From: Chloroflexota bacterium
GTDB taxonomy: Bacteria > Chloroflexota > Anaerolineae > JAAEKA01
Length of the DNA: 64,000 bases
Direction of reading: 5' to 3'
Assembly: GCA_029558955.1 (NCBI GenBank)
Contig: JAKQCW010000129.1
Coordinates: 1-64,000 of the forward strand
In this document: positions 1 to 64,000 of the stretch, one piece after another
How positions within the stretch are numbered: position 1 is the first letter of the stretch
Layout: the number at the start of each line of letters is the position of its first letter
Notes under the pieces: model-generated
The model's database searches: none
What the model was told of the DNA's origin: nothing
The model's input: only the letters and a program-made list of their open reading frames with translations
Position numbers and translations under genes: made by a program

Positions 1-372
1 AGCGGATCACGGATCCGCTGGGAGCGATGGATCTGCTGGGAGCGATAGATCCGCTGGGAGCGATAGAGCGATAATTATCCTACTCTCACCTTACCGCGCT
101 CCCCTATGCTCCTGCCGGTTCCGTGAACCGGCAGGTTACCATATTCGCCTGCACCTCCGAGCCAGCGGATCACGGATCCGCTGGGAGCGATAGGATCACG
201 GATCCGCTGGGAGCGATAGATCCGCTGGGGGCGATGGATCCGCTGGGAGCGATAGAGCCGCTGGGAGCGATAGAGCTGCTGGGAGCGATAGAGCCGCTGG
301 GGGCGATGGATCTGCTGGGAGCGATGGAGCCGCTGGGAGCGATGGAGCCGCTGGGAGCGGTAGAGCGATAAT
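1..372. repeat. 18-bp minisatellite with duplicated border
   Basis: An 18-bp unit (GATCCGCTGGGAGCGATA and variants) is repeated in two blocks, about 1-72 and 182-372. Each block ends in nearly the same flank (GAGCGATAATT, then about 25 bases of shared sequence), so a whole block plus border appears duplicated. Both blocks begin with a small hairpin, AGCGGATC-ACG-GATCCGCT (1-19 and 164-182). Because 18 is a multiple of three the array stays open in several frames, giving low-complexity hexapeptide frames that I do not regard as genes. It lies just past the 3' end of the carboxylase operon. Confidence 0.9.
111..135. repeat. Perfect 11-bp stem hairpin
   Basis: CCTGCCGGTTC and GAACCGGCAGG are perfectly complementary around a 3-base loop. 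It sits between the two minisatellite blocks. There is no adjacent T-run, so it is not a typical intrinsic terminator, although it is downstream of the minus-strand carboxylase operon. Confidence 0.7.
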
Positions 373-401
373 TGTCATACTCTCACCTTACCGTGCTGCC
401 G

Positions 402-938
402 TTAGTGCAGCGTGACCAGCACGTCGCCCTGGTTGACCGAGTTGCCAGGCTTGGCCTTGATGGTGGCGATGACCCCTGGACGCGGCGCGCGTAGCTCGTT
501 TTCCATCTTCATCGCCTCCAGAATCACCAGGGTCTGGCCGGCCGCCACCTCGGCCCCCTCTTCCACCAGCACTTTGACCACCAGGCCGGGGATGGGCGCC
601 TTGATGGCCGAATCGCCGGCGCCGCCGGCGCTGGCGCCGCTCACCTGGCTGGCCCGGTAGCTGCGTTCATCGAGCACCCGCACCTCGTAGCCCTCGTAGC
701 CCTGGCTGGAGACCATCACGCGGTAGCCGTTGCGCTCCGTCTCCTGGACATGCACCTCGTAGGATTTGCTGTCCAGCAGCAAGGAATAGAGGTCCAACTT
801 GCCGATGCGCTGCAAGTCGGCGCTGAATGACTGCCCATCGATGTGCAGCAGCCCATCCTCGCCCACCTCGATTTCATAGGTTCGACCGCCGCCCACCGGC
901 GCGCCTGTGGGGGTAATGGTAGCAATGTACTTCATCAC
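402..938 (-). CDS. Biotin carboxyl carrier protein of acyl-CoA carboxylase
   Basis: This 178-residue protein is the biotin carrier of an acyl-CoA carboxylase; it shuttles carboxybiotin between the biotin carboxylase and the carboxyltransferase. Residues about 110-178 form a biotinyl/lipoyl domain with the biotinylation motif EAMKM, Lys at about 144, and the expected PIPG turn before it. The N-terminal 95 residues resemble the beta-rich segment that precedes the biotinyl domain in propionyl-CoA and pyruvate carboxylase carriers, joined by an Ala/Gly-rich linker. It is the last gene of a minus-strand operon, 57 bases after accC. The separate carrier beside accC and a PccB-type subunit fits a split propionyl-/acetyl-CoA carboxylase; the substrate cannot be decided from sequence alone. 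Confidence 0.9.
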
Positions 939-995
939 AGACTCCTGTCGTCAACCCCCTGCTTCCGGCGGGAGAGGGGGCAGGGGAGGGCGGGC

Positions 996-2483
<1,488 letters not shown>

Positions 2484-2496
2484 AGGGCACCTTTTC

Positions 2497-3054
2497 TTAC
2501 CAATCTACCGTCACAAACACCTGATCAGGTGCAAAGGACTGTTTGGGCAGGCCATGCAGCCAGCGCAGCGCGCCGAAGGAGGGATGAAGCGGGTCCAGCA
2601 CCAGCCGCTGGATGTCCACGATGCTGCCCTGCACCGGCTGCCAGAGCAAGTCGCCCACATCCAGCGCCAGCAGGCCGCGCAGGCTGGCCACGCCCATCAA
2701 CCAGTCGCCCACGGCCAGCCCAAAGGGGACGCCCGGCCGGTCTGGCTGGTCTGGGTCGATCAAATCAAGGCGCAGCGGCAGGCCGCAGTCCAGCAGCGCC
2801 TGGCAGAGGGGCCCGTCATGGCCGCGCGACTGCTCGATCTGGCTGACGCGGCCGCAGAAAACGCTGCGCTCCAGGCTCAGCGGCTTGAAGGCCGCGCGGC
2901 CGTAGTTGATCGATTCGAACCAGCCGGCCGTTTCATCGCGGCCCGGCAGCAGCGGTCCGGCGTCCAACTGCACCGCCAGCGGCAGGCCAACCATCAGGCC
3001 GGCGCGGTCGTTGGCTGCAAACTGATCGTCGGAAAGGGTGAAGGTGGCGCGCAT
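2497..3054 (-). CDS. Unknown protein inside the carboxylase operon
   Basis: I do not recognise this 185-residue protein. It is placed between the carboxyltransferase and biotin carboxylase genes with only 13 bases to accC, so it is probably co-transcribed. There is no signal peptide or membrane segment. The sequence is mostly predicted beta-strand and loop, with a [15 protein letters not shown] stretch near residues 39-53 and two Cys residues (about 67 and 90). It is too short for a carboxylase subunit and has no biotin motif. A role in carboxylase assembly or regulation is only a guess from position. Confidence 0.6.
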
Positions 3055-3132
3055 CGTTGGATCGTGGGCAGGTTGGCAGCATGAGCCGGCGGTTGACCGG
3101 GCGGCGTCTCGACGGATCGGCCGCTTCGCAGG

Positions 3133-4683
<1,551 letters not shown>

Positions 4684-4770
4684 GGGGGGACCTCCTTCGT
4701 TGGTGAACAGTGCGGACTGTGGCGTTGCACGGTTGCGAGAACCGTGCGGCAATCCAGTCGATGTTTTGTG

Positions 4771-5574
4771 TCAGAAGCTGATCACACCCAACAGCGTCAG
4801 CGTCGCCAGCAGGATCGGCTGATGGATCAGGTAGATCAGCAGCGAGTTCTCGCCCAGCAGGCGCAGCAGCCTGATCAGGGCGTTGTTCGAGTGATCAGCC
4901 AGGCTGAAGCGCCGCTGGCCGCCGGGGTAGAGCAGGCGGCCCAGAAAGATGCCGATCAGCACCCGGCCAAACCAGGGGATCAGCGGGGCGTAATCGACGC
5001 CGCTGCCCGGCGTCGGCGCCAGCCATTCCAGGATGGGCAGGTCCAGCCTGAGCCCCTGAATGGCCGGCCCCAGCAGGATCAGCACAAGGCCCAGCGCCAG
5101 GTTGAGCCAGTTCCTGCGGATGTGCAAAAAGGGATAGGCCAGGATGATCGACAGGCCGATCAGATGCAGGATGCCGAAGCGCACGTAGTAATCTGCGCCC
5201 AGCGCCAGGTAGGTGACGACGCTGATCACCAGGCCCCAGGTGAAGATGGTCAGGCCGCGGATGACGTATTTTGGCCACAGGCTGCCGTTGGGATGGCTGC
5301 GGCGCTCACGGCTGTAGCTCAGCGTCAGCGACAGGCCGACCAGGCCGGTGAAGAGGCTGGCGGTGACGTTTTGCCAGTAGCTCCAGAAGCCGCTGCGCAG
5401 GGTGATGTCGTAGCCGCCCAGGCTGGCCAGGTCCCACAGCAGGTGGTAGACCACCATCATGAAGATGGCCACGCCGCGCAGCGCGTCGATCTCCCACAGG
5501 CGGTCGCCGCGCAACACCCGCACCGGGGTGATGCTGGCGCGCAGGCCTGTGAGGTAGGTGGCGAGTACCGTCAT
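4771..5574 (-). CDS. DUF1624/heparan-alpha-glucosaminide acetyltransferase-like membrane protein
   Basis: A 267-residue polytopic membrane protein. The N-terminal segment RLWEIDALRGVAIFMMVVYH with the following LLWDLASLGGYDI matches the DUF1624 / heparan-alpha-glucosaminide N-acetyltransferase catalytic family, whose conserved Arg-Gly and His lie in the first membrane helix. Seven or so hydrophobic segments follow, spaced through the protein to a final helix ending LLGVISF. Some family members transfer acetyl groups to extracytoplasmic sugars; here the substrate is unknown. It follows the carboxyltransferase gene's upstream side in the same direction but the 87-base gap and different function suggest a separate unit. 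Confidence 0.75.
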   Translation of the reverse strand: MTVLATYLTGLRASITPVRVLRGDRLWEIDALRGVAIFMMVVYHLLWDLASLGGYDITLRSGFWSYWQNVTASLFTGLVGLSLTLSYSRERRSHPNGSLWPKYVIRGLTIFTWGLVISVVTYLALGADYYVRFGILHLIGLSIILAYPFLHIRRNWLNLALGLVLILLGPAIQGLRLDLPILEWLAPTPGSGVDYAPLIPWFGRVLIGIFLGRLLYPGGQRRFSLADHSNNALIRLLRLLGENSLLIYLIHQPILLATLTLLGVISF

Positions 5575-5615
5575 GGAACTCTCAGTCTGGGTTCATCCGC
5601 GAAAATGACGAGGAT

Positions 5616-5646
5616 GCGCCGTCGGTTCGACAGACTGAACCGGCGC
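5616..5646. repeat. Imperfect hairpin upstream of the acyltransferase-like gene
   Basis: GCGCC-GT-CGGTTC pairs with GAACCG-GCGC around GACAGACT. It lies between the end of the dehydrogenase gene and the next minus-strand gene. It has no T-run on either side and may be a member of a hairpin repeat class rather than a terminator. Confidence 0.5.
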
Positions 5647-5681
5647 ACGGGCCGTCCAGGTTGGCGCGCAGCTCTGGGCGA

Positions 5682-6719
5682 TCAGGCGACCTCCAGCAAG
5701 ATCTTGCCGAAATGCTCGCCCTGTTTCATGCGCTCCTCGGCCTGGCGCGCCTCGTGCAGCGGATAGACGCGGTCGATGGGCACGGCCAGCTTGCCGGCGA
5801 AGATCAGCCGCATCACCGCCTCGAACTCCGGCTGGCTGCCCATGGTCGAGCCGATGATGCTCACCTGGCGGCCAAAGAGGATGTTGATCGGCGTGGAACC
5901 GGTGTAGCCGGTGGTGCCGCCCACGGTCAGCAGCCGGCCACCTTTGCGCAGGGTGCGCAGGCTGGCGTCCCAGGTGGCCGCGCCCACGTTGTCCACCACG
6001 ATATCGACCCCCTGCTTGCCGCTGTGCAGATAGATGGCGCGCGACCAGTTGGGCTCGGCCTCGCGGTCCAGCACCCAATCGGCGCCCTGTTCCAGCGCCT
6101 GCTGGGCTTTCTCCGCGCCGCCGGCCACCACCCAGACCGTGGCGCCCAGCAGCTTGGCCAACGCGATGGTGAAGCTGTTGACGCCGCCGCCCGCGCCGAT
6201 GACCAGCACCGTCTCGCCCGGGCGCAGTTGCCCCTTGGTGATCAACATGCGCCAGGTGGTGACGGCCACGGTGGGCGCGGCCGCGGCCTGCTGCATGGAA
6301 AAGCCATCGGGCACCGCCATCAGGTTGCGCGCCGGGATCTTGACGAACTCGGCAAAGCTGCCGCGGGTGTGCTCGCCCAGGATGGCCCAGGTGTCGCACA
6401 GGCTGTGCTCGCCCCTCAAGCAGTAGGGGCAATGGCCGCACCAGAGGGTCGGGTTGGCGGTCACCGGTTGGCCGGCGGTCCAGCCAGTCACCCGATCGCC
6501 CATGGCTACCAGCGTGCCGCTGAAGTCGGCGCCGGGGATGTGCGGCAGCTCCAGATCGAGACCTTTCCACCCTTTGACGACAAACTGATCCAAGCGGTTG
6601 AGGGCCGCGTGCTGCACTCGCACCAGCGCCTCGTCGGGGCCAAGCTCGGGGACGGGCAGATCCTCGACGTACTCCAGCATGTCGAGGCTGCCGTGCTGAC
6701 GAAAGATAATTGCGCGCAT
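5682..6719 (-). CDS. Zinc-binding dehydrogenase / quinone oxidoreductase-like MDR protein
   Basis: A 345-residue medium-chain dehydrogenase/reductase. The GroES-like N-terminal domain carries a full structural zinc lobe, CGHCPYCLRGEHSLC, near residues 90-104. The Rossmann domain has VLVIGAGGGVNSFTIALAK near residue 170. The catalytic zinc ligands of true alcohol dehydrogenases are missing: the position of the first Cys reads LNRLDQF and the usual GHE is GADFSG, so a zinc-free reductase mechanism is more likely. I start it at 6719, where GGGAGG precedes the ATG and the domain begins (MRAIIFRQHG); upstream in-frame codons fall in a 50-bp repeat. Substrate unknown; it is probably a single transcription unit. 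Confidence 0.85.
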   Translation of the reverse strand: MRAIIFRQHGSLDMLEYVEDLPVPELGPDEALVRVQHAALNRLDQFVVKGWKGLDLELPHIPGADFSGTLVAMGDRVTGWTAGQPVTANPTLWCGHCPYCLRGEHSLCDTWAILGEHTRGSFAEFVKIPARNLMAVPDGFSMQQAAAAPTVAVTTWRMLITKGQLRPGETVLVIGAGGGVNSFTIALAKLLGATVWVVAGGAEKAQQALEQGADWVLDREAEPNWSRAIYLHSGKQGVDIVVDNVGAATWDASLRTLRKGGRLLTVGGTTGYTGSTPINILFGRQVSIIGSTMGSQPEFEAVMRLIFAGKLAVPIDRVYPLHEARQAEERMKQGEHFGKILLEVA

Positions 6720-6778
6720 CACACCTCCCGGAGTCGAGGGCGCTGTGGACTGAGGGTGTACGGCGGGCGATCGGCGGG

Positions 6779-6877
6779 GCGCCGCGCCGGTCGGGCCGGA
6801 CGAGACGCCCTCAGGATCAGGCAAGGGAGCGCCGCGCCGGTCGGCCGAACGTGACGCCCTCAGGATCAGGGCAACGA
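6779..6877. repeat. Two-copy 50-bp direct repeat
   Basis: Two adjacent copies of about 50 bp (6779-6828 and 6829-6877) share GCGCCGCGCCGGTCGG, GACGCCCTCAGGATCAG and flanks with a few substitutions. It occupies the gap upstream of the dehydrogenase gene and downstream of the PHP gene. Confidence 0.85.
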
Positions 6878-6904
6878 TACAGTGGCGCTATTTTACCACG
6901 CCTG

Positions 6905-9205
6905 TTACATATTGAACAATCGCAGCCATTCGCTGTTCAGGTCATCCCAGCGCGCGCCGTAGTAGACGTGGTCGACGCCGTCGGGGTCGCGATAGACCAG
7001 GTCTGCTGCGGTGTAGGAACGGCGCAGGTAGCCGATGTTGCCCATCCAGTTCACCTGGCTGTCGTCCAGCGGGCGGTCTTGTTCCAGGTGCATGCGCAGC
7101 GCGTAGTGGCGCAGGCTGCCCTCCTTGAGCATTCCTGGCAGCCAAAGCCGGCTCTCCACATGGCGGTTGCCCAGGTTGTGGAACTTGAACATGGGGTCGC
7201 TGCCGTTCTCCTGCACTTCCACTACTTCCAGTCCGGAGCGCGGCAGTTCCACCGCGATCAGCTCGCGCCATTCCGGCTGAAGCTGTTCCGCCGGCACCTC
7301 AGCGTAGAGCAAATCGCGCCCCTGGCGGTTGCGAAAGGCCAGGTTGCAGATGCAGGCGCCCGCGCGGCGCACCACCGAGACGATGCCCATGTTGCCGCGC
7401 CAGCGCACCTTGCTTTCCGCGGCCAGCCGGCCCGGCGCCGCCTTGCCTGGCGGGTCCACGTCGAACAGCGGTTCCCAGGCCTGGCCAATCCAGCCCACCG
7501 CCACGGCGAAGAAGATGCGTTCGATGCGGCCATCTTCGCTGCGGTAGACCAAATCGCACTTGGCGCGGTTGCGCTGGTCGTAGTATTCGTTCTCCCGATA
7601 GACGCGCCACAGTCCGAGCTGGCCCTGCCAGCGCACCTGATGATGCAGATCGTGCAGCCGCGGCCGGGCCTCCTGGTAATTCTTGATGGCGTAGAGCCAA
7701 ACCGAGGTGGCCGTGAATTCAGAAACCAGGCTCTCGCGGTTGGTGCGCAGGTCAACCACCCGGAAGTACTCGGTGTCGCCGCGCAGCGTCATCCCTACGA
7801 TCTCGACCCCCGACTTGGGCAGCTCGATGCCAGGGGCCAGCATGGGGGCATGGTCCAGCCGGGCGCCGGCCGGCGCCTCGTCCCCTTCCACATGCAGCAT
7901 GTCGATGATGTCGCCGTGGGTGGCCAGCGTCGTCTCGCCGTTGCGGCGCACATAGATCAGCCGGCCATTCTCCTCGCGCACATAGCAGGGCTTGCGGGCC
8001 AGGTCGCGCACCTCGATCTGCACGATCTCGTGCCCGTCGTAGTTGACGATGTCCACCGACCATTCAGGCTGCGGCGCGACCAGCTCGCTGATCGCGCCCT
8101 GGAAGGCGCGCATGTTGGCCGCGGCGTCGGTCAGGCCGGCAACCGGCAGCTTGGGGTCTGGATCCAGGCCCAGGAAGATGGCGCCGCCCCCGCTGTTGGC
8201 CAGCGCGGCCACGTGCCGGCTCATCTGGTCCGGGTCGTCGATGCAGGTCAGCAGGAGAATCTGATGGTTGGAAGGGCCGGCTGAGCGGGCCTCGGCCACG
8301 CGGTTGTAGCGCGCCACGTCGGAGACGAAGGGAACGCGCAGCCGGTCGAAGTCGTTGCTGGCGAAGAGCTTCAGCAGCGCGTCGAAGGTGGCCTCGGGGA
8401 GCATCACCTCGCTGGGCCGGTCGCCGACCCCCCAGCGGTGCATCGGGTCGTCCTGGCTTTGGGTTAGTCGGTGGGCGTCAGAGCCCTGCACGCAGAACAT
8501 GCGCCGCTCATAGCCCAGGTTCGTGCCGTCGTACCAGTGGGGACTGGAGAAGCCTTGCAACTGCGGGCTGTGGAACGCGCTGAACTCCAGCGCGTGCAGG
8601 CTGGGGTTTTGGGTTGCGCTGATGCGCAGCGCGCCGGTGGGCAGGTTGTTGGCGATGGCCAGCACCCCGGTGGGCGCGTTGATGTGGGCGGCAATGGCAA
8701 TGCCGCCGGCCTCGTGGATGATCTTGTAGGCTTCGAGGAAGGCCTGAGTGCCGGGCATGCCGGGGGAACCCAGGCTCATCTTCTCGTAGGGCACGCCAAG
8801 CTGGTGCAGCACCGCCTTGAGGCGTGGAATGCTGGCCTGGCCGCCGGGAGGAAAAACCCCCAGGGTATGGGAACCAAAACGGCAGGTGAACTCAAAACCT
8901 GGCAGAACTGTGATCTTTTCCAACAGCCGGCGATAGTCCGCCAGTTCTTCTCGCTCGTGTTCTTGGAGCCGGTTGCGCTGCTCAAGGCGCTCCAGAAAGT
9001 CAATCTCGTCGTACAGGGCCTCGTAACCAGCAATTGTGTTGTGGTCTGTGAAGGCAATAATGTCAAGACCTCGGCGCTCTGCTTCTTTGAGGACGTCCAG
9101 GTAACTGATTTCTTTTTCTACGTAGTCCTCAGAAGCCGGGGTATGAATGTGAAGGTCCATTCTGTACCAGCGCATGGTCTTCGGCAAGGCGTCTGCGTCA
9201 ACCAT
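6905..9205 (-). CDS. PHP phosphoesterase - AlbA_2 fusion with duplicated C-terminal region
   Basis: A 766-residue multidomain protein. Residues about 14-250 are a PHP metal-dependent phosphoesterase domain with all visible ligands: H19/H21 (LHIHT), D54-H55 (FTDHN), E105 (GFEFT), H174 (AAH) and D243/H245 (GSDAH). Residues about 311-430 match the AlbA_2 (Schlafen-type) domain: an AALANSGGGAIFLGLD core, IVQIEV, and an IYVRRNGETTLAT end. From 461 the sequence is internally duplicated: ELPKSGVEIV/ELPRSGLEVV at 461 and 653; VRWQGQLG, VRWRGNMG and VNWMGNIG at 524, 600 and 718; and DLVYRxxDG at 551 and 735. No signal peptide is present. AGGAG precedes the ATG. Substrate unknown; a nuclease or nucleotide phosphoesterase guided by AlbA_2 is an inference. 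Confidence 0.85.
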   Translation of the reverse strand: MVDADALPKTMRWYRMDLHIHTPASEDYVEKEISYLDVLKEAERRGLDIIAFTDHNTIAGYEALYDEIDFLERLEQRNRLQEHEREELADYRRLLEKITVLPGFEFTCRFGSHTLGVFPPGGQASIPRLKAVLHQLGVPYEKMSLGSPGMPGTQAFLEAYKIIHEAGGIAIAAHINAPTGVLAIANNLPTGALRISATQNPSLHALEFSAFHSPQLQGFSSPHWYDGTNLGYERRMFCVQGSDAHRLTQSQDDPMHRWGVGDRPSEVMLPEATFDALLKLFASNDFDRLRVPFVSDVARYNRVAEARSAGPSNHQILLLTCIDDPDQMSRHVAALANSGGGAIFLGLDPDPKLPVAGLTDAAANMRAFQGAISELVAPQPEWSVDIVNYDGHEIVQIEVRDLARKPCYVREENGRLIYVRRNGETTLATHGDIIDMLHVEGDEAPAGARLDHAPMLAPGIELPKSGVEIVGMTLRGDTEYFRVVDLRTNRESLVSEFTATSVWLYAIKNYQEARPRLHDLHHQVRWQGQLGLWRVYRENEYYDQRNRAKCDLVYRSEDGRIERIFFAVAVGWIGQAWEPLFDVDPPGKAAPGRLAAESKVRWRGNMGIVSVVRRAGACICNLAFRNRQGRDLLYAEVPAEQLQPEWRELIAVELPRSGLEVVEVQENGSDPMFKFHNLGNRHVESRLWLPGMLKEGSLRHYALRMHLEQDRPLDDSQVNWMGNIGYLRRSYTAADLVYRDPDGVDHVYYGARWDDLNSEWLRLFNM

Positions 9206-9257
9206 AATGCCATCTCCTGGTACTCTTTTTTGCTCAAGCTATTCGATTGTAACACTG

Positions 9258-9269
9258 TTGACAGGTCAA
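9258..9269. promoter_or_regulatory. Perfect palindrome upstream of the PHP gene
   Basis: TTGAC-AG-GTCAA lies about 55 bases before the PHP-AlbA_2 start, next to a possible minus-strand -10 (TACAAT). It could be an operator; no regulator is known for it. Confidence 0.3.
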
Positions 9270-9390
9270 TTCAGTAGAGAACCTCCGATTGGCGCGTCTT
9301 TGATCAGTATTCGTGCAGCGGGCTGTGCGGGCAGGAGGGCCTTTGGCGGCGCCGCGGCGGCCTGCTCCGTCACCTGCTGAGATCCGGCGA

Positions 9391-9891
9391 TCAGGCGCTT
9401 CCGTCGCTGTCTTGGGCGTGCAGCGCCTCCAGCAGGCGGCGATAGGTCTGATCCAACGACTCTGGTATGGTGCGCGTCATGCCAATCGTGGACATAAAGC
9501 TGGTGTCGCCGTTCCAGCGCGGCACCACATGGATGTGGACGTGGGACTCGATGCCGGCGCCGGCCGCTTTGCCCAGATTGGCGCCGACGTTGAAGCCCTG
9601 CGGCTGCATCACCTGCCGCAGCGCCGCCAGCCCCCGATTGACCAGCAGCATCATCTCGGTCAGTGTCTCGGCCGGCAGATCCTCCAGGCTTGACACGTGG
9701 GCGCACGGCGCCACCAACAGGTGGCCGTTGGTGTAGGGGTAGCGATTCAGGGCGATGAAGGCGGTCTGGCCGCGCAGCAAGACGTGCTCGTCCTCGTCGT
9801 TGCCGCAGACCAGCTTGTCACAGAACACGCAGCCAGGTGTCTTGTGGGCCATGATGTATTCCATGCGCCAGGGGGACCAGATCAATTCCAC
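9391..9891 (-). CDS. HIT-family nucleotide hydrolase/phosphorylase
   Basis: A 166-residue histidine-triad protein. The catalytic triad motif HVHIHVV has His at 117, 119 and 121. CVFC (Cys21, Cys24) together with a later His resembles the zinc-binding N-terminus of the Ap4A phosphorylase-like HIT branch, as does the opening WSPWRMEYI and the NGHLLVAP strand. The enzyme most likely cleaves dinucleoside polyphosphates or AMP/ADP adducts in the cytoplasm. The start is a GTG at 9891 with AGGA upstream; the family N-terminus begins there. It is followed by the PHP gene in the same direction after a 185-base gap, so co-transcription is uncertain. Confidence 0.9.
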   Translation of the reverse strand: MELIWSPWRMEYIMAHKTPGCVFCDKLVCGNDEDEHVLLRGQTAFIALNRYPYTNGHLLVAPCAHVSSLEDLPAETLTEMMLLVNRGLAALRQVMQPQGFNVGANLGKAAGAGIESHVHIHVVPRWNGDTSFMSTIGMTRTIPESLDQTYRRLLEALHAQDSDGSA

Positions 9892-10154
9892 GCGCTGCGT
9901 CCTGTCATGCTCACTCGGTGAAGTCTCGGTGCAAGCAGCTTACAAGCTCTGTGCGGCCTGCGTCCGGCGTCTGGCGCGGTAGTGTACCAGAAAGGCGCGG
10001 CCGCGTCAAGTGCCGCCGGCCGCGCACGGGAGGTTCGCAGCTCTGGGTTGCGAGCCCTTCCCTTTGACAAAACGCCTAAATTCTGGCATTCTTGGGAACG
10101 CCGCCTTCTCCCCGGACGTCCGGTGGGTGGACGTGTAAGAGGAAAGGATCCGCC

Positions 10155-10619
10155 GTGCTCGCAGTCTTGCTGGTGCTCAGCCTGCTCTTCAACCCCATGA
10201 CTCAGACCATCGACCCCCCGTGGTACGCCGCCACGCGGCTGCCGGCGCGCGGCGAGGTGACCTTCTATGCCCCGGGCGTGATGGAAACAGCCTATCATCT
10301 GCGGCTGGAGCGGGCGCAGGTGCCCTACTGCGACCGGCCGGCCTGCGTGGGCTACATCGCCACCCTGCGGCCGGGCGACCTGGGGCGCAAAGTGTGGCTG
10401 GACGTGCCCGGCGTCGGCGTCGAGGGGCCTTTTCTGGTGGTGGACTATGCCGCGGCCAAGGATTTCGAGCGGCTGAGCCGCCGCGGGCTGATCGCTGAGG
10501 TCGACAACGTCACCGCCCGGCGCTGGGGCATGACCCGCCCAATCTTCGATGTGATCATGCTGGCGGAGCCGCCGCGCACCATGCACCGGCAACTGCTGCC
10601 GTTGGTGTTGGTGCAGTAA
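10155..10619 (+). CDS. Exported double-psi beta-barrel (RlpA-like) protein
   Basis: I start this at GTG 10155, preceded by GGAAAGGA; the product (154 residues) then opens with a hydrophobic export signal ([11 protein letters not shown]). The mature part has the look of an RlpA/barwin-type double-psi barrel: [12 protein letters not shown], then [28 protein letters not shown], and [17 protein letters not shown]. In that family the Asp in the VVDYA-like segment is often catalytic, but the sequence is too divergent to claim lytic transglycosylase activity. A TTGACA lies at 10074 with only a weak -10 17 bases on. The next gene downstream is radC. Confidence 0.6.
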
Positions 10620-10741
10620 GGTTGCCGCCTTCATCCGCACTGCACGGGCGCCAGCGTCCTTCGAAGCGGCGAGCCGGGGCCGGGGTGCTGCACAAAGACC
10701 GGCCGAGCACGAACACTTTTCAGGAGGCGAAGGGAGTTGCC

Positions 10742-11452
10742 ATGGTCGAAAGCGAACGCGTCGAATATCGTCCTATGATCCGTGACCTGCCCACGGGCGA
10801 GCGGCCGCGCGAGCGCCTGTTGCACTACGGCGCCGGCGCGCTGAGCACCTCGGAGCTGCTGGCCATCATCCTGCGCGTCGGCACCGGCGGCGAGAATGTG
10901 GTGCGGGTGGCGGAGAAGCTGCTGGCCCGCCACGACGGCCTGCCCGGCCTGGCTCAGGCCACTATCCCGGAGCTATGTCAGGAAAAAGGGGTAGGCGAGG
11001 CCAAGGCGATCCAGGTCAAGGCCGCGCTGGAGCTGGGACGCCGGCTGTTGGTGGCCGCGCCCCACGAGCGACCGCAGATCCGCCAGCCGGCCGACGCGGC
11101 CAATCTGCTGATGGCCGAGATGTCGCTGCTCGGCCAGGAGCATCTGCGTACCGTGCTGCTGGACAGCCGTAACCGGGTGATCGCCATCCCCACCATCTAT
11201 GTCGGCTCGCTCAACGCGGCCTCGGTGCGCGTCGGCGAGGTCTTCCGTGAGGCGATTCGCGCCAACAGCGCGGCCATGATCATCGTCCACAACCACCCCA
11301 GCGGCGACCCCACCCCCAGCCCCGAGGACGTGCAGGTGACGCGTCAGATGGTCGAGGCCGGCAGCCTGCTTGCCATTGACGTGCTGGATCACCTGGTCAT
11401 CGGCCGGCAGCGTTTCGTCAGCCTGAAAGAGCGGGGGCTGGGCTTCCGCTAG
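10742..11452 (+). CDS. radC: RadC-like JAB/MPN-domain protein
   Basis: A 236-residue RadC family protein. Residues 1-100 contain the UPF0758 N-terminal helix-hairpin-helix-like region ([48 protein letters not shown]). Residues 115-236 are the JAB/MPN domain with the JAMM motif H183-N-H185-PSG and D196, so the metal site is complete. The cellular role of RadC is unsettled; the old DNA-repair assignment was withdrawn in E. coli. I choose ATG 10742 because GGAGGCGAAGGGAG stands just before it; in-frame codons further upstream do not match the family. It is followed by a glycosyltransferase gene with its own promoter. Confidence 0.95.
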
Positions 11453-11491
11453 TACAGGCCGGCGTAAATATTTCTGCTTTGCAGGTTCAGC

Positions 11492-11510
11492 GGGTGAATT
11501 CTATTCACCG
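11492..11510. repeat. GGTGAAT...ATTCACC palindromic repeat
   Basis: GGTGAAT-TCT-ATTCACC with matching outer bases. The same palindrome recurs twice at 47996-48046. It lies just upstream of the glycosyltransferase start and argues against using the in-frame TTG at 11479, which would translate the repeat. Confidence 0.75.
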
Positions 11511-11522
11511 GCTGATTTGCGG

Positions 11523-11528
11523 TATACT
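11523..11528 (+). promoter_or_regulatory. -10 box placed for a leaderless start
   Basis: TATACT ends seven bases before GTG 11536, so transcription would begin at or next to the start codon. No convincing -35 is seen. Confidence 0.4.
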
Positions 11529-11535
11529 GCACCTC

Positions 11536-13656
11536 GTGTCCATCATCCGCCGTCTCTCCCATCTCTCCACCGGCAAAAAAGATGCGCTGACCCTCCTGCT
11601 GATCCTCTTGGTCGCGGCCGCGTATCGCCTCTGGCAGTTGCCCGCCATGCCCCCCGGCCTGTTCGGCGATGAGGCCGTCAACGGCTTGGATGCGCTGGAT
11701 GCGCTGGCCGGCCGAGCCAGCCTCTTCTACCCTGCCAACTATGGCCGTGAGGGGCTGGCCATGTTGCTGTTCGCCGCGGGCATTCAGCTTGGCGGACCCA
11801 CCGCCCTGGCGCTGCGCCTCCCCGCCGCGCTGGCTGGCATCGCCACTGCGCTGGGGAGCTACTGGCTGGGGCGGGAGCTGCTGGCCGGCACGCGCTACCG
11901 CGGCGCGCTGGTTCCGCTGTTGGCCGCCCTCTTCCTGAGCACCAGCTTCTGGCACGTCTACACCAGCCGCTACGCCGAACGGCTGATCTTCACGCCGTTG
12001 ATGACCACGCTGGCCTTCGCCGCCTTCTGGCGGGCCGCCAACCGCGCCGGCCGGCCGGCTGCCTGGCCCTGGTTTCTGCTCTCCGGCCTCTTCCTGGGGC
12101 TGAGCGTCCATTTCTACAGCATCAGCCGGCTGCTGCCGGTCTTTTTGGCGCTCTATCTGCTGGCGCAGGCCGGCTATCTGTGGCTGGCCCGGCGATCCAG
12201 GCAGTCCGACGCCATTGCTGACCCCGGTCAATCTCTGCTGCGCCGCGCCTTCTGGCCGCTGGTCGGGCTCTACGGCGTGGCGCTGCTGGTTTTTGCACCG
12301 TTGGGCCTCTACTTTCTCAGCCATCCGGGCAGCTTTGTGCAGCGCGCCCAGGTGGTCTCGGCCTTCAACCCTGAGCTCAACGGCAGCGGCGCGGGGGCGA
12401 TGATGCTCCAGGCCGGCATGGCCAACCTGCGTCAGTTCGTCGTGCCCGGCGCAGGGGACAGCGCGCCCTTCTTCAACCTGCCTGGCCGGGCGGTGTTCGA
12501 TCCGCTGACGGCCGGGCTGGCTGTGGCGGGTCTGCTGCTCTGCTTGGCGCTGGTGCTGGCCGGCTGGCAGCGCCGGCGACCAGCGCCGGTCGCGGCGCAG
12601 GGCAGCAGGCTGCTCTTCCTGCTGCTCTGGTTTCCTGTCATGCTGCTGCCCGGGTTGCTGGCCGTGGATCGCTTTCCGGCGCTGCCGCGGGTGATGGGCG
12701 TGATCCCTGGCGTCTACTTCTTTCCCGCGCTGGCGCTGGGCGAGCTGCTGATCCAGGCGCGCCGCTGGGCCGCCCGCGGTCGGCCGGCCGCGCGCTGGGC
12801 CCCCTGGCTGGCTGTGGGCTTGACGGTTTTGGCGCTGCTGATGCACGGCGGGCTGACCTGGCGCGACTATTTCCAGCGTTGGGCCCGCGCGGCCGACACC
12901 TTCGACGCGTTCGAGGGGGACATGGCCGCCGCGGCCGCCTGGATGGCCGCGCATCCGGGGCAGGAGGTCTTCCTCTCGGCCGACATCTATCGTCACCCCT
13001 CCTTCGTCTTTTTGCATCAGCAGGCGCCGCTCAGCCAGTTCTTCGACTACACAGACCCCGCGGTGCACTTCTTTGACGGTCGAGCGACGTTGCCGCTGCC
13101 GGCGCCAGGCAGCCAGGCCACCTACCTGTTCACCGCCAACGCCGGCCCTGACCCGCTGCTGGCCAGCGCGCCCGGTTGGACCGGCTGGGAGGCAGTGAAC
13201 GCGGCCGAGGCTGGCGCTCCAGGGTTGACCGTGCTTCGTCTGAACGGCGATGCGGTGGATCGCAGCGGGTTCCTGCCGGCCGAGCTTTCCTTCGCCGCCG
13301 GGCCGAGCCTGATCGGCTACCGCGTCCAGCAGTTGGACGACAACGCGGCCGCCGTTCTCCTTCTGTGGGAGGTGGGCGCTCCCCAGGCTGGGCGCTATCA
13401 GGGCTTGCAGGTGCAGGTCGGCTGGCTGTCGCCCGACGGCGGCCAGCAGTTGGCCCAGGTCAGCGGCGAGCTGGCTTATCGCCCCACCGAGTGGGCGCCG
13501 GGCAGCCAGGCGCTGTCCTGGCTGGTTCTGCCGTTGACGCCTGACCAGCCGGGCGATGCCCAATTGGCGCTGCGTGTAGTCGATCTGGCCAACGGCCAGC
13601 CGCTGGCCGCCGCGGGCAGCGGCGGCGACGGCTGGGTGATCCTGTCTGGGCGCTGA
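11536..13656 (+). CDS. GT39-like membrane glycosyltransferase
   Basis: A 706-residue protein if started at GTG 11536. The first luminal loop after helix one has LFGDEAVNGLDALDAL, the acidic motif where GT-C enzymes of the ArnT/PMT class bind metal and sugar. About ten membrane segments extend to residue 450 (last around WLAVGLTVLALLMHGGL), followed by a 250-residue extracytoplasmic beta-rich domain. Such enzymes take the sugar from a polyprenyl phosphate and transfer it outside the membrane. A TATACT 7 bases upstream supports the chosen start; an alternative TTG at 11479 would add 19 residues encoded partly by a dispersed repeat. It heads a run of similar genes. Confidence 0.8.
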   Translation: MSIIRRLSHLSTGKKDALTLLLILLVAAAYRLWQLPAMPPGLFGDEAVNGLDALDALAGRASLFYPANYGREGLAMLLFAAGIQLGGPTALALRLPAALAGIATALGSYWLGRELLAGTRYRGALVPLLAALFLSTSFWHVYTSRYAERLIFTPLMTTLAFAAFWRAANRAGRPAAWPWFLLSGLFLGLSVHFYSISRLLPVFLALYLLAQAGYLWLARRSRQSDAIADPGQSLLRRAFWPLVGLYGVALLVFAPLGLYFLSHPGSFVQRAQVVSAFNPELNGSGAGAMMLQAGMANLRQFVVPGAGDSAPFFNLPGRAVFDPLTAGLAVAGLLLCLALVLAGWQRRRPAPVAAQGSRLLFLLLWFPVMLLPGLLAVDRFPALPRVMGVIPGVYFFPALALGELLIQARRWAARGRPAARWAPWLAVGLTVLALLMHGGLTWRDYFQRWARAADTFDAFEGDMAAAAAWMAAHPGQEVFLSADIYRHPSFVFLHQQAPLSQFFDYTDPAVHFFDGRATLPLPAPGSQATYLFTANAGPDPLLASAPGWTGWEAVNAAEAGAPGLTVLRLNGDAVDRSGFLPAELSFAAGPSLIGYRVQQLDDNAAAVLLLWEVGAPQAGRYQGLQVQVGWLSPDGGQQLAQVSGELAYRPTEWAPGSQALSWLVLPLTPDQPGDAQLALRVVDLANGQPLAAAGSGGDGWVILSGR

Positions 13657-13754
13657 CAGGCTGAGCAGGGCGGCCAGCCCGCTCCGATCGTTGCCCGCCG
13701 GCAGGCGCTGCGCCGGCCCGGCCGGCCGATGTTTGAAAACGTGAAACGTGACCC

Positions 13755-15608
13755 ATGGACATGACTTCTGACACCAGGCCGCCGCGCCGCATCTTTCTGG
13801 CTATTCTGGCCATCTACCTGGCGCTGGCCGTGGGCTATTCGGCGATCGTCCCCCTGGGCGAGGCGCCGGATGAGGCCGATCACTACGCGTACATCGTCTA
13901 TCTGGGCGTCCAGCGCGCCTTGCCGGTGGGGCCGGAGGTGACGCAGAGCAAGCATCCGCCGCTCTACCACGCCATGGCCGCAGCCCTCAGCGCCTGGACC
14001 GGGCTGGACTTCACCTTTCTGCGTTCCAACCCCGACGCGCTGCCGCTGGGGCCGGACAAACCCCCCAACTTCTTCATCCACAGCGCGCTGGAGGGCTTTC
14101 CCTGGCGCGGCGGTGCGCTGGCCATGCACCTGGCGCGGCTGCTGTCGGTGGCCCTGGGCGCGGTGACGCTGTGGGCCACATGGCGGCTGGGTCGGGAGAT
14201 TTTCCCGCGCCGGCCGGCCATCGGCCTGGCAGCGGCCGCGTTTCTGGCCGGCCTGCCCGGCTTCCTCTTCATCAGCGGCTCCGTCAACAACGACAACGCG
14301 GCCGGCGCGTTGAGCGCGCTGGCCCTTCTGCTGTGCGCGGCCATCATCGGGCGCGGGCTGCGCTGGGGGCGGACGGCGCTGCTGGGGCTGGTGCTGGGCC
14401 TGGGGCTGCTGGCCAAGGTCGGCGCGCTGGCGCTCTGGCCGTTAGCGGCGCTGGCGGTGGGCGGCGCATGGTGGCTGGCGCGGCCGGCAGCTCGCGAATC
14501 TGACGGCGGTCGGGAGCGCGTTTCCTGGCTGCTGGCGTTCGGCCATCTGGCGCTGGCCTACGGCCTGGGGCTGCTGGTGGCTGCGCCCTGGTGGCTGCGC
14601 AACTGGCGGCTGTACGGCGACCCCTTCGGCTGGGAGCTGGTGCGGGCGACGGTCGATCAACGCCTTGGTCCCGTCGGCCTGGCCGAGGCGCTATGGCTGT
14701 TGAAAGGCTTTTTCCCCACCTTCTGGGGCCGCTTCGCCGCGGCCGGCCAGGTCTCGCTGCCGAATTGGGTGTATGCGCTGGCCGCGGTCTTCACCGTCGT
14801 CGTCATCGTCGGCGCAGTCCGTTTCCTTCTGCGCCTCCCATCAACCGTTCACCGTTCACCGTTCACCGATAACCGTTCACCGTTCACCGCTCACCATCCC
14901 TTCCCCTTCCACCTCGCCCTGCTGGCCGGCGCGCCCCTTCTCATGTTCTTCTCCATCTACCGCTACAGCGCCATTGCCCTGGGCACCGATCAGGCGCGGC
15001 TGATGTGGCCGGCGCTGGCGGCCATGGCCGTCTGGGTGGGCATGGGGGTGATGGGGCTGGCGGACTGGATCAAAGGAGGGGAGGGAACGCGGACAGACCG
15101 CCGCGTCGTGGCGGGGTTTGCCGCGGGCATGGCGTTGTTTGGGCTGGCCGCGCTGCTGGGCGTGGCCCGGCCCGCCTATGCGCCCCCCAAGCCGGCGCTG
15201 GCGGCTGAGGCAGGTGCGGCTGCGCCGTTGGCCCGCTTCGGCGACCTGGAGTTGATCGGCGTCGAGCTGCCGCAGGCGCCTCTGACCGTGGGGCAGCCGG
15301 TTCCTGTGCGGCTGCTCTGGCGCGCGGCTGCGCCGTTGACCGACGACCTGCGGCCGGCGCTGCGCTTGGTGCACCAGGATGGCTGGCTGGCGGCGGAATG
15401 GAGCCACGCGCCGGCCGGAGGCCGTTACAGCACCGATCGCTGGCAGGTGGGCCAGGTGATCGCCGACGACTATCTGCTGCTCCCCCAGCCGGACAGCTCC
15501 GGCGCGTTTACGGTGGAGGTGGGTGTGCGCCCCTTCGGCGGGGACTGGCTGACGCCCGCTGGCGCGGCGGGGCCCTTTGCGCCGCTGGGTCAGATCAGCT
15601 ATCAGTGA
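13755..15608 (+). CDS. GT-C/DUF2142-like membrane glycosyltransferase with heptamer array
   Basis: A 617-residue polytopic protein. After helix one the loop reads PLGEAPDEADHYAYIVYLG, the acidic GT-C signature in DUF2142/GT39-type proteins, followed by SKHPPLYHAMAAALS. Around ten hydrophobic segments reach residue 475; the last 130 residues are an extracytoplasmic beta domain resembling that of the preceding gene. Residues about 363-386 are encoded by a heptamer repeat array (14841-14905) and read STVHRSPFTDNRSPF and similar, in a loop between membrane helices. It probably works with the upstream paralogue in polysaccharide or glycoprotein synthesis. The gene ends three bases from the convergent GT2 gene. 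Confidence 0.75.
   Translation: MDMTSDTRPPRRIFLAILAIYLALAVGYSAIVPLGEAPDEADHYAYIVYLGVQRALPVGPEVTQSKHPPLYHAMAAALSAWTGLDFTFLRSNPDALPLGPDKPPNFFIHSALEGFPWRGGALAMHLARLLSVALGAVTLWATWRLGREIFPRRPAIGLAAAAFLAGLPGFLFISGSVNNDNAAGALSALALLLCAAIIGRGLRWGRTALLGLVLGLGLLAKVGALALWPLAALAVGGAWWLARPAARESDGGRERVSWLLAFGHLALAYGLGLLVAAPWWLRNWRLYGDPFGWELVRATVDQRLGPVGLAEALWLLKGFFPTFWGRFAAAGQVSLPNWVYALAAVFTVVVIVGAVRFLLRLPSTVHRSPFTDNRSPFTAHHPFPFHLALLAGAPLLMFFSIYRYSAIALGTDQARLMWPALAAMAVWVGMGVMGLADWIKGGEGTRTDRRVVAGFAAGMALFGLAALLGVARPAYAPPKPALAAEAGAAAPLARFGDLELIGVELPQAPLTVGQPVPVRLLWRAAAPLTDDLRPALRLVHQDGWLAAEWSHAPAGGRYSTDRWQVGQVIADDYLLLPQPDSSGAFTVEVGVRPFGGDWLTPAGAAGPFAPLGQISYQ
14841..14905. repeat. Heptamer array ACCGTTC inside a gene
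   Basis: About eight units of ACCGTTC, some altered to ACCGATA or ACCGCTC, lie in frame within the glycosyltransferase gene. Similar heptamer arrays with other units occur at 22430 and 49888. Confidence 0.9.
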
Positions 15609-15611
15609 TTA

Positions 15612-16412
15612 TCAGGCCGCACCCTGGCCCGCTTCGGGCGCGCCGGCCGCCTTTGGCTCCATCCCCAGGCGCGAGCGGGCCGAGAAGAGCAGGATATCGC
15701 GGATGTAGCGCCAGTAGATCATCTTGGAGTAGCCCTGGGTGCGCGGGTGCATGGTCATGGGGATCTCGGTCGCGCGTGCGCCCGTTTCCAGCAGACGCAC
15801 CAGAAAGACGGGCACGAAGATGAAGGATTTCTCCTGCCAGGGCACGGTGGCAGGATCGACCTTGAGAAAAGTCTCGCTGGTGAAGGCGCGGTAGGAGGTG
15901 GTGATCTCGGTGACGCCGTGCAGGCCCAGCGCGCCGCGCACCATCTGATTGGCGCCCACGCTGAGCACCTTGCGATACCAGGGCATGCGGTTGACGCTGC
16001 CATCCACAAAGCGGGATCCGACCACCACGTCGTAGCCTGCTTCGATCTTGGCCAGGAAGTGCGGGATATCCTCGGGGTTGTGCTGGAAGTCGGCGTCCAT
16101 CTCGATCAGCACGTCGGCCCCCAGGGCATCGATGGCATATTGGAAGCCGCGGAAGAGGCCGATGCCGATGCCCCGCTCCTGCACGTCCAGCAGATGCACG
16201 CGCGGGTTTGTCGCGGCCAGAGCGGCCACGATCTCCAGCGTGCCATCGGCCGAGTGGCTGTCGGCCACCAGCACGTGCAACTCGAACGCGTCGGTGTGGG
16301 TTTGCTCGGCCAGCGTCGCGGCGATCAGGTCTGCGATGTTTTCTTTTTCGTCGAAAGTCGGCGTGACGACGACGGCGCGGCGGGTGGCCGTTGGGCGGGT
16401 TGGGGTCATCAA
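15612..16412 (-). CDS. GT2 polyprenyl-phosphate mannosyltransferase-like protein
   Basis: A 266-residue family 2 glycosyltransferase resembling polyprenol-phosphate mannose synthase: VVVTPTFDEKENIADLIAATL at the N-terminus, LHVLVADSHSADGTLEI for the nucleotide-binding strand, and DVLIEMDADFQHNPEDI holding the metal-binding DxD. The GSRFVDGSVNRMPWYRKVLS segment is also typical. No C-terminal membrane domain is present, so it would act on the cytoplasmic face. A product of polyprenyl-phosphate sugar would supply the neighbouring GT-C enzymes. The gene is convergent with the glycosyltransferase at 13755 and its start overlaps the end of the Rpn-type gene by four bases. Confidence 0.88.
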   Translation of the reverse strand: MMTPTRPTATRRAVVVTPTFDEKENIADLIAATLAEQTHTDAFELHVLVADSHSADGTLEIVAALAATNPRVHLLDVQERGIGIGLFRGFQYAIDALGADVLIEMDADFQHNPEDIPHFLAKIEAGYDVVVGSRFVDGSVNRMPWYRKVLSVGANQMVRGALGLHGVTEITTSYRAFTSETFLKVDPATVPWQEKSFIFVPVFLVRLLETGARATEIPMTMHPRTQGYSKMIYWRYIRDILLFSARSRLGMEPKAAGAPEAGQGAA

Positions 16413-17467
16413 GTCAGTGATTGCAGGGCTGCATGGACTTGATCCAGCGACGTGGCCGTCTTGACAACCTGCTGCACAGCGCGCAGCACACTGAGATCGC
16501 TGATTTTATAGATGCCCGGCAGCAAAAGGGTTCCCTCGACGCCGAATTTGAGTTCCAGGGCAAACTCGATGTTGGCCAGAAGGCCCTCGCGTCGCCCTTG
16601 CTCCAGGCCCTGCTGCATGCCTTGCTGCATGCCCTGCTGCATACCCTGCTGCATGCCCTGCTGTAGGCCCTGCTGTAGGCCCTGCTGCATGCCCTGCTTC
16701 AATCCTTGTTCGACCCATTGTTCTGCAAGGGTAGCCATAAGTTCGCCTCCTTCAGGAAAGGCCTGATCCACGGCCTCCCGCAAGTCCTGGGGTGTGATGC
16801 GCCTGGCGCTGACTGACACGTAGCGCAATAGCGTCTGCAGGTATTCCAGGCCGGTTTGCTGGCGGGACAGGTCGCCGAGCAACGACAACGCGTCAGCCAG
16901 GCGCGGGCCGAAGTCGTTGTGCAAGATGTGCTTGAACACCTGCAAGGTGACACGCAGTACGACCTCGCCGCGGATCTCAGCGTCATCCATGCCGGTGAGA
17001 TCGCATAGCGAGTACTCGAACTCCGGCACGTAGCGGAGAAACGCGTCAGGCGCCTGCACCAACCAACGAAAGCCCGGCTTGATCTGCCAGTCGAACTCGC
17101 CGTGATAGACCACCACCGGCACGATGGCAACCAATCGGTCATACTGGCGCAGTGAATGCTCCCAAACGCGCGTCAGATAGCGCAGAAGCTGAAAGGCCAC
17201 CAGCCGGTCGGCGTAGCTCTTGTGCTCGAACAGCAGGTAGACCAGCCCATCGTCGCCGTTGTGCAGCTTGAGGGTGAAGAGCAGGTCTGTGTGATGGGCC
17301 TGCAAGGCCGTGTCAATGAAGGACTCCGTGCTCAGCTCCAGCGATGCCAGATCCATGTGCTCGACCACATCGGCCGGCAGATAGTTCTGGACGAAGTCGC
17401 GCGCCATCGCCGGGTTCGACATCACCTGCTTGAAAAAGCGGTCGTGTGGGTTGACTACAGATTCCAT
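16409..17467 (-). CDS. Rpn-family putative recombination-promoting nuclease
   Basis: A 352-residue protein. The opening NPHDRFFKQVMSNPAMARDFVQNYLP and the LYLLFEHKSYADRLVAFQLLRYL segment (the PD-(D/E)XK core, with the ExK of EHKS) match the Rpn/YhgA family once called putative transposases. Near residues 252-297 runs a Gln-Gly-rich tandem (EQGLKQGMQQGLQQG and so on) with about ten repeats, a feature common in this family and encoded by a near-perfect 12-bp DNA repeat. I choose ATG 17467: a TACAAT ends seven bases before it and the family N-terminus begins here. Overlaps the GT2 gene by four bases. Its function here is unknown; it may be a lone selfish or defence nuclease. Confidence 0.85.
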   Translation of the reverse strand: MESVVNPHDRFFKQVMSNPAMARDFVQNYLPADVVEHMDLASLELSTESFIDTALQAHHTDLLFTLKLHNGDDGLVYLLFEHKSYADRLVAFQLLRYLTRVWEHSLRQYDRLVAIVPVVVYHGEFDWQIKPGFRWLVQAPDAFLRYVPEFEYSLCDLTGMDDAEIRGEVVLRVTLQVFKHILHNDFGPRLADALSLLGDLSRQQTGLEYLQTLLRYVSVSARRITPQDLREAVDQAFPEGGELMATLAEQWVEQGLKQGMQQGLQQGLQQGMQQGMQQGMQQGMQQGLEQGRREGLLANIEFALELKFGVEGTLLLPGIYKISDLSVLRAVQQVVKTATSLDQVHAALQSLT

Positions 17468-17474
17468 GAACGGT

Positions 17475-17502
17475 ATTGTACTCAAGTTCGTGTTTCAGGC
17501 AA
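17475..17502 (-). promoter_or_regulatory. Promoter for the Rpn gene
   Basis: Minus-strand TTGCCT (17497-17502), 16-base spacer and TACAAT (17475-17480). The -10 ends seven bases before the ATG at 17467, implying a leaderless transcript. Confidence 0.55.
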
Positions 17503-17610
17503 TGCCGGGCAAGGACTGACGGTGCTGCTGGCGTCCGGTGTTGCTCAAAGCCCTGGCCTGTGGTACCATGCCGCCGAACGTCTCTCACGAAGACAAGGAT
17601 CACTGATCTC

Positions 17611-20454
17611 ATGCGACGCATTCATCTGTGGGCGCTTTTGCTCTACAGCCTGCTGGCCGTGCTCCTCACCTGGCCGTTGATCACGCGGATCACGACCCAC
17701 GTGCCGGGCAGCGACATCTGGGCCTACGACGAATATACCTTCCTCTGGAACATCTGGTATTTCAAGCGCGCGCTGATCGACCAGCTCAGCACGCCGCTCC
17801 ACACCGACCTGATCTTCTACCCGGTGGGCATGGGGCTGGTGATGTACACCTTCAACCTGCTGGCGGCCGCGCTGGCCCTGCCCATCCACCTGGCCACCGA
17901 CAACATCCCCCTGGCCAGCAACCTGATCAATCTGGCCTCCACCGCGCTGGCCGGCTACGGCGCCTTCCTGTTGGCTCTCCACCTGCTGCGCCAGCCCCCC
18001 GTCCGCAGCGACGAGGCAACGGCGAACGGTTCGGCGCACCCGCCGGCGTTCACCATCCCCGCCGCGGCTTTCATCGCCGGCCTGATCTACGCCTTCGCCT
18101 CCAGCCGCATGGTCTACCTCGCGCTGGGGCACTACATGATCGTCACCACCCAGTGGCTGCCCTTCTTCCTGCTCTACTTCGTGCGCACCCTGGAAGGCTG
18201 GCGGACGCGCGATGCGCTCATGGCCGGCCTCTTTGCCGCGCTCTGCCTGCTGACCGACATGCTCTACGGGGTGTTGATCGCCCTGATGGCCGGCGTGCTG
18301 CTGCTGGATTGGTGGCTGGGCTATCGCCGCACGCGCAGGGCTGACGGGAGCGGCCCGGCCATCCCGCTGATGCGCCGACTGGGCCGGCTGGCGAGCATGG
18401 TCGCCGTGGCCGCCCTGCTCAGCCTGCCCCTGCTGATTCCCACCCTGCGCGAGGGGCTGAACGCCGACTACGCCGTCGAGGGCTGGGGCATGTCCGACCA
18501 GTTGAGCGCCGACCTGGTGGGCCTGGTCACGCCCACCGATCTGCATCCGCTCTGGGGCAACGACTGGGAGACCAGCCTGCGCGCGGTGCAGACCGGCGAA
18601 AGCCGTTTCAGCGACGTCAACACCGTCTTCGTGGGCTATGCGGCCCTGGCCCTGGCCCTGCTGGGCGCGGCGGTGGCCGGACGCCGGGCGCGCGGCTGGA
18701 CGGCCAGCGCGCTCATCGCCTTCGTGCTGGCGCTGGGGCCGCTCTTGCAGATCAACGGCCAGTCGCGCTTCGACCTGGATGGCCTGCAGGTCAGCCTGCC
18801 GTTGCCCTACATCCTGCTGCATTACATCCCCTTCGTCAAAGGCTTCCGCGCCCCCAACCGCTTCAGCCTGGTGTTGTTGCAGGCCATGGCCGTGCTGGCC
18901 GGCTACGGCGCAGCCTGGCTGCTGGCCAAGGTTGCCGGGTCCCCGTCAGGAGATCGCCCCGAGCGGGCGCAGGGCTCCTCCCCACGCCGCACGCTTGCCA
19001 TCGTCCTGACCATCCTCCTCGCCGCCGCCATCCTCTTCGAGCACCTGGCCGTGCCCATGCCGCTGACCGACGCGCGCGTGCCCGCCCCCTACCAGGACCT
19101 GGCCGCGCAGCCGGGCGACTGGACCTTGATGCAACTGCCCATGGGCTGGCGCAACGGCTTCGGCGTCTTCGGCGCGGAGGACACGCGCATCGAATGGTAT
19201 CAGACCGTCCACGGCCAGCCGATCCTCAGCGGCAACACCTCGCGCAACCCCGCCTTCAAGTTCGAGTACTTCGAGCGGCTGCCGCTGTTGCAGGCCATCA
19301 CCGGCCTCGAGATGTACCAGCCGCCCGACGCGGCCACCGACCAGGCCGCGCGCGCCCAGGCGGCCGAGCTGATGGCCCTCTGGAACGTGCGCTACCTGGC
19401 GGTCAACCCGCCTGTGGCCGGCCGTTATCCCTACACAGATACCTGGCAGATGACGCAGGACTACGCGCTGGAGGTGATCCCGGTGGATCCGCAGCCGCTG
19501 TGGGACGCGGACGGCGTGCAGGTCTACGCGGTGCAGCAGGCGGATGTGCCCTTCCCCTTCGAGCTGGACCTGGGCAGCCGCAACACCGACCCCTACCGCG
19601 GCCCCGGCTGGAGCGTGGACGAGGCCGACATCGCCGGCGCCAGCGGCGTCTGGGCCGAGGGCCGCGAGGCTGAGCTCTATCTGCCGCTGCGCTTCGAGTC
19701 TCCCGCCCCGGTGGATGTTGTCCTGCGCGTTCAGCCCTTCAGCTATCCCGGCGCGCCGCAGCAGACCCTCTCCCTGGAAATGAACGGCGTGGCGTTGGGG
19801 GCGCAGCCGTTGACGGACGGCTGGCAGGAGCTGCGCTTCACCGCGCCGGCCGAGGCCACCCGCTCTGGCCTGAACCGGCTGACCCTGCGTTTCGACGGCA
19901 GCGCACGCCCCAGCGACGTGCTGCCGGGCCAGGGACTGATCGGCGCCACCGGTGTGCAGTCGCCGGTGGATATCGAGATCAACAGCGGCGGCGCGGCCCA
20001 GGACCTGGCCTTCATCACCGTCACGACGCCAGAGGGGGCAGCGGTCGATGCGTCGGCCGGCCGGCGCGGCTACAACCTGGCGGTCATCGATCCCCAGAAC
20101 GGCCAGGTGTTGGACAAACAGGGTTTCGACACCTTCGCCAACGCCTTCGAAGCTGACCGCATGGCCCAGTTCATCGACGACCTGCCCGCGGGCGTCATCG
20201 TGGCCGGCGCAGTGCGCGGCGATGCCAGCGCGGCGCTCACCGAGCGGGCGGTGCAAGCCCTGGCCAGCCTGGGCAGCGCGGTCGATCTGCGCGCCGCGCC
20301 GGGCTTCGGCCATGCCTTCGTCGGCGTCAAGGGCGCCGCGCCCGGCGCGGCCGCCGAACAGACCGGCGGCGAGGGCGCCTATCTGCGCCTGGCCGCCGAC
20401 CGCCGGCCGCTCTCGGCCGCGCTGGATTGGCTGCGTCTGGAGGCGGCGCAGTGA
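17611..20454 (+). CDS. Large GT-C-like membrane protein
   Basis: A 947-residue protein started at ATG 17611 (AAGGA upstream). The first helix is followed by HVPGSDIWAYDEYTFLWNIWYF, with the acidic residues placed as in GT-C enzymes, and then DLIFYPVGMGLVMYTFNLL. Around 11 hydrophobic segments reach residue about 480; the remaining half is an extracytoplasmic beta-rich region. I do not recognise the family precisely, but the plan matches membrane glycosyltransferases with large outer domains. Its stop overlaps the GTG start of the next glycosyltransferase (GTGA), so translation is coupled. It lies divergent from the Rpn gene. Confidence 0.65.
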   Translation: MRRIHLWALLLYSLLAVLLTWPLITRITTHVPGSDIWAYDEYTFLWNIWYFKRALIDQLSTPLHTDLIFYPVGMGLVMYTFNLLAAALALPIHLATDNIPLASNLINLASTALAGYGAFLLALHLLRQPPVRSDEATANGSAHPPAFTIPAAAFIAGLIYAFASSRMVYLALGHYMIVTTQWLPFFLLYFVRTLEGWRTRDALMAGLFAALCLLTDMLYGVLIALMAGVLLLDWWLGYRRTRRADGSGPAIPLMRRLGRLASMVAVAALLSLPLLIPTLREGLNADYAVEGWGMSDQLSADLVGLVTPTDLHPLWGNDWETSLRAVQTGESRFSDVNTVFVGYAALALALLGAAVAGRRARGWTASALIAFVLALGPLLQINGQSRFDLDGLQVSLPLPYILLHYIPFVKGFRAPNRFSLVLLQAMAVLAGYGAAWLLAKVAGSPSGDRPERAQGSSPRRTLAIVLTILLAAAILFEHLAVPMPLTDARVPAPYQDLAAQPGDWTLMQLPMGWRNGFGVFGAEDTRIEWYQTVHGQPILSGNTSRNPAFKFEYFERLPLLQAITGLEMYQPPDAATDQAARAQAAELMALWNVRYLAVNPPVAGRYPYTDTWQMTQDYALEVIPVDPQPLWDADGVQVYAVQQADVPFPFELDLGSRNTDPYRGPGWSVDEADIAGASGVWAEGREAELYLPLRFESPAPVDVVLRVQPFSYPGAPQQTLSLEMNGVALGAQPLTDGWQELRFTAPAEATRSGLNRLTLRFDGSARPSDVLPGQGLIGATGVQSPVDIEINSGGAAQDLAFITVTTPEGAAVDASAGRRGYNLAVIDPQNGQVLDKQGFDTFANAFEADRMAQFIDDLPAGVIVAGAVRGDASAALTERAVQALASLGSAVDLRAAPGFGHAFVGVKGAAPGAAAEQTGGEGAYLRLAADRRPLSAALDWLRLEAAQ

Positions 20455-22418
20455 GCGAGCCGCGCCGGCCGTTGTTGGCCCGCGTCGATCTGTGGTGGGC
20501 GCTGGCGGCGGGCCTGTTGGCCGGCGTCAGCTACTGGCAGATGGCTGCGCCCGGCCTGTTGGCCGGCGACAGCGGCGAGCTGCAGTTTGCCGCCTGGCTG
20601 GCTGGCCTCTCCCATCCCACCGGCTATCCGCTCTATCTGATGCTGGGCTGGCTGTGGTCGCATGGACTGGACGCGCTGGGGCTGGCCGGCCCGGCGCGGG
20701 CCATGACGCTGCTGTCAGCGCTCTTCGGTGCGCTGGCGGTGGGGCTGACCTACCTGTTGACTTTGGCATTGATCGGGCAGAGTCAGGCGGACAACCGCAC
20801 TGCCCGCCTAACTGAGCGCATCGCGGCTCTGGTCGCCGCCCTGACCTTCGCCTGGACGCCCACGCTGTGGAGCCAGGCGGTGATCACCGAGGTCTACACG
20901 CTGCACGCCGCGCTGGCGGCGGCGCTGCTGTGGCTGGCGCTGTTGTGGCGTCAGGACGTCCGATTTCTTCCGGGAAAGCGGACATCTTCCCTGCTGGCCG
21001 TGCTGGCGCTGCTCTTCGGCCTGGGCCTGGCCCATCACCGCGCCACGTTGCTGCTCCTGCCGGCGCTGCTGGTCTTCCTGGCCTGGCAGGCGCCGGCCGG
21101 CTATTGGCGTGGGCGGCAGATCGCGCTGTTGGCCCTGTTGGCCTTGGCGCCGCTGCTGCTCTACCTCTACGTGCCGCTGCGAGCGCCGGCCAGCCCCTAC
21201 CTGAGCATCGAGCTGTGGCCCGGTCAGCCGACCGCACTGTTGGATCGTTCCCCATCCGGCCTGCTCAGCTATCTGCTGGGCCAGAGCTTTGCCGGCGAGA
21301 TCCAGGGGCCAGTTCAGGCCCTGGCCGCTGCACCCGGTCTGCTGGCGCGCTTTGCTGCCGAGTTGACGCCGCTGGGCCTGGCGCTGGCCCTGCTGGGTCT
21401 GGCCGTGTTGGCCCTGCGCCGCCAGTGGCCGTTGCTCTGGCTGACCGGCGCCAGCTTCGTCCTGCTCACCGGCTTCAACCTGTTCTACACCATCGGCGAC
21501 ATCGCGGTTTTCTACATCCCCTCCTACCTGCTCGCCTGCGTCTGGATCGGCGTGGCCGTGGCCTGGGCGGCGGAGGCCGCGGGGCGTCTGGCCAGCCGGC
21601 GCTGGGCTGGTCGCGGCCAGGGCGTCGCCAGCGCCGCGGCGCTGCTGCTGGCCGCGCTGCCGATTACCCTCTTCTGGAGCCAGGCCGCGCAGCAGAATCG
21701 CAGCCTGGACAGCGCGGCCGAGGAGGGCTGGCGGGCGCTGCTGGCTGCCGACCCGGCCCGCGCTGCCGTGCTGGTCAGCAATGACCGCGATGAGCTGATG
21801 CCGCTGTGGTATTTGCAGCAGGTGGAGGGGGTGCGGCCTGACCTGGCCGGCGTATTCCCGCTGCTGCTGGCCCAGCCGGGCTGGCTCGACGTGGGCCAGG
21901 CGGTGGAGAGCGCGCTTTCCACCGGCCGGCCGGTCTATCTGATCAAGCCGATGCCCGGTCTGGAGCTCAAGGCTGAGCTGGGCCAGCCCGATGCGTCGGG
22001 TCTGACGCCGGTGCTCGGCCCGGCCATCGTTGGCCCCCCCACCTTCGCTGCGGAGGCAGTCATCAGCGACGCCGTGCGTCTGCTGGGCTTCGACGTGCAG
22101 CCGGCCGGCGACGCCATGCAGATCGACCTGCACTGGCAGCCGCTGCGCCCGTTGAGCGCGGACTACACCACCTTCGTCCAACTGTTGACGCCCGATGGCG
22201 TCAAGATCGCGCAGAGCGACCAGCAAGCTGGCGGCGTCTACTATCCCACCAGCCTCTGGCAGCCTGGCGAAACCCTGCGCGATCGGCACACGCTCACCCT
22301 GCCCATCGACGCGCCAGCCGGCCCCTATCAACTGTTAGTCGGAATGTACCAACTGGTCAACGGCGAGCTCATTCCCCTCGGCGCCGCCACCCTCGCCCTC
22401 CCCCAACTCCCCAACTAA
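20451..22418 (+). CDS. DUF2723-family membrane glycosyltransferase
   Basis: A 655-residue protein beginning at GTG 20451, which overlaps the preceding stop. The N-terminal part, PGLLAGDSGELQFAAWLAGL followed by SHPTGYPLYLMLGWLW, is the hallmark of DUF2723, a GT-C family that includes O-mannosyltransferase-like proteins. About ten membrane segments follow up to residue 415, then about 200 residues of outer domain. Together with the 17611 gene it forms a two-gene operon, probably for extracellular polysaccharide or protein glycosylation. A heptamer array follows its stop codon. Confidence 0.82.
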   Translation: MSEPRRPLLARVDLWWALAAGLLAGVSYWQMAAPGLLAGDSGELQFAAWLAGLSHPTGYPLYLMLGWLWSHGLDALGLAGPARAMTLLSALFGALAVGLTYLLTLALIGQSQADNRTARLTERIAALVAALTFAWTPTLWSQAVITEVYTLHAALAAALLWLALLWRQDVRFLPGKRTSSLLAVLALLFGLGLAHHRATLLLLPALLVFLAWQAPAGYWRGRQIALLALLALAPLLLYLYVPLRAPASPYLSIELWPGQPTALLDRSPSGLLSYLLGQSFAGEIQGPVQALAAAPGLLARFAAELTPLGLALALLGLAVLALRRQWPLLWLTGASFVLLTGFNLFYTIGDIAVFYIPSYLLACVWIGVAVAWAAEAAGRLASRRWAGRGQGVASAAALLLAALPITLFWSQAAQQNRSLDSAAEEGWRALLAADPARAAVLVSNDRDELMPLWYLQQVEGVRPDLAGVFPLLLAQPGWLDVGQAVESALSTGRPVYLIKPMPGLELKAELGQPDASGLTPVLGPAIVGPPTFAAEAVISDAVRLLGFDVQPAGDAMQIDLHWQPLRPLSADYTTFVQLLTPDGVKIAQSDQQAGGVYYPTSLWQPGETLRDRHTLTLPIDAPAGPYQLLVGMYQLVNGELIPLGAATLALPQLPN

Positions 22419-22495
22419 CCATTCCCCAACTCCCCATTCCCAATTAACCATTGACCATTGACCATTCCCCATTAACCATTCCTCATTCCCCATCG
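22419..22495. repeat. Heptamer array ATTGACC / ATTCCCC
   Basis: Heptamers such as ATTGACC, ATTAACC and ATTCCCC run between the glycosyltransferase stop and the moeA start. They leave moeA without a visible purine-rich ribosome-binding site. Confidence 0.75.
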
Positions 22496-22506
22496 AACCT
22501 CCTCCC

Positions 22507-24153
22507 ATGTCCGAACTTTTCGCCGTCCACACCCCCTCCGAAGCCTGGCGCACCTTCCGCCTGGCCTTCCAGCCCCGTCCGCGTAGCCAGCGCATAGCCG
22601 TGATCGACGCGCTGGGCCGCGTGCTGGCCGCTGACCTGAGCGCGCCGCACGACCTGCCCAGCTTTCCCCGCTCCACCGTGGATGGCTACGCGGTGGCCGC
22701 GCAGGACACCCACGGCGCCAGCGACAGCCTGCCAGCCTATCTGGAGGTAGTCGGCGAGGCGCTCATGGGCCAGACGGCCGATGTTCCGCTGGACGAAGGC
22801 CAGTGCGCCATCGTTCACACCGGCGGCATGATCCCGTCCGACGCCGACGCGGTGGTGATGGTCGAACACACCCAGCGGGTGCGGGACGCGCAAGGTCAGC
22901 CGGGCAGCTCAGCCGCCGATTTCACCCCCTACACCATCGAGGTTTACCGCCCCGTGGCCGCCGGCCAGAACGTGATCCAGGTCGGCGAAGATGTGCGGCA
23001 GGGGGAGGCTGTGCTGCCGGCCGGCCACGTCATCCGGCCCCAGGACATCGGCGGTCTGCTGGCGCTGGGCATCGTCGAGATAGATGTGGCGGCGCGGCCG
23101 GTGGCGGCGATCCTCTCCCAGGGGGATGAGGTGGTCGCGCCTGATCAGGAGCCGGGGCCGGGCCAGGTGCGTGACATCAATTCGCAGACGCTGGCCGCGC
23201 TGGCCCGCCAGGCGGGGGCCGAGGCCATCACCTTTCCCATCGTCCCCGATCAACTGGAGGCGTTGCAGGCGGCCGCGGCCCAGGCGCTGGCCCAGGCCGA
23301 TCTGCTGGTGATGTCGGCCGGCAGCTCGGTCAGCGTGCGCGATATGACAGCCCAGGTGATCGACGGGTTGGGTCGACCAGGGATTCTGGTGCATGGCGTC
23401 AGCGTCAAGCCGGGCAAGCCGACCATTCTGGCCGTCTGCGACGGCAAGCCGGTCTTCGGCCTGCCGGGCAACCCGGTCAGCGCGATGGTGATCTTCGACC
23501 TGTTTGTGACCCCGGTCATTCGCAGCATGTTGGGTGCAGACGAGGTGCGCAAGACCCGCGTGCCGGCTCGTCTGGCCCGCAACATCGCCAGCGCCACCGG
23601 CCGGGAGGACATCGTCCAGGTGCGGCTGGAGATTCGCTCAAGCCAACCTCGGACGGGCACGGTCGGAGACCGGCCCGAGCAAGGGATTGAGTCCGCCGCC
23701 CCACTCCGCTCAGGCCGGTCTCTGACCGAGCCTGGCGCGCCGCCTCGGACGGGCACGGTCGGAGACCGGCCCGAGCAAGGGATTGAGTCCGCCGCCCCAC
23801 CCCGCTCAGGCCGGTCTCTGACCGAGCCTGGCGTGCCGCCTCGGACGGGCACGGTCGGAGACCGGCCCGAGCAAGGGATTGAGTCCGCCGCCCCACCCCG
23901 CTCAGGCCGGTCTCTGACCGAGCCTGCCGCGCCGCCTCGGACGGGCACGGTCGGAGACCGGCCCGAGCAAGGGGATGAATCCGTTGGTCGAGTAGGCGCT
24001 GCGCCGTATCGAGACCAAGAGCTGTGGGCCGTGCCCGTCCTGGGCAAAAGCAACCTGATCTACACCCTCATCCGCGCCGAAGGCTTCGTGCGCGTGCCGC
24101 TGGACAGCAACGGCATCGCGCAGGGCGAATGGGTGATGGTAGAGCTGTACTGA
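22507..24153 (+). CDS. moeA: Molybdopterin molybdotransferase MoeA with repeat insertion
   Basis: A 548-residue MoeA, which inserts molybdate into adenylylated molybdopterin. The N-half has LPSFPRSTVDGYAVAAQDT and the RPVAAILSQGDEV hinge; the central MPT-binding domain has VMSAGSSVSVRDMT and KPGKPTILA ... GLPGNPVSAMV; the C-terminal domain resumes as WAVPVLGKSNLIYTL at residue 507. Typical MoeA is about 400-420 residues. Residues about 380-505 are an insertion encoded by 3.4 copies of a 96-bp repeat followed by a second hairpin repeat, all in frame, in a loop of the C-terminal domain. Removing it gives an ordinary MoeA. Whether the insert is translated without harm is unknown. A second moeA-like gene follows. 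Confidence 0.9.
   Translation: MSELFAVHTPSEAWRTFRLAFQPRPRSQRIAVIDALGRVLAADLSAPHDLPSFPRSTVDGYAVAAQDTHGASDSLPAYLEVVGEALMGQTADVPLDEGQCAIVHTGGMIPSDADAVVMVEHTQRVRDAQGQPGSSAADFTPYTIEVYRPVAAGQNVIQVGEDVRQGEAVLPAGHVIRPQDIGGLLALGIVEIDVAARPVAAILSQGDEVVAPDQEPGPGQVRDINSQTLAALARQAGAEAITFPIVPDQLEALQAAAAQALAQADLLVMSAGSSVSVRDMTAQVIDGLGRPGILVHGVSVKPGKPTILAVCDGKPVFGLPGNPVSAMVIFDLFVTPVIRSMLGADEVRKTRVPARLARNIASATGREDIVQVRLEIRSSQPRTGTVGDRPEQGIESAAPLRSGRSLTEPGAPPRTGTVGDRPEQGIESAAPPRSGRSLTEPGVPPRTGTVGDRPEQGIESAAPPRSGRSLTEPAAPPRTGTVGDRPEQGDESVGRVGAAPYRDQELWAVPVLGKSNLIYTLIRAEGFVRVPLDSNGIAQGEWVMVELY
23647..23977. repeat. 96-bp tandem hairpin repeat in moeA
   Basis: Unit starts at 23647, 23743, 23839 and 23935 are spaced exactly 96 bp (32 codons); the fourth copy is partial. 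Each unit contains CGGTCGGAGACCGGCC and, inverted, GGCCGGTCTCTGACCG, so a unit can fold back on itself. The same core is in the array at 26268. Confidence 0.95.
23984..24018. repeat. GGTCGAGTAGGC...ATCGAGACC hairpin, copy 1
   Basis: TTGGTC and GACCAA pair at the ends; inside are GAGTAGGCGC and GCGCCGTATCGA. It belongs to the family also found at 36952 and 61681-61750 and sits in frame at the end of the moeA insertion. Confidence 0.75.
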
Positions 24154-24164
24154 GACTGTACGAC

Positions 24165-24236
24165 GCAACGAGTCGCACGGAGCCCGCCATCCCGAACCCA
24201 CCCTCCTCCTTATCCGGGTTGCGAGGGACTCGTTGC
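24165..24236. repeat. 10-bp inverted repeat between the two moeA genes
   Basis: GCAACGAGTC (24165-24174) and GACTCGTTGC (24227-24236) are perfect complements with a 52-base interval. This fills most of the 110-base gap; no promoter is evident. Confidence 0.55.
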
Positions 24237-24263
24237 CGGCCACGTTTCAAGCAAAGAGACGCC

Positions 24264-26264
24264 ATGCACGACAAAACCCCCTATCTTCACGACATCGGCC
24301 TGGATGAGGCTGTGCGCGCCTGGCGCGAGGCGCTGGTGCAGAGCGACGCGCTGGGGACATTGGCCAGCCAGTCGCTGCCGGTGGCCGAATGCCTGGGTCG
24401 GGTGACGGCTGCGCCGGTCTGGGCGCGCATCTCGTCGCCCCACTACCACGCCTCGGCCATGGATGGCTACGCGGTGGCCGCGGAGGACACGGCCGGCGCC
24501 ACAGAGACGCGGCCCAAGCGGCTGGTCATCGGCGAGCAGGCCTGGTACGTGGACACCGGCGACCCCATGCCGGCCCGCGCCAATGCGGTGATCATGGTGG
24601 AGGAGGTGCAGGTCAGCGGAGCTGAGATCGAGATTATCGCCTCTGTCCCTCCCTGGCGTCACGTCCGGCCCATGGGCGAGGATATCGTGGCCACGCAGTT
24701 GGTGTTGCCATCGAATCACCGGCTGCGCCCCGCCGATCTGGGCGCGGCCGTGGGCTGTGGCCACACCCGCCTGGCCGTGCGCCGCCAGCCCCGCGTGGCC
24801 ATCATTCCCACCGGCACGGAGCTGGTGCGGCTGGATGCCCTGAGCGGCCCCGAGGCGTTGAAGCCGGGCGACATCGTGGAGTACAACTCCATCGTGCTGG
24901 GCGCGCTGGCCGAGGAGTGGGGCTGTGTCGTCAGCCGGCTGGACCCGCTGCCCGACGACTTCGAACTGATCCGCGCCGCAGCCGCCGTGGCGCTGGAAGA
25001 TCACGACCTGGTGGTGATCAACGCCGGCTCATCGGCTGGCTCGGAGGATTTCACCGCCCGCGTCATCGCCAGCCTGGGCCGCGTGGTGGTGCATGGCATC
25101 GCCATCCGGCCGGGGCACCCGGTGGTGCTGGGGGTGGCCCATGACCGCCCGCGCGCCTCCGATCTCGCGCGTCAGTCCAGCGGCCAGGGCAAGCCCATCA
25201 TCGGCATCCCCGGCTATCCCGCCTCCGCCGCCATGACCTTCGATCTGCTGGCCAAGCCGGTGATCTATGCCATGCAGGGCCTTTTGCCGCCGGAACGCCC
25301 GCAGGTCGTCGCCCGGCTGACCCAGAAGGTCTATTCCGGCATGGGCGAAGACGAGTTTCTGCGCGTGACTCTGGGGCAGGTGGGCGAGCAGATGGTGGCC
25401 ACCCCGCTGCAGCGCGGGGCTGGGGTGATCATGTCCCTGGTGCGGGCTGACGGCATCGTGCGCCTGCCCCGCTTCAGCGAGGGGGAACACGCCGGCGCCG
25501 CGGTGACGGTGGAGCTGCTGCGGCCGCCGGAGGCGGTGCGCAACACCATCGTCAGCATCGGCAGCCACGACATGACGCTGGACCTGCTGGCCGACCAACT
25601 GCGCCGCCTGCACCCGGAGCTCAGCCTGGCCTCCTCCAATGTCGGCAGCTACGGCGGCCTGCTGGCCTTGCAGCGCGGCGAGGCGCACCTGGCCGGCTCG
25701 CATCTGCTGGACGAGGAGACGGGCGAGTACAACATCAGGACGATCCATGAGCTGGGGCTGAGCCGGGCCAGCGGCCATGCCGACGGCGTGGTGCTGCTGC
25801 GCTTCCTCGGCCGCGTGCAGGGGCTGCTGGTTCCAGCCGGCAATCCTCAGGGGATCGCCGACCTGCAAGACCTGGTGCGGCCTGAGATCAGCTTCATCAA
25901 CCGTCAGCGCGGCGCGGGTACGCGGGTGCTGCTGGATTTCGAGCTGGCCAAACGGGGCATCAAGCGCCGTCAGGTGCGGGGCTACGAGCGGCAGGAATAC
26001 ACCCATCTGGCCGTGGCCGCGGCCGTGGCATCGGGCACAGCCAGCTGTGGGCTGGGCATTCTGGCCGCGGCCCGCGCCCTGCACCTGGACTTCGTGCCGC
26101 TGTTCAACGAGCAGTACGATCTGGTCATCCCGCGGCGTTTCTACCACAGCGAGCTGTTGGCCCCGCTGCTGGCCGTGGTGCGTTCAGTGGAGTTCGCCGC
26201 CACGGTCGATGCCCTGGGCGGCTACGACACCGCCGGCATCGGCCAGGTAATCGCTGAACTATAG
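24264..26264 (+). CDS. MoeA fused to a periplasmic-binding-like molybdate-binding domain
   Basis: A 666-residue fusion. Residues 1-420 are MoeA-like: SPHYHASAMDGYAVAAEDT, PRVAIIPTGTELV, VVINAGSSAGSEDFTARV and IGIPGYPASAAMTFDLL. From about residue 424 (NTIVSIGSHDMTLDLLADQL) to the end is a PBP-like domain of the type seen in molybdate-binding proteins (SSNVGSYGGLLALQRGEAHLAGSHLLD; FINRQRGAGTRVLLD; ASGTASCGLGILAAARAL). This arrangement is known in archaea and some bacteria. The start is ATG 24264. It lies 110 bases after moeA; two MoeA proteins may serve different steps or cofactors (Mo versus W), which is inference. Confidence 0.88.
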   Translation: MHDKTPYLHDIGLDEAVRAWREALVQSDALGTLASQSLPVAECLGRVTAAPVWARISSPHYHASAMDGYAVAAEDTAGATETRPKRLVIGEQAWYVDTGDPMPARANAVIMVEEVQVSGAEIEIIASVPPWRHVRPMGEDIVATQLVLPSNHRLRPADLGAAVGCGHTRLAVRRQPRVAIIPTGTELVRLDALSGPEALKPGDIVEYNSIVLGALAEEWGCVVSRLDPLPDDFELIRAAAAVALEDHDLVVINAGSSAGSEDFTARVIASLGRVVVHGIAIRPGHPVVLGVAHDRPRASDLARQSSGQGKPIIGIPGYPASAAMTFDLLAKPVIYAMQGLLPPERPQVVARLTQKVYSGMGEDEFLRVTLGQVGEQMVATPLQRGAGVIMSLVRADGIVRLPRFSEGEHAGAAVTVELLRPPEAVRNTIVSIGSHDMTLDLLADQLRRLHPELSLASSNVGSYGGLLALQRGEAHLAGSHLLDEETGEYNIRTIHELGLSRASGHADGVVLLRFLGRVQGLLVPAGNPQGIADLQDLVRPEISFINRQRGAGTRVLLDFELAKRGIKRRQVRGYERQEYTHLAVAAAVASGTASCGLGILAAARALHLDFVPLFNEQYDLVIPRRFYHSELLAPLLAVVRSVEFAATVDALGGYDTAGIGQVIAEL

Positions 26265-26267
26265 ATT

Positions 26268-26475
26268 TTCCCGCTCGGGCCGGTCTCCGACCGAGGCCCT
26301 CGTCCTGCTTGGGCCGGTCTCCGACCGAGGCCCTCTTCCGCTCGGGCCGGTCTCCGACCGAGGCCCACTCCCGCTCGGGCCGGTCTCCGACCGTGCCCCC
26401 TTATCCTGCTTGGGCCGGTCTCCGACCGTGCCCCCTCATCCTGCTTGGGCCGGTCTCCGACCGTGCCCATCCGAG
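26268..26475. repeat. Six-unit hairpin array related to the moeA repeat
   Basis: Six copies of GGGCCGGTCTCCGACCG start at 26277, 26311, 26344, 26377, 26412 and 26447, spaced 33-35 bp. Each core is a hairpin (GGTC-TCC-GACC), extended by GGGCC/GGCCC in the first three. Spacers are near-identical, so this is not a CRISPR. It fills the gap between the MoeA fusion and the gamma-glutamyltransferase gene. Confidence 0.95.
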
Positions 26476-26487
26476 TGGAGTGCCAGT

Positions 26488-28110
26488 TTGACACACACCT
26501 ACCTCCCCAAGCGCGGCGCCATCGCGGCCGGACACCCCCTGACCGCGGCCGCCGGCGCGCAGATGCTGGCGCAGGGCGGCAACGCGGTCGATGCCGCCGT
26601 GGCCGCGGCCTTTGCCTCGTTCATCAGCGAATACACCCTCTCAGCCGCCGGCGGCGGCGGCTTTGCCCTGGTCTATGACGCGGCGCGCGGCGCGGGCGAG
26701 CTGCTGGATTTCTTCAGCACCGGCCCAGGGCTGGGACGAGCCCACCAGCCCCCGCCGGGCGAGATCGACTTCCAGGAGATCACCGTCGATTACGGCCCGT
26801 CGCACCAGCGTTTCTACGTCGGCCGCGGCTCCGTGGCCGTGCCGGGCAACATCGCCGGGCTGTGCAGCCTGGCCCGAGAGGCCGGCCGGCTGCCGCTGCC
26901 GGTGTTGTTGGAGCCGGCCATCCGCCTGGCCAGGGAGGGCTGCCCCATCAGCGAAATCCAGGCCTTCATCGGCGCGATGATCGAGCCGATTCTGCTGCTG
27001 ACCCCCGAATCGGCCGCTATTTTCGGCCAGCCAACGGGAGGGCTCAAGCAGGTCGGCGACCTGGTCGCCATGCCGGCCCTGGCCGACACCCTGGAGGCGT
27101 TGGGGCGGGAGGGGGCGCAGCTCTTCTACCGCGGGGCCGTGGCTCAGGCGATTCTGGCCGACCAGCAGGCCAACGGCGGCCTGCTGACAGCCGACGACCT
27201 GGCGCGCTACCGCGTGCGGCGCCGCCCGCCGCTGGCCTCCACCTTTCACCGCTTCGACGTGTTGACCAATCCGCCGCCCAGCCGCGGCGGCCTGCTGATC
27301 AGCTTCACGCTGCGCCTGCTGGATGGATTCCCGCTGGAGACGCTGGGCTTCGGCTCGGCCGGCCATCTGGAGCTGCTGGCCGAGGCCATGCGCGTCACCC
27401 ATCTGGCCCGCCGCGAGATGGAGGCGCAACGCCTGCAGCCGCGCCAGCAGGTGGGGCGGATGCTGGGTCCCGCCACCGTGGCCCGCTGGCAGCAACGGGT
27501 GCGTGATCTGCTGCAGCGGCCGGTGGCCGAGCGATCGCTGGATGCCGCGCCCCCGGCCATGCCCAACACCACGCAGATCTCCGTCATGGACGAGGACGGC
27601 CTGGTGGTGAGCCTGACCACCAGCGGCGGCGAGGGCGCCGGCTTCATCGTGCCCGGCGTCGGCGTGATCCTCAACAACATGCTGGGCGAGGCAGATCTGC
27701 ACCCAGAGGGCTTTCACAAGTCGCCGCCGGGGCGGCGCATTCCCTCCATGATGGCGCCGACGGTGGTGCTGGAAGGGGGCGCGCCCCTGCTGTCGCTGGG
27801 CAGCGGCGGCGCCAACCGCATCCGCAGCGCGATCGTCCAGGTGCTGCTCAACCGCTTGGCCTTCCAGTTGCCCCTCTCCCGGGCCGTGGACGCGGCGCGC
27901 ATTCACTTCGAGGAGGGGGTCTTGCAGGCGGAAGGGGGCAACGATGTGGCTGCGCTGGACGCGCTGGCCGCGGCCGGCTATGCAGTCAACCGCTGGCAGA
28001 CGCGGCACATGTACTTCGGCGGCGTTCATGCGGCGGCGCGCACGGCTGACCGCTTCGAAGCCATGGGCGACGCACGGCGCGGCGGCGCGGCGGTGGTCAG
28101 CGATCTGTAA
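26488..28110 (+). CDS. ggt: Gamma-glutamyltransferase family protein
   Basis: A 540-residue protein starting at TTG 26488 (GTGGAG upstream). The N-terminal region GAIAAGHPLTAAAGAQML and GGNAVDAAVAAAFA are typical. The autocleavage site lies near residue 355 in PNTTQISVMDEDG: the Thr pair is present, but the usual His after it (TTH) is Gln. The small-subunit region continues with GVILNNML and PGRRIPSMMAPTVV. There is no clear signal peptide, unlike exported GGTs. Family members cleave gamma-glutamyl bonds of glutathione or act as acylases, so the substrate is open. It follows the hairpin array and precedes the UDG gene by 23 bases. Confidence 0.85.
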   Translation: MTHTYLPKRGAIAAGHPLTAAAGAQMLAQGGNAVDAAVAAAFASFISEYTLSAAGGGGFALVYDAARGAGELLDFFSTGPGLGRAHQPPPGEIDFQEITVDYGPSHQRFYVGRGSVAVPGNIAGLCSLAREAGRLPLPVLLEPAIRLAREGCPISEIQAFIGAMIEPILLLTPESAAIFGQPTGGLKQVGDLVAMPALADTLEALGREGAQLFYRGAVAQAILADQQANGGLLTADDLARYRVRRRPPLASTFHRFDVLTNPPPSRGGLLISFTLRLLDGFPLETLGFGSAGHLELLAEAMRVTHLARREMEAQRLQPRQQVGRMLGPATVARWQQRVRDLLQRPVAERSLDAAPPAMPNTTQISVMDEDGLVVSLTTSGGEGAGFIVPGVGVILNNMLGEADLHPEGFHKSPPGRRIPSMMAPTVVLEGGAPLLSLGSGGANRIRSAIVQVLLNRLAFQLPLSRAVDAARIHFEEGVLQAEGGNDVAALDALAAAGYAVNRWQTRHMYFGGVHAAARTADRFEAMGDARRGGAAVVSDL

Positions 28111-28133
28111 ACGGCGCACAGCCCTGAAGAGGT

Positions 28134-28736
28134 ATGTGGAACGTAGAATCCCCTGATCACCGCTTGCCGCTCGCTGGCGACTGTTCACGCTGTCCCGCCC
28201 TGGCCGCCAACCGCCAGCGCATTGTCCACGGTTACGGCGATCCCCAGGCGCGGCTGATGCTCGTCGGCGAAGCACCCGGCTATCTGGGCGCCGACCGCAC
28301 CGGCGTGCCCTTCACCGGCGACCGCTCCGGCCGGCGGGTACAGACCTTGCTGATGGCCCTGGGGCTGTCGGAGGAGAAAGACCCGGCAGCCGCGCTGCCG
28401 CGGCTGCGCGGTGTCTATCTGACCAACGTGGTGCGCTGCAATCCGCCGGGCAACCGCAACCCGACGCCGGCTGAGGTGGCCAACTGCGCGCCCTATCTTG
28501 CGGCCGAGCTGGCCGCCGTGCGACCTCAGGTGGTGGCCGCGCTGGGCAGCTTTGCCGCCCGCTGGGCCTTTCAGAGATTGCGGGGAGAGGAACTGCCGGC
28601 CGGCATCCGCGCGCTGCACGGCCAGGTCTGGCCGGCCGGCGCGGTGACGTTGGTGACGCTGGTGCACCCGGCGCGCGCCAGCCGTGGGCAGATGGCCCTG
28701 GCCACGGCCGCGCTGCGGACGCTGCTTGGCAACTGA
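28134..28736 (+). CDS. Iron-sulfur uracil-DNA glycosylase (family 4/5)
   Basis: A 200-residue uracil-DNA glycosylase that would remove uracil from DNA. Cys17, Cys20, Cys102 and Cys118 supply the four ligands of the Fe-S cluster. The motif GEAPGYLGADRTGVPFTGD (residues 45-63) is closer to family 5 (UdgB, with ANRTGR and FTGD) than to family 4, and motif 2 is VHPARAS near 178. The start is ATG 28134, where GAAGAGG is unusually close (one base); a weak site. It may be co-transcribed with ggt. The gene is convergent with the metalloprotease. Confidence 0.88.
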   Translation: MWNVESPDHRLPLAGDCSRCPALAANRQRIVHGYGDPQARLMLVGEAPGYLGADRTGVPFTGDRSGRRVQTLLMALGLSEEKDPAAALPRLRGVYLTNVVRCNPPGNRNPTPAEVANCAPYLAAELAAVRPQVVAALGSFAARWAFQRLRGEELPAGIRALHGQVWPAGAVTLVTLVHPARASRGQMALATAALRTLLGN

Positions 28737-28789
28737 CCGGTCGCCCTTCGGTCGGGCGTTCCCTAGCGCAGTCGCGGCATGCGCATCGA

Positions 28790-31276
28790 CTATCTGTCGC
28801 CGGCGACGGGGGTTACTGGCGGCTCCAGCGCCTGCTGGATGGTGTAGCTCAGGTCTGCCAGATGGGCGGCCGTGGCGCTGTTGCCGCTTCTGGTCGCAGC
28901 CTCTTCCAGAGCGGGCAGCATCTGCGCCAGCGTCCAGCGCGCCGCGCCCTCCAGGTCGCTGCGCAGGTCAGGCCGGTTGGCATACTGCGCGTCCAGTGAT
29001 GAGACGTAGCCAGCCCAGAACTTGTCATGGTTGCTGATGTTGGGGTTGGCGTACATGGCCAGGGTACGCACAAAAGCGCGTTGCAGGTTGCGGCGCAGCG
29101 GATCGATCTGCGGCGTTTCTTCCTCCAGCTCGCTGAAGAGCCCGGCCTGCACGTCGCTCAGATAGTCGATGGGCTGGTAGGCGCTGGCGCCGTCCAGTTG
29201 TTCGGCCTCCACCAGTCGCGCCAGCCGGCTGAATTCCAGCAGATCAGCCAGGAGAGATTGCTGGTAGTAGGCGAAGGCATCCAGCCCGCCGGCCGGGCTC
29301 AGCCGGTCGAGCACGTCGGTCGGGGTGAACACAGGCTGGTTGGCCAGATGCTGCAAGACAAATTGCAGCGCCTCCTGCTGCTCATCCCGAGGCACGCGGT
29401 GAAACTGGACGTCGCCGCGGCCGGCCAGGGTGCGCGTCTCCTCGACCCCGCCGATCAGCTTGGCCACCGACGACAGCCATTGGTGACGATGCTCCAGAAT
29501 CGTGTCGTAGGTGGTCTGGAGTTTGCTGAAATCGCCGCCTGGCCGGGTTGCGCCGTCGATCAGATAGCTCATCGCCCGCTGCAGGTTGGCGATGCCCAGG
29601 CGGGTGGCCTCGATGCGGTCGTCGCCCAGGTTCTCCATCTGCACCGTCGGATCGACATCGGCTGGTTGGTCCTCGCCGCCGAAGCGCAGCCAGGGCTGGC
29701 TGATCTGGCGCGCGGCCCAACGATCCAGGGTCGCGCGCTCCGCCTCCGGCGATTCGGCCCCAGCCACAGGCGCATAGCCCCACTGAATGGCGAACTGGTC
29801 GTAAGGCCCGATCTGGGGAACCAGATTCGTCACGCCGTCGCCCGGCTGGGCGACATAGTTGAAGCGCCCGTAGGACATGATCGACGGCGTCGTGCCATAA
29901 CGGCTGGTGAAACGGGGGTTGCGCAGCTGGTCGATGGTGAAAGCCTGGCTGGCCTTGTGGTTGTGGCTCAGGCCCAAGGCATGGCCCACCTCATGGGCGG
30001 TGACGGTGCGCAGCAAGGGCCCCAGGATCTCATCGGGCAGGGGCAAAGTGCGCGCTCGCTGGTCGACCGCCGATGCCTGCGCGAAATACCACTGCTCCAG
30101 CAGTTCCAGCATGTCGGCGAAGATCTGCACGTGGGCTGACAGAATCTCGCCTGACCGCGGATCGACGACGTTAGGGCCGTAGGCATTCTTCACCGGCTGT
30201 GCCACCCAGCGGATCACCGAATGGCGCAGGTCGCCTGGGTCCCAGTTGGGGTCCTCCTCCTCGCTGGGAGCATCTTTGACCACAATGGCATTGGCAAAAC
30301 CGGCGGCCTTGAAGGCTGGCAACCAATCTTCGACGCCCTGGCGGATGTAGGGCCGCCAGCGGGCTGGCACCTCGCGGCTGATGTAGAAGACGATAGGTTC
30401 CACCACCTCGGATACCCTGGCTTCGGAGTCTTGTTTCTCCAGCCGGAAGCGGGTGATCAGCTCGCGCGTGACAGGATCAGGCTCTTCTGAGCCCGAGTAG
30501 TCCTCATAGTCCACTGTATAGTACCCGACGCGCGGGTCGGCCAAGCGCGCTGGCATCGGCGTCTCTGGCAACAGCAACAGGTTGTGGCGCACCAGCACCG
30601 ATTGGCTGCTGGGGGAGGCTGATGACCAAGGGCTCATGACATCGAAGGTCAGCAGTGAGCTGACGCCGAGGTTGTCGGGATAGGCGTCCATCTCGACGAC
30701 GCGGCTCCGCGTCGGATCAAACTGAGCGTCGTTGCCCTGCCTGCTGAATACCTGACTGGCGTTGAAGTCGCTCAGGTCATTGGCCATGACCGCGCCCAGG
30801 TCAACCACCGGGTTGCCGTCGGGACTCTCATCCAGCACGGGCAGGCTCAGCAGCACGGCCGGCAGGGCCGACTCGGTGACAGCGCGGTCCAGCGAGGGAT
30901 CGTCCCCCGAATTGCGTTTGGCGCTGACCGAGTTGAGCTCGCGCACCAGAATATTCCCGCCGGCGCGCTCGAAAGTGACCATCTTCTCGCCGATGGATCC
31001 CAGGCCGTCGCCGGAGGTCAGCATGACCGGCGCCTGGCTCAACTCGCTGTACCAGTAGAAGGGCCGGCCCAGCAGTTCAGCGGGAATCTCCATGAACCAA
31101 AAATCGCCCATCTGATAGATGGTGAACAGGCCCTCTTGCACAGCGTCGGCATGGCCAACGATATCCTCGTAGGGGAATTCCTGATAGCCCGGCATCGCGC
31201 GGGCAGTTCCTGGCGCGCCCAGCGCCATCACGATCAAGGAAAAGAGCAACACCCAGCGCATCCATTGTGTCTTCAT
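28790..31276 (-). CDS. Exported zinc metalloprotease (DUF5117/DUF4953 type)
   Basis: An 828-residue protein starting at ATG 31276, which gives a signal peptide (RWVLLFSLIVMALGAPGTARA). The zinc-binding motif HEVGHALGLSHNH is near residue 430: two His and a Glu base, with a third His after it, in the metzincin-like arrangement. The N-terminal part (SELSQ..., RNSGDDPSLDRAVTESAL; YSELSQAPVML) matches the DUF5117 region and the long C-terminus the DUF4953 region of this family. It is probably released outside or kept at the membrane. Substrate unknown. A 266-base gap with a perfect 15-bp hairpin separates it from pepF upstream. Confidence 0.85.
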   Translation of the reverse strand: MKTQWMRWVLLFSLIVMALGAPGTARAMPGYQEFPYEDIVGHADAVQEGLFTIYQMGDFWFMEIPAELLGRPFYWYSELSQAPVMLTSGDGLGSIGEKMVTFERAGGNILVRELNSVSAKRNSGDDPSLDRAVTESALPAVLLSLPVLDESPDGNPVVDLGAVMANDLSDFNASQVFSRQGNDAQFDPTRSRVVEMDAYPDNLGVSSLLTFDVMSPWSSASPSSQSVLVRHNLLLLPETPMPARLADPRVGYYTVDYEDYSGSEEPDPVTRELITRFRLEKQDSEARVSEVVEPIVFYISREVPARWRPYIRQGVEDWLPAFKAAGFANAIVVKDAPSEEEDPNWDPGDLRHSVIRWVAQPVKNAYGPNVVDPRSGEILSAHVQIFADMLELLEQWYFAQASAVDQRARTLPLPDEILGPLLRTVTAHEVGHALGLSHNHKASQAFTIDQLRNPRFTSRYGTTPSIMSYGRFNYVAQPGDGVTNLVPQIGPYDQFAIQWGYAPVAGAESPEAERATLDRWAARQISQPWLRFGGEDQPADVDPTVQMENLGDDRIEATRLGIANLQRAMSYLIDGATRPGGDFSKLQTTYDTILEHRHQWLSSVAKLIGGVEETRTLAGRGDVQFHRVPRDEQQEALQFVLQHLANQPVFTPTDVLDRLSPAGGLDAFAYYQQSLLADLLEFSRLARLVEAEQLDGASAYQPIDYLSDVQAGLFSELEEETPQIDPLRRNLQRAFVRTLAMYANPNISNHDKFWAGYVSSLDAQYANRPDLRSDLEGAARWTLAQMLPALEEAATRSGNSATAAHLADLSYTIQQALEPPVTPVAGDR

Positions 31277-31488
31277 GCTCGCCCTCACAGCCAGAGAACA
31301 CCGAAAAAAAACGATGCGCAACCTTACCATAGCCTGGCAAATTTGCCCAATCGCGCCCATCGCCCATCGCCCTTGTGCGTCCGAAAGCTCGCCGGCTCAG
31401 ACCGCCCTGCATCCTCCGCTGCTGCGACACCCCCGCCTGTATCGACGGCGCTCGATCTCCGGCCCTGGTCGTGTATGCGCCGGAGAAC

Positions 31489-31521
31489 AGGTTGCCAACC
31501 TGGCCGCCAGGTTGGCAACCT
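31489..31521. repeat. Perfect 15-bp stem hairpin
   Basis: AGGTTGCCAACCTGG pairs perfectly with its complement around CCG. It lies 22 bases downstream of the pepF stop (minus strand) without a T-run. It may act as a terminator or be a dispersed repeat. Confidence 0.75.
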
Positions 31522-31542
31522 CTCGGCGAACGATCTCTGCCC

Positions 31543-33351
31543 TTATTCCATCAGCCCTTCCAGCCGATCTACCAGTCCGGCCAGCACGCCAAAGGCCGCC
31601 TCGACCGGCTCCGGCGTGGTCATGTCCACGCCGGCCCGCTGCAGCGTCTCCAGCGGATAGCGCGAGCCGCCCGACTTGAGAAAGTCCAGATAGCGGCCGA
31701 CCGCGGCCTGGTCGCCGGCCAGGATCGGCTGCGCCAGCGCGTGCGCGGCCGAGATGCCGGTGGCGTACTGGTAGACGTAGAAGTTCATGTACATGTGGCC
31801 GAACTGGGCCCAGGTGATGCCGATGCGCGGCTGGTCGAAGTCCACCTCGCCGCCGTAGCCTTCGGCGAACAGCTCGGCCATGATGCCGTTGAGGATGTCG
31901 GCGCTCAGCGGCGCGCCCCGCTCGGCCCGGGCGTGCGCCTCCAGCTCGAACTGCGCCAGGGTGGGCATGATGAAGAAGTAGCGGTGGTAGTTGGACATGG
32001 CCTCTTCGATCAGCCCGATCTGAAAGGCGCGCTCGGTCTGCGTGCGGAACAGGTAGTCGCGCACCATGGCCTGGTTGAAGTTGGACGCCACCTCGGCCAG
32101 GAAGAGGCCGTAGCGGCCATAGATGAAGGGCTGCGTGCGGCGGGTGTTGTAGGAGTGCATGGAGTGGCCCAGCTCATGCGCCAACGTGCTCAGGCTGAAC
32201 AGGTCATCCTGATAGGACATCATGATGAAGGGGTGGGTGCCATGCGAGCCGCTGGAATAGGCGCCCTCGCGCTTGCCCTTGTTGCGCGCCCGGTCTACCC
32301 AGCGTTCTTCCAGACAGCCGCCGCGCAGCACCGCGACATATTCCTCGCCCAGCGGCGCCATGCCGGCGGCGATCCACTCGACAGCCTGCTCGAAGGAGAC
32401 GGCCGGCTTGGCGCCGGCCAGCGGCGCCTTGATGTCGTAGACGCCCAGCGCCTCCAGCCCCAGGGCCCGCCTGCGCAGCCGCCAGTAGCGCTGCCAGGTG
32501 GGCAGATGCTGCTTGAAGACCGCGATCAGGTTGTGGAACACTTCTACCGGGATGTAGTTGGGCCCCAGCGAGGCGTGCAGCGACGAGGTGTAGCCCCGCA
32601 CGCGGGCGTTGAAGACGTTTTGCTTGACGCCGGCGGTGAAGGTGGCCGCGTGGGTGTTCTTGAAGGCCAGATAGCCGTCGGCGTAGCTTTCCCACGCGCT
32701 GCGTCGCACGGCGCGGTCAGGGTGCGTCACCAGTGCGCCGATGCTGGCCTGCCCCACCTCCAGCTCGGTTCCATCCGCGGCCACGGCCGGCCGGAAGACC
32801 ATGTCCGCGTTGTTGAGCATGCCGTAGATGTTGTAGGGGCCGGAGAAGGGATCGCCGGTCAGCGCCAACACCTCCTCCACCTCGCCCGAGCGCACGTGAT
32901 CCTGGCGCAGCCGCAGGCGATCGACGTAGTGGCTGAAAAAGGCCAGCTCCGGCGTTGCGGCGATCCAGGCATCGACCTGCGCCAGGCCGACGGCCATCAG
33001 CTCCGGGTCGACGAAGGCCACCGCGGCCGCGTAGTTGGCCATCAGCGTGCGGGCCTGACCGGCGCGGGCCGCCGCGACCTGGTCGCCGGTGTCCACCGAC
33101 GCGCCGTTGGAGGCGTAGATCATGATCTTGCCCAGCAGCACGCCGGCCTCCTGTAAGGGGGTCAGCAGCGCCAGCAGCGTGGCGGGACCTTCAGCCAGCC
33201 GGCCGCGAAAGGCGGCCAGCGCCGGCAATTGGGCGGTCAGCTCAGCACAGGCCGCTTCCCAGTCGGCCGGGGTGGGGTAGACGCTGTCCAGGTCCCAGGT
33301 CTGCTCGACCGGGATCTCACTGCGCAGGGGAAGGGCGGTTAGTTGGGTCAT
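31543..33351 (-). CDS. pepF: Oligoendopeptidase F
   Basis: A 602-residue M3-family peptidase that cuts short peptides in the cytoplasm. The zinc motif HELGHSMHS is near residue 389, preceded by [12 protein letters not shown]. The opening [22 protein letters not shown] and the [21 protein letters not shown] segment are typical of PepF, as is [17 protein letters not shown] near residue 460. Length agrees with the family (about 600). It is a single gene on the minus strand with a gap of about 220 bases to the toxin gene. Confidence 0.95.
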
Positions 33352-33402
33352 GAGGGTTCTCTTTTCCAGTTGCGAGTTACTGCAGACTTCGGAAGTCGTC
33401 GG

Positions 33403-33525
33403 TTACGAACGGGCAGCGTCGTCGATTTCGGCTGGGCAGTCGTTCAGGAAATAGGCCGCGCGTCCCTTGCGAGAGCCGAAGTCGTCCACGTTGATGCCCA
33501 GCAGGATGTCGTCGAAGCTACCTAG
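33403..33525 (-). pseudogene. Possible 3' remnant of a small gene
   Basis: The minus-strand reading frame ending at 33403 gives GSFDDILLGINVDDFGSRK and on to a stop, about 40 residues with composition unlike the shadow frames around it. It has no start of its own and merges upstream into the toxin promoter region. It could be a gene cut by arrival of the toxin-antitoxin module. I do not recognise it. Confidence 0.25.
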
Positions 33526-33534
33526 TTGGTTAAC

Positions 33535-33563
33535 TTGACACGGTATAACAAAAAAGTGATAAT
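33535..33563 (+). promoter_or_regulatory. Promoter of the toxin-antitoxin operon
   Basis: TTGACA (33535-33540), 17-base spacer and GATAAT (33558-33563). The -10 ends six bases before the toxin ATG, implying a leaderless mRNA. Confidence 0.75.
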
Positions 33564-33569
33564 AGCGAC

Positions 33570-33932
33570 ATGCCGGAACAACCATTGCCATGGCGCGTGG
33601 TCTTCTACAAGGATAGCCGTGGTCGCAGCCCGATCACGGAATACCTAAATGCCTTACCTGTGGCCGAACAAGCCGCAGCATTAGAAGCATTTCGCTTGTT
33701 GAGGGAGTTCGGCACATTGCTTGGGATGCCGCATGCCAAGCACATCAGCGGCAAGTTGTGGGAGCTGCGTCCAGGTCCGCATCGGTTGTTTTACTTCGCC
33801 TACACCGGACGGCGCTTTGTCATCTTACACGCTTATCGCAAGCAGAGCCAGAAGACACCGCCACACGAACATGCCATCGCCCAGCGCAGGCTGGATCAGG
33901 TCATGGCAGAAGGATTCGATGATGAACGATGA
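33570..33932 (+). CDS. HigB/RelE-like toxin
   Basis: A 120-residue protein of the phage-derived Gp49/HigB-like toxin family (DUF891): WRVVFYKDSRGRSPITEYLNAL, GKLWELRPGPHRLFYFAYTGR and ILHAYRKQSQKTP. The last two parts hold the basic residues used for mRNA cleavage in RelE-fold toxins. The toxin-first order and the immediately following, overlapping HTH gene are the HigBA pattern. The start codon is at the predicted transcription start. Likely acts as a ribosome-dependent RNA interferase. Confidence 0.9.
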   Translation: MPEQPLPWRVVFYKDSRGRSPITEYLNALPVAEQAAALEAFRLLREFGTLLGMPHAKHISGKLWELRPGPHRLFYFAYTGRRFVILHAYRKQSQKTPPHEHAIAQRRLDQVMAEGFDDER

Positions 33933-34230
33933 ATCTCGATTCATGCGATTAGAGGAATGGGAGGCGGAGCGAATGCAGGATCCCGCGTTCGTTGCTGCGC
34001 TGGCCGCGCGTGCGCCAGCCTACGAAGTTGCGCGGCTGCGTATCCTGCGCGGTCTCACACAAGCGCAACTGGCCGAGCTGGTAGGCACCAAACAGTCAAG
34101 TATTGCTCGTCTCGAAAGCGGTATCGCGCCACCAAGCCTTTCCTTCCTTGCCAGGGTCGCCGCCGCGTTGGGAGCGCGTGTCGAGGTGCGTCTGTCGCCT
34201 CTGGACGACGCGTCGGCGGCGCATGTGTAG
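33919..34230 (+). CDS. HigA-like HTH antitoxin
   Basis: A 103-residue XRE-type helix-turn-helix protein. The HTH is ILRGLTQAQLAELVGTKQSSIARLESG (residues about 46-72), followed by LSFLARVAAALGARVEVRL. Two tandem ATGs are available (33919 and 33922); AGAAGGA at 33907 fits the first. It overlaps the end of the toxin gene by 14 bases. It should bind the toxin and repress the operon promoter. Confidence 0.9.
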   Translation: MMNDESRFMRLEEWEAERMQDPAFVAALAARAPAYEVARLRILRGLTQAQLAELVGTKQSSIARLESGIAPPSLSFLARVAAALGARVEVRLSPLDDASAAHV

Positions 34231-34290
34231 CATCAGTGGCTGGGCTAGATGACCGACGCCATCGGCTGAAACAGGGTCTTGAACAACAAA

Positions 34291-34318
34291 GCCGCCGTAG
34301 AGCAGCGTCCACGGCGGC
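34291..34318. terminator. Hairpin between convergent genes
   Basis: GCCGCCGT (34291-34298) pairs with ACGGCGGC (34311-34318). It lies 60 bases after the antitoxin stop and 53 before the convergent gene's stop. There is no strong T-run, so termination is uncertain. Confidence 0.35.
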
Positions 34319-34370
34319 ATCAGGAGCGATGTGACGGCTTCGCCGTGGTCCAACGTCTCGGCGAGCGTGG

Positions 34371-34910
34371 CTATGTCGTGATGGCGACGGTGGCGGCCGC
34401 GCCGCCGTCCTGGTACATCATCACCGCCAGATACCATCCCAAGGAAATCAACATGGGCAGCTCGGCCAGGCCTGCCGCGGCGGGCCGGATCTCTACCCAG
34501 GCTGACTGGCGAAAGATGCCGCCGATGTTGAACACCAGCAGCGAGTCGCCAGCCTCGTCCTTGATCTCATAGCGGGTGAGCCAGGTGTTGGTGCTGGCCA
34601 GGAAACGGCGGCCAGAGGTCAACTCCAGCGTGGCGCCATCTTGCCAGGTGTGGTTGTAAAAGACGGCCAGATCCTGATCGGCGTCGCAGCGGCGCACGGT
34701 CACACGGGTTTTCCAGATGCCGACGCGCTTGAAGGTCCAGCAATCATCGGCGGTCTCAGCCGTGGCCATCGAGCCAAACATGCTGCGAAAGCGCAAGGTT
34801 GCAATCACATCATCGCCAGCGCGCAGCTCATAGGCTTCGCGTCTGGCGCTGGGCTGCATCCACTGCAAGGGCAATCCGGTCACTTCAGTCAGTTGTTTCA
34901 TCGGGTTCAT
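34371..34910 (-). CDS. Unknown protein, possibly LURP-one/tubby-like fold
   Basis: I do not recognise a named family for this 179-residue protein. It is rich in predicted beta strands (TLRFRSMFGSMATAETADD, TWLTRYEIKDEAGDSLLVFN) and ends in a hydrophobic helix (ELPMLISLGWYLAVMMY). Twelve-strand barrels around a C-terminal helix are the plan of LURP-one/tubby/scramblase proteins, so a similar fold is possible. ATG 34910 follows AAAGGAG too closely (one base); ATG 34901 has better spacing, so the true start may be three codons in. Confidence 0.6.
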   Translation of the reverse strand: MNPMKQLTEVTGLPLQWMQPSARREAYELRAGDDVIATLRFRSMFGSMATAETADDCWTFKRVGIWKTRVTVRRCDADQDLAVFYNHTWQDGATLELTSGRRFLASTNTWLTRYEIKDEAGDSLLVFNIGGIFRQSAWVEIRPAAAGLAELPMLISLGWYLAVMMYQDGGAAATVAITT

Positions 34911-35025
34911 ACTCCTTTGTAAGCAGCTTTCGGCGCTGATTATACCCGAAGCAGATGATATCCGAAAGTATCCAGCACCCAACACGTTGCGCTTTCCCCA
35001 GATCATCCGGCGTTTTTGGCCAGCG

Positions 35026-35880
35026 TCAGCGTTGATACTGGTAGAATCCCTGCCCGGTCTTGCGTCCCAGGCGCCCCACTGCCACCATGCGGCGCAGCAA
35101 AGCCGGCGCCTTGAAATAGGGATTGCCCGACGACTGGTAGAGCGTGTCGGCGATGGCCAGCGTCACGTCCAGGCCGATCAGGTCGGCCAGCGCCAGCGGG
35201 CCCAGCGGGTGGCCCATGCCCAGCCTGACGCTGGCATCCAGCACGGCCGCCTCGCCCAGGCCCGCCTCGTAGGCGCCGATGGCCTCGACGATGTAGGGGA
35301 TCAACAGGCGGTTGACGATGAAGCCGGGACTGTCGGGCGCGGTGACGGTGATCTTGCCCAGGTAGGCGCCCACTTTGCGGGCAATGGCCAGGGTCTCGTC
35401 GCTGGTGTGCAGCCCGCGCACCAGCTCCAGCAGGCGCATCACCGGCGCCGGGTTGAAGAAATGCATGCCCAGCACCCGGTCCGGCCGGCGTGTGGCCAGG
35501 GCGATCTCGGTGATGCTCAGCGAGGAGGTGTTGCTGGCCAGGATCGCCTCAGGCCGCAACAGGCTATCGAGGCTGCGGAAAATGCTCTGCTTGAGCGCCA
35601 GGTCCTCGGCGACGCACTCGATCACCAGATCGGCCGCGGCCAGCTCGGCCAGGTGGGCGACGCCGCGCAGGCGGGCCAGCGCCTTTTCCGCCTCCCCACC
35701 CTCCAGTTTGCCCCGGCTGACGGCCCGCTGCAGCGATTGCTGCACCCGGCCGCGGCAGGCCGGCCGGAGGTCCTCGTTGCGGCCGTAGATGATGACAGCA
35801 TAGCCGGCCAGCAGGCTGATCTCGGCGATCCCCGCGCCCATCTGCCCGCAGCCGACGACGCCGATGGTTTGAACCACCAT
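35026..35880 (-). CDS. 3-hydroxyacyl-CoA (3-hydroxybutyryl-CoA) dehydrogenase
   Basis: A 284-residue NAD(P)-dependent dehydrogenase that oxidises or reduces 3-hydroxyacyl-CoA. The N-terminal Rossmann domain has GVVGCGQMGAGIAEISLLAGY; the catalytic region MHFFNPAPVMRLLELV carries the conserved His and Asn; the C-terminal domain has GFIVNRLLIPYIVEAI and LGMGHPLGPLALADLIGLDV. Length is normal for the single-domain bacterial enzyme. GGAGG lies seven bases before the ATG. It follows ldh on the same strand with a hairpin between, and may serve butyrate/acyl-CoA metabolism with the carboxylase operon nearby only by general pathway. Confidence 0.93.
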   Translation of the reverse strand: MVVQTIGVVGCGQMGAGIAEISLLAGYAVIIYGRNEDLRPACRGRVQQSLQRAVSRGKLEGGEAEKALARLRGVAHLAELAAADLVIECVAEDLALKQSIFRSLDSLLRPEAILASNTSSLSITEIALATRRPDRVLGMHFFNPAPVMRLLELVRGLHTSDETLAIARKVGAYLGKITVTAPDSPGFIVNRLLIPYIVEAIGAYEAGLGEAAVLDASVRLGMGHPLGPLALADLIGLDVTLAIADTLYQSSGNPYFKAPALLRRMVAVGRLGRKTGQGFYQYQR

Positions 35881-35900
35881 GAGCTTGCCTCCAACTGCGA

Positions 35901-35939
35901 GAAGTCCGGTTTCTTCGGAGAAACCGGACTTCTTTTTTT
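35901..35939 (+). terminator. 13-bp hairpin with T7, facing the plus strand
   Basis: GAAGTCCGGTTTC pairs with GAAACCGGACTTC around TTCGGA, followed by seven T. This is a strong intrinsic terminator on the plus strand, but both neighbouring genes are on the minus strand, where the run reads as A before the stem. Confidence 0.7.
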
Positions 35940-35946
35940 AACGCTT

Positions 35947-36903
35947 TTACATGCCGCCGGCCGCCGCCAGCTCATCCAGCGCCTGGCGCAGGGTGCGGGC
36001 GCTCTCCTCAAGCAGCATTTGCTCCCGGTCGTTCAACGGCTTGGGCAGCACCGCGATGATGCCGTCGCCGCCGACGATGGCCGGCAGGGCGAAGGTGATG
36101 TCACGCACGTCGCCGATGCTCTCCACCGGCACGCTGACCGTCAGCAGCGAGCGCTGATCGCGCACGATGGCCTGGACAATGCGGGCCAGGGCCGCGCCGA
36201 TGCCGTAGTAGGTGGAGCCTTTGCCCTCGATGATGCGGTAAGCCGCGCGGCGCACGCCGTCGTCGACCTCCTCCAGCAGGTCATCGGTCAGCGCGATGCC
36301 GCGCGCCTGGGCATAGTCCTCCAGCGGCACGGTGCCGACCGTGGTCATGGACCAGGCCAGCACCTCGGTGTCGCCATGCTCGCCCACCACGTAGCCATGC
36401 ACGTGCTCCGGGTCCACATCCAGCGCCCGGCCCAGGATCGAGCGGAAGCGCGCTGTGTCCAGGGTGGTGCCGGAGCCGATCACGTGATTGCGCGGCGTCC
36501 CCAGCGGCGTCGCGTAGTGCGCGGCCAGGTGGGTCATGATGTCCACCGGGTTGGTGGCGATCACCAGAATGGCATCGGGCGCGCTGGCGACGATCTGCGG
36601 GATCATGCCACGGAAGATGACGGCGTTGCGCTCCAGCAGTTGCAGGCGGGTTTCGCCCGGCCGCTGCGCCACACCGGCCGTGATCACCACCACCTGGCAG
36701 CCGGCCAGGTCGCTGTATTCCCCTTGCCTGACCACCACGGCGTGCGAGGAAAAGGGCACGGCGTGCAAGATGTCCTCGGCCTCAGCCTGGGCGCGCTTGG
36801 TGTTGATGTCGACCATGACGATCTCGCGGGCCACGCCGCGCAAAACCATGGCGTTGGCCGCGCCAGCGCCGACGTTGCCGCTGCCGACGATACCTACCTT
36901 CAT
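35947..36903 (-). CDS. ldh: L-lactate dehydrogenase
   Basis: A 318-residue NAD-dependent L-lactate dehydrogenase (pyruvate to lactate). [18 protein letters not shown] is the NAD loop, [14 protein letters not shown] holds the specificity residue, where Gln marks lactate and Arg would mark malate dehydrogenase, and GEHGDTE carries the active-site His. The remaining family signature [12 protein letters not shown] is also present. AGGAGG lies five bases before the ATG. A TTGGCC-17-TACAAT promoter precedes it. It is divergent from the B12-binding MerR regulator, which could control it. Confidence 0.93.
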
Positions 36904-36951
36904 GGAAACCTCCTGTGGAGAACGGATAACTACTGAGCCGGCGGATGCGAG

Positions 36952-36990
36952 CCCGTGGATTTCGATACGGCGGCCTACTCAATCCACGGG
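36952..36990. repeat. Dispersed hairpin, copy 2
   Basis: Perfect 10-bp arms CCCGTGGATT and AATCCACGGG enclose TCGATACGGCGGCCTACTC, the inverse of GAGTAGGCCGCCGTATCGA. It belongs to the family at 23984 and 61681 and lies in the ldh leader. Confidence 0.85.
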
Positions 36991-37000
36991 CCGCCGGTTG

Positions 37001-37029
37001 AGTCACGTTGATTGTACTGTTAGTTTAGA
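37001..37029 (-). promoter_or_regulatory. ldh promoter
   Basis: Minus-strand TTGGCC (37024-37029), 17-base spacer, TACAAT (37001-37006). The transcribed leader would contain the 36952-36990 hairpin. Confidence 0.5.
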
Positions 37030-37144
37030 CCAGGGCCAAATACAAGCGACCGTAGAACCTTCGGATTTCGGCGCCCGAACGGGACGCTGACGGCTGAGCA
37101 GTGACGGCTTGTCAAGTTTTTGCTTTGCTTGCGTTGAAGAAACC

Positions 37145-37173
37145 TTGACAGCGCAACGGCTCTGTGCTACAAC
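37145..37173 (+). promoter_or_regulatory. Promoter of the MerR/B12 regulator gene
   Basis: TTGACA (37145-37150), 17-base spacer and TACAAC (37168-37173), about 30 bases before the GTG start. Confidence 0.6.
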
Positions 37174-37204
37174 CCGCCCAGATTGGCATAGAAGAGGTGT
37201 GACC

Positions 37205-38197
37205 GTGAGTCTCGAAGGAAACCAAAGCAGCCTGGCAGGCAGCGACGAACCGATCTACAACATCGGCGTGGTGTCGCGCATGACCGGCATTCCGGTGGCG
37301 ACGCTGCGGGTCTGGGAGCGCCGCTATGAGTTCCCCAGCGCCGGGCGCACCGCGGGCGGGCATCGGCTCTATTCCGAACAGGAGCTGATGCGGCTGCGCT
37401 GGGTGAAAGCCACCATCGACCAGGGCATGCAAACCTCGCAGGCGATCCGCTCGCTGCGCAGCTATGAACGCCAGGGACGCATCCCCGAAATCGGCGCGCC
37501 GGCCGCAGAGCCAGCCGCGCCGAGGCAGGTCAGGGACGGCTCGCTGGACGCCTATCGCCAGCGGCTGGCCGGGGCGCTGGTGCGCGGCGATCTGGACAGG
37601 GCCGATCAGATCCTGGTCGAGATCATGGCGATCCGTCCGCTGGAGCAGGTCATCAGCGATCTGATCAGCCCCGCGCTGGCGGCAATTGGCGAGGAGTGGC
37701 GCGCGGGCCGCGCCCATGTGGCCGCCGAACATCTGGCTTCAGCCTTTCTGCGCCAGAGGCTGACCATGTGGCTGGCGGCCGGCCCCCCGGTGCATCCGAT
37801 TCGGCCGCTGGTTCTGGCCTGTGCGCCCAACGAATGGCATGAGATGGGGCTGTTGATGCTGGCGGTGTTGCTGCGCCGGCGGCGTTGGCCCCTGGCCTAT
37901 CTGGGACAGGCGACGCCGCTGCCTGACCTGGCCAGGTTCGTGCGCGAGAGCCGACCGCCGGCGGTGGTGGTGACGGCGACGACCGAGGAAACGGGCCAGA
38001 GTCTGCTCAGCCTGCCGCGCTGGCTGCCTGAGATCCATCAGAATGGTCGCCCGTTCATCGCCTTCGGCGGCCGCGCCTTCAGCCTGAACGCCGAGCTGCG
38101 GGCGGCGATGCCCGGCGTCTACCTGGGCGCCACCCTGTCAGAGGGGGTCGAGGCCGTGGAACGACTGCTGCGCGACACGGCCGCCTTGACGCTGTAG
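37205..38197 (+). CDS. MerR-family regulator with B12-binding domain (CarH-like)
   Basis: A 330-residue regulator. Residues 17-85 are a MerR HTH (YNIGVVSRMTGIPVATLRVWERR and the GGHRLYS wing). Residues about 115-195 are the helical cap region before the B12 domain, and residues 200-330 a cobalamin-binding Rossmann-like domain with the base-off ligand motif ExHxxG as E210-W-H212-E-M-G215. In CarH/LitR relatives, adenosylcobalamin and light control DNA binding; whether this one is light-responsive is not shown. I use GTG 37205 because GAAGAGG is seven bases upstream. Divergent from ldh, so it may control that gene or itself. Confidence 0.9.
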   Translation: MSLEGNQSSLAGSDEPIYNIGVVSRMTGIPVATLRVWERRYEFPSAGRTAGGHRLYSEQELMRLRWVKATIDQGMQTSQAIRSLRSYERQGRIPEIGAPAAEPAAPRQVRDGSLDAYRQRLAGALVRGDLDRADQILVEIMAIRPLEQVISDLISPALAAIGEEWRAGRAHVAAEHLASAFLRQRLTMWLAAGPPVHPIRPLVLACAPNEWHEMGLLMLAVLLRRRRWPLAYLGQATPLPDLARFVRESRPPAVVVTATTEETGQSLLSLPRWLPEIHQNGRPFIAFGGRAFSLNAELRAAMPGVYLGATLSEGVEAVERLLRDTAALTL

Positions 38198-38202
38198 CCC
38201 GA

Positions 38203-39600
38203 TCACCGGGGCAGACTGATGGTGAAGCGGCTGCCCTCGCCCGGCGGGCTCTCCAGCGTCAGCCGGCCGCCGTGCGCCAGGATCAGCTCATTGGCGATGG
38301 TCAGTCCCAGTCCCAGCCCTTGAGGGAAACGACGGTCGCGTTGGCTGCGGTAAAAGGGCTCGAACACCCGTTGCTGTTCTTCAGGTGCGATGCCCGGCCC
38401 ATCGTCAGCCACGCGGATCCAGACCTCCTCCCCGGCCAGCCCGGCGCTGACGGCCACGCGGCCGCCGGCCGGCGTGTATTTGATCGCGTTGTCCACCAGG
38501 TTGCCCACCGCCTGGGCCAGCCGATCAGGGTCGATCTCCAGTACCGGCAAATGTTCGGGGGTGTCGATCTGCCAATCCAGCCCCTTCTCCAGCGCGGCAG
38601 CCTGCCAGGGGAGCAGCACGCTGGGCAGCCATTGGCTGAGGGCCGTCGGCCGGCGCAGCAACGTGACGCCGCCCGACACCTGGCCATGAAGCTGCGCCAG
38701 GTCATCCAGCAGCGGCTGCATCCGTTCGATCTGCGCTTCGGCGCCGCTCAGCAGCTCCTCGCGAATCGCCCGATCGTCGCCGACCGGCCCGCGCAGCACG
38801 TGTACGGCCGAGCGGATCGCGCCCAGCGGCCGGCCAATCTCATGCACCACGTTGGCCAGCGAGCGGCGCCGGCTCTCCTCCAACAGGCGCAGCCGCTCAG
38901 CCAGCGCGTTGGCCGCGCTCGCCAATTGGCGTATCTCCGCCGGGCCCTCCGCAGCCACCGCATCCATCGCCCGTCCTTCGGCCAGATCCACCACCGCGCC
39001 GGCCGCGGCGTTGATGGGCCGCGCCAGGCGACGGGCGGCCCACATGCCCAGCGCCACGCCCAGCAGAATCTCTGTCAACAGCGCGGCCAGAAAGACCATC
39101 CGCAGGCGTCCCAGCGCTGTGTTCATCCCTGCCAGCGTCCGCGCCACGCCGACCACGCCCATCACGCGGCCGGAGGCATCGCGCATCGGCACGAGAACGT
39201 CGGCCTGTTGCCCCTCCAGGCCATAGCTGACCAACACGCTGGTCTGGCCCTGGGTGGCGGCCGCGACGCTGGCCGGCGCCAGCAGGCGATTGACGCCTTC
39301 ATCCAGCGCGCCGCCGGTGGCCAGCGGCCGGCCATCAGCGGACAAGAGCACGATCCGCCCGTCCGGCGCCAGGTCCAGCCCGGCCACGAAGGCCTGGGCC
39401 CGCGCGGGGTCGTCCAGCAGGGCTGGTTGACTGCGCACGGCTTGCGCCAGCAGGGTGGCCTGCTCGGTCGCGGCCTGCGCCAGGCTGGCCAACAGCACCT
39501 GGGTCTCGATCAGGATCAGCAGCGCCAGGGTGAACAGCGGCAGAACCACCACGAAAGGCAGGGTGTGGCTCAGGATGAGTTGGCTGCGTAGGGTTCGCAT
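38203..39600 (-). CDS. Sensor histidine kinase
   Basis: A 465-residue membrane histidine kinase, started at ATG 39600. A first transmembrane helix (residues about 14-36), an outer sensing region of about 130 residues (a double-Cache-like stretch, VLLSADGRPLAT), a second helix near 180-200, a HAMP linker, then the kinase: H-box LANVVHEIGRPLGAI, N-box GNLVDNAIKYT, G1 VADDGPGIAPEE and G2 GLGLGLTIANE. It overlaps the response regulator's end by 31 bases, so the pair is co-expressed. The signal is unknown. Confidence 0.9.
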   Translation of the reverse strand: MRTLRSQLILSHTLPFVVVLPLFTLALLILIETQVLLASLAQAATEQATLLAQAVRSQPALLDDPARAQAFVAGLDLAPDGRIVLLSADGRPLATGGALDEGVNRLLAPASVAAATQGQTSVLVSYGLEGQQADVLVPMRDASGRVMGVVGVARTLAGMNTALGRLRMVFLAALLTEILLGVALGMWAARRLARPINAAAGAVVDLAEGRAMDAVAAEGPAEIRQLASAANALAERLRLLEESRRRSLANVVHEIGRPLGAIRSAVHVLRGPVGDDRAIREELLSGAEAQIERMQPLLDDLAQLHGQVSGGVTLLRRPTALSQWLPSVLLPWQAAALEKGLDWQIDTPEHLPVLEIDPDRLAQAVGNLVDNAIKYTPAGGRVAVSAGLAGEEVWIRVADDGPGIAPEEQQRVFEPFYRSQRDRRFPQGLGLGLTIANELILAHGGRLTLESPPGEGSRFTISLPR

Positions 39601-40304
39601 GGGGGCGTTTGGCCTTGCGGCGCCAGCTTGTAGCCGACGCCGCGCACGTTGACGATGCGCTGGGGATGGTTGGGGTCTTGCTCGATCTTCTCGCGCAGCC
39701 AGCGCACATGCACATAGACCGCCTGCGGCTCGCCGCTGAACTCGGCGCCCCAAACGCGGGCCAGAAGATCGTCGATGGAGAGCACTTTGCCGGCCTCCAG
39801 CGTCAGGGTGTGCAGCAGGCTGAACTCGCGCGCCGTCAGCTCCACCGGCCGGCCGGCGACGGTGACGGCGTGGGCGGCCGGGTTCACGACCAGGTCGCCC
39901 ACCGTCAGCGTTGCCAGCTCGGCCCCGCCGGCCGGCTGAGCTGCGCCGCGCCGCAACACCGCCTTGACCCGCGCCAGCAGCACGTCGGGGTTGAAGGGCT
40001 TGGTCACATAGTCGTCCGCGCCCAGCTCCAGGCCGAGGATGGTGTCCAACTCGCGTCGCCGGGCGGAGACGAAGATCACCGGCGTGTCGGCGGCCTGTCT
40101 GAACCGGCGCAGCGCCTCCAGGCCATCCATGCCAGGCAGGCCGATGTCCAACAGGATCAGATCGGGTGGATCGCGCCGCGCCAGGGCCAGCGCGTCTTCG
40201 GCGCGTTCTGCCGTGCTGGCGCGATAGCCGGCCTGCTCCAGTTGCAGGCCGGTGCTGCGGCGCATCAGCGCATCGTCGTCAACAATCAGGATGTGTGCGG
40301 GCAT
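39570..40304 (-). CDS. OmpR-family response regulator
   Basis: A 244-residue two-domain regulator. The receiver domain begins MPAHILIVDDDALMRRS; phosphorylation site Asp54 is in LILLDIGLPGMDG, with VSARRRELD and the Lys in YVTKPFNPD. The winged-helix output domain (residues about 145-235) includes LTAREFSLLHTLTLEAGKVLS and VYVHVRWLREKIE. Start is ATG 40304. It forms an operon with the overlapping histidine kinase gene; target genes are not evident. Confidence 0.93.
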   Translation of the reverse strand: MPAHILIVDDDALMRRSTGLQLEQAGYRASTAERAEDALALARRDPPDLILLDIGLPGMDGLEALRRFRQAADTPVIFVSARRRELDTILGLELGADDYVTKPFNPDVLLARVKAVLRRGAAQPAGGAELATLTVGDLVVNPAAHAVTVAGRPVELTAREFSLLHTLTLEAGKVLSIDDLLARVWGAEFSGEPQAVYVHVRWLREKIEQDPNHPQRIVNVRGVGYKLAPQGQTPPCEPYAANSS

Positions 40305-40345
40305 GATGGCCCATTCTACCACCGATTGCCTCCGCACGAAAGGGG

Positions 40346-41668
40346 CTACTGCGCCGCTTCCACCGCGCCCTGGCCCAGGCGTATCTTGGGCAGCGTGGCG
40401 AACCATGCGCCGCCGGCCGAGGCCAGCCCGCGGATCGCTTCGGCGCCGTTGGCGGCCTGGCGACCGATGGCCGCGGCTGCCTCTTGCAGCGCCGTGGGCG
40501 AGCGCTGTGCGCTCGATTCATCCTCGATTTGAGCCGCGTCGGCCTGGGCGCGGCCCGGTGTCAGGGCGTCGCCGATGGCCGCCACGGCGCTGCGCGCCTC
40601 CAGCCGGACGCTGGCATCGGCGTCGATGTGGGCCACGGGAACCGTCACCTGGCCGCGCGCCTGCACGAAGGCGTCCAACAGGTTGCCGCGCAGGGGAATG
40701 AACAGGCTGAACTGCAGGCTGCTGTCCAGCAGTTTGTCCGGCTCGATGCTGGAGCGCACGACGCCATCCAGCAGAACGCCATCGGCGCTGAGGGTCACCA
40801 GACCCTGGACGGCCAGCGGCTTGGCCTGGATGCCCAGCCATTGGCTCAGCGCGCCGGCCTCCACCGACCACGCGCCGCCCAGCTTCAGGTAATCGTCCAC
40901 TTCTTTGCCGGCCAGGCCGGCCACGGTCAACTGGCCGCGCTGGCGCGCCAGCAGGCTGTCGGGCAGCAGGGCCAGGGCATCGGGCAGCTCTTGCAGCGGC
41001 CCAGCCAGCAGCAGCTCGCCGGCCGGGTTGACGTTGACGTTGCCGGCCAGATAGACCAGCGGCTCTTCGGTGTCGATGATCAGGCTGAGCTTCTGCCCGG
41101 CCGGGGCCGAGAAACTGAGCGCATCGTCAGCTTCGGCGCCCTGAACGGTCATCTCCAGGCCAGAGGAGATGTCGAAGAAGAGGTAGCGGTGTTCCGGGTC
41201 CAGCGACGCGGCCAGGTTGCCCAGGTTTTTGCCCAGGTCCAGGCCTACCGCGGCTCTGGCGGGCTGGATGAGGCTCTGGTCGCCCAGGGCGGCGAAGCTG
41301 GGGAGGGGAAGTTGGGCCGTGCCGTGCAGGCGCTGGATGCGGCTGCCCTCGCCCATCTCCACGTCCAACTGCGCCTTGGGCAGCACGATCTCGCCGATGG
41401 GCAGGGTCAGGGAGAGGTCGTCGTCGATGGACAGGTGAGTCCCGGCCGGCAGCGCGTCGGGCTGGCTCTGCAAGGCGGCGATGCCCAGGGTAGCGCCCAG
41501 TCGGGCCAAGGGGGACGCGCCTTTCAGGCCGACCTCGGCTGTGCATGCGCCCTCCTCGCATTCGATGCTGATGGGGGTGTTGGGTGCGCCGGCGTCGGCC
41601 GATGCGTGGCTGACCGTGGCGCCGAAGAGCAGGGTGATGATAATCAGTGCGGGAATGAGTTTGTGCAT
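40346..41668 (-). CDS. Exported protein of unknown function
   Basis: A 440-residue protein starting at ATG 41668, with an export signal (KLIPALIIITLLFGATVSHASA). The mature part is beta-rich with repeated LxLxL patterns and no membrane anchor; two Cys (IECEEGACTAEV) near residue 38 may form a disulfide. I do not recognise a family. It lies upstream of the response regulator on the same strand (41 bases away); it may be the sensed or regulated envelope component of that system. Confidence 0.6.
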   Translation of the reverse strand: MHKLIPALIIITLLFGATVSHASADAGAPNTPISIECEEGACTAEVGLKGASPLARLGATLGIAALQSQPDALPAGTHLSIDDDLSLTLPIGEIVLPKAQLDVEMGEGSRIQRLHGTAQLPLPSFAALGDQSLIQPARAAVGLDLGKNLGNLAASLDPEHRYLFFDISSGLEMTVQGAEADDALSFSAPAGQKLSLIIDTEEPLVYLAGNVNVNPAGELLLAGPLQELPDALALLPDSLLARQRGQLTVAGLAGKEVDDYLKLGGAWSVEAGALSQWLGIQAKPLAVQGLVTLSADGVLLDGVVRSSIEPDKLLDSSLQFSLFIPLRGNLLDAFVQARGQVTVPVAHIDADASVRLEARSAVAAIGDALTPGRAQADAAQIEDESSAQRSPTALQEAAAAIGRQAANGAEAIRGLASAGGAWFATLPKIRLGQGAVEAAQ

Positions 41669-41761
41669 GGGTGGATGATCTCCTTGGGCCAGGTGTGGCC
41701 GTTGCTGTGCCGTCAGCATACATCTTAACAGCCTGCGGCCTATGGGTCTTTAAGCGCGGCT

Positions 41762-42035
41762 GTGGGTTGTCTTAAGGGAGTCTTAAGCGCCTGTCCACAG
41801 CGACCTTGGCGCTCCGGCCGGTCTCTCTGGCTGCGGCGCTGGTTGGCTGCCGACTGGGCCAGCCTGCTCAGTTTGGTGAGTGCTGAGGTGTTGACCAGCG
41901 AACTGGTTGATCGCATCGTGAGCGTGTTCGCCACTTTTCCCACCTGGGGCTACGAGCGGGTCTACCACCATTTGCGCCAACAGGGTGTGACGATCACCCC
42001 AAAGGTCTTGGCAGTGCATCTGTTCGGATGTATAA
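41762..42035 (+). pseudogene. Possible transposase fragment
   Basis: A stretch reading ELVDRIVSVFATFPTWGYER and following HHLRQQGVTITPKVL resembles the helix-turn-helix/insertion-sequence integrase N-terminus (GYxRI...L...G), without start, catalytic domain or inverted repeats. Its 3' end overlaps the promoter of the downstream gene. This is weak evidence of a mobile-element remnant. Confidence 0.3.
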
Positions 42036-42036
42036 T
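42008..42036 (+). promoter_or_regulatory. Consensus-like promoter for the methyltransferase/MetF gene
   Basis: TTGGCA (42008-42013), 17-base spacer, TATAAT (42031-42036). The ATG is 12 bases after the -10, so the leader would be about five bases. Confidence 0.75.
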
Positions 42037-42047
42037 CGTTGTCGACC

Positions 42048-43898
<1,851 letters not shown>

Positions 43899-43914
43899 GA
43901 TCGCGACCATCGAC

Positions 43915-43991
43915 GCCGGGCGCTGGATTCCACCTGTGCGCTGATGGCTGCATGGTCACGCCAAGCACATGATCGAGTGAAAGCGCCCGGC
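43915..43991. repeat. Long-range inverted repeat
   Basis: GCCGGGCGCT (43915-43924) and AGCGCCCGGC (43982-43991) are perfectly complementary, 57 bases apart, in the gap upstream of the ABC transporter genes. It may be a structured leader or a terminator of the preceding gene; no T-run is present. Confidence 0.5.
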
Positions 43992-44041
43992 GCCTGAACA
44001 GCAACGCCCCAAGCGCCCAGCTCCTTTCGGACAGAGACAAG

Positions 44042-45100
44042 ATGCCTTCGATGCCAGAAACCCCCGCCATTGTTACCGAAAATCTCGGCCGCATCTACAA
44101 GATTCGCGGCCCCAAACGCAAAGATGACCCCAAGGAAGTGATCGCGCTGGAGGGGGTGAACCTCTCTATCCCGCGCGGCCAGGTGTTTGGCCTGTTGGGC
44201 CCCAACGGCGCCGGCAAGACGACCTTGATCAAGATTCTGACCACGCTGCTGCTGCCCAGCAGCGGCCGCGCCCTGGTCGATGGGCTGGATGTGGCCGTCC
44301 ACACCCAGGAGATCCGCCGCCGCATTGCCATGGTCAGCGGCGGCGAGACCAGCGGCTACGGCCTGTTGACGGTCGAAGAGAACCTGTGGATGTTCGCCCG
44401 CTTCTATGGCCTGGACAGCAAGGTGGCTCGCCAACGCATCGACGAGATGATCCATGTGGTGGGGCTGGACGAAAAGCGCCGCACCAAGATCTCCGACCTC
44501 TCCACCGGCCTGCGCCAGAAGATGAACTTCATCCGCGGCTTCGTCAGCGACCCGGACGTGGTCTTCCTGGACGAGCCAACGCTGGGGCTGGACGTGGCCG
44601 CGGCGCGCCAGGTGCGGGACTACGTGCTGACCTGGATGCGCCAGCATCCCGACCGGACCCTGCTGCTGACCACCCACTACATGGCTGAGGCGGATGAGAT
44701 GTGCGACCGGCTGGGCATCATCGACAAAGGCAAGCTGCTGGCGTTGGACACGCCGTCCAACCTCAAGCGCCGGCTGGCTAAGGAGACGGTCTACAGCCTC
44801 AAGGTGGCCCCGCTGGGCAACCGGCCGGTGGACAGGGCCGACATGATCGAGGGGGTGTCGGGGGTGCGTCAGGCCACCGTTGTCGAGCAGGATGGGCTGA
44901 CGGAGCTGAACCTGATCCTGGACGAAGACGATGCGCTCTCCGGCGTGCTGGATCACCTGCACCGCCGCGGCTCCGCCCTGCTGGCGCTGGAAAAGCGCGT
45001 GCCCACCCTGGAAGATGTGTTCGTCGACCTGGTCGGCCGCGGGCTGGATGTGGACACCTCGCAGCGCGCCGACGACCAGGCAGCAGAAGGGAGCGCATGA
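44042..45100 (+). CDS. ABC-2 transporter ATP-binding protein
   Basis: A 352-residue ABC ATPase. Walker A is GPNGAGKTTLIK, the signature SDLSTGLRQKM is the DrrA/NodI-type variant, and Walker B is VVFLDEPTLGLD; the D-loop and His switch (LLLTTHYMAEAD) follow. The C-terminal 100 residues are the extra domain of drug/polysaccharide exporters of this class. It is the first gene of a three-gene exporter operon with the two permeases. Substrate unknown; DrrA/NodI families export lipids, drugs or lipid-linked sugars. Confidence 0.92.
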   Translation: MPSMPETPAIVTENLGRIYKIRGPKRKDDPKEVIALEGVNLSIPRGQVFGLLGPNGAGKTTLIKILTTLLLPSSGRALVDGLDVAVHTQEIRRRIAMVSGGETSGYGLLTVEENLWMFARFYGLDSKVARQRIDEMIHVVGLDEKRRTKISDLSTGLRQKMNFIRGFVSDPDVVFLDEPTLGLDVAAARQVRDYVLTWMRQHPDRTLLLTTHYMAEADEMCDRLGIIDKGKLLALDTPSNLKRRLAKETVYSLKVAPLGNRPVDRADMIEGVSGVRQATVVEQDGLTELNLILDEDDALSGVLDHLHRRGSALLALEKRVPTLEDVFVDLVGRGLDVDTSQRADDQAAEGSA

Positions 45101-45107
45101 CTGATCC

Positions 45108-45950
45108 ATGTTTGACCAGACACGCGTAACGAAAGCCACCGGTCTTTTTCTCTTCTGGGCCACCATGTGGGCGCGGGCCTACCCGCGCATGGTGGGCGCC
45201 CTGCGCGAGCGCAGTTGGATGTTCTTCGAGACGTTGTTGCCGGTGCTGGCCGTCTCTGGCTACGTATTTCTCTATCGTGCGATCAACGCACCCCCCGAGT
45301 ACACCGGCTTTGCTGTGCTGGGCGGCGCGATGACCGCGTTCTGGCTCAACGTGCTGTGGAGCATGGCCAGCCAGCTCTACTGGGACAAGGATCAGGGCAA
45401 CCTGGAGATGTACGTGGTGGCGCCCGGCCCGCTGATGGCCGTGCTGCTGGGAATGGCTGTGGGTGGACTGCTGATGACCACCACCCGCGCCACGGTGATC
45501 ATCGTGGTCTGTTCGCTGCTCTTCGGCGTGACCTACCAGATCACCGATCCCCTGCTGCTGGCGGCTGTGTTCATCGTCACCATGGCCGCGCTCTACGGCA
45601 TGGGCATGTTGTTCGCCTCCGTCTTTCTGATCGCCGGTCGTGAGGCCTGGCATCTTTCCAACCTGCTCCAGGAGCCGATCTACCTGGCTTCCGGCTTCTA
45701 TTTTCCCGTCAAGGCGCTGGGCTTCTGGGTCGCGACCTTCGCCTCGATCATCCCGCTGACCCTGGGATTGGACGCGATGCGCCAGTTGATCTTCAGCGGC
45801 GACCCCACGATCGGCTTTTTGCCAGCGACTGTCGAACTGGCCATTCTGCTGGTGTTGGCGGTGGTCTTCATCGCCGCGGCCTATTTCGCCCTCTCCAAGC
45901 TGGAGCAGGTGGGCCGCCAGCAGGGCCGGCTGGTCGAAAGGCGACGCTGA
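45108..45950 (+). CDS. ABC-2 transporter permease
   Basis: A 280-residue membrane protein with six hydrophobic segments typical of ABC-2 permeases: AYPRMVGALRERSWMFFETL before helix one, a cluster of helices at residues about 100-205, and the final AYFALSKLEQVGRQQGR. It begins eight bases after the ATPase gene. The YFPVKALGFWVATFASIIPLT segment is the ABC-2 signature region. Confidence 0.85.
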   Translation: MFDQTRVTKATGLFLFWATMWARAYPRMVGALRERSWMFFETLLPVLAVSGYVFLYRAINAPPEYTGFAVLGGAMTAFWLNVLWSMASQLYWDKDQGNLEMYVVAPGPLMAVLLGMAVGGLLMTTTRATVIIVVCSLLFGVTYQITDPLLLAAVFIVTMAALYGMGMLFASVFLIAGREAWHLSNLLQEPIYLASGFYFPVKALGFWVATFASIIPLTLGLDAMRQLIFSGDPTIGFLPATVELAILLVLAVVFIAAAYFALSKLEQVGRQQGRLVERRR

Positions 45951-45962
45951 GCGGTTCCAACC

Positions 45963-46853
45963 ATGACCATATCGCAACGAATTCTTGACCTGCCCCTGGT
46001 GCGCCGCAGCGATGCCCTACGCACCTTTGTCGTGGCCACCTGGCTGGGCTGGCAGATCGAATCCAACTGGGCCGATCCCTTCCTCTTTGCCGTCTATTCC
46101 ATCGTGCGGCCGCTGGCCGGCGTGCTGATCCTGGTGGTGATGTACGCGGTGATCACGGCCAGCGCCTTCGAGGACCCGACCTTCGCCTACATCTATGTGG
46201 GCAACGCGCTTTACATCCTGGTGGGCATGGTCATCACCGGCGTGAGCTGGGCCATCATCGACGACCGTGAGCATTACCGGGTGGCCAAGAACATCTTCAC
46301 GGCGCCGCTGAACGGCTACACCTATCTGTTCGGTCGCGGCGTGGCCCGGCTGATCATCGGGTCCGTGTCGGTGTTGATCACGCTGGGCTTCGGCATCTTC
46401 TTCTTCGGTCTGCCGATCCGCCTGAGCGCCATCGACTGGCCCTTGCTGCTGGTGAGCAGTGTGCTGGGGCTGACAGCGCTCGCCTGCCTGGGGCTGATCA
46501 TGGGCGCGTGGACCTTGACCATGGCCCGCCACTTCTGGTCGGTGGGCGACGCCGTGGCCGGCGCCATGTACCTGTTCAGCGGCGCCATCTTCCCCCTGAG
46601 CGTCCTGCCCGTCTGGCTGCGCTGGATCGGTTTCCTGCTGCCGGTGACTTACTGGCTGGAGGCCATGCGGCGCGCCTTGCTGGGGGACGAGGTGGCCAGC
46701 TTCGACACCCTGGCCTTCCTCTCCAACCAGGCGCTGGTGGCTATTCTGGCCGGTTTCGCCGTGGTGCTCTTCGTCGTCTCGGCCTACTTCTACCGTTGGG
46801 CGCTGCACACATCGAAGGAGAAGGGGCTGTTGGACATGGAGTCGGGGTACTGA
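45963..46853 (+). CDS. ABC-2 transporter permease
   Basis: A 296-residue membrane protein, the second permease of the exporter. Six hydrophobic segments; YLFSGAIFPLSVLPVWLRWIG is the ABC-2 signature and LPVTYWLEAMRRALLG the downstream loop, equivalent to the other permease. It begins 12 bases after the first permease stops. The two permeases probably form a heterodimer with the ATPase dimer. Confidence 0.87.
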   Translation: MTISQRILDLPLVRRSDALRTFVVATWLGWQIESNWADPFLFAVYSIVRPLAGVLILVVMYAVITASAFEDPTFAYIYVGNALYILVGMVITGVSWAIIDDREHYRVAKNIFTAPLNGYTYLFGRGVARLIIGSVSVLITLGFGIFFFGLPIRLSAIDWPLLLVSSVLGLTALACLGLIMGAWTLTMARHFWSVGDAVAGAMYLFSGAIFPLSVLPVWLRWIGFLLPVTYWLEAMRRALLGDEVASFDTLAFLSNQALVAILAGFAVVLFVVSAYFYRWALHTSKEKGLLDMESGY

Positions 46854-46882
46854 GGCTGGCCGCTTTCCCGGCCGCGCCAGCC

Positions 46883-47905
46883 TCAGCCGTTGACCTCGCG
46901 TCCGGCATACTGCTGCTGATAGTAGGCCCGATAGTGTTCGCCGCTCTTGATCTTGCGCCACCACCATTCGTTTTGAGCATACCAGCGCACGGTTAGCTCG
47001 ATGGCCTCGGCGCAGGTGTGGCGGCTCTGCCAGCCCAGCGCGCGCAGCTTGCTCACATCCAGCGCGTAGCGGCGGTCGTGGCCCGGCCGGTCGGTGATGG
47101 GCTGGATCAGGCTGTGCGGCTTGCCCAGCGTGTCCAGGATCAGGTGCGCCATGTCGATGTTGTGCATCTCGCTGCCCGTGCCCACGTTGTAGATCTCGCC
47201 CAGTTGACCGTGATGCAGCACCGCGTCGATCCCCTCGCAGTGATCCAGCACATACTGGTAGTCGCGCATCTGTTTGCCGTCGCCGTAGATGGGCAGCGGC
47301 CTGTCGTCCATGGCGTTGGTGGCGAAAAGGGGCACCACTTTCTCCGGGTACTGGTAGGGGCCGACGTTGTTGGAGCCGCGCGTGATGGTCACCGGGGTGC
47401 CGAAGCTGGTGTAATAGGCCAGACACATCAGGTCGCCGCCGGCCTTGCTGGCTGAGTAGGGACTGCGGGTGTGCAGGCGGTCCTCCTCGGTGGAGCGCCC
47501 CGTCAGCACCTGGCCGTAGACTTCGTCGGTGCCGATCTGATGATAGCGCTCGATGCCGCGGCTGCGCGCCGCCTCCAGCAGCACATAGGTGCCCGTGACA
47601 TCGGTTTTGAGGAACTCATCCGGCTCCATCAGCGAACGATCGACATGGGTTGCAGCTGCGAAGTTGACGATGGTGTCGATCTGATACTCGTCCAACGCCC
47701 GATCGACCGCGGCTGCGTCGCAGATGTCGCCCTTGACGAAGGCGTAGCGCGGATCATCGTGCACGTCCAACAGGTTGTCCAGGTTGCCGGCATAGGTCAG
47801 CTTGTCATAGACCAGCACGTGATAGTCGGGGTACTTGTCCAGCAGATAGCGCACGAAGTTGGAACCGATGAAGCCGGCGCCGCCGGTGATCATGAAGTTA
47901 CGCAT
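46883..47905 (-). CDS. rfbB: dTDP-glucose 4,6-dehydratase
   Basis: A 340-residue short-chain dehydrogenase that turns dTDP-glucose into 4-keto-6-deoxyglucose. ITGGAGFIGSNFVRYLL is the NAD loop, TDEVYG holds the catalytic Asp-Glu pair, and YSASKAGGD the Tyr-xxx-Lys. RGSNNVGPYQYPEK and GDGKQMRDYQYV complete the family motifs. The start is ATG 47905. It is the distal end of the minus-strand exopolysaccharide locus; the thymidylyltransferase gene 48776 would make its substrate. It ends 30 bases from the convergent ABC permease. Confidence 0.95.
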   Translation of the reverse strand: MRNFMITGGAGFIGSNFVRYLLDKYPDYHVLVYDKLTYAGNLDNLLDVHDDPRYAFVKGDICDAAAVDRALDEYQIDTIVNFAAATHVDRSLMEPDEFLKTDVTGTYVLLEAARSRGIERYHQIGTDEVYGQVLTGRSTEEDRLHTRSPYSASKAGGDLMCLAYYTSFGTPVTITRGSNNVGPYQYPEKVVPLFATNAMDDRPLPIYGDGKQMRDYQYVLDHCEGIDAVLHHGQLGEIYNVGTGSEMHNIDMAHLILDTLGKPHSLIQPITDRPGHDRRYALDVSKLRALGWQSRHTCAEAIELTVRWYAQNEWWWRKIKSGEHYRAYYQQQYAGREVNG

Positions 47906-47995
47906 GAAAAACAACCTTCCTGTTGTGTCAGGTGTGCCGGGGACTGGCAATCCCCGGTTGAACCCGCAAGCCCTGAGGGGCTTTCGTGGTTTCAG

Positions 47996-48046
47996 CCGGT
48001 GAATCGAATTCACCGGGCATGGTCACACGGTGAACTCGATTCACCG
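47996..48046. repeat. Two GGTGAA palindromes
   Basis: CCGGTGAAT-CGA-ATTCACCGG (47996-48016) and CGGTGAA-CTCGA-TTCACCG (48028-48046), as at 11492. They lie between rfbB and the unknown gene, the second touching the stop codon of that gene. Confidence 0.8.
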
Positions 48047-48775
48047 GGACGCAGCCGCAAAGTCCATCCACACAGCGCCGCCGGCTGGCCGCGTCTCCGG
48101 CGCGGGGAAGATCACGTCCAGCGTCAGGGTAGGCATGGCGCGCGGCGGGCGTTGCAATGCGGTCGGCAGGCCGGGCGCCAGGCCCGCGGCAGGCCGGGGC
48201 CGGTGCTGAATCCGTTCCTCCAGCCCGCCCAGCGCGCTCACCACCTCAAGGTTGCCGGCCAGCAGGTCCAGCGTCCCTTGAATCACGCCGGTAGCCTCGT
48301 CCCACAGGCGGGCCAGCGTCGGGGCGGCCTCGTCGTGCAGATGGGAGCGAAACGCGTCGCTGGCGTCATCGCTGGCGCCGGCATGATAGGCTGGCAAGAA
48401 CGCCTCAACCCAGTTGCGCTCGGCCGCGCGGAAGGCCGGCGCCAACAGATCGGCATAGAGCCGCACCCGCACGATCTGCCCGATCTCTTCGACGCGGCTG
48501 AGGCTGGCCAGGTGGCAGGGGTAGAGGTCGAAATAGGCGCTCGAATCGAAGAGCGGCCAGGCGGGGTAGGCATGTTTGAGCCGCGCCAGCTTCTGGGCCA
48601 GCTCGGCCACAGCCCTGGCCACCTGTTCAACCTGGGCGGATTCCGTCGCTGTCTCCTCAACGCGGTATGCAGGGGGGAGCGGCTCCAGATCCAGGCGCGC
48701 GGCATCCGATCGCACAGTCCAGGCGTGCTGGCTTTGCAGGATGCCAGCGGCCAGGGCAGGCAGCGAGCGTGGCAA
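48041..48775 (-). CDS. Unknown protein in the exopolysaccharide locus
   Basis: A 244-residue protein I do not recognise. It is mainly helical, with Ala/Leu-rich segments (EQVARAVAELAQKLARLKHAYP) and no signal or membrane helix. It starts directly at the end of the thymidylyltransferase gene (adjacent, 48776), so the two are co-transcribed. Codon use is like its neighbours. Confidence 0.5.
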   Translation of the reverse strand: MPRSLPALAAGILQSQHAWTVRSDAARLDLEPLPPAYRVEETATESAQVEQVARAVAELAQKLARLKHAYPAWPLFDSSAYFDLYPCHLASLSRVEEIGQIVRVRLYADLLAPAFRAAERNWVEAFLPAYHAGASDDASDAFRSHLHDEAAPTLARLWDEATGVIQGTLDLLAGNLEVVSALGGLEERIQHRPRPAAGLAPGLPTALQRPPRAMPTLTLDVIFPAPETRPAGGAVWMDFAAASR

Positions 48776-49849
48776 CTAGAGAATCCCCACCTTGCTGTGA
48801 TCGCCCAGCGTCAGTTTGTAGGCCTTGGGCTTGTAGGGCGAGCGGGTCAGCTCCACCTGGCGGCCGATCAAGCTGTCGGCCACGCGCACCGGAATGTCCA
48901 CGATCTGCGAGTGCTCCAGCACGATGCAGTGCTCGATCTCGCTGTCCTCCACCAGACAGTGGTGGTAGATCGACGTGAAGGGGCCCACGTAGGAGTTGAC
49001 GACGCGCGTCCCCTCGCCGATGATGGCCGGGCCGCGCACCACGCTGTTGATGATCTCGGCGCCGGTCTCCACGGTGACATTGTCGCTGACGCGCGAGTCC
49101 TTGTCCACGAAGCCCTTGATCTCGTGGCGCAGCTCCTCCAGCACCTTGTCGTTGGCCGCCAGCATGTCGATGGGCGCGCCGGTGTCGATCCACCAGCCGC
49201 GATGTACGTAGGGATGGACCGCGTAGCCGTTGTCCACCAGCCACTGGATGGCGTCGGTGATCTCCAGCTCGCCGCGCCAGGAAGGCTTGATGGCATGGAC
49301 CGCGTCGAAAACATGGCGATCGAACATGTAGATGCCCACCAGGGCCAGGTCGCTGGGCGGCTCCTTGGGCTTCTCGACCAGGCGCACGATGGAGCCGTCG
49401 TCGGCCACCTCAGCCACGCCATATTGCTCCGGCTTGTCGACCCGCGTCAGCACGATCTGGCTGTTCCAGGCGCTGTGCTCGAACTGGCGGATCAGCGGGC
49501 TGATGCCGCCCTGGATCACGTTGTCCCCCAGGAACATGACAAAGCGATCCTCGCCCAGGAAGTTCTGGCTGATCTTGACGGCATGGGCCAGGCCCAGCGG
49601 CGCGTCCTGGGGGATGAACGTCACCTCGACGCCCCAGCGGCCGCCTCGACCGACCGCCTCGCGCACCTGGCGGGCGTTGTCGTCCACCCCCACCACGATG
49701 CCGATCTCGCTGATGCCAGCATCACGAATCGCCTCGATCACCCGAAACAGCACCGGTTTATTGGCCACCGGCACCAACTGCTTGGCGCTGGTATAGGTCA
49801 ACGGATACAGCCGTGACCCCTTGCCGCCGCTCAAGATGAGACCTTTCAT
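48776..49849 (-). CDS. Long glucose-1-phosphate thymidylyltransferase (RmlA-type) with beta-helix
   Basis: A 357-residue nucleotidyltransferase started at ATG 49849 (AAAGGAAG upstream). The N-terminal SGGKGSRLYPLTYTSAKQL holds the NTP loop of RmlA; FLGDNVIQGG and WIDTGAPIDMLAAN are also family motifs. From about residue 240 there is a left-handed beta-helix with hexapeptide repeats (INSVVRGPAIIGEGTRVVNS, VEDSEIEHCIVLEHSQIVD), which marks the long RmlA group rather than the 290-residue enzyme. It supplies dTDP-glucose for RfbB. A long tandem-repeat region precedes it. Confidence 0.9.
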   Translation of the reverse strand: MKGLILSGGKGSRLYPLTYTSAKQLVPVANKPVLFRVIEAIRDAGISEIGIVVGVDDNARQVREAVGRGGRWGVEVTFIPQDAPLGLAHAVKISQNFLGEDRFVMFLGDNVIQGGISPLIRQFEHSAWNSQIVLTRVDKPEQYGVAEVADDGSIVRLVEKPKEPPSDLALVGIYMFDRHVFDAVHAIKPSWRGELEITDAIQWLVDNGYAVHPYVHRGWWIDTGAPIDMLAANDKVLEELRHEIKGFVDKDSRVSDNVTVETGAEIINSVVRGPAIIGEGTRVVNSYVGPFTSIYHHCLVEDSEIEHCIVLEHSQIVDIPVRVADSLIGRQVELTRSPYKPKAYKLTLGDHSKVGIL

Positions 49850-49887
49850 GGGTTTTTGTCTTCCTTTGTGTTTTGTCTGGTTGATTC

Positions 49888-50393
49888 GTAGTGCGTAATG
49901 CGTGATGCGTAATGCGTAATGCGTGATGCGTAATGCGTAATGCGTGTGCGTGATGCGTGATGCGTGTGCGTAATGCGTGATGCGTGTGCGTGATGCGTGT
50001 GCGTGATGCGTGTGCGTGATGCGTGATGCGAAATGCGTGATGCGAAATGCGTGATGCGAAATGCGTGATGCGTGATGCGCGTGCGTGGTGCGTGGTGCGT
50101 GGTGCCCGTGCGTAATGCGTAACCCATCACGCGCAACCCGCAACCCAGACACAACCCTCACCATTCCGGTTACGCATTACGCATCACGCATTACGCACCA
50201 CGCGCAACCCGCAACCCAGACACAACTCTCACCATTCCGGTTACGCATTACGCACCACGCGCAACCCGCAACCCAGACACAACTCTCACCATTCCGGTTA
50301 CGCATTACGCATTACGAGTGACGCACCGCGCCACCCAGAAACGCCTCACACACGCACACTCCAGGTTACGAGTTACGAGTTACGAGTTACGCT
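49888..50393. repeat. Heptamer repeat region with opposed halves
   Basis: From 49888 to about 50122 the sequence is TGCGTAA/TGCGTGA heptamers; from about 50123 to 50333 the complementary TTACGCA/ATCACGC type, including three copies of a unit beginning GCGCAACCCGCAACCCAGAC (50131, 50202, 50259; spacing 71 and 57). TTACGAG heptamers follow at 50364-50393. The opposite halves could pair over hundreds of bases. There is no gene in this 546-base gap. Confidence 0.95.
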
Positions 50394-50395
50394 CT

Positions 50396-51040
50396 CTACA
50401 TCCCTGCCCCGTCCGCCACGTTGTTCAGCACTACGCCGATGATGTGGGCGTTGACCTTTTCCAGCGCCTCTTTGGCGCGGCGGGCGTTGTCGCGCTTGGT
50501 CTGGCCGGCGTTGAGCACCAGGATCACCCCATCCACCTTGGTGGCCAGCACTGAGGCGTCGGCCACAGCCGCGGCCGGCGGCGCATCCACCAAGACCAGG
50601 TCTGCCTGTTCGGCCAGCTCAGCCATGATCTCGTCCAGCCGGCGCGTGGCCAGCACCTGCGATGGGCTGACCGGCAGCGGCCCGCTGGTCAGAATCTGAA
50701 GGCCGGGCGCCGTACTGCAGGCCTGCAGCGCGGCCGTGACCGTTTGCTTGCCGGCCACCACGCTGGTCAGGCCCCCATCGTTGGACAGGCCAAACAGCTC
50801 ATGTTGCTGCGGCTGACGCAGGTCACAGTCCATCAAGACGACCCGCTGTCCCATCTGCGCGGCCACCACGGCCAGGTTAGCCAGGGTCAGCGACTTGCCT
50901 TCGCCCGATCCGGCCGAGGTCGCCAGCAGCTTGTGCAGCGGCTGCTCCTGGCTGGAAAAGGAAAGGTTGATGTAGAGCGAACGATAGGCCTCAGCCACAT
51001 TCGAGCGCGGGTCGGTCAGGGTGATCAACTGTTGGGTCAT
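50396..51040 (-). CDS. CpsD/CapB-type BY-kinase
   Basis: A 214-residue P-loop ATPase of the bacterial tyrosine kinase family. Walker A is TSAGSGEGKSLTLANLA, Walker A' VVLMDCDLRQPQ and Walker B LVLVDAPP. The N-terminal NVAEAYRSLYINLSF is the activation motif. The C-terminus stops at VADGAGM and has no tyrosine cluster, so autophosphorylation control as in CpsD may be absent. It would act with the Wzz-like membrane proteins 51122 and 51917 to control polymer length. Confidence 0.88.
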   Translation of the reverse strand: MTQQLITLTDPRSNVAEAYRSLYINLSFSSQEQPLHKLLATSAGSGEGKSLTLANLAVVAAQMGQRVVLMDCDLRQPQQHELFGLSNDGGLTSVVAGKQTVTAALQACSTAPGLQILTSGPLPVSPSQVLATRRLDEIMAELAEQADLVLVDAPPAAAVADASVLATKVDGVILVLNAGQTKRDNARRAKEALEKVNAHIIGVVLNNVADGAGM

Positions 51041-51121
51041 GATGAACCTTTATCGTCAGAGCCCGCGGATGCCCGGCGGATGGTTGCCGACCAACGACGC
51101 GTTCTGCGGGACTCCAGAAAT

Positions 51122-51835
51122 CTATGCGGCTGGCGAGGGTGCGGCTTTCTGGCTGCGCTTGCCGCTGCGCGCCGGCTGGCTGGCTTCGGCGGGAATCGTC
51201 CCCAGCACGGCCACCCCCAGGCTGCGCTCCACCGCGGCCGGCGTGCGCAGGATGTCCGCCTCCAGCCACTCCAGGGCGAAGACGATCAACAAACCGAGCA
51301 GCGCGCCCAGCACCAGGCCGGCGATCGCGTTCAGCAGCGGCTTGGGCTTGAACAAGGGCGCGTCGATGACATCATCCACCAGCTTGACCTCGATGCGGTC
51401 GGCCTTGTCCTGCTGTTGATAATAGGCGTTGCGCTCGTCGATGAACTGATTGGCAAAGGCCATGGCAATGGTGACTGCCACGGCCGGCTCCTGATCCTCA
51501 GCCGCGATTTCGATCAGGAACTGGTCGCCCACCGGGTTGACCTCGACCTTGCTCAGCAGGTCGTAGGTGGACATGTCAAGCTGCGCCCGGTCGATGACCT
51601 GGCGGGCGGTCTTGTGCGTCTTGATGTTGACGGCGAAGTTGCGCAGCAGTTCCTTGGCCGTGCTGCCCAGCCCCCAGTCGGGGCGGGCCGGCAACACGCT
51701 GACCGACACCTTCGCCTTGTAGGTCGGCGTTTGCACCTGGCTGATCGCAAAGGCCAGGCCGGCCGCCAGCAACGCCAGCACGATGATGATCCAGCCACGC
51801 TTGCGCAGAATTTTCAGGTAATCTCGTATCTCCAT
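51122..51835 (-). CDS. Wzz-type chain-length determinant protein
   Basis: A 237-residue membrane protein. An N-terminal helix (residues about 15-33, IIIVLALLAAGLAFAI) and a C-terminal helix (NAIAGLVLGALLGLLIVFA, about residue 168-188) flank a periplasmic-type domain, the Wzz plan. The tail has a short cytoplasmic stretch with GTIPAEASQPARSGKRSQ, a possible kinase docking site. It is 81 bases from the BY-kinase gene. Together they form the split BY-kinase system. Confidence 0.85.
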   Translation of the reverse strand: MEIRDYLKILRKRGWIIIVLALLAAGLAFAISQVQTPTYKAKVSVSVLPARPDWGLGSTAKELLRNFAVNIKTHKTARQVIDRAQLDMSTYDLLSKVEVNPVGDQFLIEIAAEDQEPAVAVTIAMAFANQFIDERNAYYQQQDKADRIEVKLVDDVIDAPLFKPKPLLNAIAGLVLGALLGLLIVFALEWLEADILRTPAAVERSLGVAVLGTIPAEASQPARSGKRSQKAAPSPAA

Positions 51836-51916
51836 AGCCTGTCTCCATTCACTCCGTCGGGCGCCATTGTACCACAGGTCATAAATGAAAGGTGAAACGG
51901 AATGCGCAAAGGGCGC

Positions 51917-52612
51917 TCAGCCGTCCCGTCGCTTCCGCCGCGGGATCTCCCCCACCACCCGCAACCCCATTTGCTCGATATCCGCCCGGCCGCGCACCCG
52001 GTCATCCAGATAGTCGGCCAGAAAAGCCAGGGCGACGCCGGCCGCCAGGGCCAGCAGCAGGCGCAGAGGAAACTCCAGCCGTTGGCGCAGGCCGGGGCCG
52101 ATCTCGCCCACGCCGCCCCGGTTGACCAGGTAGGCGGCGCCGTTTTGGGCAAAGAGGCGGGGCATGAACACGGCGGCGTCCTCTTTCAGCGTGGCCGCCA
52201 CTGCGTCGGCGATCGCGTCCAACTCCTGCGCATTGCCCCAGGTGATGCCCACATTCAGGATGCGGTGCAGCTTGCCGGCCTGGGTCGAGCCTTGCAGCGC
52301 GCCGGGGGGCAGGGTGATCCCCTCAGCCTGCAAGCGCCGGCTGACAGCCGCGGCGAACTCGCTGCCCCTCACCACCTCGGCCAGGTCGTCGATCAGATAC
52401 TCGCTGGCCAGCGCGGTGTAGTAGGCTTCCTCGCCGTTGGCCGGGTTCTGGGGCTGCACGCCCACGCTGAAGCTGAGCGATGTGGCATAGGCGGCCGGCC
52501 GCGCTTGCCAGGGCCGCTGCGTCGCCAGCGTCAAGGCCGCGGTCAGCAGCACCGTCAACAGTGGAATCCACCACCAACGGCGGAGGATGGCCCAATAGTG
52601 TCGTAGTTCCAT
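51917..52612 (-). CDS. Second Wzz-like membrane protein
   Basis: A 231-residue protein with the same two-helix plan: helix one at residues about 15-31 (IPLLTVLLTAALTLA) and a second near 185-201 (LLLALAAGVALAFLA), with an Arg-rich tail. The outer domain is clearly different from the first Wzz-like protein. The two may form mixed oligomers. No ribosome-binding site is obvious in front of the ATG. Confidence 0.75.
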   Translation of the reverse strand: MELRHYWAILRRWWWIPLLTVLLTAALTLATQRPWQARPAAYATSLSFSVGVQPQNPANGEEAYYTALASEYLIDDLAEVVRGSEFAAAVSRRLQAEGITLPPGALQGSTQAGKLHRILNVGITWGNAQELDAIADAVAATLKEDAAVFMPRLFAQNGAAYLVNRGGVGEIGPGLRQRLEFPLRLLLALAAGVALAFLADYLDDRVRGRADIEQMGLRVVGEIPRRKRRDG

Positions 52613-52670
52613 GGAAGTTACCGGGCGCCGAAGCGGGTCATGCGGCGCCTGTGACGGGCGCGGTCAGGCG

Positions 52671-53057
52671 TCAGAAATCGATCTCGATCTCTTGCAGCCG
52701 GCTGGCCTGCTCGGCCTTGCGGCCGCGGGCCTCCACCAGCTCCAGGCGGGCGTCGATCAGGGCGCGGGCGGCCAGCAGCAGCTCGCGCTCGGCGCCGCGC
52801 ATGTGCAGCCAGAACTCGTCGTTCAGGCCCGCACCGCGCAGGTAGGCGCGTAGGCCGGCCAAACCCTCGGCCAGCCAGCCGTTGAGCGAGAAGTCGTCGT
52901 TCTCCAGGCCGGCCGAACTGGCCCAGGGGGCGTCGAACAGGCGCTGCCAGGGATCGTCGTCGGCTGCATGGCTGCTCCGGCCGGCCTCGGCCTGGGCGCG
53001 CTGCTCGGCCTCGGCCTCCAGTTGGGCGATGCGGGCGCGGATCTCTTCGCTGATCAT
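52671..53057 (-). CDS. Small helical protein of unknown function
   Basis: A 128-residue protein starting at ATG 53057. The first 35 residues are a charged helix (EEIRARIAQLEAEAEQRAQA), likely coiled coil, followed by a DDPWQRLFDAPWASSAGLEN region and a second long helix (ELLLAARALIDARLELVEA). It begins four bases after the methyltransferase gene stops, so it is in the same operon. I do not recognise a family. Confidence 0.6.
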   Translation of the reverse strand: MISEEIRARIAQLEAEAEQRAQAEAGRSSHAADDDPWQRLFDAPWASSAGLENDDFSLNGWLAEGLAGLRAYLRGAGLNDEFWLHMRGAERELLLAARALIDARLELVEARGRKAEQASRLQEIEIDF

Positions 53058-53061
53058 GCGC

Positions 53062-53847
53062 CTACCTTTCGGAGCGCAGCGGGTTATGGCCCGCGCGCTC
53101 GGCGATGCACAGAATCGAGGTGCCAATGGGCAGCGAGACGCGCTTCATCAGGCTGGCTTCGACCTTGCCCACGCCGGTCAGCACGCCGTTCATGCCGGGG
53201 GGCGCCGGCTCCATCTCCACCTGGTAGGCGTCGTCGTCGAAATGCGGCGAGGCCAGCTCCGGCTCGGCCCGGCCGCGGCGGGCCAGAATCAGCCCGGCCG
53301 CCAGGGGGAAGAGCAGGAAGTTGTTGTAGGAGGCCTTCAGCACGTGAAAGCCGTGCTGCGTCAGCTTCTCTTTGAGCTCGGCCCGGGTGTAGCGGCGCTG
53401 ATGCGCGTTGATCACGTCGTTCTGGCTCCACAGCCACATCAGCGCGGGCACGGTGACCAGCAGCTTGCCGCCTGGCTTCAGCACCCGCCGGCACTCGGTG
53501 AAGACGCCGTGTTCGTTGGGCACATGCTCCACCACGTCCAGCAGCGTCACCACGTCGAAGGTCTGGTCGTCGAAGGGCAGGTCGTCGGCGCTGCCCTCCT
53601 GCACGTCCAGGCCGCGCTGCCGCGCCACCTCCAGCGGCTTGCTGTACAGATCGACGCCGGTCACCTGGCCGTAGTGGCTGAGATGATGCACCATGTTGCC
53701 GGCGCCGCAGCCCACATCCAGGATGCGCCGGTTGTTCTGGCCGGCGCCCACGTAGCGGTCCATGTAGCCCAGGATGGCCCGCGTGCGGCTGGCGAACCAC
53801 CAGTGGCGGTCCTCTTCTAAAACAACGGTCATGGGGGTAGATTTCAT
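53062..53847 (-). CDS. SAM-dependent methyltransferase
   Basis: A 261-residue class I methyltransferase. Motif I is RILDVGCGAGNMVHHL, motif II VTLLDVVEHVPNE and the post-motif GGKLLVTVPALMWLW. After the domain there is a hydrophobic segment (NNFLLFPLAAGLILARRG) often seen in the methyltransferases of polysaccharide loci. I start at ATG 53847; ATGs at 53877 and 53832 are alternatives and none has a strong ribosome-binding site. Probable sugar or lipid-linked substrate from context. Confidence 0.85.
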   Translation of the reverse strand: MKSTPMTVVLEEDRHWWFASRTRAILGYMDRYVGAGQNNRRILDVGCGAGNMVHHLSHYGQVTGVDLYSKPLEVARQRGLDVQEGSADDLPFDDQTFDVVTLLDVVEHVPNEHGVFTECRRVLKPGGKLLVTVPALMWLWSQNDVINAHQRRYTRAELKEKLTQHGFHVLKASYNNFLLFPLAAGLILARRGRAEPELASPHFDDDAYQVEMEPAPPGMNGVLTGVGKVEASLMKRVSLPIGTSILCIAERAGHNPLRSER

Positions 53848-53928
53848 CGGCTTTTGTCTTGAGCTGTGAATTGACATTTCCTGCGGCGCCATTGTAGCCC
53901 AGAAAAGCCGGGTTGACAAAGCGCGGGG

Positions 53929-55257
53929 TTAGCCCAGCAACTTCACGGCCTCAGCCAGCACCTGCTCCACGGCGATGTCCCGCACGCAGCCATGCTCCAC
54001 CAGCGCGCCGGCTGGCCAGTCCAGCCGGTTGCAGGGGATGCAGCCCCAGTCCGATGTCAGCGCCACATGGCGGCGCGCGCTGCCCCAGGGGCCGAAGGTG
54101 CGCCGTTCCACCGGGCCGTAGAGGTGAACGGTCGGCGTCCCCATGGCCACAGCCAGGTGCAGTGGGCCGCTGTCCGGGCCGATGGCCAGCGCGCAGCGTC
54201 GATAGAGGGCCGCCAGCGCGCCCAGGCTGGTCTGGCCGGCCAGGGAAAGGGGCGGGAGGGGCAGGGGCGGCCCCTGGGCCAGCAGCGCCAGCACCGGATC
54301 GATCAGCTCTGTCTCGCCGGCCGCGCCGGTGAAGAGCACCTGTGCGCCCATTTCTGTGGCCAGCCGCCGGGCCAGCTCGGCCCAGGCAGCCGTGCGCCAG
54401 CGTTTGACGGCCGCGCCGCTGCCGGGGTGGATGGCGACCAGCGGCCGAGCGGTGGCCGGCAGCAGCGCCGCGGCCGCGGCCTCATCCTCGGCCGAGGGCG
54501 CAAAGTGCAGCCGCCACTGGCTGCCGAAGTCGTCGTCGCCCCTGCGCCGCCCCGGCGGGCTGCCGGCTGACAGGCGTTCGCTGACCAGCGACAGCCATTC
54601 GCCGGTGACCGATGGCTGATCGCCGGGCGCCGCCAGCGGGCCGCTTCCCCCCGCCGCCAACGCCAGCGCCAGGTTCTGCACCACCTCATGTCGCCCCACC
54701 ACGTAGGGGATCGCCCGCGTCAAGAAAGGCTGCACTTCGGCGATGGCGTAGCCCAGCCGCTGGGGAATGCCCGCGGCCGCCGCCAGCCAGGCCCCCCACC
54801 AGTGATCGAAGCGCAGCACCAGCGCCAGATCGAAACGCAGGGCCGCCAGCCGCCGCGCCTCTGTCTGCAAAAGCCGGTAGGGCGCCAGCGGGTTAGCCTT
54901 GGGCTGGCGGGTGAAGCCGGGAAAGGGGCAGGTCAGCAGCTCGTCCAGGTCCTGATTGCCGGCCAGCACCGCCTCGCCCCACGGCCCCACCAGGCCGGCG
55001 ATGTGCGCCTGGGGAAAGCTGGCGCGCAGCAAGTGCAGGGCCGGCGTGGCAAAGAGCAGATCCCCCAGATGATCGGGACGGATGATCAGAATGCGGCGGG
55101 GCGGGTTGGCTGCTTCCGGGCCGCCGTAGCGCTTGCCCCATGCGTGTAGCAGTCGCAGCCGGGCCGTCTGCCGCTGGCTGCGCCCGCTGCGGGCCATGGC
55201 CTGGCGATGCTGCTCGGCCAGCGCTCGTCGTTGCGCCGGGGGTGTGATTTCTTCCAT
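53929..55257 (-). CDS. GT9 (heptosyltransferase-like) glycosyltransferase
   Basis: A 442-residue family 9 glycosyltransferase. After an extra N-terminal helix (about 50 residues) the domain begins RRILIIRPDHLGDLLFATPALHLLR, the ADP-heptose:LPS motif, and later has PLVAIHPGSGAAVKRW and GPDSGPLHLAVAMGTPTV in the nucleotide-sugar-binding half. Chloroflexota lack LPS heptose as far as known, so the sugar is more likely another one; this is inference. The start is ATG 55257. Confidence 0.88.
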   Translation of the reverse strand: MEEITPPAQRRALAEQHRQAMARSGRSQRQTARLRLLHAWGKRYGGPEAANPPRRILIIRPDHLGDLLFATPALHLLRASFPQAHIAGLVGPWGEAVLAGNQDLDELLTCPFPGFTRQPKANPLAPYRLLQTEARRLAALRFDLALVLRFDHWWGAWLAAAAGIPQRLGYAIAEVQPFLTRAIPYVVGRHEVVQNLALALAAGGSGPLAAPGDQPSVTGEWLSLVSERLSAGSPPGRRRGDDDFGSQWRLHFAPSAEDEAAAAALLPATARPLVAIHPGSGAAVKRWRTAAWAELARRLATEMGAQVLFTGAAGETELIDPVLALLAQGPPLPLPPLSLAGQTSLGALAALYRRCALAIGPDSGPLHLAVAMGTPTVHLYGPVERRTFGPWGSARRHVALTSDWGCIPCNRLDWPAGALVEHGCVRDIAVEQVLAEAVKLLG

Positions 55258-55285
55258 GCCAGAGGTGCAACTTCAGTCGTTGATT

Positions 55286-55419
55286 GTCTCACGCCAAGCC
55301 ATCTGCCCTTTGCGGTCTTTGCGCCTTGGCGTGAGACCCAGACCGCGTCGCAGAGACGCCATCTGCCCTTTGCGGCCTTTGCGCCTTGGCGTGAGACCAA
55401 AACCGCGCCGCAGAGACGC
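55286..55419. repeat. 60-bp tandem repeat, two copies
   Basis: CATCTGCCCTTTGCGG and CGCCTTGGCGTGAGAC recur at an exact 60-bp spacing (55300 and 55360). A preceding half copy CTCACGCCAAG at 55288 is complementary to CTTGGCGTGAG, so each block can form a hairpin. It fills the gap between the GT9 and GT4 genes. Confidence 0.85.
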
Positions 55420-55425
55420 CAGCTT

Positions 55426-56724
55426 TCAGGAATCCCCGTTCACGCCCAGCTCGCGGTAGACCGCCTTCAGCCGGGGCGTGATGGCCGGCCAACCGTAGTT
55501 CGCTTCCACAAAGCGCCGGCCAGCGTCGCCCAACTGGGCGCGCCGGGCCGGGTCGCGCAGCAGCGCGGTCACGGCCTGGGCGAAGCCAGGTGCGTCGTCG
55601 GCGAAGAGCGCCTCCCGGCCGTCGGTCAGGGGAATCCCTTCACACCCCAGCCGGGTGGAAACCAGGCCGCGGCGCATAGCCATCGCCTCCAGCACCTTGA
55701 GTCGCGTGCCGCCGCCTATGCGCAGGGGAACCACATAGACCGCAGCCGCGGCGATGTGGGCGCGGATGTCGGGCACGAAGCCGGTCACCGTGACGCCGGG
55801 CAGCCGGGCCAGCTCCTGCACCCGCGCATGCGGCGCCTTGCCCACGATCACGAAGGTCGCGTCGTCCACCTCGCGCCGCACCAGCGGCAGCACCTCCTGG
55901 GCGAACCAGGCCACCGCGTCCACGTTGGGCCGGAAGTCCATCTTGCCGGTGAACACCAGCGCGTTGGGGCCGTAGTCAGGCGCTTGCGCATCGTTGGCCC
56001 GCTGATAGGCCGCGTAGTAGTCCAGATCGACGCCGTTGGGGATCACGGTGATGTTCAGCTTGGGATCAAGGTGCAGCAGCGCCTCGCGGTCAGCCTCAGA
56101 GACGGCGATCACCCGGTCAGCCCGCTGGCAGATCTGTCGCTCATAGCGGCGCAGCTTGTCCCACTGCACCAGCGAGTAGGCGGCCGCGTGCCAGCGGTTC
56201 GGCTTGAGCCGGTCTGTCTCCCAGGCCCGTTGCTGCAAGACATATTCGGCGTTATGGTTGTCGAACACCAGGCGCGGCCGGCCGATGGGGATGGTCGGCA
56301 GGTCGTCCTTCTGCTGGGCGTTGCGCCAGAGCGGATGCTGCAAGAGCCACAGGCCGTAGGGCGCCATCTCGATTCCCTCGATCTGCACCACATCGTAGCG
56401 GTAACGTTCCAGCAACATGCCCAGCCGGGCCTGGAAGGTTTCGGACGCCAGCCGCAGGCCCATGTCAGGCGAGGGCGAGGTCAGGGTCGTGAGAACCCGG
56501 TTGAGCAGGGAGCGGGGCGCGGGCGAGGGGGTCGCCTCGATCACTGAACAGAAATGGGGCAGCGGCGAGTTGCCCGGCGGGTTGTCGGCGCTCTCCTGAA
56601 AGCAGAGCAGGTGAATCTCATACTCCCCGGCCAGGTTGGCCAGCAGGTTGTAGTTGCGAATCGTCGTGCCCTGATGCGGCGGGTAGGGCACCTGAGGGGT
56701 CAGAAAGAGCAGGCGGCCGGTCAT
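55426..56724 (-). CDS. GT4 glycosyltransferase
   Basis: A 432-residue protein. The N-terminal half begins LLFLTPQVPYPPHQGTTIRN, as in TIGR03087-type sugar transferases of polysaccharide loci; the C-half has VFTGKMDFRPNVDAVAWF and PLRIGGGTRLKVLEAMAM, the GT4 donor-sugar motif with its Glu. Cytoplasmic, no membrane helix. Its stop precedes the repeat block and its start overlaps the next gene by four bases (56721-56724). Confidence 0.9.
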   Translation of the reverse strand: MTGRLLFLTPQVPYPPHQGTTIRNYNLLANLAGEYEIHLLCFQESADNPPGNSPLPHFCSVIEATPSPAPRSLLNRVLTTLTSPSPDMGLRLASETFQARLGMLLERYRYDVVQIEGIEMAPYGLWLLQHPLWRNAQQKDDLPTIPIGRPRLVFDNHNAEYVLQQRAWETDRLKPNRWHAAAYSLVQWDKLRRYERQICQRADRVIAVSEADREALLHLDPKLNITVIPNGVDLDYYAAYQRANDAQAPDYGPNALVFTGKMDFRPNVDAVAWFAQEVLPLVRREVDDATFVIVGKAPHARVQELARLPGVTVTGFVPDIRAHIAAAAVYVVPLRIGGGTRLKVLEAMAMRRGLVSTRLGCEGIPLTDGREALFADDAPGFAQAVTALLRDPARRAQLGDAGRRFVEANYGWPAITPRLKAVYRELGVNGDS

Positions 56725-57866
56725 GAGGCGCCCCCGCTCTGGCCGAAGGCGCGCCGGTAGACCGCCAGCGTCTCCTCGGCCGTGCGTTCCCAGGAGAAGG
56801 TGCGGGCGCGGGCCAGGCCCTTGGCGCGCAGGCTGGCGCTCAGCGTCTCGTCGGTCAACACCCGCTGCAAGGCCACGGCCAGCTCTTCATCGCTGTTGGG
56901 ATCGATCAACAGCGCCGCGTCCCCCACCACCTCCGGCAAGCTGGAGACGTTGGAGACCACCACCGGCGTGCCGCAGGCCATGGCCTCCAGCGGCGTCAGG
57001 CCAAAGCCTTCGTACAGGGCGGGATGGGCCAGGCAGCTCGCCAGGTTGTAGAGGCTGGCCAGGTCGCCGTTGGGCACGCGTCCGAGGAAAGTGACATGGC
57101 GCTGCAAGTCCAACTGCTCGACCGTCTCGAAGATCTGATCGGACAGCCAGCCGGTGGCGCCGGCCAGCACCAGGCCCGCCTCGACCTTGTAGGCATCCAG
57201 CAGCCGGCGGTAGGCGCGCAACAGGGTGACGATGTTCTTGCGCGGCTCGATGGTGCTGACGAAGAGGATGAACTGATCGGGCAGGGGGTATTTGCCGCGC
57301 AGCGCGGCCAGCGCCTCGGCCCGCTCCATCGGCCGGTAGAGCGGGTCGGCGGCCTCGTAGACCACGGTGATCTTCTCGGCCGGCGCGCCCAGCAGCTTCA
57401 CCATGTCGTTCTTGGTGCTTTCCGAGACGGCGATGATGTGATCGGCCCGTTCCACCGCCGCCTCCACCTGGCCGTAGTAGCGGGCGCTATCCTCGGTCAG
57501 GAAGTGCGGCCAGCGCAGAAAGGCCAGATCGTGGACGGTGATCACCGACTTGAAGCCGCTCAGGCGCAGCGGCGGGATGAAATCGGTGCTGTGCAACAAA
57601 TCGATCTTGAGCCGGCGCAGCGTAGGGCGAAGCTTGAATTCCACGGCCAGCGCGCCTTGCTCCCAGCGGTGATGGCTGGGGGTCCAGATGCCCAGACGCT
57701 GCACGTGCGGCTCAGCCACGAGGACGCGCTGATCCTTGCGACTCTGCAACAGCAGGTACTGATTGGCCTGATCCAGGCGCGCCAAAGCCTGGGCCAGATG
57801 CACAGCATACTGGCCAATGCCCGCGCTGGTATAGTGAGCAATACGAGCGTCGATCGCGATACGCAT
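56721..57866 (-). CDS. GT4 (mannosyltransferase-like) glycosyltransferase
   Basis: A 381-residue GT-B enzyme, first gene of the minus-strand operon. RIAIDARIAHYTSAGIGQYA is the N-terminal loop; VHDLAFLRWPHF and the SESTKND strand follow, and the donor site is HPALYEGFGLTPLEAMACG with the ExF motif. Start is ATG 57866. It is led by a promoter at 57964 and a terminator-like hairpin at 57911, so expression may be attenuated. It overlaps the following GT4 gene by four bases. Confidence 0.92.
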   Translation of the reverse strand: MRIAIDARIAHYTSAGIGQYAVHLAQALARLDQANQYLLLQSRKDQRVLVAEPHVQRLGIWTPSHHRWEQGALAVEFKLRPTLRRLKIDLLHSTDFIPPLRLSGFKSVITVHDLAFLRWPHFLTEDSARYYGQVEAAVERADHIIAVSESTKNDMVKLLGAPAEKITVVYEAADPLYRPMERAEALAALRGKYPLPDQFILFVSTIEPRKNIVTLLRAYRRLLDAYKVEAGLVLAGATGWLSDQIFETVEQLDLQRHVTFLGRVPNGDLASLYNLASCLAHPALYEGFGLTPLEAMACGTPVVVSNVSSLPEVVGDAALLIDPNSDEELAVALQRVLTDETLSASLRAKGLARARTFSWERTAEETLAVYRRAFGQSGGAS

Positions 57867-57910
57867 GTCGGACAACGGTATGTCAGGGGAAAGCAAGATC
57901 AAGACCCAAT

Positions 57911-57942
57911 AAAAAAACCTCCATACCCGGCAAGCATGGAGG
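57911..57942 (-). terminator. Intrinsic terminator in a leader
   Basis: On the minus strand CCTCCAT-GCTTGCCGGGT-ATGGAGG is followed by seven T. It lies between the promoter at 57964 and the GT4 start at 57866, so it could stop a short leader RNA. Confidence 0.7.
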
Positions 57943-57963
57943 CTACAGCGCCTAACTTGCGCT

Positions 57964-57992
57964 ACTATACCACAGTCAGACGGCGGTGGCAA
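57964..57992 (-). promoter_or_regulatory. Promoter of the glycosyltransferase operon
   Basis: Minus-strand TTGCCA (57987-57992), 17-base spacer, TATAGT (57964-57969). Confidence 0.7.
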
Positions 57993-58023
57993 GTTTGTTT
58001 GGCCAGCCTGGCTGGACGGTCGC

Positions 58024-58052
58024 TTGTCGGAGGGGGTGATTCGTGCTATAAT
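58024..58052 (+). promoter_or_regulatory. Promoter of the YqeY operon
   Basis: TTGTCG (58024-58029), 17-base spacer, TATAAT (58047-58052), about 70 bases before the ATG at 58124. Confidence 0.65.
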
Positions 58053-58123
58053 CGCCAGCATCGACGAAAATTTCCCGGTCGGGCCGGCCCGCGCACAGCC
58101 GCCGAGCCCACAATGGAGTCGCC

Positions 58124-58585
58124 ATGACTTTGCTGGAACAACTGGACAACGAACTGAAGGAAGCCATGCTGGCGCGCGATGAGGATCGCAAGCGCACCTT
58201 GCGCTCGGTCAAGACCGCCGCGGCCAATGCCCTGGTCGAAAAGCGCACAGCCGAGGGCTTGGACGCGACGCTGAGCGATGAAGAGGTGCTCAAGGTCATC
58301 GCCAAGCAGGCCAGCCAGCGCCGCGACTCCATCGAGGAGTTCAGCAAGGCCGGCCGGATGGATCTGGTTGGCCCGGAGCAGGCCGAGTTGGCGATTCTGG
58401 AGCGCTATCTGCCCAGGCAGATGGACGCGGCCGAGATCAAGGCCGTGGTTGAACAGGTCATCGTCGACACCGGCGCCAGCAGTCCCAAGGAGATGGGGCT
58501 GGTCATGCGCACCGCCATGGCCCGCCTGCAAGGCCAGGCCGACGGCAAGCTGGTCAACCAATATGCCCGTGAGCTGTTGGGTTAA
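58124..58585 (+). CDS. GatB/YqeY-domain protein
   Basis: A 153-residue YqeY family protein. RKRTLRSVKTAAANALVEKR and the helical C-terminal domain (LERYLPRQMDAAEIKAVVEQ ... GLVMRTAMARLQGQADGKLV) match YqeY, the stand-alone form of the tRNA-binding tail of the GatB amidotransferase subunit. Its role is unknown. It is followed by the PgpH gene after 55 bases. Confidence 0.95.
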   Translation: MTLLEQLDNELKEAMLARDEDRKRTLRSVKTAAANALVEKRTAEGLDATLSDEEVLKVIAKQASQRRDSIEEFSKAGRMDLVGPEQAELAILERYLPRQMDAAEIKAVVEQVIVDTGASSPKEMGLVMRTAMARLQGQADGKLVNQYARELLG

Positions 58586-58640
58586 GCGCTTGTCCTCTGT
58601 GCGCCTTGTTTGAGCAGTTGTTGCATAGACGCTGATCGCC

Positions 58641-60824
58641 ATGACCGCTACGACACCCCCGCTGTTTCCCGGCGCCAAGGCCAAGCCGCGGCCTTCGGTG
58701 CGCTCCCGCCTGCTGCTGCTGGCTCTGGGCGCGCTTTTTGTCGTCGGTACCACGCTGGCGCTGGTGGTGCAGTGGCCGCCCATGGGGCAGTACACGCTGC
58801 AAGTGGGGGACGTCAGTCCCGCGGATATCCGTTCTCCCCAGTTCATCGAATATCTGAGCGAGGTCTTGACCGAAGAGGCGCGCGTCCAGGCCGAGCGGCG
58901 GGTAGCCGATGTCTATGAGCCGGTGCGCCGGGTGCGCAGCGAACAGATCGCGCGCGCCGGCGAGGTGACGGCGCTGCTCACCGAGCAGCGCGCCGACGAG
59001 AACGCCGCACTGGAGCAGAAAATCCAGACTCTCAGCAGCCTGCCTGATGTACACTTGGAGCCGGAGGAGTGGCAGGCGCTGCTGACGCTGAACGATGAAG
59101 CCTGGCAGCGGGTGGCCAACGAGGTGCCCCGGGTGCTCAGCTTCGTCATGTTGAGCGAGATTCGCGACAGCCAACTGGGTGCCATCCGCCGTCAGGTGCC
59201 TTCTTTCGTGGACCTGGTCGATGACGGGGAGGCGCGGCTGGTCATCGCCCTGGTGCGCGCGCTCACCAAGCCCAACACGATCCTCAATCAGGAGCGCACC
59301 GACGCGCTGCGCGCCGAGGCGCGCGCGGCCGTCTCGCCGCAGATCGAGCGCTACGAGGAGGGAGAGATCATCATTCGCACCGGCGACCTGGTGACGGCGC
59401 GCCACATCGAAGCCTTGCAGGCGCTGGGGCTGAACCAGCCCAAGTGGGAATGGTGGCGGCTGGCCACGGCGGTGATGATCGCCTGCGTGCTGGCGGCGCT
59501 CTTTGGCCTCTACGCGCTCAGCCCCAATACCTCCGAGGCGCTGGCGGTCAAAGACCTGGGGCTGCTGGTGGCCCTGCTGCTGGCCTTTCTCCTTCTGGCC
59601 AAGTTCATGATCCCCGGCCGCACGGTGCTGCCCTACCTTTTCCCCCTGGCCGCGGCCACCATGCTGGTCGGCACCCTGCTCAGCCTGCCCATGGCGCTGT
59701 TGACCGCGGTCTATTTCGGCGTGATGATCGCGTATCTCAGCGGCGGTAACGTGGATCTGGTGGTCTACTCCATGTTGACCGGGCTGGTGGGAACCCTGGC
59801 GCTGCGCCGGGGGGAACGCATCAGCGCCTTTGGCGCGGCCGGCGCGGCGGTCAGCGCGGTCAGTCTGGTGCTGCTGTGGGCTTTCAACCTGCCCCTCAGC
59901 CGCAGCGTCGACCTGACCGGCGCCATCCAGTTGACCATCGCCAGCCTGGCCAACGGCGCGGTGGCGGCCAGCATCACGCTGATCGGCTTCTACCTGCTGG
60001 GCGCCATCTTTGACATTGCCACGCCGCTGCGTCTGATGGAGCTGGCCCGCCCCAACCATCCCCTGCTGCGCGAGCTGGTCACCAAGGCCCCGGGCACCTA
60101 CCATCATTCGCTGCTGGTCAGCAACCTGGCCGAGCAGGCGGCCGAGGCCATCGGCGCCGACGCGTTCCTCACGCGGGTGGGTGCATACTATCACGACGTC
60201 GGCAAGATCAACCGCCCCTACTTCTTCGTGGAAAACCGCATGCAGGGCATCGACCCGCACAGCCAGCTCGACCCTTGGTCCAGCGCCAGGATCATCATCA
60301 ACCACGTCAAGGATGGCGACGAGATGGCGCGCCGCCACAAATTGCCCCATCGGGTGCGTGATTTCATCCTGGAGCATCAGGGCACAGGCCTGGTGCGCGT
60401 CTTCTATCATGAGGCGCAGAAGGCGGCCGCGCCAACGCCGGTGGATGAAAAGGATTTTCGCTATCCCGGGCCCCGGCCCAACAGCCGCGAGACCGCGCTG
60501 GTCATGCTGGCCGACAGTTGCGAGAGCGCCGTGCGCGCTGTGCGCCCGGAAACCCAGGCCGCCATCGATGAGCTGGTGCGCAAGATCATCAACCAAAAGC
60601 TGGTCGAAGGGGAATTGTCGCAGTCTCCCCTTACCCTCAGCGACCTGGAGACCACCCGGCGTATCTTCGTTCAGTCGCTGCAAGGCGCGCACCATGCCCG
60701 AATCGTCTATCCCGAGGCTGCCGCGCCCGCGCCGCCGGTGGCCGGCGCTGAAACCCCCAAACCCACGCAGATCCCGGAGCCAAAGCAAGATGACGCCCCC
60801 CGATCCCAGTCTGCCGCTGCATAA
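58641..60824 (+). CDS. PgpH-like HD phosphodiesterase (7TMR-HDED)
   Basis: A 727-residue membrane protein. After an N-terminal anchor the outer region (residues about 45-270) is the 7TMR-HDED domain (LQVGDVSPADIRSPQFIEYL). Seven helices follow (about 275-475), then the HD domain: HHSLLVSNLAEQAAEAIGAD, GAYYHDVGKINRPYFFVEN with the HD pair and RDFILEHQGTGLVRVFYHEA. PgpH cleaves cyclic di-AMP, so this may set the level of that messenger. The YbeY gene overlaps its end by 35 bases. Confidence 0.92.
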   Translation: MTATTPPLFPGAKAKPRPSVRSRLLLLALGALFVVGTTLALVVQWPPMGQYTLQVGDVSPADIRSPQFIEYLSEVLTEEARVQAERRVADVYEPVRRVRSEQIARAGEVTALLTEQRADENAALEQKIQTLSSLPDVHLEPEEWQALLTLNDEAWQRVANEVPRVLSFVMLSEIRDSQLGAIRRQVPSFVDLVDDGEARLVIALVRALTKPNTILNQERTDALRAEARAAVSPQIERYEEGEIIIRTGDLVTARHIEALQALGLNQPKWEWWRLATAVMIACVLAALFGLYALSPNTSEALAVKDLGLLVALLLAFLLLAKFMIPGRTVLPYLFPLAAATMLVGTLLSLPMALLTAVYFGVMIAYLSGGNVDLVVYSMLTGLVGTLALRRGERISAFGAAGAAVSAVSLVLLWAFNLPLSRSVDLTGAIQLTIASLANGAVAASITLIGFYLLGAIFDIATPLRLMELARPNHPLLRELVTKAPGTYHHSLLVSNLAEQAAEAIGADAFLTRVGAYYHDVGKINRPYFFVENRMQGIDPHSQLDPWSSARIIINHVKDGDEMARRHKLPHRVRDFILEHQGTGLVRVFYHEAQKAAAPTPVDEKDFRYPGPRPNSRETALVMLADSCESAVRAVRPETQAAIDELVRKIINQKLVEGELSQSPLTLSDLETTRRIFVQSLQGAHHARIVYPEAAAPAPPVAGAETPKPTQIPEPKQDDAPRSQSAAA

Positions 60825-61284
60825 CATCGACTTGCAGATCGATCCCGCCTATGAGCGCGAAACCCCTGCCCAACGGCTGCGCCAACTGGCCGCGGCCGCC
60901 TTGCAGCGGTGCGGCGCAGCCGACGGCGAAGTCTCGCTGGTCATCGGCGACGATGAGCTGCTGCTCCAATTGAACCAGACCTACCGCGGCATCGACGCGC
61001 CCACCGACGTGCTCTCCTTCGCCGCGCGTGAGGAAGGGGAGGGGGCCGAACCATTCGTGACCGCGCCGGAGATGCTCAACTACCTGGGCGATGTGATCAT
61101 CTCCTTCCCCACTGCCCAACGCCAGGCCGCGGCCGCCGGCCACAGCGTGGGGGACGAGCTCAGCCTGCTGGCCGTTCATGGCGTCCTGCACCTGCTGGGC
61201 TACGACCATGCCAACCCCGATGAGGAGGCTGCCATGTGGCAGCTCCAGGCAGAAATCCTCGCCTCGCTTCCCTCGGCCGCATGA
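60790..61284 (+). CDS. ybeY: Endoribonuclease YbeY
   Basis: A 164-residue rRNA-maturation nuclease. The zinc motif [11 protein letters not shown] lies near residue 127, preceded by [11 protein letters not shown] and DVLSFAARE. The start is ATG 60790, inside the end of the PgpH gene. This PgpH-YbeY-DgkA order is common in bacteria. DgkA begins on its stop codon. Confidence 0.95.
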
Positions 61285-61649
61285 AAAGCCGCAACCGCTG
61301 GCACTCCTTCACCGCCGCCCTGCACGGCATGGTCTACACCGTCCGCACGCAGCGCAACACCTGGATCGAACTGACCGCGGCGCTGGTGGTGATCGGCGCC
61401 GGCCTTTGGCTGCGCGTCCAGCCGCTGGAATGGGCCGTGTTGGCGCTCACCATCGCGGTCATCCTGGCGCTGGAGGCGGTCAACAGCGCGATCGAGGCGC
61501 TGGTCGATCTCGTCTCCCCCGACTATCACGAGCTGGCGCGCATCGCCAAGGACTGCGCGGCCGGCGCGCTGCTCTTCGCCGTGCTGGGGGCCTTGGGGGT
61601 GGCGGCCGCCATCTTCGGCCCCCCCCTGGCCCAGATGCTCAGCCGCTAA
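61281..61649 (+). CDS. dgkA: Diacylglycerol / undecaprenol kinase
   Basis: A 122-residue membrane kinase of the DgkA family. [21 protein letters not shown] is the active-site region with the catalytic Glu and Asn; three hydrophobic helices and the [10 protein letters not shown] segment follow. Gram-positive-type members phosphorylate undecaprenol. ATG 61281 overlaps the YbeY stop (ATGA), so translation is coupled. Confidence 0.93.
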
Positions 61650-61680
61650 CGCAAAAACTTCTCCCGGCAGCGCACCAACC

Positions 61681-61750
61681 GCTGGTTGAGTAGGCCGCCG
61701 TACCGAAACCAGCCGTTGGTTGAGTAGGCCGCCGTATCGAAACCAACGGC
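61681..61750. repeat. Dispersed hairpin, copies 3 and 4
   Basis: Copy 3 (61681-61713) has arms GCTGGTT and AACCAGC; copy 4 (61712-61750) GCCGTTGGTT and AACCAACGGC. Both enclose GAGTAGGCCGCCGTAYCGA. The arms differ from each other and from 36952 and 23984 but remain complementary. Confidence 0.92.
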
Positions 61751-61770
61751 GGGCGCCGCGCTGGCCAAGG

Positions 61771-62172
61771 TTATCGGATCGCCGCGCCGGCCGCCTTCCC
61801 GACCGGGCCGCCCTGCTGCGCCGGCGACCATGCCAATCTTTGGGCGGCCGGGGCCGGCGTCGGCCGCGCCGGCCGGCGCTGACGGCGCGGCAGGGGGAAG
61901 CGCGCGGCCGAACCAGATCTGGGACGGGGCAGCAGCAGCGTCAACGGCCAGCGGCTGAGCTGCCAGGAATCGTCCCCTACCGACTGCGCCAGCACGAAAA
62001 CGCCGTCAGCGCAGCGCACCCGGAACAGGCGGCGCGCGGCCGGGCGTCGCTCCAGCCAGCACTTCTCCACCGCCAACACGTCGAAACGCCGGCCGCGCCA
62101 GCGAAAGGCCGCTGGAAAGTAGCCGTGGCTGCGTCCCAGCAGGTTGATCTGTTCACTCTTGCCGATCTGCAT
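61771..62172 (-). CDS. Small protein, possibly DUF6504-like
   Basis: A 133-residue protein. The central part, FRWRGRRFDVLAVEKCWLE followed by RLFRVRCADGVFVLAQSVGD and WQLSRW, recalls DUF6504, small proteins that I recall being found beside Y-family polymerase genes in actinobacteria. The C-terminal 40 residues are Arg/Pro/Ala-rich and weakly conserved, perhaps read into repeats. It begins 15 bases after the small membrane gene, third of the FtsK-like operon. Confidence 0.5.
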   Translation of the reverse strand: MQIGKSEQINLLGRSHGYFPAAFRWRGRRFDVLAVEKCWLERRPAARRLFRVRCADGVFVLAQSVGDDSWQLSRWPLTLLLPRPRSGSAARFPLPRRQRRPARPTPAPAAQRLAWSPAQQGGPVGKAAGAAIR

Positions 62173-62187
62173 GATTCATCTCCTGTG

Positions 62188-62592
62188 TCATTCCCAAGGC
62201 TGGGGTTCGACCTCGTCCAGCCAGTACTCGGCGTCGCCGACCACCTTGTAACGGCGCGCCGGTTCAGCCATGAAATAGGCGCCGTGCGGCTGGGGCAGGA
62301 CGGGCTGGGCGCCTGCTCCTGGGCCGGCCAGCCCTGGCATCTGGCCCGGGCTGACCACATAGATCTGCGGCGCGGGCGGGCTGGGCTGGTAGTCATCGCG
62401 GCGGTAGGGGGGCTCATGGCGCCGGCTGCCGCGTGCAGCCAGGGCGATCAACAAACTGGTCGGGATGCTGGCGGCCACACCGAAGACCACGCCGGCCATG
62501 ACGGCCATGGCGTCGGTGCTCAGGCGTTGTCCAATGATGACGGCCAGGGTGACGATGCCGGCCAGCAGCATGAATGCAAACAAACGTCGCAT
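62188..62592 (-). CDS. Small membrane protein with Pro-rich tail
   Basis: A 134-residue protein starting at ATG 62592. Two hydrophobic segments (LFAFMLLAGIVTLAVIIG and AVMAGVVFGVAASIPTSLLI) form a hairpin, followed by a soluble tail rich in Pro, Gly and Arg that ends YWLDEVEPQPWE. I do not recognise a family. It lies 17 bases after the FtsK-like gene and 15 before the next, so the three are probably one operon. Confidence 0.65.
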   Translation of the reverse strand: MRRLFAFMLLAGIVTLAVIIGQRLSTDAMAVMAGVVFGVAASIPTSLLIALAARGSRRHEPPYRRDDYQPSPPAPQIYVVSPGQMPGLAGPGAGAQPVLPQPHGAYFMAEPARRYKVVGDAEYWLDEVEPQPWE

Positions 62593-62609
62593 GGGAGGCG
62601 CTCCTCGGT

Positions 62610-63662
62610 TTAGCTGGACGACGGCGTCTCGATGGCGCCGGCCAGTGGGTGATCGCACTGCCCGCGCAGTTGCTGCGCGGTTTGGGTCAGCTCTTCCTCG
62701 GCGGTGTAGGCTGCTTGGAAGCGCAGCACCTCCCCCTTGGCCACCAGCAGGAAATCGCCGCGCCCCAGCAGCTTCTCGGCCCCGGTGGCGGCGATGCCCG
62801 AGGCCACCTTGGCATCCTCCGGGCTGGAGACCGCACCCACCAGCCGGACGGGGAAGTTGGCCTTCAACAGCCCGCTGACCAGCTCGGCCGAGGGCTTCTG
62901 GGTGCAGGCCACCAGGTGGATGCCCGCTTCCCGGCCGCGTTGCGCCAGCCGGATCAGCGCGGTCTCCACCACCTTGCCGCCGGTGACCAGCAGATCGGCC
63001 AGCTCATCCACAGCAGCTACGATGGTTGGGCTGCTGACGCCGGCCGCGTCGCGGCGCTCCATCTCCTTCACCAGCCAGACCAGCGCCTTGCTGCCGCTCT
63101 CCGAGCCGGCCGCCACCCGGCCGATGACGTGAGGCAGGCCGGCCAGCGGCTGGAAGCCACGGCCTTTCGGGTCGATCAACGCCAGCCGCAGGGTGTCGGG
63201 GGAGTTGTAGAAGGCCAGGGAGAGCAACAGCGAGCGCGTCAGCGCAGTCTTGCCAGAGCCGGTGGCGCCGGCCACCAACACATGCACCACGTCCGGGCTG
63301 GGCAGCCGCAGCAGCAGAGGCGTTCCCTCTTCATCCAGCCCCAGCACAGCGGTCAGCGGCGGCGCCTGGCCGATGCGCTGGCAGAGGGGCAGCAGGCGCA
63401 CCGTCTCCGGCCGCTCGCGCGGCACCTCCACCTGGATGGCGCCGTTCTGGCGATAGACGCGCGCCGAGCGTACCCCCAGGGAGAGCGCGATCTCCTCCGA
63501 CAGGCTGGATACCTTGTTGACGCGGGTGCCGGTGGCTGTGGTGACCTGGAAGCGGATGAAGCGGGGGGTGATGGTGGCGCCCCAGACCCGGCCAGGGACC
63601 CGGTGTGACGCCAGCACAGCTTCGATCCGATCTGATTGCGTTTCTAGTTGCCGCCTGCGCAT
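62610..63662 (-). CDS. FtsK/SpoIIIE-like ATPase without membrane domain
   Basis: A 350-residue FtsK-fold motor. The region NKVSSLSEEIALSLGVRSAR is the FtsK beta-subdomain; Walker A is GATGSGKT (132-139), Walker B TIVAAVDE (213-220), and CTQKPSAE follows the sensor region. The usual N-terminal four-helix membrane domain and the C-terminal gamma (DNA-reading) domain are absent. ATG 63662 has AGGAG seven bases upstream. It is transcribed from a LexA-box promoter at 63774-63821, with two small genes after it. Confidence 0.88.
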   Translation of the reverse strand: MRRRQLETQSDRIEAVLASHRVPGRVWGATITPRFIRFQVTTATGTRVNKVSSLSEEIALSLGVRSARVYRQNGAIQVEVPRERPETVRLLPLCQRIGQAPPLTAVLGLDEEGTPLLLRLPSPDVVHVLVAGATGSGKTALTRSLLLSLAFYNSPDTLRLALIDPKGRGFQPLAGLPHVIGRVAAGSESGSKALVWLVKEMERRDAAGVSSPTIVAAVDELADLLVTGGKVVETALIRLAQRGREAGIHLVACTQKPSAELVSGLLKANFPVRLVGAVSSPEDAKVASGIAATGAEKLLGRGDFLLVAKGEVLRFQAAYTAEEELTQTAQQLRGQCDHPLAGAIETPSSS

Positions 63663-63773
63663 AGGGAACTCCTGGTGTAAGGCCAGTTGCTCTACGGGGC
63701 AGCGCGCCGCATCTGATACTCCTGTTGTGCCACAGCTAATCCAGGTTCCTGCCACCCAGCAAAAATAAGAATA

Positions 63774-63821
63774 GAACGTTTGTTCTGATGCGATTATACC
63801 AGAACAAATGTTTCATGTCAA
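63774..63821 (-). promoter_or_regulatory. Consensus promoter with two LexA-type SOS boxes
   Basis: On the minus strand TTGACA (63816-63821), 17-base spacer and TATAAT (63793-63798). GAACGTTTGTTC (63774-63785, written on the plus strand) is a perfect GAAC-N4-GTTC palindrome at the expected start of transcription. A second, GAACAAATGTTT (63802-63813), lies between -35 and -10 with one mismatch. This is the LexA box of Gram-positive bacteria. Confidence 0.8.
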
Positions 63822-63835
63822 GGGGCGAATCAGTC

Positions 63836-64000
63836 GGAATTCCTGAACGAATCAGCCCCGCGGGACACCCGGTCTGCGGGGTGGCTCGGTCAGGAGACCG
63901 GCCACAGCGTCGGGGTGGCGACCAGGATCGCCAGCGTACCGAGATCACGCGCGGCGGGGGCGGTCTCGGTACGTTGACGGCGCGTGACTTCATGGACGCG
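63836..64000. other. Non-coding end of the window with an inverted repeat
   Basis: No convincing gene. CGTACCGAGA (63935-63944) and TCTCGGTACG (63964-63973) are perfect complements 19 bases apart. The 63880-63905 stretch GCTCGGTCAGGAGACCGGCC resembles the core of the moeA hairpin repeat. Whatever lies upstream of the FtsK-like operon is outside the window. Confidence 0.5.

Follow-up and report, generated by a model that had tools for sequence, protein, structure and literature searches.

A conserved Chloroflexota protein family joins a TrlF/Ppl-type PHP domain to a Schlafen AlbA_2 domain and repeated C-terminal modules

The PHP-ATPase proteins TrlF and Ppl, the Schlafen nucleases (SLFN5, SLFN11, SLFN12, SLFN14 and CbCash) and the small PHP phosphoesterases are the described systems closest to the protein analyzed here. 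Many PHP proteins are small-molecule phosphatases, and Schlafen domains have been studied mainly as tRNases. For SLFN13, PMC5862951 describes a Glu/Glu/Asp triad (E205, E210 and D248 in the rat protein) as required for nuclease activity. The present protein shares with TrlF and Ppl the type of PHP domain, but has no ATPase and carries an AlbA_2 domain and C-terminal modules instead. It shares the AlbA_2 fold with the Schlafen nucleases, but lacks a conserved triad and has the PHP domain fused in front. With the small PHP phosphoesterases (9etk and the RNase RNM model) it has the first PHP motifs in common, but the match covers only some 60 residues at the start of the PHP domain, and the present protein has extra domains. 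In the open-licence PMC literature, no paper was found that pairs "Schlafen" with "PHP domain" or deals with this architecture, in agreement with a preliminary description of the DNA, which did not know it as a described system.

The gene lies at 6905..9205 on the minus strand of the window, a 64,000-nucleotide stretch of DNA from a Chloroflexota bacterium, and encodes 766 residues. It starts with an ATG at 9205, the strand having been left unstated in the preliminary description, and a ribosome-binding-like AGGAG (9214..9218, minus strand) is located 8 nt 5' of this codon. Open reading frame, Pfam, NCBIfam and module-profile analyses together confirmed the proposed combination of a complete PHP site, an AlbA_2 domain and related C-terminal repeats. 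The TrlF/Ppl-like PHP domain spans residues 11–250 (8456..9175, minus strand) according to Pfam, NCBIfam and a 90-row alignment. Its Pfam match at residues 17–69 (E 2.9e-5) scores 24.9 bits, slightly below the cut-off of 26.4, and the best-fitting NCBIfam models for this part are TrlF (E 9.2e-23) and Ppl (E 5.5e-20), both matching residues 11–252; the Ppl model of PADLOC gives E 2.9e-16, again for the PHP part only. The TrlF and Ppl matches end with the PHP domain, at profile positions 241 of 944 and 210 of 882, and the whole-protein scores are far below the cut-offs (80.9 of 350 for TrlF and 70.9 of 1000 for Ppl). The Pfam scan revealed no C-terminal AAA-like ATPase of the kind found in these proteins. 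The Schlafen AlbA_2 domain follows at residues 326–427 (7925..8230, minus strand), with a Pfam match of E 3.2e-12 and 47.4 bits against a cut-off of 25.3. Two long plus-strand open reading frames that overlap the gene, at 6710–8284 (524 aa) and 8471–9277 (268 aa), are regarded as shadows rather than genes, as expected at 64% G+C.

To describe the PHP site we used 90 homologues, which remained from 151 proteins after duplicates and those of at most 500 residues were dropped. Nine positions were checked, which we take to be the PHP metal ligands; all of the ligand residues of the PHP motifs are present in the window protein. Seven of them (D54, H55, E105, H113, H174, D243 and H245) are invariant in 90/90 homologues, and H19 and H21 are retained in 88 of the 90, the exceptions being gaps and one Met. 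The position of D27, presumably a possible further ligand, is occupied by Asp in 77 and by Cys in 11 of the 90. Comparison with a 90%-identical orthologue (L004) yielded a dN/dS of 0.097 overall and 0.045–0.22 by domain, and thus the whole length of the protein is under purifying selection. The PHP domain has the lowest value of all (0.045), the two full modules have 0.062 and 0.113, and the half-module between them is also constrained, like every other part.

Each of the 90 homologues used for the tree carries the AlbA_2 domain, and the corresponding Pfam model matches 23/23 family members scanned at E ≤ 1; no homologue without this domain emerged from either set, which upholds the fusion. 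An AlbA_2 profile matches Schlafen structures, namely SLFN14 (E 1.3e-9) and CbCash (E 2e-6). Its catalytic acids are not conserved, however. Across 18 AlbA_2 rows no column is invariantly acidic, and the sole fully acidic column in 90 rows is 432, at the far end of the domain. In the long form of the family, to which the window protein belongs, the only mostly acidic column before A334 in the 90 rows is 331, where the window protein has His. At the places of the Schlafen triad, as located by sequence alignment around the A-x-A-N motif, where gaps could shift a position, neither the 18- nor the 90-row alignment holds a conserved acidic column in the long form. Since the PHP site is intact and the nuclease residues of the Schlafen domain are not conserved, catalysis can be attributed, as far as residue conservation indicates, to the PHP domain. 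The preliminary description considered a nuclease or a regulator plausible, and either may still apply. A Schlafen domain would then stand here without catalytic residues beside another hydrolase, and the family would represent a Schlafen fold used purely for binding.

The C-terminal part was previously described as two related halves, with the motif VxWxGxxG three times and DLVYRxxDG twice. Both counts are borne out in the 766-residue translation and the repeats are real, but the layout needs revision: it consists of module 1 (residues 460–584; 7454..7828), a half-module that corresponds only to the second half of the module (residues 597–651; 7253..7417) and module 2 (residues 652–766; 6908..7252), all on the minus strand. 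Pairwise alignment of modules 1 and 2 gave a score of 108, compared to a mean of 29.8, an sd of 5.4 and a maximum of 60 for 1000 shuffles. A profile built from 20 modules (two of the window protein and 18 of other genomes) matches at 460–584 (5.5e-35), at the half-module at 589–653 (1.4e-9) and at 652–766 (9.1e-35). This succession of a full module, a second-half-only match and a full module recurs in 28/28 long-form proteins, so that the "two related halves" are to be read as module, half-module and module, fixed in one subfamily; 62/62 short-form proteins have a single module. The relationship of the half-module to the second half of the module is supported at 98%, and an internal repeat within the module (first versus second half) is unsupported at 0.2%.

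The module has no stable match in Pfam, NCBIfam or PDB sequences, and no trustworthy hit reduces the C-terminus to a known domain. Weak Pfam matches, including PadR and DUF4757, are spread over 10 families, each seen in at most 7 of 20 members, and were discarded. A match to the TRAP (MtrB) RNA-binding fold at E 0.0035 with 20 rows gave way to none at E ≤ 10 with 58 rows and was taken as chance. The similarity to an OB fold (the N-terminal domain of the ExoVII large subunit, XseA) is weak, with hhalign giving 43.7% with 20 rows and 6% with all modules; the best of 112 control clusters reached 1.1%, yet with a raw score slightly above that of the module. Structure prediction for module 2 and for the full protein and a fold search with the module model, approaches recommended in the preliminary description, proved too weak to name a fold: the models have a pLDDT of 58.5 and a pTM of 0.48 for module 2 (a shallow alignment of six rows), and 39.7 and 0.27 for the full protein (a shallow alignment of three rows). 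Foldseek returned nothing at E ≤ 0.001 for the module model against the PDB, and its likeness to chromoshadow or chromodomain folds (best VIA-align Z 4.4) is below the trust level. The module profile matches 63 of 400 genomes of the phylum, of which 62 have the PHP family. In the other one (G021), the module forms the tail of a 509-residue protein (L180:2289-3815; E 2.7e-32), which has an NYN domain where the window protein has PHP-AlbA_2. NYN domains are putative RNases. A second full-length NYN-module protein was not found among 298 genomes of the class.

We propose that the protein is a chromosomal, metal-dependent PHP phosphoesterase whose substrate is RNA or an RNA-derived nucleotide, with the AlbA_2 domain and the modules as binding parts, a reading to which we give a probability of roughly 0.45. 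The PHP domain, being of the TrlF/Ppl type and the only domain with an intact site, would cleave phosphodiester or phosphomonoester bonds. RNA or an RNA-derived nucleotide seems the likeliest substrate, given the company of Schlafen and NYN domains. The AlbA_2 domain, having lost the Schlafen nuclease residues, may bind nucleic acid or dimerise, and the C-terminal modules would serve as accessory binding domains, doubled in the long-form subfamily. The role in the cell may be in housekeeping or stress. The protein is probably an RNA- or nucleotide-cutting enzyme and not a defence system. Points that speak against this reading are the destroyed PHP site of one genus, the isolated case of the NYN fusion, the action of PHP domains on small molecules as well, and a link to lon that belongs to the short paralogue.

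In that genus, g178, the PHP ligands are lost in 3/3 proteins examined (L181:3387-5603, L182:3725-5956 and L183:1152-3437; residue alignment), with H55 replaced by Ile or Leu, E105 by Thr or Ser, H174 by Pro and D243 by Ser, and the AlbA_2 domain and the module, half-module and module are retained. In eight g178 genomes of a 150-genome class set, the match to the family profile begins only near position 253, as expected from the loss of the PHP site; the proteins of three of these eight were examined residue by residue. As the AlbA_2 domain and the modules persist where the PHP site is destroyed, catalysis is not the sole thing selected. Together with the strong constraint on the full modules, this genus makes a DNA- or RNA-binding regulator the main rival, in which the AlbA_2 domain and the modules would be the main parts and the PHP domain a sensor or a minor hydrolase, for instance of a signalling nucleotide. 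We nevertheless regard it as unlikely, given that the PHP ligands are otherwise near-invariant, that the PHP domain is the most constrained of all, and that the Pfam scan revealed neither a helix-turn-helix nor any other known DNA-binding domain.

A HIT-domain gene (9391..9891, minus strand), part of the context and not of the protein, is the next gene upstream of the window gene. Relatives of it hold the corresponding position at L083 and L084, so that it is present in 3/3 loci of the window's family whose flanks are long enough (the L085 sequence stops before the upstream gene). HIT-domain proteins are often nucleotide hydrolases. This neighbour and the abundance of phosphatases among PHP proteins would fit a metabolic small-molecule phosphatase resembling histidinol phosphatase, with the AlbA_2 domain and the modules for oligomerisation. 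Such an enzyme appears improbable, since the HisJ-type NCBIfam model matches the window protein weakly (E 0.095, versus 9.2e-23 for TrlF) and the Schlafen fold would be better suited to nucleic acid.

Genome searches covering Chloroflexota revealed a family member in 63/100 genomes comprising the window's own and the nearest 99 (E ≤ 1.1e-42), in 62 of 400 evenly drawn genomes (E ≤ 1e-40), and in 108 of 150 genomes from the class of G212, which we take to be Chloroflexia. The phylogenetic profile called for in the preliminary description thus shows a widespread family, not an oddity; it is conserved and uncharacterised in Chloroflexota. A single-protein query of genome contigs found two Caldilineales metagenome-bin loci, one of them 90% identical. 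The protein was also compared with 50,697 phage records, which gave no match, and with 72,556 plasmid records, in none of which a site covered 80% of its length. One viral contig carries a 30%-identical PHP stretch only. An anti-phage defence protein, conceivable by analogy with Ppl, TrlF and the Schlafen tRNases given that the closest curated PHP domains are those of Ppl and TrlF and that PMC12839542 ascribes defence roles to several Schlafen-linked systems, is highly improbable in view of this distribution and of the context: the bulk of TrlF and Ppl is absent, the clades follow family groups, and, in line with the lack of defence context noted at the outset, none of the ten annotated neighbours of the window gene is a defence gene (those beyond were clustered only).

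A tree of the 90 proteins, calculated from the PHP-AlbA_2 part with the tail excluded, splits into 28 long and 62 short forms at a single branch with an SH-aLRT of 100. It was built by a quick method with a midpoint root, and some of its branches are long; the direction of the change between the forms is therefore not readable from it; on this tree, the extra modules appear to have been gained or lost once. The long form is common to four Chloroflexia families (groups f58, f68, f94 and f97) and to the window's own (f1), all on one side of the branch, which suggests that the window protein is a member of an old subfamily. Both forms occur together in G000, G001, G004 and G005, and the window's family has both. 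Some members are much longer, with frames of 913–1385 aa (L185:2205-6359, L186:1812-4700, L187:2536-5274 and L188:1622-4807) and long additional segments that precede, separate or follow the domains; a Pfam scan of L185, L186 and L188 assigned no domain to these segments.

The neighbourhood of the homologues, which had been proposed for inspection, was compared in 60 loci (36 short and 24 long) picked for long contigs and not at random. A lon gene on the same strand precedes the short form at 19 of its 36 loci, spread over 14 family groups, 18 times within 720 bp and once at 2.0 kb (L069-L073, L075, L076, L081, L082, L137, L138, L141-L145, L151, L153 and L154), and 14 of these have an hsp20 match farther upstream, one of them 7.8 kb off. 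The short form thus often lies by hsp20 and lon, and the window's family has the HIT gene upstream. Within the flanks covered, lon is found in 0/24 long-form loci, including the window. An extended version of the PHP phosphoesterase reading, which we offer only tentatively, is an enzyme of RNA turnover specific to Chloroflexota, whose PHP domain would be supplied with RNA by a nuclease-dead Schlafen domain and a novel RNA-binding module, the short paralogue belonging to an hsp20-lon stress operon and the long form being its separately regulated counterpart. If true, the short paralogue would tie RNA cleavage to protein quality control. The family, widespread and undescribed, offers ready comparisons in its two subfamilies, its PHP-dead genus and its hsp20-lon neighbourhood. 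Neighbour clustering found no gene recurring across most long-form groups; a gene of about 236 residues, directly or nearly directly downstream, is common to the f68 and f97 loci.

Follow-up and report, generated by a model that had tools for sequence, protein, structure and literature searches.

A short stop-free palindromic repeat lies in frame within moeA and other conserved genes of one Caldilineales genus

The molybdopterin molybdenumtransferase MoeA of a Chloroflexota genome is enlarged by an in-frame array of palindromic repeats, and the core of these repeats recurs across the genome, both between and within genes. We consider it probable (about 0.8) that the core is a short, stop-free palindromic element that spread through one genus of the Caldilineales, that its in-frame copies in genes are tolerated, and that it grows locally into tandem arrays. 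Most likely, the cell gains no function from the insert, a selfish or neutral repeat that it tolerates. The window analyzed is a 64-kb stretch (positions 1 to 64,000) of contig C335; the genome (G000) is 4.59 Mb in 350 contigs, and, among named relatives, Caldilineales MAGs stand closest. It was compared with three other members of the genus (G001, G002 and G003) and with two genomes of the same family but other genera (G004 and G005).

The moeA array and its host protein

The moeA region of the window contains the following features.

22507–24153, + strand: moeA (molybdopterin molybdenumtransferase), 548 aa, host of the insert (Pfam and AlphaFold2 fold match)
23647–23742, + strand: copy 1 of the 96-bp repeat unit, 32 codons, PRTGTVGDRPEQGIESAAPLRSGRSLTEPGAP (repeat search, TRF)
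23743–23838, + strand: copy 2 of the 96-bp unit, 98% (repeat search, BLAST)
23839–23934, + strand: copy 3 of the 96-bp unit, 98% (repeat search, BLAST)
23935–23983, + strand: partial copy 4 of the 96-bp unit, 49 nt, 94% (BLAST)
23657–23969, no single strand: seven 25-bp palindromic cores, consensus GCTCGGTCGGAGACCGGCCCGAGCA, orientation +-+-+-+ (core search)
23986–24016, + strand: one copy of a GTAG-containing hairpin repeat, unrelated to the 25-bp core, in frame, GGTCGAGTAGGCGCTGCGCCGTATCGAGACC
24264–26264, + strand: moeA paralogue fused to a PBP-like domain, neighbor of moeA, without insert
26272–26466, − strand: six-copy intergenic array of the same core, 33–35-bp spacing, not frame-preserving

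The three full copies and one partial copy of the 96-bp unit, which the original prediction had read from the letters alone, were recovered by TRF, repeat search and BLAST. According to TRF, the array (23647–23973) has a period of 96 bp and 98% matches with zero indels; its 3.4 copies may be under- or over-assembled, as contigs of this genome often break off in this repeat. The copies starting at 23647, 23743 and 23839 are 97–100% identical in the repeat search. Within each unit there is a core, CGGTCGGAGACCG, and a second core in inverted orientation, CGGTCTCTGACCG, which is one mismatch away from the perfect reverse complement of CGGTCGGAGACCG; the hairpin fold of one unit has a z-score of −3.1 against dinucleotide shuffles. 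BLAST of the genome found the complete unit, spacer included, only in moeA. The unrelated hairpin that was said to follow the array is present as well; it is 31 bp in length, with arms GGTCGAGTAGGC...GCCGTATCGAGACC. A tandem pair of a related GTAG-containing hairpin is located at 61674–61747 of the window.

The window as a whole holds 40 core matches (≤2 mismatches), compared to 12.5 ± 4.2 in shuffles. The intergenic array at 26272–26466 starts 7 bp past the end of the second moeA. Tandem repeats of other kinds are also present: heptad-type repeats (CCATTCC, TGCGTGA, ACGCATT...) at 22416–22493, just upstream of moeA, and at 49892–50391, and 18-bp and 12-bp repeats, both with periods that are multiples of three, at 204–366 and 16594–16698. 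An Rfam scan of the window matched zero families.

The frame of moeA is open across all 548 codons, repeat included, in agreement with the proposal that the 96-bp spacing preserves it. The protein contains MoeA_N (residues 12–188), MoCF_biosynth (201–339) and MoeA_C (489–547) Pfam domains; domains I–IV are all recognized, and the C-terminal domain IV is interrupted by the insert. Compared to its orthologues (408–413 aa), MoeA has 140 extra residues, 14 of them in a domain II loop and ∼126 at one turn of domain IV; the picture of an otherwise ordinary MoeA lengthened by about 126 residues was therefore borne out. At the insertion site, the G004 DNA reads CTG GAG GAG CGC CGC GGC GAG CTG TGG, and the window reads CTG GAG ATT CGC TCA AGC [insert] GAG CTG TGG. 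Judged by the ∼70 aligned relatives, in which it is about two residues long, the site is a tight β-turn. In the AlphaFold2 model, the MoeA core is confident (pLDDT >90) and matches Pyrococcus horikoshii MoeA (1uz5) with a TM-score of 0.90, normalized by target. Residues 383–501, between the strands 367–378 and 504–510, have a pLDDT of ∼30 and no secondary structure; the insert is predicted to form a disordered loop at the former β-turn.

The insert is absent from the MoeA proteins of G004, G005 and ∼70 other relatives outside the genus, which have the two-residue turn. Most orthologues therefore do not share the same insert with conservation at the protein level, a pattern that had been named in advance as counter-evidence. 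Within the genus, the same turn carries three different repeat arrays in G000, G001 and G003. In the G001 gene, a 30-bp unit (GSVGDRPEQR) is present four times, in an array of ∼120 bp; the G003 protein holds two copies of the second, GTAG-containing hairpin, and its contig starts inside the insert. The other repeats at the same turn in G001 and G003 support the moeA insert as such. In domain II, the G001 gene (L062) has a further in-frame repeat insert, and a second moeA of G003 (L061, 275–2452) has a third repeat family, in frame, at the corresponding turn; the families in these two paralogues are unrelated.

Spread and local growth of the core

No other repeat in the sampled DNA is as widespread as the core, which occupies 88 bins of 1.5 kb. 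Its consensus, GGGCTCGGTCGGAGACCGGCCCGAGC, is ∼25–30 bp in length; most arrays are intergenic, often in co-directional spacers. The pattern CGGTCNSNGACCG has 518 sites, compared to 116 for its control. The exact 15-mer CGGTCGGAGACCGGC occurs 456, 201, 25 and 318 times in G000, G001, G002 and G003, respectively, and its control is absent from all four. Outside the genus, the 15-mer was found once in G004 and not in G005; among 54 other genomes sampled from the class, 52 have none, G033 has one and G035 has 15. G035 belongs to another family (one example lies at C116 27906–28211), and nearer relatives have none. By these counts, the repeat is expanded in one genus of Caldilineales, Chloroflexota. 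A literature search returned no report of such a repeat for Caldilineales.

We aligned the first copies of 66 arrays. They share a ∼25-bp core with flanks that are unconserved except for a weak 5′ GGCGG; as the copies were selected on the core, only the absence of conserved flanks is informative. Among 178 pairs of neighboring cores, 169 are in the same orientation and 9 are inverted, and six of the nine inverted pairs are in moeA. The inverted pair described in the original prediction thus holds for each 96-bp unit, but not as a general layout; it is peculiar to moeA. The median spacer identity is 0.88 within arrays and 0.235 between arrays. Because spacers are alike only within an array, arrays probably grow locally after a small core has inserted; the dispersing unit would be the ∼25–30-bp core, and the 96-bp unit a product of local amplification. 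GatA illustrates the two steps of dispersal and subsequent tandem amplification, with no core in G004 and G005, one in G003 and four in G000. A CRISPR array was ruled out, as the spacers within an array are near-identical. We also compared the GatA, PKS and moeA sites for target-site duplications; at the ∼80% DNA identity of the relatives, exact ends could not be defined.

Further in-frame copies in the genome, which the original prediction had suggested looking for, are present in many conserved genes. In the opening sample of 444 kb, five of 19 core clusters were inside genes. Of the arrays in the larger G000 sample, 12 were genic and 51 intergenic, and a further 7 overlapped a gene in part; 7/39 arrays were genic in the G001 and G003 samples. 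Overall, about one fifth of the arrays are in frame inside conserved genes, a fraction that refers to sampled stretches of MAGs, partly picked for holding hits, and to gene calls from a home-made codon-usage model (88% coding). We calculated that genic insertions are retained at ∼3% of the intergenic rate (12:51 versus 0.88:0.12).

The host genes encode GatA, QueG, HemW, acetyl-CoA ligase, HypF, PheT, ProA, RecQ, a PKS and an FAD/2Fe-2S fusion of xanthine dehydrogenase type; identification scores are 600 bits for GatA, 753 for HypF, 569 for PheT, 583 for ProA and 619 for RecQ. Both gatA and pheT are usually essential. The G004 acetyl-CoA ligase and HemW genes have no core, and the PKS copy is also missing from G004. 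In QueG relatives, the linker is variable at the insert position, and the empty site is not clean. The fused FAD-binding/2Fe-2S gene (L167 12146–14059, contig C273 of G000) carries three different in-frame tandem arrays, TGLDTAQTPTRPTD, PPLGPVSDRARVAHAQ and SRYGADAYSTHDDSPG.

Reading frame, translation and alternative origins

Within genes, the spacing of same-orientation cores is a multiple of three in all 31 cases (24/24 in G000 and 7/7 in G001 and G003), compared to 66/159 in intergenic regions (54/125 and 12/34, respectively). Counted per array, the numbers are 14/14 and 24/57 (Fisher p = 4e-5); the result is partly circular, as no gene would be called unless its frame stayed open. The core has zero stops in any of its six frames, and five of the six are used in genes. 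The stop-free core family is genic in 16/88 bins, whereas five other abundant intergenic families, more prone to stops, are genic in 0/96 (p = 3e-6); as the other families whose frames were checked each have at least one stop-bearing frame and open frames too, stop content cannot be singled out as the cause by this comparison. The frame and stop-free patterns indicate that a selective filter suffices as an explanation, without targeting. Because the frame is preserved, we infer that the moeA insert is translated; TGTVGDRPEQGIESAAP, ARSETGQSYEAR and LGPVSDRARVAHAQP are candidate repeat-derived peptides.

We propose the following course of events. The core first lands at a new place, as its presence or absence between relatives shows. 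Together with a little local flanking DNA, it would then be amplified in tandem on site, a step to which the array-specific spacers point. Insertions that break genes would be lost, and those in surface turns or linkers that keep a multiple of three would survive, helped by a core that is stop-free in six frames. If translated, as is probable, the insert would be a floppy, sequence-neutral loop. In moeA, a core and an inverted core would have been co-amplified as the 96-bp unit in the domain IV β-turn, beside the second hairpin family.

Could the inserts instead be selected peptide loops, such as binding or oligomerization linkers, with the repeat kept for the protein it encodes? The same MoeA turn was hit in three congeners, repeats occur in the acetyl-CoA ligase loop of several, and the copies in the G001 moeA differ only synonymously (2/2), which may be a small hint of constraint. 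However, unrelated proteins use the same DNA in five different frames, the MoeA-turn peptides differ among congeners, and the peptide is predicted to be disordered by AlphaFold2. Moreover, the genic copies lack amino-acid conservation, with 7 synonymous and 14 non-synonymous changes among them, a silent fraction of 0.33 compared to 0.26–0.29 expected at random; the lack of an excess of silent changes gives no sign of selection on the repeat peptide, and we regard functional loops as quite improbable. Compatibility with the protein would not be needed if the arrays were left untranslated through ribosome skipping or splicing out. Ribosome bypassing reportedly occurs in phage T4 gene 60 and at the byp elements of Magnusiomyces mitochondria, and the arrays, as hairpin-forming genic inserts, share a trait with known bypassed elements. 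Yet skipped inserts need neither multiples of three nor freedom from stops, which is at odds with the 31/31 genic spacings, and the ten gene pairs flanking intergenic arrays that we tested are all distinct or complete genes, not split halves. Such skipping or splicing is therefore very unlikely. We give an equally low chance to the idea that short reads of an intergenic array were wrongly joined into moeA. Some arrays could be assembly products, and several contigs do end in the repeat; but the full 96-bp unit and spacer are found only in moeA, in-frame inserts are present at this turn in the independent assemblies of G001, whose array is short, and of G003, and the same pattern is seen across many separate genes in three genomes.

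It is also unlikely, although less so than these readings, that the RAYT transposases of the genome disperse the core as an ordinary REP, in a REP/RAYT or REPIN system. The core resembles REPs in its size, its hairpin and its frequent location in spacers between co-directional genes, and the genome has three RAYT-like genes, one of which (L163) is above the NCBIfam cut-off. However, the three genes have no core within ∼1.3 kb, and on each side of L163 lie inverted repeats of another family, GGAGTCGAGGCTTCA, so that the proximity test works for that family and fails for the core. The core also lacks the GTAG tag, and its neighbors are direct instead of inverted. The L163 arrays, GGAGTCGAGGCTTCA...CTCGACTCC, belong to L163 1185–1439 and 1995–2347 (contig C82 of G000); together with the RAYT gene, they make up a REPtron in Chloroflexota. 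The GGAGTCGAGGCTTCA family is the second most widespread in the sampled DNA (39 bins, none genic). Returning to the tolerated, locally amplified palindrome, we put forward tentatively, at somewhat less than even odds, that the CGGTC core belongs to a separate class of mobile palindromes that disperses free of RAYT and enters coding sequence in nearly any frame, since it is stop-free in all six. If so, a Chloroflexota lineage would join Rickettsiales as a natural example of core proteins colonized wholesale by in-frame repeats.

Significance and comparison with known palindromic repeats

In-frame genic palindromes have been discussed mostly for Rickettsia and, elsewhere, for GTAG/CGTC REPs; here, an unrelated repeat is involved, in a Chloroflexota genus. 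Among close relatives, empty sites are found alongside single-copy and amplified ones, which makes the question of junk versus raw protein material directly testable. The inserts also mark, as a natural map, the loops of core enzymes that tolerate insertion, and MAG gene calls of this group should be read with caution, as they contain repeat-derived peptides.

RPEs, which are also found in Wolbachia, are many-copy palindromes; they sit in frame within conserved genes that are unrelated to one another and are not destroyed by them (PMC10969869, PMC3767692, PMC3733652), and different families may occupy one locus in different species (PMC3767692). The likeness to RPEs drawn in the original prediction is apt as an analogy of behavior, a palindrome in frame within conserved ORFs and in a surface loop, but probably does not extend to membership; even the host gene pheT is common to both (PMC3767692 Fig. 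2). RPEs are 100–150 bp in length and belong to obligate intracellular alphaproteobacteria, whereas the core is ∼25–30 bp and comes from a Caldilineales MAG. Different from RPEs, the core expands in direct tandem arrays, and it lacks the CGTC end tag of Rickettsia conorii RPEs (PMC3733652).

GTAG/CGTC REPs are 20–40-bp palindromes that are mainly intergenic, with a minority in frame in named genes; intragenic examples are known from Opitutus terrae, Thauera and Xanthomonas recB. In their clusters, repeats are iterated with flanking DNA segments, the largest encoding 43–82 aa, and head-to-tail dimers are rare (all PMC3733652). Like them, the core is a short, high-copy and mainly intergenic palindrome. 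However, its consensus has neither GTAG nor CGTC (the second moeA hairpin does have GTAG), head-to-tail arrays predominate without RAYT association, and the moeA insert, at ∼126 aa including the second hairpin, is larger. As in REPIN/RAYT systems, hairpin repeats occur throughout the genome, and one RAYT has REP arrays of its own on either side, but that family is not the core; the replicating unit of a REPIN is two inverted REPs, and inverted pairs are rare for the core, moeA excepted. The best reading is that the element is a RAYT-unlinked palindrome that behaves as RPEs and intragenic REPs do and is probably a member of neither family.
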